DNA of 24,557 nucleotides from a virus: positions 1-24,557 of IMG/VR virus record IMGVR_UViG_3300034068_000310. One strand, given 5' to 3'. The position numbers and the translations under genes were made by a program. The notes under the pieces are model-generated. The model made no database searches. It was not told the origin of the DNA and saw nothing but the letters and a program-made list of their open reading frames with translations. Shown in pieces: positions 1-24,557 of this stretch (positions within the stretch are counted from its first letter, which is position 1; every line of letters begins with the position of its first letter).

Positions 1-483
1 CATATCAGCAGTATTTGTAGCTAATGAAATAGGGTTGAAAACTGCAATATTAGAAAAAGTTGATGCAGTAACAAAATTACTAATTGCACTTCCACTTAAA
101 AAATCATTTGTTCCATCATATTTAATGGTTGGCTTGGAATTTTGGGTTAATACCGAACCACTACTAACTATTTGTGGTTGTGCTGTTGCACTTGTTTGAG
201 TTGCATTTTGTGCATTTCCTGATTGGTCGTACCAAGTAGTGACAAATCCGTCAGTACCGCTACAAAATGTAGTTAATGCCGATGTATCAAGATTACCACC
301 GCTAAATCCAATGTCTTGTTCTGCATTATCACTTGAACGCCTTACACGAATTGCGCTACCTGCATATGCAGTTCTTAATTTACGAACTGAATATGCCGCT
401 GCTGCTCCCGTATATGTGTCCAACAATAATGCTGCTGCACTTTGAATTGAACTTGCTATTATTCCGTTACTTGCTAATATCAT
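1..483 (-). CDS. Tail-associated lectin / arabinofuranosidase-like protein, N-terminal part (runs off window)
   Basis: An open frame of 161 codons starts at the ATG at 483 and is still open at base 1, so only the N-terminus is present. Residues about 22-105 hold the run DTYTGAAAAYSVRKLR, then RVRRSSDNAEQDIGF, a GGNLDTSAL segment and TTWYDQSGNAQNATQ. This resembles, from memory, the catalytic-domain fold of alpha-L-arabinofuranosidase B (GH54-like), which is a concanavalin-type beta sandwich also seen in phage and secreted Bacteroidetes proteins. A following segment (KPTIKYDGTNDFLSG) fits a LamG-like strand pattern. It lies 28 bases downstream of the tail fibre gene, so I infer a role in glycan binding or cleavage at the tail tip. 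Catalytic residues, if any, lie outside the window. It could be a pure lectin. Confidence 0.68.
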   Translation of the reverse strand, partial: MILASNGIIASSIQSAAALLLDTYTGAAAAYSVRKLRTAYAGSAIRVRRSSDNAEQDIGFSGGNLDTSALTTFCSGTDGFVTTWYDQSGNAQNATQTSATAQPQIVSSGSVLTQNSKPTIKYDGTNDFLSGSAISNFVTASTFSNIAVFNPISLATNTADM

Positions 484-511
484 AATTTATGCTGCTATAT
501 CTCCAAATAGA

Positions 512-2518
512 TTACGCAGAGAGGTCGCCAAAACAATACCATTCATCTGTGGCTATTTTAATTAAAGTTGCACCCGAATATTGGGCATTTAATTTTAATT
601 TACCACCACTACTTCTTATTGTTACTCCACTCGTTGCCACTACCGTTGTTTGTCCTGCCCCATATTGTGCCAAAAGTATTTGTGTACCCGTTGCAAATGC
701 CACACTTGAATTTAAAGGAATAGTCAAGTTATTAGCAGTTCCAACATTCATCTCAACTAATTTATCGGCATCTCCAATAACCAAAGTATAACTTGCAGTT
801 TGTCGGTTGGTAGTTATTAGTTTTGCACTTTTTGTATCAATTTGGGTTTGGATAGCTGAAGTAACGCCATTGACATAACCTATCTCCGTTGATGTGGTTG
901 TTGCTACTGCAACCTTGCCACTTGCGTTAGAAATTAATGCTCTTGAAACCGTTAAATCACTTGATGTGATTGTAGTTGCTGCACCCGTTATAGTTGCTTG
1001 AACTGCAACATCTCCTGAACCAAGTAATGAAGTAGAATTTACGGTTTTAATACTTGTTCCGCTTACAAGTGCATCCTGTTTTCCATTAAATGTACTCCAA
1101 TTTGCAGAAGATAACGCACCACGATTTGAAGCACTTGCATCTGGCAAATTAAAAGTATGAGTTGCAGTTGCCGAAGATATATTAAAATCAGTTCCTGTAG
1201 TACCCGTTGCTAATGATTGTATTTGTGCGGTTAATCCATTTAAAGCTGTTAAGCCACTTGTAAAAGTTGTTATTATTTGACCTAAATGACTATTCTCAGT
1301 ATGTAATGTAATTGTGCGACCACTATTATTAACATAAAATCTAATTGCTAACCTATCAGTTAAAGTTAATACAGTTTGTGGAACTGCTAAAGCTGTTGTA
1401 TATAAATCGATAGCTGTACCTCCTGTAATGTTTTCAGGTGTTGCTGAATTACTTGCAATTAATGTTAAACTAGTACCATCGTATTTATATAATTCTACAT
1501 AAAAACTTGGTGAGCCACCACTTGAAGATGCACTAAAATATGTTTCAAAATTCCAATTACCTGCTGGTATTAATAATTGATTGGGGTCATTTGCATCGGT
1601 AATAAAACTTTCAATATAACCATTGGATGAAATTGTAAAATCAGTTCCAACTCCGATAATAGGTGTTTTATTTAATTCTTTAAAAGCTACTCCACCTAAA
1701 GTTCCTTGAGCTACCGAACCATTAAGATAGTAAGATACTGAAGAACCACCACCACTTGATTGTGGGAAGTTAGCAAGTGAACCATCGCCCCTTACATATT
1801 GAGAAACCACTCCAGCTCCTGTTATTGCTATTGTGCCACTTGTTGTTATCGGACTAGATGCAACACTAAAAGCACTCGGCATCGAAACCCCTACACTTGT
1901 AACCGTTCCACTTCCACCGCCACCCGTTGAAGCAATAGTTATTATTCCATCGGCAGTTGTTCCCGTAGTTGTTAAAGTAATTCCACTACCTTCTACTAAC
2001 TGAACACTACCACCCGTAGATGATAAAGTAACGGTATGTGAAGTTGCATCTGATGTATTGGCTAAGGTTTGATTGCCCGTATTAGTTCCGCTTGTGTTAC
2101 CTATTACGGTAGCTTGTGCATCTGTTACATAGTTTTTATTGGTACTTGCTGCAATGTCTGCTGTGGTTGCGTCTGCACCTGCTGTTATTAATCCCTTAGC
2201 ATCATAGGTTATCTTTGTCTTTGTTGCACCTGTAATGGCAGCATTTTCATCAACCTTTCCATCTAATGCCGTCTGTGTCGCAGTTGATACAGGCTTGTTA
2301 GCATCACTTGTATTGTCTACGTTACTAAGTCCAATGTCGGTTTTAGTTAATACAACTACCCCAATATTAGAGTTAACGGATTGAACTGGGCTTTGTGCCT
2401 TAATCTGTGTAATATCTATTTTCTTCGTGGTGTTATCACTTATATCCACAATAGGAAATACATCATCATTTGCGATGGTTACTATTGCACTTAATTCGGT
2501 TATTTTTTTATCTGCCAT
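512..2518 (-). CDS. Tail fibre / receptor-binding appendage protein
   Basis: The 668-residue protein is rich in Ser, Thr, Gly, Ala and Asn with alternating beta-type sequence and no catalytic motif, as in trimeric phage fibres. The N-terminus (MADKKITELSAIVTIANDD, then PIVDISDNTTKKIDI) is the usual attachment-type start of such fibres in Bacteroidetes phages. The middle has GGGGSGTVTSVGVSMPS and a Gly/Ser linker near residue 255, followed by a globular beta domain (about 260-400). Further on are fibre-type repeats such as LSSANWSTFNGKQDAL. The C-terminal 90 residues (about 580-668) start with RQTASYTLVIGDADKLVEMN and look like a compact tip domain. It sits between the tail-terminator/adhesin gene and the partial lectin-like gene, all in the same direction, so host recognition is the likely job. 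The family assignment comes from composition and recognisable repeats, not from a search. Confidence 0.72.
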   Translation of the reverse strand: MADKKITELSAIVTIANDDVFPIVDISDNTTKKIDITQIKAQSPVQSVNSNIGVVVLTKTDIGLSNVDNTSDANKPVSTATQTALDGKVDENAAITGATKTKITYDAKGLITAGADATTADIAASTNKNYVTDAQATVIGNTSGTNTGNQTLANTSDATSHTVTLSSTGGSVQLVEGSGITLTTTGTTADGIITIASTGGGGSGTVTSVGVSMPSAFSVASSPITTSGTIAITGAGVVSQYVRGDGSLANFPQSSGGGSSVSYYLNGSVAQGTLGGVAFKELNKTPIIGVGTDFTISSNGYIESFITDANDPNQLLIPAGNWNFETYFSASSSGGSPSFYVELYKYDGTSLTLIASNSATPENITGGTAIDLYTTALAVPQTVLTLTDRLAIRFYVNNSGRTITLHTENSHLGQIITTFTSGLTALNGLTAQIQSLATGTTGTDFNISSATATHTFNLPDASASNRGALSSANWSTFNGKQDALVSGTSIKTVNSTSLLGSGDVAVQATITGAATTITSSDLTVSRALISNASGKVAVATTTSTEIGYVNGVTSAIQTQIDTKSAKLITTNRQTASYTLVIGDADKLVEMNVGTANNLTIPLNSSVAFATGTQILLAQYGAGQTTVVATSGVTIRSSGGKLKLNAQYSGATLIKIATDEWYCFGDLSA

Positions 2519-2522
2519 TTTA

Positions 2523-3206
2523 TTAATTTATTACTAATTTGCTACTATCCTGCTGCAATAAGAATCCTCCATCTTGTGTAAGTATATAGTCTACTAACCC
2601 TGTTGGAATATTTGACAAAGTTAATACATTACCTACTAAGGTGTATGTTGCATTTATTATATTAAGGTTGGTGTCTTTTGCTATTACTTGTAAGTCATCT
2701 CCTGCTACCGTTCCAACAAATACTAAATTATTGTCATAAACAGTAAACAAAGGTTGTGGTGTTGGTGTTGGTGTTGTTCTTTCAGGAATCCAACATTCAT
2801 TCCACTCATAAGGTGTATTTATTGTAAAAGATAAAGTATGTCCTGCATAATCGCTTAAATATTTATGCTCTACCGGTTGGATTGAACTCTTTTTAGGTAA
2901 GTCAAATTCAACATCACCATCATAATTATATATCGCAGAGGAAATATCTTGAGCAACTTGAAGTGTATCACTCATTATATCCTTTAAGTTGCTTAAATCA
3001 GGATTAAGAACGTCTAAAAACGCTAACTCAAAGCTATAATTTAATTGTGTGCCGTCTGTGTTTCCCTGACTTACGTCATACCACATCAAAATACCATCAA
3101 CATCAGAGTTGTCAATTTCCGAATTAGCACCAAATATTACAGTATTAATATTACTGTGGCTATTTGCTAACCCTTCTATTATCTTGAAAATCTGATTTAA
3201 TGTCAT
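2523..3206 (-). CDS. Tail terminator-like protein fused to a C-terminal beta (Ig-like/adhesin) domain
   Basis: The 227-residue protein has two parts. Residues 1-140 (MTLNQIFKIIEGLANSH, then ILMWYDVSQG and LNYSFELAFLDVL) resemble small neck or tail-completion proteins common in Bacteroidetes phages: an N-terminal helix, a beta core that reports local experimental values, and a helix carrying DTLQVAQDISSAI. A Pro/Thr linker (ERTTPTPTPQP, residues about 143-153) then joins a beta-rich segment of about 75 residues (PLFTVYDNNLVFVGTVAG onwards) that looks like a small Ig-like or carbohydrate-binding module. The gene lies between the connector and the fibre, which suits a tail terminator carrying an extra surface domain. 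The N-terminal call is moderate; the C-terminal call is by strand pattern only. The ATG at 3206 overlaps the end of a small ORF. Confidence 0.55.
   Translation of the reverse strand: MTLNQIFKIIEGLANSHSNINTVIFGANSEIDNSDVDGILMWYDVSQGNTDGTQLNYSFELAFLDVLNPDLSNLKDIMSDTLQVAQDISSAIYNYDGDVEFDLPKKSSIQPVEHKYLSDYAGHTLSFTINTPYEWNECWIPERTTPTPTPQPLFTVYDNNLVFVGTVAGDDLQVIAKDTNLNIINATYTLVGNVLTLSNIPTGLVDYILTQDGGFLLQQDSSKLVIN
2758..2776. repeat. Short GGTGTT hexamer tandem repeat encoding a Thr-Pro linker
   Basis: Three consecutive GGTGTT units on the plus strand encode the alternating Thr-Pro linker of the tail-terminator/adhesin protein. Because the unit is six bases, gain or loss of a unit would change linker length without breaking the frame. 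Confidence 0.6.
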
Positions 3207-3303
3207 TTAGTTTTATATATGCTTCTAATTTGGCAAGATTTTCTTTATTCTTACTATTACCTCTACCTTTATTTATTTCTCTTTGTTTACGAACAACATT
3301 CAT
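3160..3303 (-). CDS. Small basic hypothetical protein (47 aa)
   Basis: This short frame begins at an ATG overlapping the last 17 bases of the connector gene and ends at a TAG 47 bases inside the tail-terminator/adhesin gene. It fills what would otherwise be an 80-base gap. The product starts MNVVRKQREINKGRGNSKNK and is rich in Lys, Arg and Asn, with one predicted helix (ENLAKLEAYIKL). No function is recognised. The tight overlaps on both sides support a real, translationally coupled gene, but its small size and lysine-rich composition could also arise by chance in AT-rich DNA. Confidence 0.42.
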   Translation of the reverse strand: MNVVRKQREINKGRGNSKNKENLAKLEAYIKLNDIKSDFQDNRRVSK

Positions 3304-3850
3304 CGTCATCATCTATTCTTTCAAAGTTTGAATATTTATGTCTAATGCCTCCTAAATAAATTGAACTTTTAAACAAATCCTTTTTAGGAAGGATGTCATC
3401 ATCTTTTGTTCCCGAAGTTAAATATTCAGGGAATAAAGTTTCATTTGCACAAAGATACTTTCTTGTTCTGTCTGCAAAGTATTCAGCTTTGTTCATCATA
3501 TTGCCATAATCACTTAATAAATTCTCTCTATCTACATTGCTTGAATTTTCGCTGTACTTTTCTTGGAATCCAATGTTGGTAAACCTTCTTGATAGGATGC
3601 TTCCAATTTCAGCCATAATCCAATACCTCATTCCTTTATGCAAATAATCCTGAAGTAAAATCTTATAGTTACCAGTTACGTTTGGGCAATCAGTAATTAA
3701 CTTGTTGTAAAGGTCTGTTCCTATTATTTCAACGACATACATATCCTGACAAGCTAAGATAGATTGTTGGATAAACTTATCATCCACGTTACCGTGAACG
3801 GGTGTATAAGTCTTAAAATCTGCTGCACTTAATAAATATACTACTGCCAT
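3287..3850 (-). CDS. Head-tail connector (adaptor) protein
   Basis: I chose the ATG at 3850, giving 187 residues, because it overlaps the portal stop codon by one base (TAATG), a typical coupling. The frame continues open upstream to 3880, adding ten low-complexity residues that I regard as read-through of portal sequence. The protein starts MAVVYLLSAADFKTYTPVHG. It is mainly helical, with KFIQQSILACQDMYVVEIIG followed by LYNKLI and a helix ending in MRYWIMAEIGSIL, the pattern of gp6-like connector proteins that dock under the portal. The acidic tail ends in DDDDECCS. Position directly after the portal supports the call. A specific family was not confirmed. Confidence 0.62.
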   Translation of the reverse strand: MAVVYLLSAADFKTYTPVHGNVDDKFIQQSILACQDMYVVEIIGTDLYNKLITDCPNVTGNYKILLQDYLHKGMRYWIMAEIGSILSRRFTNIGFQEKYSENSSNVDRENLLSDYGNMMNKAEYFADRTRKYLCANETLFPEYLTSGTKDDDILPKKDLFKSSIYLGGIRHKYSNFERIDDDDECCS

Positions 3851-5595
3851 TACTTTTGTCTTACTACTACTTGATTCCAAATGTGCCTACAAAAAGGAAC
3901 TGCCACCTCTTTATTCGGGTCACGATACCAACCACCACGATATAACCACGCACTTGAATTATTGATAATATCAAAGTTATCCATATCGTTTTTGATTCCT
4001 TCAATCTCTTGTTTTGTGTAGAGTTTGTTTAAACTCATCATTTTTTGACAAAATTCCCTACTTTCACTCAATAATGCAGGTGCATCTGGTCTTAATCCAT
4101 ACCTATATTTGATGACTAAAGGGCTTAATTTAGGTGTTTTTGGCTCTATTTTAGGTATGTTTCCGCTCGATGTGCCTGTTGTTTTCTCATCTTCTTCAGC
4201 TAATTTGATAAATTCAAGCTCATTATACTTAAAAATAGGGCTTAAATCTTCTCCATATTCCACGTGATGGCACTCTATTTCTTCATAGTTGTCTGCACTT
4301 TCACCTACTGTTTCAAAATAAAAAGGCTTTGTTTCGCTTAATTTAACGGGTTGTACTGCTTCAGGTATAGTTAATCCATACATTTCAGTAACATAATCCA
4401 ATAGAACTTGTTTAGGTACTATTTGGGCAATGGTAGATTCAGTTAATGGTAGAATATTTGCCAAAGGTTTCAGTTCTTTAACTTCTACTATCGGACTTAA
4501 TCCAAATATTTCAAATATTTTATTTACTGAACCTAAAACAGTATCCTGACGTGGCTTAACATACGTTTCTTTAAATAGTTCGTATGATTCTAATATCTCG
4601 GTTCTACCTCCTAATTGTCCTTCGGTTTTAATACCAAATAACATTCCACTTACTGCTCTATGTCCTATAATTATGTTTTCAGGAACTGCCTTAGCTCTTA
4701 GTTCAAATTGCTTATCTAAAGTGTTTGGTTGAAGTGGTAATACTTCGGCTGCTTGGTCTTTACCGTCTGCAAAATTATATAAAATCTTTGAACCGTTCCC
4801 GTTGGCAAACTTTGCATTAAATCTTTTTTCTATTTGGTTTTTCTCTGCATCTGTTGCATTACCGTTTAAGAAATTAACCATCGTGCCACCAACAAAACCG
4901 TTCTTTACATTGTTAAGATGAAATTGGGCTATCTCTATTTCTTCTTCAATAGCTTCTAAGGCATTAATGTAAGGTGGTAATGAATAATGCTTCATACCGG
5001 GTCTTGGTTCGTAATGCACCAAAATACATCTATCGTGAATTACCTTTGGGTCATACTTTGGTAGTTCTAATATTTTAGGATTAAAATTAGTTTGTCGGTT
5101 TATAGGTGTTGAGAATCTTGTTTCCCAATCTAAAGAGTATAGGTAGATTGAACTGTCGTTTCTATCTTCTGCAATACGGTCTATGTCTATGTTATAAACC
5201 TCAATAGGTTTGCCAAATTGGTTTCTTAATATTTCAAAGGCATAAGAGTTATGTATCTCAAAGTTAGTCCAAGTCTTTTTAATTAAGGCATCCCAACTTT
5301 CAAATGGATTAGGTCGCTTTAAAAATTGCATTGCCTTAGCAACTTCAATCATATTAGCTTTTTCAGGATTAATAAACAATCCCCTTCCTACTCCATAACT
5401 TATCTTGCCGTCTACTACTGCACCGTGTGTATTGCCTTGATTGTAAAGGTCAATAAGATAAATAGGAAATAGGTTATCTATGCCTCTGCTTATCCATCGT
5501 TTGCCGTTGGTGTAACCTTCTGAAAATGAAGGTCTATTATAAACGGACAAATCAACCGAATAAATATTTGGTTCTGTTTTAATCGGTTGTTTCAT
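3850..5595 (-). CDS. Portal protein with C-terminal extension
   Basis: The portal forms the dodecameric ring through which DNA enters the capsid. At 581 residues it is longer than many portals. The N-terminal 400 residues carry portal-type segments: GNTHGAVVDGKISYGVG near residue 57, NSYAFEILRNQFGKPIEVYN near 115, a helix-rich EEEIEIAQFHLNNVKNGF near 215, and FGIKTEGQLGGRTEILESYE (tunnel-loop region) near 323. After a linker, residues about 440-581 form an added domain with ECHHVEYGED, a Cys in SREFCQKMM, and FCRHIWNQ near the end. The cysteines and histidines could bind a metal or mark a minor-head-protein-like domain, but this is inference. The gene overlaps the preceding small gene by 17 bases and the connector by one base. 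Confidence 0.82.
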   Translation of the reverse strand: MKQPIKTEPNIYSVDLSVYNRPSFSEGYTNGKRWISRGIDNLFPIYLIDLYNQGNTHGAVVDGKISYGVGRGLFINPEKANMIEVAKAMQFLKRPNPFESWDALIKKTWTNFEIHNSYAFEILRNQFGKPIEVYNIDIDRIAEDRNDSSIYLYSLDWETRFSTPINRQTNFNPKILELPKYDPKVIHDRCILVHYEPRPGMKHYSLPPYINALEAIEEEIEIAQFHLNNVKNGFVGGTMVNFLNGNATDAEKNQIEKRFNAKFANGNGSKILYNFADGKDQAAEVLPLQPNTLDKQFELRAKAVPENIIIGHRAVSGMLFGIKTEGQLGGRTEILESYELFKETYVKPRQDTVLGSVNKIFEIFGLSPIVEVKELKPLANILPLTESTIAQIVPKQVLLDYVTEMYGLTIPEAVQPVKLSETKPFYFETVGESADNYEEIECHHVEYGEDLSPIFKYNELEFIKLAEEDEKTTGTSSGNIPKIEPKTPKLSPLVIKYRYGLRPDAPALLSESREFCQKMMSLNKLYTKQEIEGIKNDMDNFDIINNSSAWLYRGGWYRDPNKEVAVPFCRHIWNQVVVRQK

Positions 5596-5956
5596 ATACT
5601 ATCGGTGCTACGTTCAATGTGCTTTCAAATTCGGTTTCTGTCAATGCTATTACTGGCACTCGTGCTATTCCTGTTTCCAATAAATACTCATCACTTGGAA
5701 TAGTCTGTGTTACTACTGACTTCTCATAAACCTGATAAATGTAATCGCCTGATATTAAAGTTACGTTTGCAGGTTCTGTTAAATTGAAACGGTTATATCT
5801 TTCAGGGTAAACACTTGTGTCAGTTAAAAAACAAGTACTAACTTTATTGGTTGTCTTATTCGTAAACACAAATAAATAATATGGATTTGTTAAAGTAACA
5901 TTTTCTGTTAAAGTCAAATCTAATATACTTGTGGCTGCTCTATTAATTATAACCAT
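5579..5956 (-). CDS. Small beta-rich virion protein, unknown role
   Basis: The 125-residue protein has no recognised catalytic motif. It starts MVIINRAATSILDLTLTENV and alternates hydrophobic and polar residues through NPYYLFVFTNKTTNK and NVTLISGDYIYQVYEKS, consistent with a beta-sandwich of the kind used in head decoration or neck proteins. Similar short proteins accompany portal genes in Bacteroidetes and marine phages as far as I remember. It is the first gene after the intrinsic terminator, so it must be made from a separate promoter or by read-through. It overlaps the portal start by 17 bases, suggesting coupling. Head decoration is a guess. Confidence 0.6.
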   Translation of the reverse strand: MVIINRAATSILDLTLTENVTLTNPYYLFVFTNKTTNKVSTCFLTDTSVYPERYNRFNLTEPANVTLISGDYIYQVYEKSVVTQTIPSDEYLLETGIARVPVIALTETEFESTLNVAPIVYETTD

Positions 5957-5990
5957 TTCTTTAATAAGTAAAATATTTAAAATTGTTTAT

Positions 5991-6021
5991 AAAACAAAAA
6001 AGGCTGTAATTTCTTACAGCC
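5991..6021 (-). terminator. Rho-independent terminator after the tail tube gene
   Basis: Read on the minus strand, the perfect 8-bp stem GGCTGTAA / TTACAGCC (6014-6021 and 6002-6009) encloses a four-base loop and is followed by six T and then GTTTT. It starts 23 bases beyond the stop of the 170-residue tail tube gene. It would end or reduce transcription coming from the capsid genes before the portal block. Confidence 0.88.
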
Positions 6022-6043
6022 TCCTTTGATAGTTAACTAATGA

Positions 6044-6556
6044 TTATCCTGATATGTTTCCACTAAATGCAGGGAAGTATATTGTAGGCATATTACTTGG
6101 TTCAGCCGCTTCAAAGTTAAGCGTGTACCCGTTCATATCTCCATACGCTTTACCTGCTGTTGCTTCACTTGGTGCTAAATTGACACCATTGTCAACTCCT
6201 TGAAGCCAGTAGAATCCATTTTGGTCTTTGGCAATTAATAATAGGTCAGCCTGTGCAAGTAACAATATCTCTCTTTGCTTTCCTACTTCCATTTTACTTA
6301 AAAGTAATTGGGCTGTCTGTGCAAAAAATACTGTTCCATTTTCTTCACTTGTAGTGATTGATTCACCAAATGTAGAAGTTTGCTTACGTGGTATGTATTT
6401 ATACCACGCAACTGTTCCTGTATAGCTTGTTACTTGACCACTTGCATTCTTTGTTACGGCAAAGTCAGTAGGTCGGTTTGCTAAGAAAAACTCCTTAACA
6501 CCACCTGTTGAATCTTTACAACCTTTTACGAATCCTTGGGTTAATGCACAAGCCAT
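6044..6556 (-). CDS. Probable major tail tube protein
   Basis: The 170-residue protein begins MACALTQGFVKGCKDSTGG and continues VKEFFLANRPTDF, a start I associate with tail tube proteins of Bacteroidetes phages and prophages. The rest is beta-rich, with GTVAWYKYIPRKQTSTFGES and a central helix around TAQLLLSKMEVGKQREILLL, then LLLIAKDQNGFYWLQG and a final strand set ending PAFSGNISG. This fits the tube fold (beta barrel with one helix). It lies two bases after the capsid gene and just before a strong terminator, as expected for a protein needed in many copies. A head-decoration protein is the main alternative. Confidence 0.6.
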   Translation of the reverse strand: MACALTQGFVKGCKDSTGGVKEFFLANRPTDFAVTKNASGQVTSYTGTVAWYKYIPRKQTSTFGESITTSEENGTVFFAQTAQLLLSKMEVGKQREILLLAQADLLLIAKDQNGFYWLQGVDNGVNLAPSEATAGKAYGDMNGYTLNFEAAEPSNMPTIYFPAFSGNISG

Positions 6557-6558
6557 AA

Positions 6559-7494
6559 TTATACTAAAATAAATTCTACAATTTCACTTGGATAAGCAAC
6601 CTGAACACCCATCTTAAATTTGGCTGTGTATCTCATTTTGTCGCTTTCCAAAATTTTCCACTCAACCTTATCAGAATCATCCAAAAGGTCAAAACCTTTG
6701 AAGAAGTTACGCTTTTGTCCAAGATAAAGTTTACTTGTTCCTGTTAATCCCGGTACTCCTACCAAAGTAACATTCTTACCAATTACACCCATTTCGTAAT
6801 TAACCCATTTAGTTTGGTCAACGTGATAAAGGTTTGCAGTTTCTAAGGCTTGAACGTAAAGGTCAAACACATCAGTTCCAACGAATAATACTTGGTCACT
6901 TGCGTGTTTTAGTTTCTCTGTACGTGCTGCACACATTGCGTTAACAATTGCAATAACGTTTGAAGTTGTAATACCTGTTGCTACTGTTACGTTACCTGTG
7001 TTACCGTTGATTGCTGTTGCTGCTGTGATTATCTTGATAAAGCCATCAAACATTGCCAATACTGCATCACCTGAAGAGGTGTTACCTTGCCAAGTTGCTA
7101 CTTCAATATTTTCTACGATTAAGGCTTTAAGTTCATCACTCATTTGAGCACCTAACTGTGCTGTGATTTCATCCTCTCCTGCTGCACCCGGTGCAAGTAA
7201 CATTTGAGTCCACTTTGGTAACAAAGCATCCATACAAAGTTCGTCACGGTATCCAATTTTAGAAACGGTGATTTCACGCTGTGTGAATGTTGCACTACCT
7301 GATGCTACTAAATCACATCCTGTGGCTTCTTGTGGATACGCTGTCAATGCAAATAATTGCAATGCATCTGTCTTTTTTACTCCTGCTATTGGGGTTAAGT
7401 ACGGTGCTGTCTTACCTTCATAATGCAGGGCTGTTAGCAATTCTCTCGATTGCTCGTTTACATAGTTTACTAAACTTGATACTACTAATCCCAT
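6559..7494 (-). CDS. Major capsid protein (HK97 fold, inferred)
   Basis: At 311 residues the size suits an HK97-fold coat protein. The N-terminus (MGLVVSSLVNYVNEQSRELL) is helical. It is followed by FTQREITVSKIGYRDELCMD, a segment typical of the extended E-loop and P-domain start. A long helix carrying EDEITAQLGAQMSDELKALI precedes the A-domain, which includes VLFVGTDVFDLYVQALE. The C-terminus (YTAKFKMGVQVAYPSEIVEF) matches the ending I know from Bacteroidetes-phage coat proteins. The gene directly follows the scaffold (stop at 7500) and the XkdF-like protease, the classic protease-scaffold-coat order. The start at 7494 is preceded by an A-rich stretch without a Shine-Dalgarno. Confidence 0.85.
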   Translation of the reverse strand: MGLVVSSLVNYVNEQSRELLTALHYEGKTAPYLTPIAGVKKTDALQLFALTAYPQEATGCDLVASGSATFTQREITVSKIGYRDELCMDALLPKWTQMLLAPGAAGEDEITAQLGAQMSDELKALIVENIEVATWQGNTSSGDAVLAMFDGFIKIITAATAINGNTGNVTVATGITTSNVIAIVNAMCAARTEKLKHASDQVLFVGTDVFDLYVQALETANLYHVDQTKWVNYEMGVIGKNVTLVGVPGLTGTSKLYLGQKRNFFKGFDLLDDSDKVEWKILESDKMRYTAKFKMGVQVAYPSEIVEFILV

Positions 7495-7499
7495 TTGGT

Positions 7500-8108
7500 T
7501 TATTTTTTAAATTTTTCTAATTTCAATTTTTCAAACTTTGCAGTTTGTGCTTGTATTAATTCTTGTGCTGACATTTGCACGGTTTCGGTTTTCACGGGTT
7601 GTGATGGTGTGCTTACAGGCACTTCAGATAACGCCACAAATGCTTCGTTTAACAATTCATTAATCTTGTTATGATTTGCTATCTTAGCTTCCAATTCCGC
7701 AAACTTTAACTCAACCGCTTTTGCATTTTCTACAATGCTCATTTTTAGTTTTTCGTTTTCGGTTTTCAAAGTTCCCATGTCGCTTTTCATTTCTACCATG
7801 TCAGGTGATTCTGCTTCGGGTATTTCTGATTCTACTACCTCAGAAATTACACCATCCAAAACTACTACTTGTGTTCCATCTACTAAAGTGTGTGAACCAT
7901 CAGGTGCAGGAATATCACCATCAGGTGAAATTAAAGACATAACACTTCCAACTGCTAAAGTTGGTGTTGCTCTTACTGCTTCGCCTGATTCTAAAGTTGT
8001 TTCAACATAATCAGCCGCTTCTACTTCCTCAACTACGGGTTTGTCATAATCCGCAAATGCCACCTTGATTTTGTCACGTAAATTTGTTAATTTTTCTATT
8101 GTTGTCAT
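7500..8108 (-). CDS. Capsid scaffolding protein
   Basis: The 202-residue acidic protein lies between protease and coat genes, the normal place for a scaffold. The first half carries VMSLISPDGDIPAPDGSH and QVVVLDGVISEVVE, a small beta module common before scaffold coils in Bacteroidetes phages. Residues about 104-150 form a clear coiled coil (MVEMKSDMGTLKTENEKLKM onwards). The last 30 residues are basic (QTAKFEKLKLEKFKK), fitting the short positively charged coat-binding tail of known scaffolds. It is presumably cut by the neighbouring protease during maturation. The role is inferred from composition and position. Confidence 0.72.
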   Translation of the reverse strand: MTTIEKLTNLRDKIKVAFADYDKPVVEEVEAADYVETTLESGEAVRATPTLAVGSVMSLISPDGDIPAPDGSHTLVDGTQVVVLDGVISEVVESEIPEAESPDMVEMKSDMGTLKTENEKLKMSIVENAKAVELKFAELEAKIANHNKINELLNEAFVALSEVPVSTPSQPVKTETVQMSAQELIQAQTAKFEKLKLEKFKK

Positions 8109-8130
8109 TTTATTAATAAGTTACTATTTA

Positions 8131-8706
8131 CTATTTGTTTAATTTACTAAGCATCTGTTCAATTTCTTCAATGATTGAATCCTCACTTACTTGTGGGTCT
8201 AAATTAAATTGACCTTCTAAACTGAACCCTACAAACTTGCCCGATTTTACATCTTCCCAAACTTGGTCATCTTCTATCTTATAACCTACATACCAAGTTC
8301 CATAAGGTAAAGAATCAAAAGGTGCAGGATTTGGTATTCCTTTCTTTTCGTCTGAAATAAAGGATTCCATAAGGTAGGCTTGAACTGGTGAACCTTGATG
8401 GTTAGTATTTACTGCTGTGGTGTTTTGAGATTTGAAAAACTTCTCTCTAATTTTACGAATGTTTGCCTCTGTGCAGGTTACATTACATTTCCCTATCCCT
8501 TCAAACTCCCTATAAATTAATTGATTTGGTATTAAAACTGCACCAAAGACAATTCGTTCTTCCTCATTTTCTATTGAGAATTTTACTTGTTGTTCTTCAA
8601 ATGCAATCCAACCTACCTTTATTGCAGGTCTATCTACCAATGACATACAAGTAATTCCTATCTGTACGCTGTCATCTACTGACATTTGTAATACTGGTAA
8701 TTCCAT
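8131..8706 (-). CDS. Prohead protease, XkdF-like (S78_2 type)
   Basis: The 191-residue protein matches the pattern of the XkdF-like phage serine protease family. It has a strand with GAVLIPNQLIYRE (residues 55-67), a helix (ANIRKIREKFFKSQ), a conserved histidine in NTNHQG (H103), and a candidate catalytic serine in LMESFISDE (S115). These are followed by PYGTWYVGYKIEDDQVWEDV and the hallmark GFSLEG (160-165). In this family the protease processes scaffold and coat during prohead maturation. The catalytic pair is assigned by analogy. The C-terminal EDSIIEEIEQMLSKLNK is helical and may act as a small scaffold-like tail. The next gene is the scaffold, 22 bases on. Seeing it directly after the tape measure gene is unusual. 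Confidence 0.8.
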   Translation of the reverse strand: MELPVLQMSVDDSVQIGITCMSLVDRPAIKVGWIAFEEQQVKFSIENEEERIVFGAVLIPNQLIYREFEGIGKCNVTCTEANIRKIREKFFKSQNTTAVNTNHQGSPVQAYLMESFISDEKKGIPNPAPFDSLPYGTWYVGYKIEDDQVWEDVKSGKFVGFSLEGQFNLDPQVSEDSIIEEIEQMLSKLNK

Positions 8707-8735
8707 ATCCTAATAAGTATTAAATTTATTTTTGT

Positions 8736-10832
8736 TTATTTTACAACTGCTTTTGCTGTGATTCTATCGGCTGCTATTGTAGCTTCTTGGATGTCTTTTT
8801 GAACTACAAATACTTTAACCGGTGGTTGCTTTTGTTGTGGTTGGTTTGGGTTCTGTGGTTGTCTTATTTGTGTAAAGCCTGTTGTTGGTGCTTGAATACC
8901 TCCACCACCAGTTCCACCGCCACCACCTCCGCTTGTATTTGTGCTGCCTGTTCCTTTAAAGGTTTGTTTTTTAATGATTACTAACTTTGCTAAACCTTGT
9001 GCTACTGCTACGGCTGCACCTAATATAGATGTGGTTTGAGTAACATCACCTGTTTGCAATCCGTTCTTATATGCTAATGCTGCTGCTTGATAAGTAGTGA
9101 TAACAGTTTCTGCTATTGCCATTGCTTTGTTACGTTCAAAGGCTTTCTTTTGTGCTGCTTCTGTCGCATTATCACCCTCTTGATTTAATGCTCTTAGCAA
9201 TTCAAACCCTGCTGTCATTGCTTGAGATTTTAAAGATTGTAATGATTCTTCATACTTTTTCTGTTCTTCTAATGACTTAGTATTTGATTTTGTATTTATC
9301 TCATTAGTTGCATTTGCTATCTCTAATTCTGTGGCTGTTGTATCTATGCCATAATCTTTTTGTGCAACTAATTTAGCATTAAGTTCTCTGATTTTTACAT
9401 CTTCAAGTTCTTTTGCAAATGCTTCATCACTTGTTTTATTTTTAATATGATTGTTCGTTATTTCAAGTCTTTGCTTATCAAAATATTGTTTAGTTAACTC
9501 TTCAGTTAAAGCTAACTCATCATCTTTTATTTTTTTTAAATCATCTTGGAATTTCTTTTCTTGTTCTAATTTCTTTTTATTATTTTCTTCAATTTGATTT
9601 CTTTCAATATTTCCTCTCAATAGAAGAGTTGCACTATCAAATTTTATCAGGTCTGCATTTACTAATTCAGCAGCCTTTCTTTCTGCTTCCCTCTTTGCAT
9701 CAAATTCAACAAGTTCTTTTTCATTAGCGTCTTTTATTAAATCTAACTTAGACTGAAAATCAATTGCAAGTCTTTGCTTTTCTTTTTCTGCTGCTACTTT
9801 TGCATCTTCAATAGCCTTATCAGTGTCCTTCTTAGCTTGTATTTTAGCATCATCTTCTAATTTTCTTTTATATTCTGCTTTGTTGTTTTCAATTTCATTT
9901 GTTTTATCAGCATACTCTTTAGCTTTATCAATGCCACTTGCATTTGCTCTTCCTAATATACGTTGCTCTTCTAATAATATTTCTTGTTTCTTTTTGAATA
10001 TTGCTTCTGCTGATGCACCATTTGCTTCTAATGATTTTAGTTCACGATTAAGTTGGTCAATTCCACCTTCTCTTGCAGCATTTAATTTTTCAGTTTTATC
10101 ATATTGTTTTTCAAGTTGCTCATTAAGTTTTTCTTTTTCATCTTTAGCTTTTTTATCTGCTATGGCTTCCTCATTGATGGATTCATTGTATTCAAGTATT
10201 TTACTAATTAATACACCAACTGCTATAACTAATAATCCTATTCCTGTTGATGCTAATGTGGCTCTAAATACTTTCATTGCACCTGTTGATGTTCCAACAG
10301 CAAACGCATAAGCCTTTTGTGCTGCTGTCATTGTGCCAGTTGCTTGAGCATCTGCTATTTTTGCAGCAGTTAAAGATGTAAATGCCTTAACTACTCCACC
10401 TTTTATTTGATTTCCTAAATCTACAAATGACTTTCGGGCATCCATTACACCCTGAATACCATCAGCAAATGCCATTGTAGCCTGTAATTTAGCTATGGTT
10501 TTTTCTATGTCTTCACTTGTATTACCAAATAAAACGGCTGCACCACTTGCCGCTTGAAATCCTCGTACTACTCCGTTGGTTAATGTTGAAAGTCTTGCAA
10601 ACTTATCAGGGTTTAAACCATTTACTTTTTCGTTTAAATCACCCATCTCATCCTTTAAGGATGCTAATTTAGCTGCTGCCTTTGTAGCTTCAGGGCTTAA
10701 CTCCCCAAACTTACGGGCTAATGCAATAGCTTCTTCTTTGGCTTCCCTTAATTCGGTCTTAATACTTTTTACCGACTTATCAGAACTACCTTTGTTTATT
10801 TCTAAGTCTAAACTTATTTTTTTTTCTGCCAT
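8736..10832 (-). CDS. Tail tape measure protein
   Basis: The 698-residue protein sets tail length and is later ejected with the DNA. The N-terminus (MAEKKISLDLEINKGSSDKS) leads into a helical region; residues about 195-212 are a hydrophobic membrane-like segment (STGIGLLVIAVGVLISKI). Residues 215-530 are a very long charged coiled coil rich in Lys, Glu, Ala. The end has a Gly-rich linker (GGGGGGTGGGG), a Pro/Gln stretch (QPQNPNQPQQKQPPVK) and a short strand-helix cap (VFVVQKDIQEATIAADRITA). All of this is standard for tape measures. At roughly 0.15 nm per residue, it implies a tail near 100 nm, an estimate only. The start overlaps the previous stop by one base (TAATG). Confidence 0.86.
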   Translation of the reverse strand: MAEKKISLDLEINKGSSDKSVKSIKTELREAKEEAIALARKFGELSPEATKAAAKLASLKDEMGDLNEKVNGLNPDKFARLSTLTNGVVRGFQAASGAAVLFGNTSEDIEKTIAKLQATMAFADGIQGVMDARKSFVDLGNQIKGGVVKAFTSLTAAKIADAQATGTMTAAQKAYAFAVGTSTGAMKVFRATLASTGIGLLVIAVGVLISKILEYNESINEEAIADKKAKDEKEKLNEQLEKQYDKTEKLNAAREGGIDQLNRELKSLEANGASAEAIFKKKQEILLEEQRILGRANASGIDKAKEYADKTNEIENNKAEYKRKLEDDAKIQAKKDTDKAIEDAKVAAEKEKQRLAIDFQSKLDLIKDANEKELVEFDAKREAERKAAELVNADLIKFDSATLLLRGNIERNQIEENNKKKLEQEKKFQDDLKKIKDDELALTEELTKQYFDKQRLEITNNHIKNKTSDEAFAKELEDVKIRELNAKLVAQKDYGIDTTATELEIANATNEINTKSNTKSLEEQKKYEESLQSLKSQAMTAGFELLRALNQEGDNATEAAQKKAFERNKAMAIAETVITTYQAAALAYKNGLQTGDVTQTTSILGAAVAVAQGLAKLVIIKKQTFKGTGSTNTSGGGGGGTGGGGIQAPTTGFTQIRQPQNPNQPQQKQPPVKVFVVQKDIQEATIAADRITAKAVVK

Positions 10833-13693
10833 TATACTATTACTATTTTATAATAAATCACTAATCTTACACTTCTGTTTCCACCTGAATACAATCCGTT
10901 TATTTTTAGTTTGATGTCTTCACTAAAATCTGTTGCTGATGCTACCGTTCCTACTGCAATAGTTCCTTCACCTAATCCTAACCAATCTGTTCCTAATATC
11001 GTTCCTACTACACTTGCACTGGTAACAGTTTCTAAAGTAATATTACCTGTGCTTCCCCAACTATAATTAGTTCCTGCACCTAACTGAAGATAAAATCGGT
11101 TTATTTCGTAGTGTTCATTGGTTGCTAACTTTGGAAGAACAAATTGAAAGTCACCATTATCCGCACCTTGCAACCAAGCTAAGTCTACTGTAATATCTTT
11201 TTTGTATTCTAACAAAGAACCGTTAAACATTGCACCTTCACGTGGCATAGTTGCTGCATCTGAATTAAATAACATAACTCTGTTACTGCTTACACTTGCT
11301 CCATCCGTTCCAAAAATATACACATCATCTGTAAATACTTTATTGCTTGAACCTTTTATAACACCGTTTGTTCCTGATGAATTATTTGAGTTACCTCCGT
11401 AATCTTTATCGTTTCTAAAAGTGTTTGAATCTTTGAACTTATTTAATGGTAATCTAACCGGTAAGGCTTTACCACTATCAAAGGTTGCTATTCCTCCGTT
11501 CATTGTTTTAATGCTCGTTGTGTAGGGTGCTTCCCTATCTACTTTTAATAACCTACATTTTGTTAGTTTTGTTCCGCTTATATCAAAGTCTTCAACGCTT
11601 AACAATCTATAATAGGCTTCTTTAATAAAATATTGCTTTCTAAAACTTAAAGTTATAAAATCAAATACCGATAAATCAAAATAGGCTTCTAATACTTTAG
11701 AGTTTTTATTGGTTAATTCTTTTACTGTTTGATGCCAGTAGTTACTATATAAATTTGAATCGGTATAAGTTGGTGAACTTTTACTTCCAAAGTTCCAATC
11801 ATAATACACATTGTAAGGTACTCCAAAGTTTAAATCAAAGGTTGCTGCTGTTGGATTGTCTAAATGTCCTGCATAAGGATAATTTGTTTTATTGGTTAAT
11901 CCTACACCTGACTGTTCATAAAATGCCCAAGACTTACAAGTCTTTAACCCTCCCCAATATAAAATCCTTAATTTACTTTTGCCTTGTTTAACTGTTCCAT
12001 CTTGGTCTACAAATACAATTGAACTCATTATCTTATCATCTTTAAGTCCTGTGTTAAATAATGGAGTAGCTGCAAAGATTGGTTTTATCTCTTTTGTTTC
12101 AGTTAAGAAGTCAGTCTGAATATCATATAATTCACTTCCATAAACTTCTTTGTAGGCTGTAAAATAAGAATTGTTAAGTCTGTCGGTGTCTTGCTCATAA
12201 GTAAACTTGTAACGTTTCTGTTGGTTCATTCCCATAGGTGTAAGAACTACATTTTGTCCTATGTCTATTTTGGTTGTCCAATCAACTACATCAGATGTGT
12301 AGTAGTCTTCACGTGGCTCTATTAATAAGGTTTTATCGTTGGTCTGTTCAAAGTATAAATTAAACATTTTACTTAAACCCATAATAAAATCATTCTTTTT
12401 AATATCGGTTGGTAATACGTTATTCAAACTAACGGTGTCAGCATAAACCAATTCAGGTTGTGGAACACAATTAAGAACTAAGTTTGTAAAAGTTACATCC
12501 ATATCACCATCTGCTGCACTTCCTCTTGTTACTCCTACTCTGTGGTCTTCTTCAAACTCTCCTGCAATCAAATAAATGTCATCTCCAATATCAACAGCAA
12601 AAGCATTACTTGTAAAACTAAATGTAGTTGTATCACTTGTATTTGAACCTCCTGTAAATATAAATCCTATTTCTAAAGACTGTTGGTAATATCTTATTCC
12701 GCTTCGTTCTAAAACTACATACAATTTACATTGTCCTGTTAATGTTTGCCAAGGTGTTACAGTATTTACCATTACGGCACTTCCTGACAATCCAAAAGCA
12801 TAGTTACCGTTTGCTTGACAAGTCCATTTGCCTGTGGTTGTATTAAAGTTGTTTCCTGAATCGTTGAACATTGTAGTTGTGCCAATCAATCCACTTGCAG
12901 TATTAAGAACTAAAACAGGTTGCCCTGCATTGTCTGACCATACACCACTTACAGCACTAACTGAAGCCTTGCCAACTTTGAATGTTCTTTCTACTATTGT
13001 GGCATTATCGTTTAACATCTTCTCTTCAGAGAAAGGAATTATTAAACTTTTAAATCTTGTTGTGTTAAAAAATGCACTTGAATAACTCCATCCTGCATCT
13101 GCAAAAATTCTATCTACTATCTCCTTTACAAAGATGGCAGGTCTAAAGTAATCTACATTCCAAATATTAAAATCAGTATTTAAACCGTAATCAATCATTG
13201 GATATGTATAACCCACTCCTAATGTTGGTGTCCAACTTGCTTCAATTACTGCCTTTGTCCAGTTGTGGTTAAGGTCACTAAAATCTATGTCACCTAATAC
13301 CTCGTTCTTTATATCGTTAAAGAAATTACCAATGGCAGCATATACGTTTACATTGTAAGCTATTTTATTGCCATCTAAGATAACTATATCAATCATCTGA
13401 CAAAACCCACTCATCACCACTGCATTGTCATTCATAACAACACACTTAGCTTTTAAGTTCGGGTTGAAGTCTGCATTGAAGTTTGTTAAAGATGTGTTTT
13501 GAATTTCTTTATTGACTTCAAATATCATCCCAAATAAAGTAGCTACCGCAGGTGTGTTCTGAATTAAGAATCCCTTTGAGTAATCTATCTGCTTTTGTTC
13601 CGGGTTTTCAATATCAACTATCTTTTTAGTAATTAATATTGAATCATCATTTACAATCGGGCAATTAACACCATTAATAAATACATTTATCAT
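10832..13693 (-). CDS. Large tail-tip (baseplate/hub-like) protein
   Basis: The 953-residue protein has a beta-rich N-terminal part beginning MINVFINGVNCPIVNDDSIL. It continues with SKGFLIQNTPAVATLFGMIF and SGFCQMIDIVILDGNKIAYN, a layout I recognise from tail-tip proteins of Bacteroidetes phages. YFRPAIFVKEIVDRIFADAG (near residue 185) is a typical helix in these proteins. The second half has RYKFTYEQDTDRLNNSYF followed by YKEVYGSELYD. A low-complexity Asn/Ser/Gly stretch (GGNSNNSSGTNG, near residue 767) then separates a C-terminal strand-rich domain that may bind a glycan. Position just upstream of the tape measure and after another tail protein supports a hub or distal-tail role. No enzymatic motif was seen. 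Confidence 0.65.
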   Translation of the reverse strand: MINVFINGVNCPIVNDDSILITKKIVDIENPEQKQIDYSKGFLIQNTPAVATLFGMIFEVNKEIQNTSLTNFNADFNPNLKAKCVVMNDNAVVMSGFCQMIDIVILDGNKIAYNVNVYAAIGNFFNDIKNEVLGDIDFSDLNHNWTKAVIEASWTPTLGVGYTYPMIDYGLNTDFNIWNVDYFRPAIFVKEIVDRIFADAGWSYSSAFFNTTRFKSLIIPFSEEKMLNDNATIVERTFKVGKASVSAVSGVWSDNAGQPVLVLNTASGLIGTTTMFNDSGNNFNTTTGKWTCQANGNYAFGLSGSAVMVNTVTPWQTLTGQCKLYVVLERSGIRYYQQSLEIGFIFTGGSNTSDTTTFSFTSNAFAVDIGDDIYLIAGEFEEDHRVGVTRGSAADGDMDVTFTNLVLNCVPQPELVYADTVSLNNVLPTDIKKNDFIMGLSKMFNLYFEQTNDKTLLIEPREDYYTSDVVDWTTKIDIGQNVVLTPMGMNQQKRYKFTYEQDTDRLNNSYFTAYKEVYGSELYDIQTDFLTETKEIKPIFAATPLFNTGLKDDKIMSSIVFVDQDGTVKQGKSKLRILYWGGLKTCKSWAFYEQSGVGLTNKTNYPYAGHLDNPTAATFDLNFGVPYNVYYDWNFGSKSSPTYTDSNLYSNYWHQTVKELTNKNSKVLEAYFDLSVFDFITLSFRKQYFIKEAYYRLLSVEDFDISGTKLTKCRLLKVDREAPYTTSIKTMNGGIATFDSGKALPVRLPLNKFKDSNTFRNDKDYGGNSNNSSGTNGVIKGSSNKVFTDDVYIFGTDGASVSSNRVMLFNSDAATMPREGAMFNGSLLEYKKDITVDLAWLQGADNGDFQFVLPKLATNEHYEINRFYLQLGAGTNYSWGSTGNITLETVTSASVVGTILGTDWLGLGEGTIAVGTVASATDFSEDIKLKINGLYSGGNRSVRLVIYYKIVIV

Positions 13694-14988
13694 TGTCTTC
13701 TATCTTGGTTATCAATCTCAAAACTAAACGAAAGGTTAAATAATTTATCTACTGTGTTGGTTTTATGTTCAAATACATTTGGGTCTTTAACGGTAATGTT
13801 TACAAATCCATCGGCACTATTCCAATAAACCATAGGAGAAGTAATTAAATCTTCTAATCCATCAAGTTCCCATTGCTTTAAAATATCTGAATTTAGTGTG
13901 TAGCTTTCTTTGGTGCTTACAATAAAATTCTTACCTGTTATGTCGTAGCTGTTTCTTACTATCGTGCTTCCTGATATTGGAAGGAATGTTGGATTGTAAC
14001 TCTGCCGTTCTATTTCGGTTGTATGTCGTGAACGCTTATTAAAAATCCAACTATCCCATCCACCGTATCTATTCAACCAATGTATCTCAAAGGTTTCAAA
14101 CTTGGAACAAGGTGTCCAGTCTATTTCAAATAAATATGTTCCTGATAATTGATAACCTGCTGACTGTTTTAAACAAATATAAAAATACTTATCTGTACTA
14201 TTTAAACTCAATATACTTCCACTTCCTATTGCTAACATTGCAGCCGTTCCTATGTTTTGTGATGCTACCATTTGTGCAGAAGCAATAGAACTGCCATAAC
14301 TAAAATGCAAACTAAAATCACTCTTAAAATATGCAAATTGAGAAACAGCATACGAACCACCCGAACCAACCCAATTCCACATCATTTGGACTAATTGTGA
14401 TGATGTTATTTTTCGGACATTATACTTACCTCCAAAATATGTAGATGGTGCTGATGATACTTGGGCATCGGTTGCTTGAACCATATTATTAAACCCTGTT
14501 AATAATCTTTGTGTTAAAGTATTTGCACCTACACTTGTATTTAATTGGTAGTCTAACCAATCACCAACACTCCACCCTTGATATTTTAATCCTGCATTAC
14601 TAAACCCAAATACGTTTGATGCTGTTGGGCTTCCTGTTACTGATGGAATTGCACCATAGCTTTCTCCAAATGTTACCTTTGCTGTTTTGTACTTTGTGTT
14701 TTCATTTTTTATCCCTGTTGCACTTGTTCTTAAATTAGTAATTCCCTCTGTTATCTTTGACTGTAAGATTTGTCGTGCATCAAATAAGATTTGAGTAGTT
14801 GAGGGGATAATGTCATAACGTAAAGTTGCAATAGGTGTAGCATCTGTATCAGGTGAATATACCTTTACCTCTATTTTAAAATTAGGGGCTGTACTTAAAG
14901 ATGAACTTACTAAAAACTCAATAGGATTACCTACTGGTCTTATATAGTTGTAAGTTGTATAAGGTTGCTGTTGGATAGTAATTGCCAT
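13690..14988 (-). CDS. Tail protein, probable distal-tail component
   Basis: The 432-residue protein starts MAITIQQQPYTTYNYIRPVG and has a beta-rich N-terminal domain of about 120 residues ending near KTAKVTFGESYGAIP. The middle is Ser/Ala/Gly-rich. The C-terminal third carries a striking motif, EIHWLNRYGGWDSWIFNKRS (about 299-318), followed by strands around SYDITGKNFIVSTKESYTL and VYWNSADGFVNITVKDP. I remember this Gly-Gly-Trp motif from Bacteroidetes phage tail proteins of unknown detail. Its stop overlaps the start of the 953-residue tail-tip gene by four bases (ATGA), so the two are probably made in equal amounts and work together at the tail tip. Confidence 0.55.
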   Translation of the reverse strand: MAITIQQQPYTTYNYIRPVGNPIEFLVSSSLSTAPNFKIEVKVYSPDTDATPIATLRYDIIPSTTQILFDARQILQSKITEGITNLRTSATGIKNENTKYKTAKVTFGESYGAIPSVTGSPTASNVFGFSNAGLKYQGWSVGDWLDYQLNTSVGANTLTQRLLTGFNNMVQATDAQVSSAPSTYFGGKYNVRKITSSQLVQMMWNWVGSGGSYAVSQFAYFKSDFSLHFSYGSSIASAQMVASQNIGTAAMLAIGSGSILSLNSTDKYFYICLKQSAGYQLSGTYLFEIDWTPCSKFETFEIHWLNRYGGWDSWIFNKRSRHTTEIERQSYNPTFLPISGSTIVRNSYDITGKNFIVSTKESYTLNSDILKQWELDGLEDLITSPMVYWNSADGFVNITVKDPNVFEHKTNTVDKLFNLSFSFEIDNQDRRQ

Positions 14989-15009
14989 ACTATCCTAAAA
15001 AGTAATTAT

Positions 15010-15594
15010 TTAAGATTTGTTTTTAAAAACAAACTCAATGTCATTTAAAACCTTGTCACCGTAAACATCTAAGAAGTTAGTTTCAAAGGATTTAAAAAAG
15101 TCTTCAGTCATTACAGAAGAATAAAACGGCACTCCTTCAGTTCCCTTTCTTTTGATTGACCTGCCGATTATGTAGGCTAATTGGTTTAACTTATCCTTTA
15201 TTGATTGTCTACTCTTAACTCCTTTTTTCTTTTTATCATCTTGGTAACCATCATACACTATTCCCCTATTACGCATAAAAGATAGTATTGCTTCACGTGG
15301 TATTGGTCTGCCGTTCTTTTTAAACTTAAACCTTCCTGTGTTCTTTTTCTCGTTTGCCCAACCACTTACACCTTCATCAATAAACTCGTAGTAGTAGGGC
15401 ATATAGATTTGAACCACCCACTTAGTTGCATACTCTGTTATCTGTTGGTTATCGGGTTGTCCTACCTCCTGTGCTGTTACACCACTACTAAACCTGTTGT
15501 GACCTTTACTATCTTTCATAGTTGAAAGGTTATCTACTATTTTATCAATAGCTGTTTGAAAAAACGTTTCTAAAAAATCTAACTCCTTACTCAT
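15010..15594 (-). CDS. HK97 gp10-like neck/tail-completion protein (tentative)
   Basis: The 194-residue protein starts MSKELDFLETFFQTAIDKIV and has a beta core with WVVQIYMPYYYEFIDEGVSG, then RPIPREAILSFMRNRGIVYD, and a helix (LNQLAYIIGRSIKRKGTEG) before VPFYSSVMTEDFFKSFETNF. An aromatic 'YxxFIDxGVxG' turn, a helix-strand middle and a paired amphipathic C-terminal helix are what I associate with gp10-like tail-completion proteins. Its ATG overlaps the TGA that ends the frameshifted chaperone extension (ATGA), which links its translation to the -1 product rather than to the shorter zero-frame product. Exact role is uncertain. Confidence 0.5.
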   Translation of the reverse strand: MSKELDFLETFFQTAIDKIVDNLSTMKDSKGHNRFSSGVTAQEVGQPDNQQITEYATKWVVQIYMPYYYEFIDEGVSGWANEKKNTGRFKFKKNGRPIPREAILSFMRNRGIVYDGYQDDKKKKGVKSRQSIKDKLNQLAYIIGRSIKRKGTEGVPFYSSVMTEDFFKSFETNFLDVYGDKVLNDIEFVFKNKS

Positions 15595-15851
15595 TTCTGT
15601 AAACTTTCAAATGCTTCTTTATTCAAAATGTATTCCATCCAATTTAATAACTCTGCTGCCTTCCAATCGTATATCTCAACTGTCCGACAATTACATACCT
15701 TTGATAACTTCTCCAACCATATAAACCAACTATAAACCTCTAAGAAGTTTCCGCTAATGTTTGGGCTTGGCTCTTCAATATCTTGTTCATCTCCTTCAAT
15801 TTCTTGAGGGAATAGTCTTGGATAATTCTTGGTGATAAGTTGTATTTGCGA
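15591..15851 (-). CDS. Frameshift-encoded C-terminal extension of the tail assembly chaperone (T part)
   Basis: No separate start codon serves this 86-codon frame. It is entered by a -1 shift at the T10 run and then stays open to a TGA at 15593-15591. The product begins SQIQLITKNYPRLFPQEIEG, has an acidic linker (DEQDIEEPSP) and a helical tail with WFIWLEKLSKVCNC and KAAELLNWMEYILNKEAF. The W-rich helices resemble the T domains of Bacteroidetes-phage tail chaperones as I remember them. The extension fills the 145-base space between the zero-frame stop at 15740 and the next gene, and its stop overlaps that gene's ATG. The fusion would be about 243 residues (157 + 86). In lambda the equivalent gpGT binds tube subunits and the tape measure. 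Confidence 0.8.
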   Translation of the reverse strand, partial: SQIQLITKNYPRLFPQEIEGDEQDIEEPSPNISGNFLEVYSWFIWLEKLSKVCNCRTVEIYDWKAAELLNWMEYILNKEAFESLQK

Positions 15852-16321
15852 AAAAAAAAATCACTTATTCCTTTTGCAACTGTGATTGGGCAATTATGCA
15901 ATATGTCATCCGCTTTCGTATCAAACTCTTTATCTCCAGTGTCAAGGATGGCAAGTATAATATGAATCTTATCTGATAGGTCTTCTTTGCAGGTTTCTAA
16001 GAAGTCAATCATCTGTCCTGCCTTCATATCACTTAGCTTAATTACAAAGTTATATCCGTTCCACTTGGTTACTAACTTGGTTTTAATCGGTTGCTCTAAA
16101 AAGCCATACTTAGCCGTTAGCTTAGTTATCTCACTTATCTTTAACTCTAATGCCTCATCAAAGGTTAAACCCTCTATCGCTGCTAAGACTGCTAACTTTT
16201 TATCAAACTCATCTTCATACAACTCACTTGCCTTTTGAAGTTCGTAGCTTTGTTTAATACTAATGTTTTCCCAATTCATTGTTTCAAATATAATACTTTT
16301 ACCTAATATCATACTTTCCAT
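15740..16321 (-). CDS. Tail assembly chaperone, zero-frame product (G part)
   Basis: The 193-residue, largely helical protein (starts MESMILGKSIIFETMNWENI) has an N-terminal pattern of helices with ELYEDEFDKKLAVLAAIEGL. This is followed by TFDEALELKISEITKLTAKY and a strand (TKLVTKWNGYNFVIKL), then MKAGQMIDFLETCKEDLSDK. A similar plan is found in Bacteroidetes-phage tail chaperones. The key evidence is the T10 tract at residues 154-157 (DFFF) and the long -1 frame after it, which is the G/GT design of lambda-type tail chaperones. Zero-frame reading ends with LKSQAQTLAETS after the slip site. The gene directly follows terL (overlap of 23 bases), an unusual place for a chaperone, which normally precedes the tape measure. 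Confidence 0.72.
   Translation of the reverse strand: MESMILGKSIIFETMNWENISIKQSYELQKASELYEDEFDKKLAVLAAIEGLTFDEALELKISEITKLTAKYGFLEQPIKTKLVTKWNGYNFVIKLSDMKAGQMIDFLETCKEDLSDKIHIILAILDTGDKEFDTKADDILHNCPITVAKGISDFFFRKYNLSPRIIQDYSLKKLKEMNKILKSQAQTLAETS
15851..15860 (-). promoter_or_regulatory. T10 slippery site for -1 frameshift
   Basis: Codons GAT TTT TTT TTT CGC give a run of ten T, containing the heptamer T TTT TTT. Re-pairing one base back opens the T frame. AGGA (15869-15872, minus strand) lies eight bases upstream and could act as a stimulatory Shine-Dalgarno, though Bacteroidetes ribosomes use that pairing poorly. I saw no strong hairpin just downstream by eye. RNA polymerase slippage on T10 would have the same effect. 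Confidence 0.75.
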
Positions 16322-17477
16322 AGTTCTTATTTAACGATGTAAAGTAATATCTAATCGCATCAATGCAATGATTAAACGCATCTATTGGTTTGTTTACTTG
16401 TTTTCCTGACCTGTCTGTATCCCAAATATAACTACGTAGTTCTTTGATTAGGTTTGTTGATTGTTTAGTTACTAAGAACTTTTGTTCCTGCATAAGACTA
16501 ATTCCAAACATAACACTGTCCTTTCCTTTGTCAGCACCTTTAATTCTGTATCCATAGTTTGCTATGTCTTGTATGGTTTTAGGCTCTGCACTATCTGCAT
16601 AGATGTAATGAACTTTTGTTACGTTCTTAGTCTTGAATAGGTTTGCAATTTCACTATTGACTAATCCTTTTTGATACACTATTTCATCAAAGATATATTG
16701 TCCGTTCCATTTGTAAATACCTATTAACGTTGTCGGGTCGTTAGTAAATCCCCAATCTGCTCCGTAACCTAATAGTTTAGCTTCTTCAGGTAGATTATCT
16801 ATCAGAGAATAATTATTAAACACTACGCCTTGTAAGTTACCTGTTTCCCCTAATCCGTACACCCTCCACCAATTAGCCCAATAATCACTATGCTTTGCCT
16901 TTTCTCTGTTTAACTCAATCTCGTTCTTAATCGTTTCGGGTAAGGCTTCGTTATCAAGATAGTTAAGGATTATCAGTTCGCTGTCGGGTTCTGTTAATAC
17001 TTCATTATGAACCCAAAACTCACTCGTTGGATTGTAGTCTAACCATATCGTATCGCTTGTTCTTATTGCTAATTGGTAGTAACTTTCAAAGTCTATGTTA
17101 TTAGCTTCGTTGATATAAAGTATCTCACGCCTTGCCCCTCTTAATTTGTCGGGTTGGTCTACACTAAAGAACTCAATGAATGAACCGTTGTTAAATGTAT
17201 AAGTTAAGAGAGATTTATTAAATTGGCTGTCTAAATAACGATTAGTCCAAACCATTATTTTAAGGAAGTCTTTTATTACTCCCCTTCTTAGATGTGGTAT
17301 TGATTCGCTTACTACGCTTATCTCTCTGTTAGGCTTGGTTAAGGCTGTGTTTATTAACAAAGGAAGTATGCCAAATGTCTTTCCTGCACTTGTTCCACCT
17401 TGCACAACTCTCTTCCTTGCCTTCATTTTGACAAGTTTATTTATGGCAGTTGTTCTTTTAAACTCACTCGCTAACAT
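16299..17477 (-). CDS. terL: Terminase large subunit
   Basis: This is the packaging motor ATPase and nuclease, 392 residues. The Walker A loop is GGTSAGKT (27-34), the Walker B strand and catalytic glutamate are ILYINEAN (119-126, E124), and a coupling motif may lie at LDYNP (146-150). The C-terminal RNase-H-like nuclease has its three acidic residues in GADWG (D241), YADSAEP (D295) and HCIDAIRY (D373). The layout is that of the PBSX/Terminase_3 type. The length is slightly shorter than many large terminases but all motifs are present, so it should be active. It overlaps the small subunit gene by 14 bases and the chaperone gene by 23 bases. Confidence 0.95.
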   Translation of the reverse strand: MLASEFKRTTAINKLVKMKARKRVVQGGTSAGKTFGILPLLINTALTKPNREISVVSESIPHLRRGVIKDFLKIMVWTNRYLDSQFNKSLLTYTFNNGSFIEFFSVDQPDKLRGARREILYINEANNIDFESYYQLAIRTSDTIWLDYNPTSEFWVHNEVLTEPDSELIILNYLDNEALPETIKNEIELNREKAKHSDYWANWWRVYGLGETGNLQGVVFNNYSLIDNLPEEAKLLGYGADWGFTNDPTTLIGIYKWNGQYIFDEIVYQKGLVNSEIANLFKTKNVTKVHYIYADSAEPKTIQDIANYGYRIKGADKGKDSVMFGISLMQEQKFLVTKQSTNLIKELRSYIWDTDRSGKQVNKPIDAFNHCIDAIRYYFTSLNKNYGKYDIR

Positions 17478-17883
17478 CAGGAAACAAAGGAACTTCTCTG
17501 TTTAAGTTTTCGTTTTGGGTCTTCTCAACTAATCCGTTCAAACGTTGGGTGATGGATGGATTGTATATACCTGCCATGCCTCCTTCTATTTGGTCTTGTC
17601 TAATCATTTGCCTTATTACACGACAGATAGGTAAGTATTGTTCATACATATTATCATGATTAGCAAAATATTTACTTAAATCCCCTGTTAAACCTTCATT
17701 AAAACAAAAGTTTTCAAACCCTTCCATTGTTAATGGTCGTTCCTTTTCTCTTTCGGCTCTACTTCCTTTGCCTCCTACAAAATCAACTACAATAATAGGA
17801 TTAAGTTTAGTTATCCTTTTGTAGTTTTCAAATAGTTCAAGCATCTTTTCAGGGCTTTCTATTTTCTTTGGTTGTCCTGCCAT
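17464..17883 (-). CDS. terS: Terminase small subunit
   Basis: The 139-residue protein sits directly before terL with a 14-base overlap, the normal pairing. It starts MAGQPKKIESPEKMLELFEN and continues with a helix (LTMEGFENFCFNEGLTGDL). The segment MYEQYLPICRVIRQMIRQDQ and then AGIYNPSITQRLNGLVEKTQ corresponds to the end of P22 gp3-like or related small subunits, where the repeated 'ANPSIAIFRLKN-G' type motif closes the oligomer helix. The short acidic end (PLFPDVSE) probably contacts the large subunit. Its start is two bases after the methyltransferase stop, so the sugar cassette and packaging genes are likely one transcript. Sequence recognition alone is moderate; position raises it. Confidence 0.82.
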   Translation of the reverse strand: MAGQPKKIESPEKMLELFENYKRITKLNPIIVVDFVGGKGSRAEREKERPLTMEGFENFCFNEGLTGDLSKYFANHDNMYEQYLPICRVIRQMIRQDQIEGGMAGIYNPSITQRLNGLVEKTQNENLNREVPLFPDVSE

Positions 17884-17885
17884 AA

Positions 17886-18572
17886 TTATATCTTTTGAAA
17901 TACTCTAATATGAACTACGCTAAATAGTTCTTTAAATCCTTCCTGATTCCATTCATCAACTGCTTTTGATACTGTTTCTATACCGGGGAACATTCCATGT
18001 GGTATTTGGTATTTGTGGCAACAATCATCAATTACTAAGTAACCGTTTTGTTTTACCATTGGTGTATAGTTTTGGATGTCTTGTTTTACTACATCGTAGC
18101 TATGACCACCGTCAATGTAAACTATGTCGTATTTTCTTTGGTTTGCTTCGGTTATTACTTCAGGAACAGTTGAAAGTCCTTTGATAATGTTTGGTTGCTT
18201 TAAATTGAACGTATCGTGTATTAGTTTGATGTCAGCTTCATAGTTACTTTCCCAATGTCCATCAGTTGAATCCAAAGGTGTTACTCCATATATCTTTGCC
18301 TTTGGTTGTAACATTTGAATTAACGCTAATGTTTGTCCTCTGAATACTCCTATTTCTAAAAAGTTAAAGTTAGGTTTTTGAGTATCACATATCAACTTCC
18401 ACATCCAATAAAATGAACGTTCACCAAATCCAAAAATAGATACTTCAATCCAATCTCTTAACGCTTTAAGGTGTGGTGTTTCGTTTGTCTTTTCGCAAAG
18501 TATATTATGTATGCTTTGATGTCTTTCAGGGGTGTCTTTCCATCCCTCTATTAATTCTTCTATTGTGTTCAT
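17886..18572 (-). CDS. Class I SAM-dependent methyltransferase (Methyltransf_24-like)
   Basis: The 228-residue protein has a Rossmann-type SAM site: NFLEIGVFRGQT (70-81) with the conserved acidic E73, then AKIYGVTPLDS at strand 2, YDIVYIDGGHSYD (148-160) at strand 4, and GYLVIDDCC (167-175) at strand 5. The IDGGHSY motif is typical of the Methyltransf_24 group and relatives that act on sugars, small molecules or antibiotics and are frequent in glycan gene clusters. No DNA-methylase target motif (such as DPPY or a PC motif) is present, so a sugar or protein substrate is more likely than DNA. It lies between the PLOD-type glycosyltransferase and terS. The substrate is unknown. Confidence 0.82.
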   Translation of the reverse strand: MNTIEELIEGWKDTPERHQSIHNILCEKTNETPHLKALRDWIEVSIFGFGERSFYWMWKLICDTQKPNFNFLEIGVFRGQTLALIQMLQPKAKIYGVTPLDSTDGHWESNYEADIKLIHDTFNLKQPNIIKGLSTVPEVITEANQRKYDIVYIDGGHSYDVVKQDIQNYTPMVKQNGYLVIDDCCHKYQIPHGMFPGIETVSKAVDEWNQEGFKELFSVVHIRVFQKI

Positions 18573-19201
18573 ATCAATTTATTATATTCTGTCATTGGTG
18601 TGTGACCGTTACCATGAATCCACGAAGGATATGTTTTGGTTACGGTGTTTAAAACTTTTGTGTTATCTACTATTTTAAAATCTGATTCAGGACAAAAGGC
18701 AATAGTTTGAAACACATCACAATTATAATCCAACTTTACAAAATCGGGATTGTTTAAAAATAAATCAGTAAACCATACTTGGTCTACATCGTGACTTTGA
18801 AGTGGATTTGATTCAACTGCTAACTTAAATATTTCTGAATTACAAAACCATCCACCACCGTTTACAAAGTGCCAAGGGCTTTCATGTTTTGGATAAAGAC
18901 TTTCTTTTTCGGGATGGGGATAACATCCACGTTCTGCACTCATCAAAATACAATTTTTATCTTCTATCTTTTTTAAAGTATTTTCCATTGTATCAAGCAC
19001 AATAGTATCATAGCTATCTGAATAAAAGAAGTAATCTATATCGGGATTGTTTTTAAGATATTGGTACGTTTTTAATATCTTATCTCCAAATCCTTCCCAC
19101 TTATGGACAAGTATTTCATACTCCCATCCATATTTCTTTAGTGACCTTTGCAGCATATCTGTTTTGCTTATGTCACTTGCTGTTGTTATTAATTTAATCA
19201 T
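18569..19201 (-). CDS. PLOD-type glycosyltransferase
   Basis: The 210-residue enzyme resembles the glycosyltransferase domain of procollagen lysyl hydroxylases. Its marks are the metal-binding FFYSDSYDTIV (58-68; D62 and D65), LMSAERGCYP (86-95), FVNGGGWFC (112-120), SHDVDQVWFTD (136-146), a LDYNCDVFQTI stretch, and WIHGNGH near the end, which matches the 'H-x-N-G' ending of the family. These are seen in the sequence; the family match is from memory. It would transfer a sugar from a nucleotide-sugar donor, probably UDP-linked and manganese-dependent. Its start overlaps the stop of the GT2 gene by eight bases, and its stop overlaps the methyltransferase start by four. Acceptor unknown. Confidence 0.78.
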   Translation of the reverse strand: MIKLITTASDISKTDMLQRSLKKYGWEYEILVHKWEGFGDKILKTYQYLKNNPDIDYFFYSDSYDTIVLDTMENTLKKIEDKNCILMSAERGCYPHPEKESLYPKHESPWHFVNGGGWFCNSEIFKLAVESNPLQSHDVDQVWFTDLFLNNPDFVKLDYNCDVFQTIAFCPESDFKIVDNTKVLNTVTKTYPSWIHGNGHTPMTEYNKLI

Positions 19202-19973
19202 AAGGGTTATAATAAATTGGTCTTTTGCCTGTTAAATACTCGTGGACTGTTCTTTGGTGTTCAATATCACCTTTAGCTGCTTCATCTCTTTTCCATTGCC
19301 AGTATGGTGTTTCTCGGTTGTCTATGTGTTCAATCTCAATATGTGGAAGGAAACAATTATAGAATCCTGCAACCTGTGAACGATAAGAAGCTAACACATC
19401 ATCATAACCATATAAGGAAGGTTGATAAAGGTAGCCTATCTTTTCAATTAAGGCTGCTGAATACATTTGGCAAGTTCCAATCACGTGCTTAACTTTTTCA
19501 ACTACTATCCAAGGTTCAAAGTCTTTATGTGGTAACATTACTAATTCGCTTTTATAATCATCATTTCGCCAAGGGTTTTCAATTAGGTCTTTACGTTTCA
19601 AACCTACTATTCCAATGTTCGGGTCACGTTCTATTGCTCTATCCATTTCATCCACCCAACCTGAAGAATGAATTACACAATCGTTATCCATCTTAATTAG
19701 GTTTTCGCCAGTTCTTTTAGTCTTCCAAGCTTGATTAATTGCTCCTGCCGTTCCTAAGTTTTCAGGTAAATTAATCACTTTAAATTCGTGGTGTCGTTCT
19801 TTACTCATTACCTCTAACATTTCGGTTGTACGTCTGCAAGAGTTATTATTTACCACTATTAAACGGTGTTTATGTAAATCAACTGTTCGCCTTAAAGAGT
19901 AAAGCGTTTGATAAGTGTATTCACTCCTTTCGTTTTCATCTGTGTCGTGGCAACACATGGCAATCATACTCAT
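19194..19973 (-). CDS. GT2-family glycosyltransferase
   Basis: This 259-residue enzyme has the GT-A plan. An N-terminal nucleotide-binding strand ends RLIVVNNNS (37-45), then comes LPENLGTAGAINQAWK (69-84), a signature that follows the donor site in GT2 enzymes. The metal-binding DxD-type motif is KMDNDCVIHSSGW (94-106, D96 and D98). WVDEMDRAIERDPNIGIVGL follows, and further on YQPSLYGYDDVLASYRSQVA supplies the catalytic acidic residues near the acceptor site. A C-terminal region rich in His/Arg ends GKRPIYYNPYD. It probably transfers a sugar to a glycan chain. It starts in an ATGA overlap with the upstream 62-residue gene. Donor and acceptor are unknown. Confidence 0.86.
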   Translation of the reverse strand: MSMIAMCCHDTDENERSEYTYQTLYSLRRTVDLHKHRLIVVNNNSCRRTTEMLEVMSKERHHEFKVINLPENLGTAGAINQAWKTKRTGENLIKMDNDCVIHSSGWVDEMDRAIERDPNIGIVGLKRKDLIENPWRNDDYKSELVMLPHKDFEPWIVVEKVKHVIGTCQMYSAALIEKIGYLYQPSLYGYDDVLASYRSQVAGFYNCFLPHIEIEHIDNRETPYWQWKRDEAAKGDIEHQRTVHEYLTGKRPIYYNPYD

Positions 19974-20158
19974 ATATTTTTATCTCGAATAATCCTTGTT
20001 AATGCTCTACCAATACAACCGCTGCAATTTAAATCTACCGAAGCGTGGTAGGTTTGTTGGTAGTAATGTCTTAACTCACCTCCGTATTCTCCTAAGCTAA
20101 CTGCTTGAGAAGTTTTATATTCTTTTACTTTTTCAAGTAACCCTTTGCTTAATTCCAT
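19970..20158 (-). CDS. Small CxxC hypothetical protein in the sugar cassette
   Basis: The 62-residue protein begins MELSKGLLEKVKEYKTSQAV and has a helix-turn plan with VDLNCSGCIGRALTRIIRD at the end. The CSGC pair could bind a metal or form a disulfide, but two cysteines alone are not enough for a zinc finger unless it dimerises. No known domain is recognised. It overlaps the preceding glycosyltransferase gene by 10 bases and the GT2 gene by four, so it is part of the same coupled unit. Similar small Cys-containing proteins are common beside glycosyltransferases in phages, as an impression only. Confidence 0.6.
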   Translation of the reverse strand: MELSKGLLEKVKEYKTSQAVSLGEYGGELRHYYQQTYHASVDLNCSGCIGRALTRIIRDKNI

Positions 20159-21144
20159 TTGTTTAATATTTCTAAACGTCTTTCGTTTACGGTGTCAATC
20201 AAATATCTTTTTCTTATATCTTCGTGGAGTTTACTACTTAAATCATTTTGCATATTAGCATTGTTTAACAGCATTGTAGCATACTTTTGGAAGTCTGCCT
20301 TATCTTTACACACCAAACTATTAACCATGTGATTTGAAAGGATAGAATAAGGGTGTATATCTGATACTATTATTGCCTTCTTTGCCCATCCACTTTCAAT
20401 CATCTTTAACTCTGATTTGTTTTTATTAAACTGATTATTTTTTAACGGTATCAAAGCTATGGAAGTATCGTGATAATGATTCATATATTCATTCACTGGT
20501 AACATATCTTTTTTTAGTGGGTGCTTTATTTTACCGCACATTTTAAACCATTCATCAGAGTAATGATAACCGCATAAAGTAATCGGTTCTTCTATTTCTC
20601 CCAACAGTTCTAAATCCATTGCATGGGTGCTTGAACCTTGCCACATTAATTTATTCTCAACTGTGAAGTCTTGATTGTATTGTGGTTCATTTGGGTCTAT
20701 TGCATTTCGGCAAACTGTTACCTTACTCTTATCTATTCCTAATTTAACTATTTGACTTCGTAAATGTGAATGTGTTGTCGTGATGTGGTCAGCATATTTA
20801 AGTTGGTCTTGAATACATTTTGAATAATTAGTCTTTCGGGCAAAACTATACATCGGGTGACCGGGTACTATATCCCAATAATCATCCAAATCCATTATTA
20901 TCTTTACTCCTGCTATTTTAGCTTTGGCAAATATTGGTGATGGGTCTAAGATGTCTGATATGTTACGGTTAAAAACAATAACATCAAACTGTTTAAGTTC
21001 TTCAATAGTTACCATGCCACCTTCCCAGTGTAGAGATGGTGTTTTTAAAACATGATGTCCTTCACTTTGCAAAGCATTATAAGGTACTTGCAGTCTGTGA
21101 TAGAATACACCGTTGTTAAAACTACCTACTAATAATATTCTCAT
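20149..21144 (-). CDS. GT-B fold glycosyltransferase (GT1/GT4-like)
   Basis: The 331-residue protein has two Rossmann-like halves. The N-terminal half starts MRILLVGSFNNGVFYHRLQV and has FDVIVFNRNISDILDP and IIMDLDDYWDI (83-92). A hinge (KVTVCRNAIDPNEP) leads into a C-terminal half with KLMWQGSSTHAMDLELL (165-181), IALIPLKNNQFNKNKSELKM (229-248) and the acidic E250, and SGWAKKAIIVSD (251-262). These correspond to the donor-binding E-x7-E region of GT4 enzymes. It resembles phage-encoded glycosyltransferases I know from Bacteroidetes and other phages. The start at 21144 lies 23 bases inside the sigma-like gene, so it is coupled to a regulator gene. Substrates are unknown. Confidence 0.78.
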   Translation of the reverse strand: MRILLVGSFNNGVFYHRLQVPYNALQSEGHHVLKTPSLHWEGGMVTIEELKQFDVIVFNRNISDILDPSPIFAKAKIAGVKIIMDLDDYWDIVPGHPMYSFARKTNYSKCIQDQLKYADHITTTHSHLRSQIVKLGIDKSKVTVCRNAIDPNEPQYNQDFTVENKLMWQGSSTHAMDLELLGEIEEPITLCGYHYSDEWFKMCGKIKHPLKKDMLPVNEYMNHYHDTSIALIPLKNNQFNKNKSELKMIESGWAKKAIIVSDIHPYSILSNHMVNSLVCKDKADFQKYATMLLNNANMQNDLSSKLHEDIRKRYLIDTVNERRLEILNKWN

Positions 21145-21613
21145 TCAACTGTTTCTTTACTTTTTTTATTGTTTGATGGATTGCACCATATTTTATTCCT
21201 GTTTGTGCTGATACTTTTCTAAGGCTTCCAAACTCAATATAGAGTTCAAATATTTTTTTATCATACCAAAACAGTTCATTTAACTTTGATTTTACTTTTT
21301 GCAGTTTAGTTTCAAATTCAATATCCTGTTCTTTGTCGTATTCATCAGTAAAAGTAAATTCTAAATCTATGTGCCGATGATTTTTTAAAAATGGATTGTT
21401 TTTATTTCGGGCTTCGTTTACTATCATTCTGTAAATATAAAATTGCAAATAACCTTTTAAATAAATCTGCTCTAACTTTACTTGGTCAAATTCTAATATC
21501 TTAACCCAAATGTGTTGAAATAAATCATCCGACAAATGCCCTGCAATTTGACAGGTATCTTTAATATATGATACCTGTGTCAAATGCTGTATTATACAAT
21601 CTCGGTTCAACAC
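21122..21613 (-). CDS. Phage sigma-factor-like protein
   Basis: The 163-residue protein has a two-domain plan matching small sigma-70 relatives. Residues about 28-75 (DDLFQHIWVKILEFDQVKLE then YLKGYLQFYIYRMIVNEARN) resemble the region 2 core that contacts the polymerase and the -10 element. Residues about 115-158 (WYDKKIFELYIEFGSLRKVS then AQTGIKYGAIHQTIKKVKKQ) have the helix-turn-helix of region 4. The middle is a short acidic linker (FTFTDEYDKEQDIEFETKL). It is the last early-type gene before the sugar and virion genes, a suitable place for a late-gene regulator. Whether it acts as a true sigma factor or only a DNA-binding protein cannot be told from sequence. Confidence 0.66.
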   Translation of the reverse strand: MLNRDCIIQHLTQVSYIKDTCQIAGHLSDDLFQHIWVKILEFDQVKLEQIYLKGYLQFYIYRMIVNEARNKNNPFLKNHRHIDLEFTFTDEYDKEQDIEFETKLQKVKSKLNELFWYDKKIFELYIEFGSLRKVSAQTGIKYGAIHQTIKKVKKQLNENIISR

Positions 21614-21634
21614 TACAAATATATAGTGTTTAGT

Positions 21635-21793
21635 TTACAAATGTTTCATTGCCTTAAATTCAAGTTCCCGTTTATGATTCAGAAGTTTTACAATAGTACG
21701 GCATATTAAAATTTGCTTATCTACTGACCTTTCACTTACCATCTGCTCTGATAGTTCTTTTATTCCGTTGTTTATGCTTTCTATTTCTTCCAT
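21635..21793 (-). CDS. Small helical hypothetical protein (52 aa)
   Basis: This frame begins at an ATG 13 bases inside the end of the upstream 63-residue gene and ends with a TAA 21 bases before the sigma-like gene, filling the gap between them. The product, starting MEEIESINNGIKELSEQMVS and continuing ERSVDKQILICRTIVKLLNH, is charged and helical throughout, so it may be a small adaptor or coil. No family is recognised. GGAAG lies about five bases upstream of the start. Confidence 0.6.
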   Translation of the reverse strand: MEEIESINNGIKELSEQMVSERSVDKQILICRTIVKLLNHKRELEFKAMKHL

Positions 21794-21972
21794 CTTCCAA
21801 TATTTAGGTAAAATTCGGGGTCTTTTTTCACTCTATCTCCTAATGCTTTATTAAATATTTCTACTCGCTTCCAATGGGGAATGTTTAACCATCGTTTTCC
21901 CAAAAGTTCTTTTCGCCCAATTTTGTTTGTTAGCTTCCAAAAATCAGAAAAGGTTGGATAATCTTCTATCAT
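21781..21972 (-). CDS. Small hypothetical protein (63 aa)
   Basis: The 63-residue protein starts MIEDYPTFSDFWKLTNKIGR and continues with KELLGKRWLNIPHWKRVEIF, ending YLNIGRWKK. It is basic, aromatic (five Trp) and predicted mostly helical, which would suit nucleic-acid or protein binding, but no domain is recognised. The start overlaps the previous stop by four bases (ATGA) and the stop overlaps the 52-residue gene, so it belongs to the early operon. Confidence 0.62.
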   Translation of the reverse strand: MIEDYPTFSDFWKLTNKIGRKELLGKRWLNIPHWKRVEIFNKALGDRVKKDPEFYLNIGRWKK

Positions 21973-22217
21973 CTTATTAAGTGATAAGTTGTAACTTCTG
22001 TTTCGATGTTGTACCGGGTCATAACTTTCTTTTCGGTGGTTTCAAAGTTTACGCCTTGACGTTTCAGTCTGAACATAATCCCTGACAATCTCCAGTTCCC
22101 GTATTTGTCTAAACATTCACGCTGATTAATACTACCATAATGGTTTAGATGCCATCTTACTGCTTCTGTTGCGTTTTTGTGGCTTGGTTCGTTTTTAAAA
22201 ATGTTAAATATGCTCAT
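21969..22217 (-). CDS. Winged-helix DNA-binding protein (HTH_39-like)
   Basis: The 82-residue protein has a helix-turn-helix with HKNATEAVRWHLNHYGSINQ (13-32) and RECLDKYGNWRLSGIMFRLK (33-52). This is followed by a wing (RQGVNFETTEKKVMTRYNIE) and a last strand (TEVTTYHLIR). The layout is that of the small phage family I know as HTH_39, which is usually annotated only as a DNA-binding domain. It lies among the early genes and could regulate them or the late operon. Target and direction of control are unknown. Confidence 0.72.
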   Translation of the reverse strand: MSIFNIFKNEPSHKNATEAVRWHLNHYGSINQRECLDKYGNWRLSGIMFRLKRQGVNFETTEKKVMTRYNIETEVTTYHLIR

Positions 22218-22236
22218 AGTTTAATTTATATAATGT

Positions 22237-22443
22237 TCAAATTGTACTCCCATCCACTTTACAACCTTTCAAGTTATTTATTAACTCCTGTAATTCAATT
22301 TTCCTTTTATAAACTTTCATTCGCCCTTTTTTATAGTTTTCCTCTTGGATTGACCTTGTTTTCATTTTAGGCTCTGTTACTAATCCTAATGATTCTAATT
22401 CTATTTCTAATCGCAATATGTAATTTTGTTTAAATCTGTTCAT
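22237..22443 (-). CDS. Small basic coiled-coil hypothetical protein (68 aa)
   Basis: The 68-residue protein starts MNRFKQNYILRLEIELESLG and continues with a basic middle (LVTEPKMKTRSIQEENYKKG then RMKVYKRKIELQELINNLKG). Two amphipathic helices separated by a basic stretch suggest a small coil. No family is recognised. It begins after a 90-base intergenic region, in an ATGA overlap with an 11-residue frame (start 22475), and is the first sizeable gene after the DnaA-like gene. Confidence 0.58.
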   Translation of the reverse strand: MNRFKQNYILRLEIELESLGLVTEPKMKTRSIQEENYKKGRMKVYKRKIELQELINNLKGCKVDGSTI

Positions 22444-22533
22444 TTGTCTTCGCTGAATTGTTTTCTGTTAAACATTTTTCAAATATCTATTTTAATATAA
22501 TACGATTACCATTTTTGCTAATTTGTAATTAAT
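22444..22533. other. AT-rich intergenic region between the DnaA-like gene and the 68-aa gene
   Basis: This is the longest apparent non-coding gap I can find. It contains an 11-codon frame (start 22475, MFNRKQFSEDK) whose stop overlaps the next ATG. A GATATTTG sequence matches five of six fixed positions of the Bacteroidetes -7 element TAnnTTTG, but no matching -33 TTTG lies 19-21 bases upstream. A promoter here is possible but not shown. No other structure was seen. Confidence 0.4.
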
Positions 22534-22896
22534 CTAAATAGCAGATAGCTTTTCAATTATTCTGTTGTGATTTGCTAACAACATTTTATCTTGCTTATAA
22601 ATATCATTGTAAGTTGATATGGCATGAATAACGGTTGAATGGTCAAAGATATTTGTAAACAACCCTGCAATAGATTTTAAACTTAAACTTGTTTCTTTTC
22701 GCAGAAAATACATAATCGCTTGTCGAACTTGTACTATCTCCCTATCACGTTTCCGATTATCTACTTTTTTAAACTCCACATCATAAGCCAAACAAACTGT
22801 ATTGATTATCTTTTGGGCTTTGTTGTAAGTCTTATCGTGGTTCTTTAATCCTGCAAATACATAAGGACTAATAAATTCTTTTTGTGCTTGTATCAT
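22534..22896 (-). CDS. Stand-alone DnaA domain IV-like DNA-binding protein
   Basis: The 120-residue protein matches the C-terminal (domain IV) helix-turn-helix of DnaA, the part that reads DnaA boxes. The signature runs RQAIMYFLRKETSLSLKSIA (58-77) then GLFTNIFDHSTVIHAISTYN (78-97), matching the DnaA pattern of 'R-x-x-A-M-Y' and 'D-H-(T/S)-T-V-x-H-A'. The AAA+ ATPase domain of DnaA is absent, so it can bind DNA but not melt an origin on its own. It starts in an ATGA overlap with the exonuclease gene. A role at the phage origin, or interference with host DnaA, is plausible inference. Confidence 0.85.
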   Translation of the reverse strand: MIQAQKEFISPYVFAGLKNHDKTYNKAQKIINTVCLAYDVEFKKVDNRKRDREIVQVRQAIMYFLRKETSLSLKSIAGLFTNIFDHSTVIHAISTYNDIYKQDKMLLANHNRIIEKLSAI

Positions 22897-23615
22897 GATT
22901 TAATTTGATAGTAAAATTCGTTGTCTAATCTAAATGCTTTTCTAATCGTGTTTTCAATTGAACTGGCAGTCTTTAGTTTTCGGTAAATATTGCCGCCTTT
23001 CATTTGCTCATAAAAAAACTCATCACGTTCTTTAGTAGGTGCGTTTGTTAGAATCTCAAACCAATCTACCAAAGTCAAATAACCTTTTTCGGCTTCTTTG
23101 AAAATACGTTCCTGTGCTTCTTCATCCTTTGTCGTTGGGTGTATGAAATATCTGTCTTCTAATGGATAAGGATATTCTATCTTATTGCCATACATATCTA
23201 TTTCAGGACTTGTAAGGTAAAGAATAACGCCTCCACAATCTTTGCCTTCTGCAATCATTTGCATTTGATTTTGTAAGTAATATTTCTTTGGTAGTCTTTG
23301 GCATTGTTCCAAATAGGTATCAACGTAGTAAGGACATTTTATATCATAAACTCCAATATCTCCTATGCAGTCAGCAGATGCACCGCACCAATCATTAATG
23401 GGTGTGTAGATGTCGTGCCACTTGCAGTTGTCCATTTCGCTTACAATTAACTCGTATGCTTCGTACTGGTTAATTGTTCCGTGCTGCATAGGTTTGGTAT
23501 CAAGGTTATCTGATATGCCTAATGCTTCCATAGTTTTGCGAAGGAGATAAGATTCTGCTGTCTTACCTCCCGTTAATAGTTCGCCTATTCCTGAAGCTGA
23601 AATTTTACTTTGCAT
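22893..23615 (-). CDS. YqaJ-like phage recombination exonuclease
   Basis: The 240-residue protein is a PD-(D/E)XK nuclease of the lambda-exonuclease/YqaJ group. It has the N-terminal MQSKISASGIGELLTGGKTA, an upstream acidic residue in QHGTINQYEAYE (44-55, E52), the active-site strand WCGASADCIGDIGVYDIKCP (76-95, with D82 as the motif acid and D91-x-K93 as the D/E-x-K pair), and YYLQNQMQM (112-120) supplying the conserved Q-x-Q. Such enzymes resect dsDNA ends 5' to 3' so that the partner annealing protein can pair strands. The partner, an ERF-family protein, is the next gene upstream and overlaps it by 11 bases. All expected motifs are present. Confidence 0.88.
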   Translation of the reverse strand: MQSKISASGIGELLTGGKTAESYLLRKTMEALGISDNLDTKPMQHGTINQYEAYELIVSEMDNCKWHDIYTPINDWCGASADCIGDIGVYDIKCPYYVDTYLEQCQRLPKKYYLQNQMQMIAEGKDCGGVILYLTSPEIDMYGNKIEYPYPLEDRYFIHPTTKDEEAQERIFKEAEKGYLTLVDWFEILTNAPTKERDEFFYEQMKGGNIYRKLKTASSIENTIRKAFRLDNEFYYQIKS

Positions 23616-24195
23616 TTTTCTCTAATTCAACTTTGCGTTTAGTGAACATAGCCTTGATAGTTGGGTTTGCATCTATTGTAGGTTTATTACCGTTATATAG
23701 AGCCATTAAGTCACCTATCTTCGTTGCTTTGCTTATTTCACTTGCCCATTCTGAAAATTGGTAAATATCGGATTGGTTTTCGGTAATTGGGCTTTGTTTT
23801 TGTGGTTCGGGTTTGTGGCTATCAAAGTCTAAATTATTGTCAGTAATACCGAATGCAGAAGTCTTTAAATAACGTTCTGTATATGTCATACAACCGCCTA
23901 ACTGTTGGCTTATATTGGTAGCCTTTATTTCAGGTATTGCACTTGCCATTGTGTATTCTAATTTATCTTCTGTTTCACAATCAAATATTGTCAGAACTCC
24001 AAATACTCCTAAACTATCCCTTATCAGGTCAAACTTAGTAAGCATCTTTTGACTTTGGCAAACTTGCTGAACTAAAAACTCTATTTGCGAAGGTGTAAAG
24101 TAATCGTAATTTGAAAACTTGTTAGTACCTTCTTTTTTAAGTTTGGTTTCCTTAATCTCTTTTTTTGCTGCTGATATTTTTTCTATTAACTTCAT
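23605..24195 (-). CDS. ERF-family single-strand annealing protein
   Basis: The 196-residue protein starts MKLIEKISAAKKEIKETKLK and has the ERF core: SNYDYFTPSQIEFLVQQV (28-45), VLTIFDCETEDKLEYTMAS (67-85), and the signature QQLGGCMTYTERYLKTSAFG (97-116) followed by ITDNNLDFDS (117-126). ERF proteins coat ssDNA and anneal complementary strands in phage recombination and concatemer formation. The C-terminal 65 residues are a Pro/Gln linker and a short helical tail (ATKIGDLMALYNGNKPT), which is typical. It pairs with the YqaJ-like exonuclease directly downstream. The ATG at 24195 sits in an ATGA overlap with a tiny upstream frame. Confidence 0.88.
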   Translation of the reverse strand: MKLIEKISAAKKEIKETKLKKEGTNKFSNYDYFTPSQIEFLVQQVCQSQKMLTKFDLIRDSLGVFGVLTIFDCETEDKLEYTMASAIPEIKATNISQQLGGCMTYTERYLKTSAFGITDNNLDFDSHKPEPQKQSPITENQSDIYQFSEWASEISKATKIGDLMALYNGNKPTIDANPTIKAMFTKRKVELEKNAK

Positions 24196-24299
24196 ATAAA
24201 TTTAATTGGTTTTGAAATTTGTTTAATTCTTTTTTTTAACTTTCGTTTTTCAATTTTACGAAAGATTGATTGCACCCAGTTGTTAATTAGCTTTTCCAT
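24192..24299 (-). CDS. Tiny basic hypothetical protein (35 aa)
   Basis: This frame begins at an ATG 13 bases inside the end of the partial upstream gene and ends in an ATGA overlap with the ERF gene. The product starts MEKLINNWVQSIFRKIEKRK and continues LKKRIKQISKPIKFI, an extremely basic amphipathic helix. It bridges the gap between the two larger genes. Its tight spacing supports it, while its length and low-complexity Lys/Arg composition argue for caution. No function is recognised. Confidence 0.45.
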   Translation of the reverse strand: MEKLINNWVQSIFRKIEKRKLKKRIKQISKPIKFI

Positions 24300-24557
24300 T
24301 GTATGTCTTTAATTACGTAGTGAATTAGTTGGTGTTGTTTTTCAGTTGAGTTAATAAATAAGTCAGAGTAAATAAACTCTTGTGGATTCAAGTCGATAAT
24401 TTCGCCTTCAGAACATAGTAGTTCGTTGCTTCCAGTTGCTTCTATCCACTCATATACTTTTGCCATGCTTATTTTTAGCTCTGTTACATCCTGAATTGGA
24501 AACTTATATCCTTTTGGAAATATAACTTGATATTGAGTTACTATTATTTGTGGATAA
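24287..24557 (-). CDS. Hypothetical protein, C-terminal 90 residues (runs off window)
   Basis: The frame is open from the window edge to the TAA at 24289-24287. The visible part starts YPQIIVTQYQVIFPKGYKFP and has an acidic stretch (GSNELLCSEGEIIDLNPQEF), ending STEKQHQLIHYVIKDIQWKS. It looks like a small alpha/beta domain. No family is recognised. It lies directly upstream of the recombination genes in the same direction and may belong to the early operon. The start and N-terminal part lie outside the window. Confidence 0.62.
   Translation of the reverse strand, partial: YPQIIVTQYQVIFPKGYKFPIQDVTELKISMAKVYEWIEATGSNELLCSEGEIIDLNPQEFIYSDLFINSTEKQHQLIHYVIKDIQWKS
24549..24557 (-). promoter_or_regulatory. 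Consensus DnaA box
   Basis: The last nine bases read TTATCCACA on the minus strand, the exact E. coli-type consensus for DnaA binding. It lies inside the partial gene above and near a gene for a DnaA domain IV protein. A single site can arise by chance, and a true origin would need a cluster beyond the window edge. Confidence 0.4.

Follow-up and report, generated by a model that had tools for sequence, protein, structure and literature searches.

A candidate glycan-assembly cassette beside the terminase genes of a Bacteroidota-type phage

To our knowledge, glycosylated phage particles have been described in only a few systems. In mycobacteriophages, phage-encoded glycosyltransferases glycosylate capsid and tail-tube proteins (Freeman et al. 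2023, as cited in PMC10955285 and PMC12619734). In the eukaryotic virus PBCV-1, soluble cytoplasmic glycosyltransferases of the virus assemble a short glycan that is carried by a structural protein and has its terminal sugar methylated by a methyltransferase, and one protein, A064R, is a fusion of a glycosyltransferase with a methyltransferase (PMC7019647). The glycan can also be placed on DNA bases, as in T4, T6 and RB69 (PMC13390438). The T-even and TET/TAGT systems likewise depend on glycosyltransferases encoded by the phage. In Gtr O-antigen conversion, finally, it is the host surface that is modified by phage glycosyltransferases.

The locus considered here belongs to a phage of Bacteroidota-type bacteria and lies in IMG/VR record IMGVR_UViG_3300034068_000310 (the window, meaning the whole stretch of 24,557 nucleotides that was analysed). 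Three soluble glycosyltransferases of different folds (a GT-B, a GT2 and a PLOD-type enzyme), a small-molecule O-methyltransferase (MT) and a CxxC protein stand at the front of the operon that holds the packaging and virion genes (Table 1). On balance, the interval is likely to serve the phage as a cassette for glycan assembly: a soluble cytoplasmic system would make a short glycan with an O-methyl group, and a virion protein would probably carry it. The soluble glycosyltransferases and the methyl cap are reminiscent of the PBCV-1 capsid glycan system, and the A064R fusion has a parallel in five relatives that carry PLOD and MT as a single protein; PBCV-1, however, is a eukaryotic virus with a different host, and the window is likened to it by gene content. 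Phage-encoded glycosyltransferases are also what the window, known from its genes alone, shares with the mycobacteriophages, which are a different phage group. We know of no PLOD-type enzyme or methyl cap in the mycobacteriophage systems.

Table 1. Features of the cassette and its borders in the window
Feature	Coordinates	Strand	Basis
Sigma-factor-like regulator, 163 aa	21122..21613	-	PHROG 1740 RNA polymerase sigma factor E 7.7e-6 (weak); Sigma70_r4_2 E 0.09
GT-B glycosyltransferase, 331 aa	20149..21144	-	PHROG 7162 glycosyltransferase E 2.6e-47; PDB TreT/trehalose synthase E 4e-5
CxxC protein, 62 aa	19970..20158	-	no Pfam/PHROG/fold match
GT2 (GT-A fold) glycosyltransferase, 259 aa	19194..19973	-	PF00535 E 1.9e-14
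PLOD/LH3-type glycosyltransferase, 210 aa	18569..19201	-	PF25342 E 5.9e-24
SAM-dependent O-methyltransferase (MT), 228 aa	17886..18572	-	PF13578 E 3e-14; PF04989 (RMNT_CmcI, weak) E 7e-5
terS, terminase small subunit, cassette right border	17464..17883	-	PF16677 E 3e-8; PHROG 606 E 1e-13
terL, terminase large subunit	16299..17477	-	PF17288 E 2e-20; also PF04466
Segment exchanged in closest relatives, in one block or two steps	16784..19960	.	comparison with G001, G002

The genes run in the order sigma-like, GT-B, CxxC, GT2, PLOD, MT, terS, terL. The sigma-like gene is the first of the operon segment, as in most relatives, and from there to the MT successive genes overlap by 23, 10, 4 (ATGA), 8 and 4 (ATGA) bases; a gap of 2 bases separates MT from terS, and terS overlaps terL by 14 bases. 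The first-pass annotation had read four enzymes between the sigma-like gene and terS, joined throughout by overlaps or a two-base gap, and the coordinates and family matches agree with it, except that a fifth gene, that of the CxxC protein in the GT-B/GT2 interval, had been overlooked. As a scan for promoters and terminators gave counts no higher than in shuffled sequence, the limits of the operon rest on gene overlap. With the cassette abutting or overlapping the packaging and virion operon, its cytoplasmic glycosyltransferases are both phage-encoded and linked to virion genes, as would be looked for in virion glycosylation.

The PLOD enzyme scores 85 bits against the PF25342 profile (cut-off 27) over the glycosyltransferase domain, and its best PDB matches are mimivirus R699 (E 7e-25) and human LH3 (E 1e-19), the alignments covering most of the catalytic domain. 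The DxxD metal site and the acceptor and donor residues expected of a PLOD-type glycosyltransferase are kept: K41, D62, D65, E90, N114, D140, Q141, H196 and N198 are invariant in 31 sequences (roles of the R699 residues K62, E114, N138, D163, Q164, H216 and N218 from PMC11838735), while, in the alignment with R699, the window has Tyr for W118 and Val for D162. The enzyme is predicted to be of the retaining, UDP-glucose type. In the GT2, the DND metal motif occupies residues 96-98, with D98 invariant in 40 of 40 distinct sequences and D96 in 38. The MT, which has only a weak best PDB match (E 0.004), had been noted to lack DNA-methylase motifs, and its family agrees with this, being of the small-molecule or sugar O-methyltransferase type and not that of a DNA methylase; its predicted role is that of a sugar cap. 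By the dN/dS ratios against the related genome G003 (GT-B 0.097, GT2 0.075, PLOD 0.154, MT 0.119), selection on all four enzymes is purifying. Unlike R699 and LH3, the PLOD enzyme is found in a phage that has no lysyl hydroxylase domain, hydroxylase gene or collagen-like Gly-X-Y protein. The 2OG-Fe(II) oxygenase family PF13640 was absent from the 11 records searched and Gly-X-Y runs of at least five repeats from G000-G003, and a collagen-like target was rejected on these grounds.

The same enzymes recur well beyond the window. About 27 other viral contigs have GT2, PLOD and MT in this order ahead of terS/terL, with identities that go down to roughly 50, 29 and 52%, respectively. The four enzymes are also found in unrelated larger phages, in other orders and apart from sigma and terS (GT2-PLOD-MT-GT-B in L238; further cases are L241, L242, L243 and L151/L154). 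The fused PLOD-MT proteins, those of L129 and L222 among them, share 37-83% mutual identity and come from three divergent lineages. Because the same order is found again in dozens of contigs, the arrangement is not one of chance, and by this recurrence the GT-B/GT2/PLOD/MT set is a real pathway unit. The earlier proposal that the cassette builds and caps a short glycan as a co-expressed pathway gains support from the synteny, the fusions, the catalytic residues and the purifying selection. A more distant likeness is seen in phage phi92 (Justusliebigvirus), in which a relative of the GT-B, at about 32% identity, belongs to a run of four glycosyltransferase genes (gp163-166); this cluster, however, has no PLOD or MT annotated and adjoins the DNA polymerase of a 149-kb phage rather than the terminase. 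A literature search for the gp163-166 cluster gave no match.

In the closest relatives, sigma, GT-B and the CxxC gene are kept (90-98% identical), whereas GT2-PLOD-MT is exchanged for other sugar genes or is missing. Pfam places a GT8, an Anp1-like glycosyltransferase, FkbM, an epimerase and a hexapeptide acyltransferase among the other contents of the slot, and aminotransferase-like and PglD-like genes were seen by inspection in L232. The first-pass annotation had regarded the enzymes as locked into the operon. This is true of the position of the slot but not of its contents, which vary between close relatives. The refuting case named at first, of genes that are transient and unlinked in such relatives, applies in part to GT2, PLOD and MT but not to the GT-B, which is found at 96% identity in relatives without the remaining enzymes. 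We infer that several extension-and-capping modules can take each other's place here, GT2-PLOD-MT being one of them.

What stays constant, judged by co-occurrence, is the GT-B with the CxxC protein. The CxxC gene lies within 1.6 kb of the GT-B at 89 of 112 GT-B loci, and in the complete genome G002 the two alone occupy the slot. The family comprises 65 distinct sequences in which the two Cys are the sole invariant residues; the protein is predicted as a three-helix bundle (AF2 pLDDT 87.5), and searches of Pfam and PHROG gave no match. A known fold was rejected, with no Foldseek match at E <= 0.001, and so was a packaging gene, as the HMM had no match near terL in cassette-less TerL relatives. 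On the speculative switch reading given below, the CxxC protein may be a primer, carrier or acceptor. It could also be a regulator or acceptor, and this, together with the retention of the GT-B/CxxC pair where the slot is otherwise empty, would suit enzymes that glycosylate a molecule of the host or a small cytoplasmic one, such as a defence signal or a host protein, instead of the phage structure. We give this reading little credence, as a line of three to four enzymes, O-methyl capping and frequent swapping would better fit a displayed antigen.

The neighborhood of the cassette has a certain DNA-modification flavor. The cassette adjoins the terminase, full relatives encode DNA methylases, and the adjoining slot of relatives often holds Mom, ParB-methylase, TAGT or TET genes; given that phage glycosylation of DNA bases is known, the three glycosyltransferases might place a short methylated glycan on a modified phage DNA base before packaging. 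We consider this unlikely. The second slot is separate, is empty in the window and combines freely with the glycan slot, GT2-PLOD occurring alongside Mom, alongside ParB-like genes or where DNA-modification genes are lacking (L090/L099, L093/L096, L120/L122), and hence tied to no base chemistry. Base-hydroxylating enzymes were not found either: the thymidylate-synthase-type hydroxymethylase PF00303 was absent from 21 records, TET (PF12851) from 18 records of the same cassette type or close relatives, with four positive controls detected, and TAGT (PF20691) from 17 records of the same or related type, with control relatives positive. DNA hypermodification was rejected on these searches. The window and its nearest full-length relatives thus lack TAGT and the enzymes that make the hydroxylated bases of the T-even and TET systems, and the PLOD and MT families are of protein- or sugar-acting types. 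DNA bases, one of the targets suggested at first, are therefore a less likely one.

The host surface had been suggested as well; the cassette would then alter its glycan in infected cells, so as to prevent superinfection or to protect the progeny. Besides the Gtr precedent, many relatives outside the close clade of the window have a cassette that includes a small membrane protein, and yet the clade itself has no such gene. The cassette genes of the window encode no flippase or polyprenol-phosphate transferase, and no hydrophobic or transmembrane segment was found in any of their proteins; a Gtr cassette, in contrast, has the membrane flippase GtrA and the membrane-anchored GtrB, for which the PHROG match was just E 0.01. 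Serotype conversion was rejected for want of membrane parts, and lysogenic conversion is doubtful for this phage with no integrase among the Pfam families of the scanned G002 and G003 proteins, although there are relatives that are prophages, a related locus being present in one of Chitinophaga cymbidii. A host-surface target is, in our judgment, very improbable.

A virion protein is left as the best candidate; the argument for it is indirect, from elimination and from where the genes lie. Such a glycan would be assembled at a late stage of infection, in the cytoplasm of the host, with host nucleotide sugars as donors. In what is a guessed order of action, the GT-B would attach a first, constant sugar to the acceptor, presumably one or more virion proteins; the GT2 would then extend the glycan, the PLOD enzyme would add a further sugar, probably glucose in alpha-1,2 linkage as is the case for R699 and LH3, and the MT would cap it by methylation. 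Through the swapping of modules, related phages would come to differ in their surface glycans, probably with effects on adsorption, shielding or recognition of the particles. That four enzymes, which include a glucosyltransferase of the collagen type and a methyltransferase for the cap, form a conserved set, are spread over dozens of uncultivated phages and are exchanged as a module suggests that the building and switching of particle glycans may be common in Bacteroidota phages. The cassette offers concrete candidates for asking what phage glycans do, and a glycan slot is distinguished here from a DNA-modification slot at one site.

The exchange reaches further than the sugar genes. The flanks of G001 and G002 are 92-95% identical in DNA to the window, with the segment between divergent or missing, and the identity of terL to these genomes shifts near codon 230, its ATPase half being part of the exchanged segment. 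Quite speculatively, the locus could act as a "glycotype" switch, in which a constant priming unit (GT-B and CxxC) with a swappable extension-and-capping module is stacked upstream of a second swappable module for DNA modification and beside the terminase. As the ATPase half of the terminase would be exchanged along with it, a single recombination could alter both the surface glycan and the packaging motor of the virion; we hold this doubtful. In the three closest genomes, the identity of the tail-tip hub (10832-13693) tracks the cassette type (87, 66 and 58%), most neighbors being high. Co-variation of cassette and tail tip was not upheld in 15 contigs (partial r -0.33), in which the one association of the glycan slot, a weak one, was with the 13690-14988 protein (r 0.31, uncorrected p 0.002).

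The phage glycan cassette is real, conserved and modular. Nearly all genes of this 24.6-kb virus fragment lie on the minus strand, and in the order of transcription the sigma-like gene is followed by the genes of a GT-B enzyme, a 62-aa CxxC protein, a GT2 enzyme, a PLOD/LH3-type glycosyltransferase (PLOD), a SAM O-methyltransferase (MT), and then by terS and terL. The junctions from the sigma-like gene through MT are overlaps of 23, 10, 4, 8 and 4 bases, with a 2-base gap before terS. Gene calling and the measurement of overlaps and gaps thus confirmed the junctions and the enzymes of the first-pass annotation, which had, however, missed the CxxC gene.

The GT2-PLOD-MT order before terS/terL recurs in about 27 other IMG/VR contigs, a count made by hand from the gene-order table that takes in two contigs with fused PLOD and MT and some contigs close to one another; the lowest identities are ~50% for GT2, 29% for PLOD and 52% for MT. 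Larger or unrelated phages (contigs L238, L241, L242, L243, L248 and L151/L154) have all four enzymes together in other orders and distant from the sigma gene, such as GT2-PLOD-MT-GTB in L238, and GTB-x-GT2-(x)-PLOD-MT downstream of a portal-looking protein in L242 and L243. PLOD and MT form a single open frame in five contigs, the fusion proteins being 37-83% mutually identical, and this fusion is strong evidence that MT acts on the product or the acceptor of PLOD. There is a known parallel in the chlorovirus protein A064R, where a sugar methyltransferase is fused to a pair of GT domains (PMC7019647). Between the window and the relative genome G003, dN/dS is 0.097 for GT-B, 0.119 for CxxC, 0.075 for GT2, 0.154 for PLOD and 0.119 for MT; all five genes are therefore maintained. 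Judged from gene order and sequence, the GT2-PLOD-MT set with GT-B is a pathway unit.

In PDB profile matches, PLOD resembles the glucosyltransferase domain of mimivirus R699 (E 7e-25) and human LH3 (E 1e-19 to 3e-18). R699 forms an alpha-1,2-glucosyl bond, and because of this the same bond type is predicted for PLOD. The residues of R699 that bind metal, donor and acceptor (K62, E114, N138, D163, Q164, H216 and N218; PMC11838735), together with its DxxD pair, align with K41, E90, N114, D140, Q141, H196, N198 and D62/D65 of PLOD, a mapping read by eye, the PDB chain numbering being shifted by 3 residues; these PLOD residues are invariant in 31 phage sequences. Collagen was considered as a substrate and ruled out, since no hydroxylase was found in 11 records and no collagen-like protein in the window and its closest relatives. 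MT is of the Methyltransf_24/CmcI-like type, and its profile has a sole, weak PDB match (E 0.004) to 6g7d, which we take to be the mycobacterial sugar methyltransferase MeT1. The likeness to MeT1 (described in PMC9883506) is a weak lead. The nearest solved structure to GT-B is the trehalose synthase TreT.

The locus in relatives is laid out as sigma, GT-B, (a small membrane protein), CxxC, a glycan slot, a DNA-modification slot, terS and terL. In the glycan slot there is GT2-PLOD-MT, GT2-PLOD, a different set of GT and MT, or no gene at all. The DNA-modification slot is occupied in some relatives by ParB-like genes together with methylase, Mom (E 5e-43), TAGT, TET or AdoMet decarboxylase, and in others by 7-deazaguanine-type genes; elsewhere, and also in the window, it is empty. 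GT2-PLOD is found with ParB-Mom (L090, L099) and with a ParB/methylase-like gene (L093, L096), while L120 and L122 have it without either; the glycan module therefore does not depend on base chemistry. DNA-modification genes lie between the cassette and terS in L073, L076, L088, L104, L067, L070, L069 and L124; these genes are TET, TET-associated glycosyltransferase, Mom, ParB-methylase and AdoMet decarboxylase, with PTPS/QueE-like genes in L124. The small membrane protein, of ~80 aa and marked by a PFxCxxCxSFW-like motif, is encoded between GT-B and CxxC in L029, L092 and ~40 others, and is missing from the window. In L015 (3300027801_002890), two GT-B matches are followed by epimerase, formyltransferase-like and HisH/HisF-like genes, a set that hints at the synthesis of amidated or formylated sugars. 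As far as found, the composition and modular layout of the cassette are new, while its general kind is already known; no description of this gene set was found in the literature (mostly without subscription papers) or in phage, PDB, Pfam and PHROG searches.

In the closest relatives, sigma is retained at 91% identity, GT-B at 96% and CxxC at 90-98%, and the two genes downstream of terL are 98-100% identical, whereas the interior is exchanged. In the type B relatives (L005, L008 and L009, the last being genome G001), the interior GT2 is a different one (75%), so is the methyltransferase, and there are three other ORFs (161, 310 and 185 aa). The relative genome G002 (36 kb, apparently complete given its 127-base terminal repeat) and L013/L014 have no gene between CxxC and a different terS. 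The last 28 codons of the window-type methyltransferase remain directly before terS in type B, a scar which suggests that the window-type module was replaced there. The enzymes had been described as locked into the phage operon, and this is right for their place and wrong for the genes. GIY-YIG homing-endonuclease-like genes lie within the cassette in several relatives and may drive the exchange. In L129, L145 and L127 the cassette is at the same place, yet on inspection the next terminase looks like another family; the cassette is thus not tied to one terminase.

Features of the window and of related contigs, with coordinates
Feature	Position	Remark
Ser/Thr-rich fibre	512-2518	candidate acceptor; 27% Ser+Thr
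Tail-tip hub	10832-13693	candidate acceptor; lambda gpJ-like, C1q/TNF-like jelly-roll insertion
Virion-region protein	13690-14988	
terL	16299-17477	mosaic: nuclease half common to near relatives, ATPase half and terS exchanged, breakpoint near 16784
Exchange breakpoint	~16784	within terL, ATPase/nuclease boundary
Exchange breakpoint	~19960	CxxC/GT2 junction
Small membrane protein	L029:6765-7001; L092:8239-8478	
GIY-YIG genes	L009:9210-9827; L241:6771-7538; L232:6786-7658	

As to the target of the glycan, modified DNA would call for enzymes that were not found: there is no thymidylate-synthase-type hydroxymethylase in 21 records, and among records of this type or a related one TET is absent from all 18 and TAGT from all 17 that were searched, although the TET and TAGT models matched the relatives carrying these genes. 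The records are mostly fragments, and the negatives are strongest for the near-full contigs and for G002, where the slot is empty. A glycan on the host surface is disfavoured by the lack of a membrane part in the cassette, none of whose proteins has a hydrophobic segment. From this elimination, the place in a packaging/virion operon, and the swapping of sugar genes, which fits a displayed structure, we infer that the target is the virion, with the fibre and the tail-tip hub as candidate acceptors. Relatives differ most in the hub at its jelly-roll insertion, and residues ~250-450 and 750-950 of the hub are hypervariable among otherwise near-identical phages. Co-variation of the glycan slot with the hub was unsupported in 15 contigs. 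Of five proteins tested, the virion-region protein alone diverges in step with what the glycan slot holds once controls are applied (partial r 0.31, p 0.002, n 15, uncorrected).

The host is likely a member of the Bacteroidota, judging from related sequences. TerL shares 55% identity with its counterpart in Flavobacterium psychrophilum phages, and the terminase neighbourhood of FpV9 has no such cassette. Chitinophaga cymbidii, a second Chitinophaga, Mucilaginibacter and a Bacteroidetes MAG carry prophage-like loci that have sigma, GT-B, terL and the genes after it.
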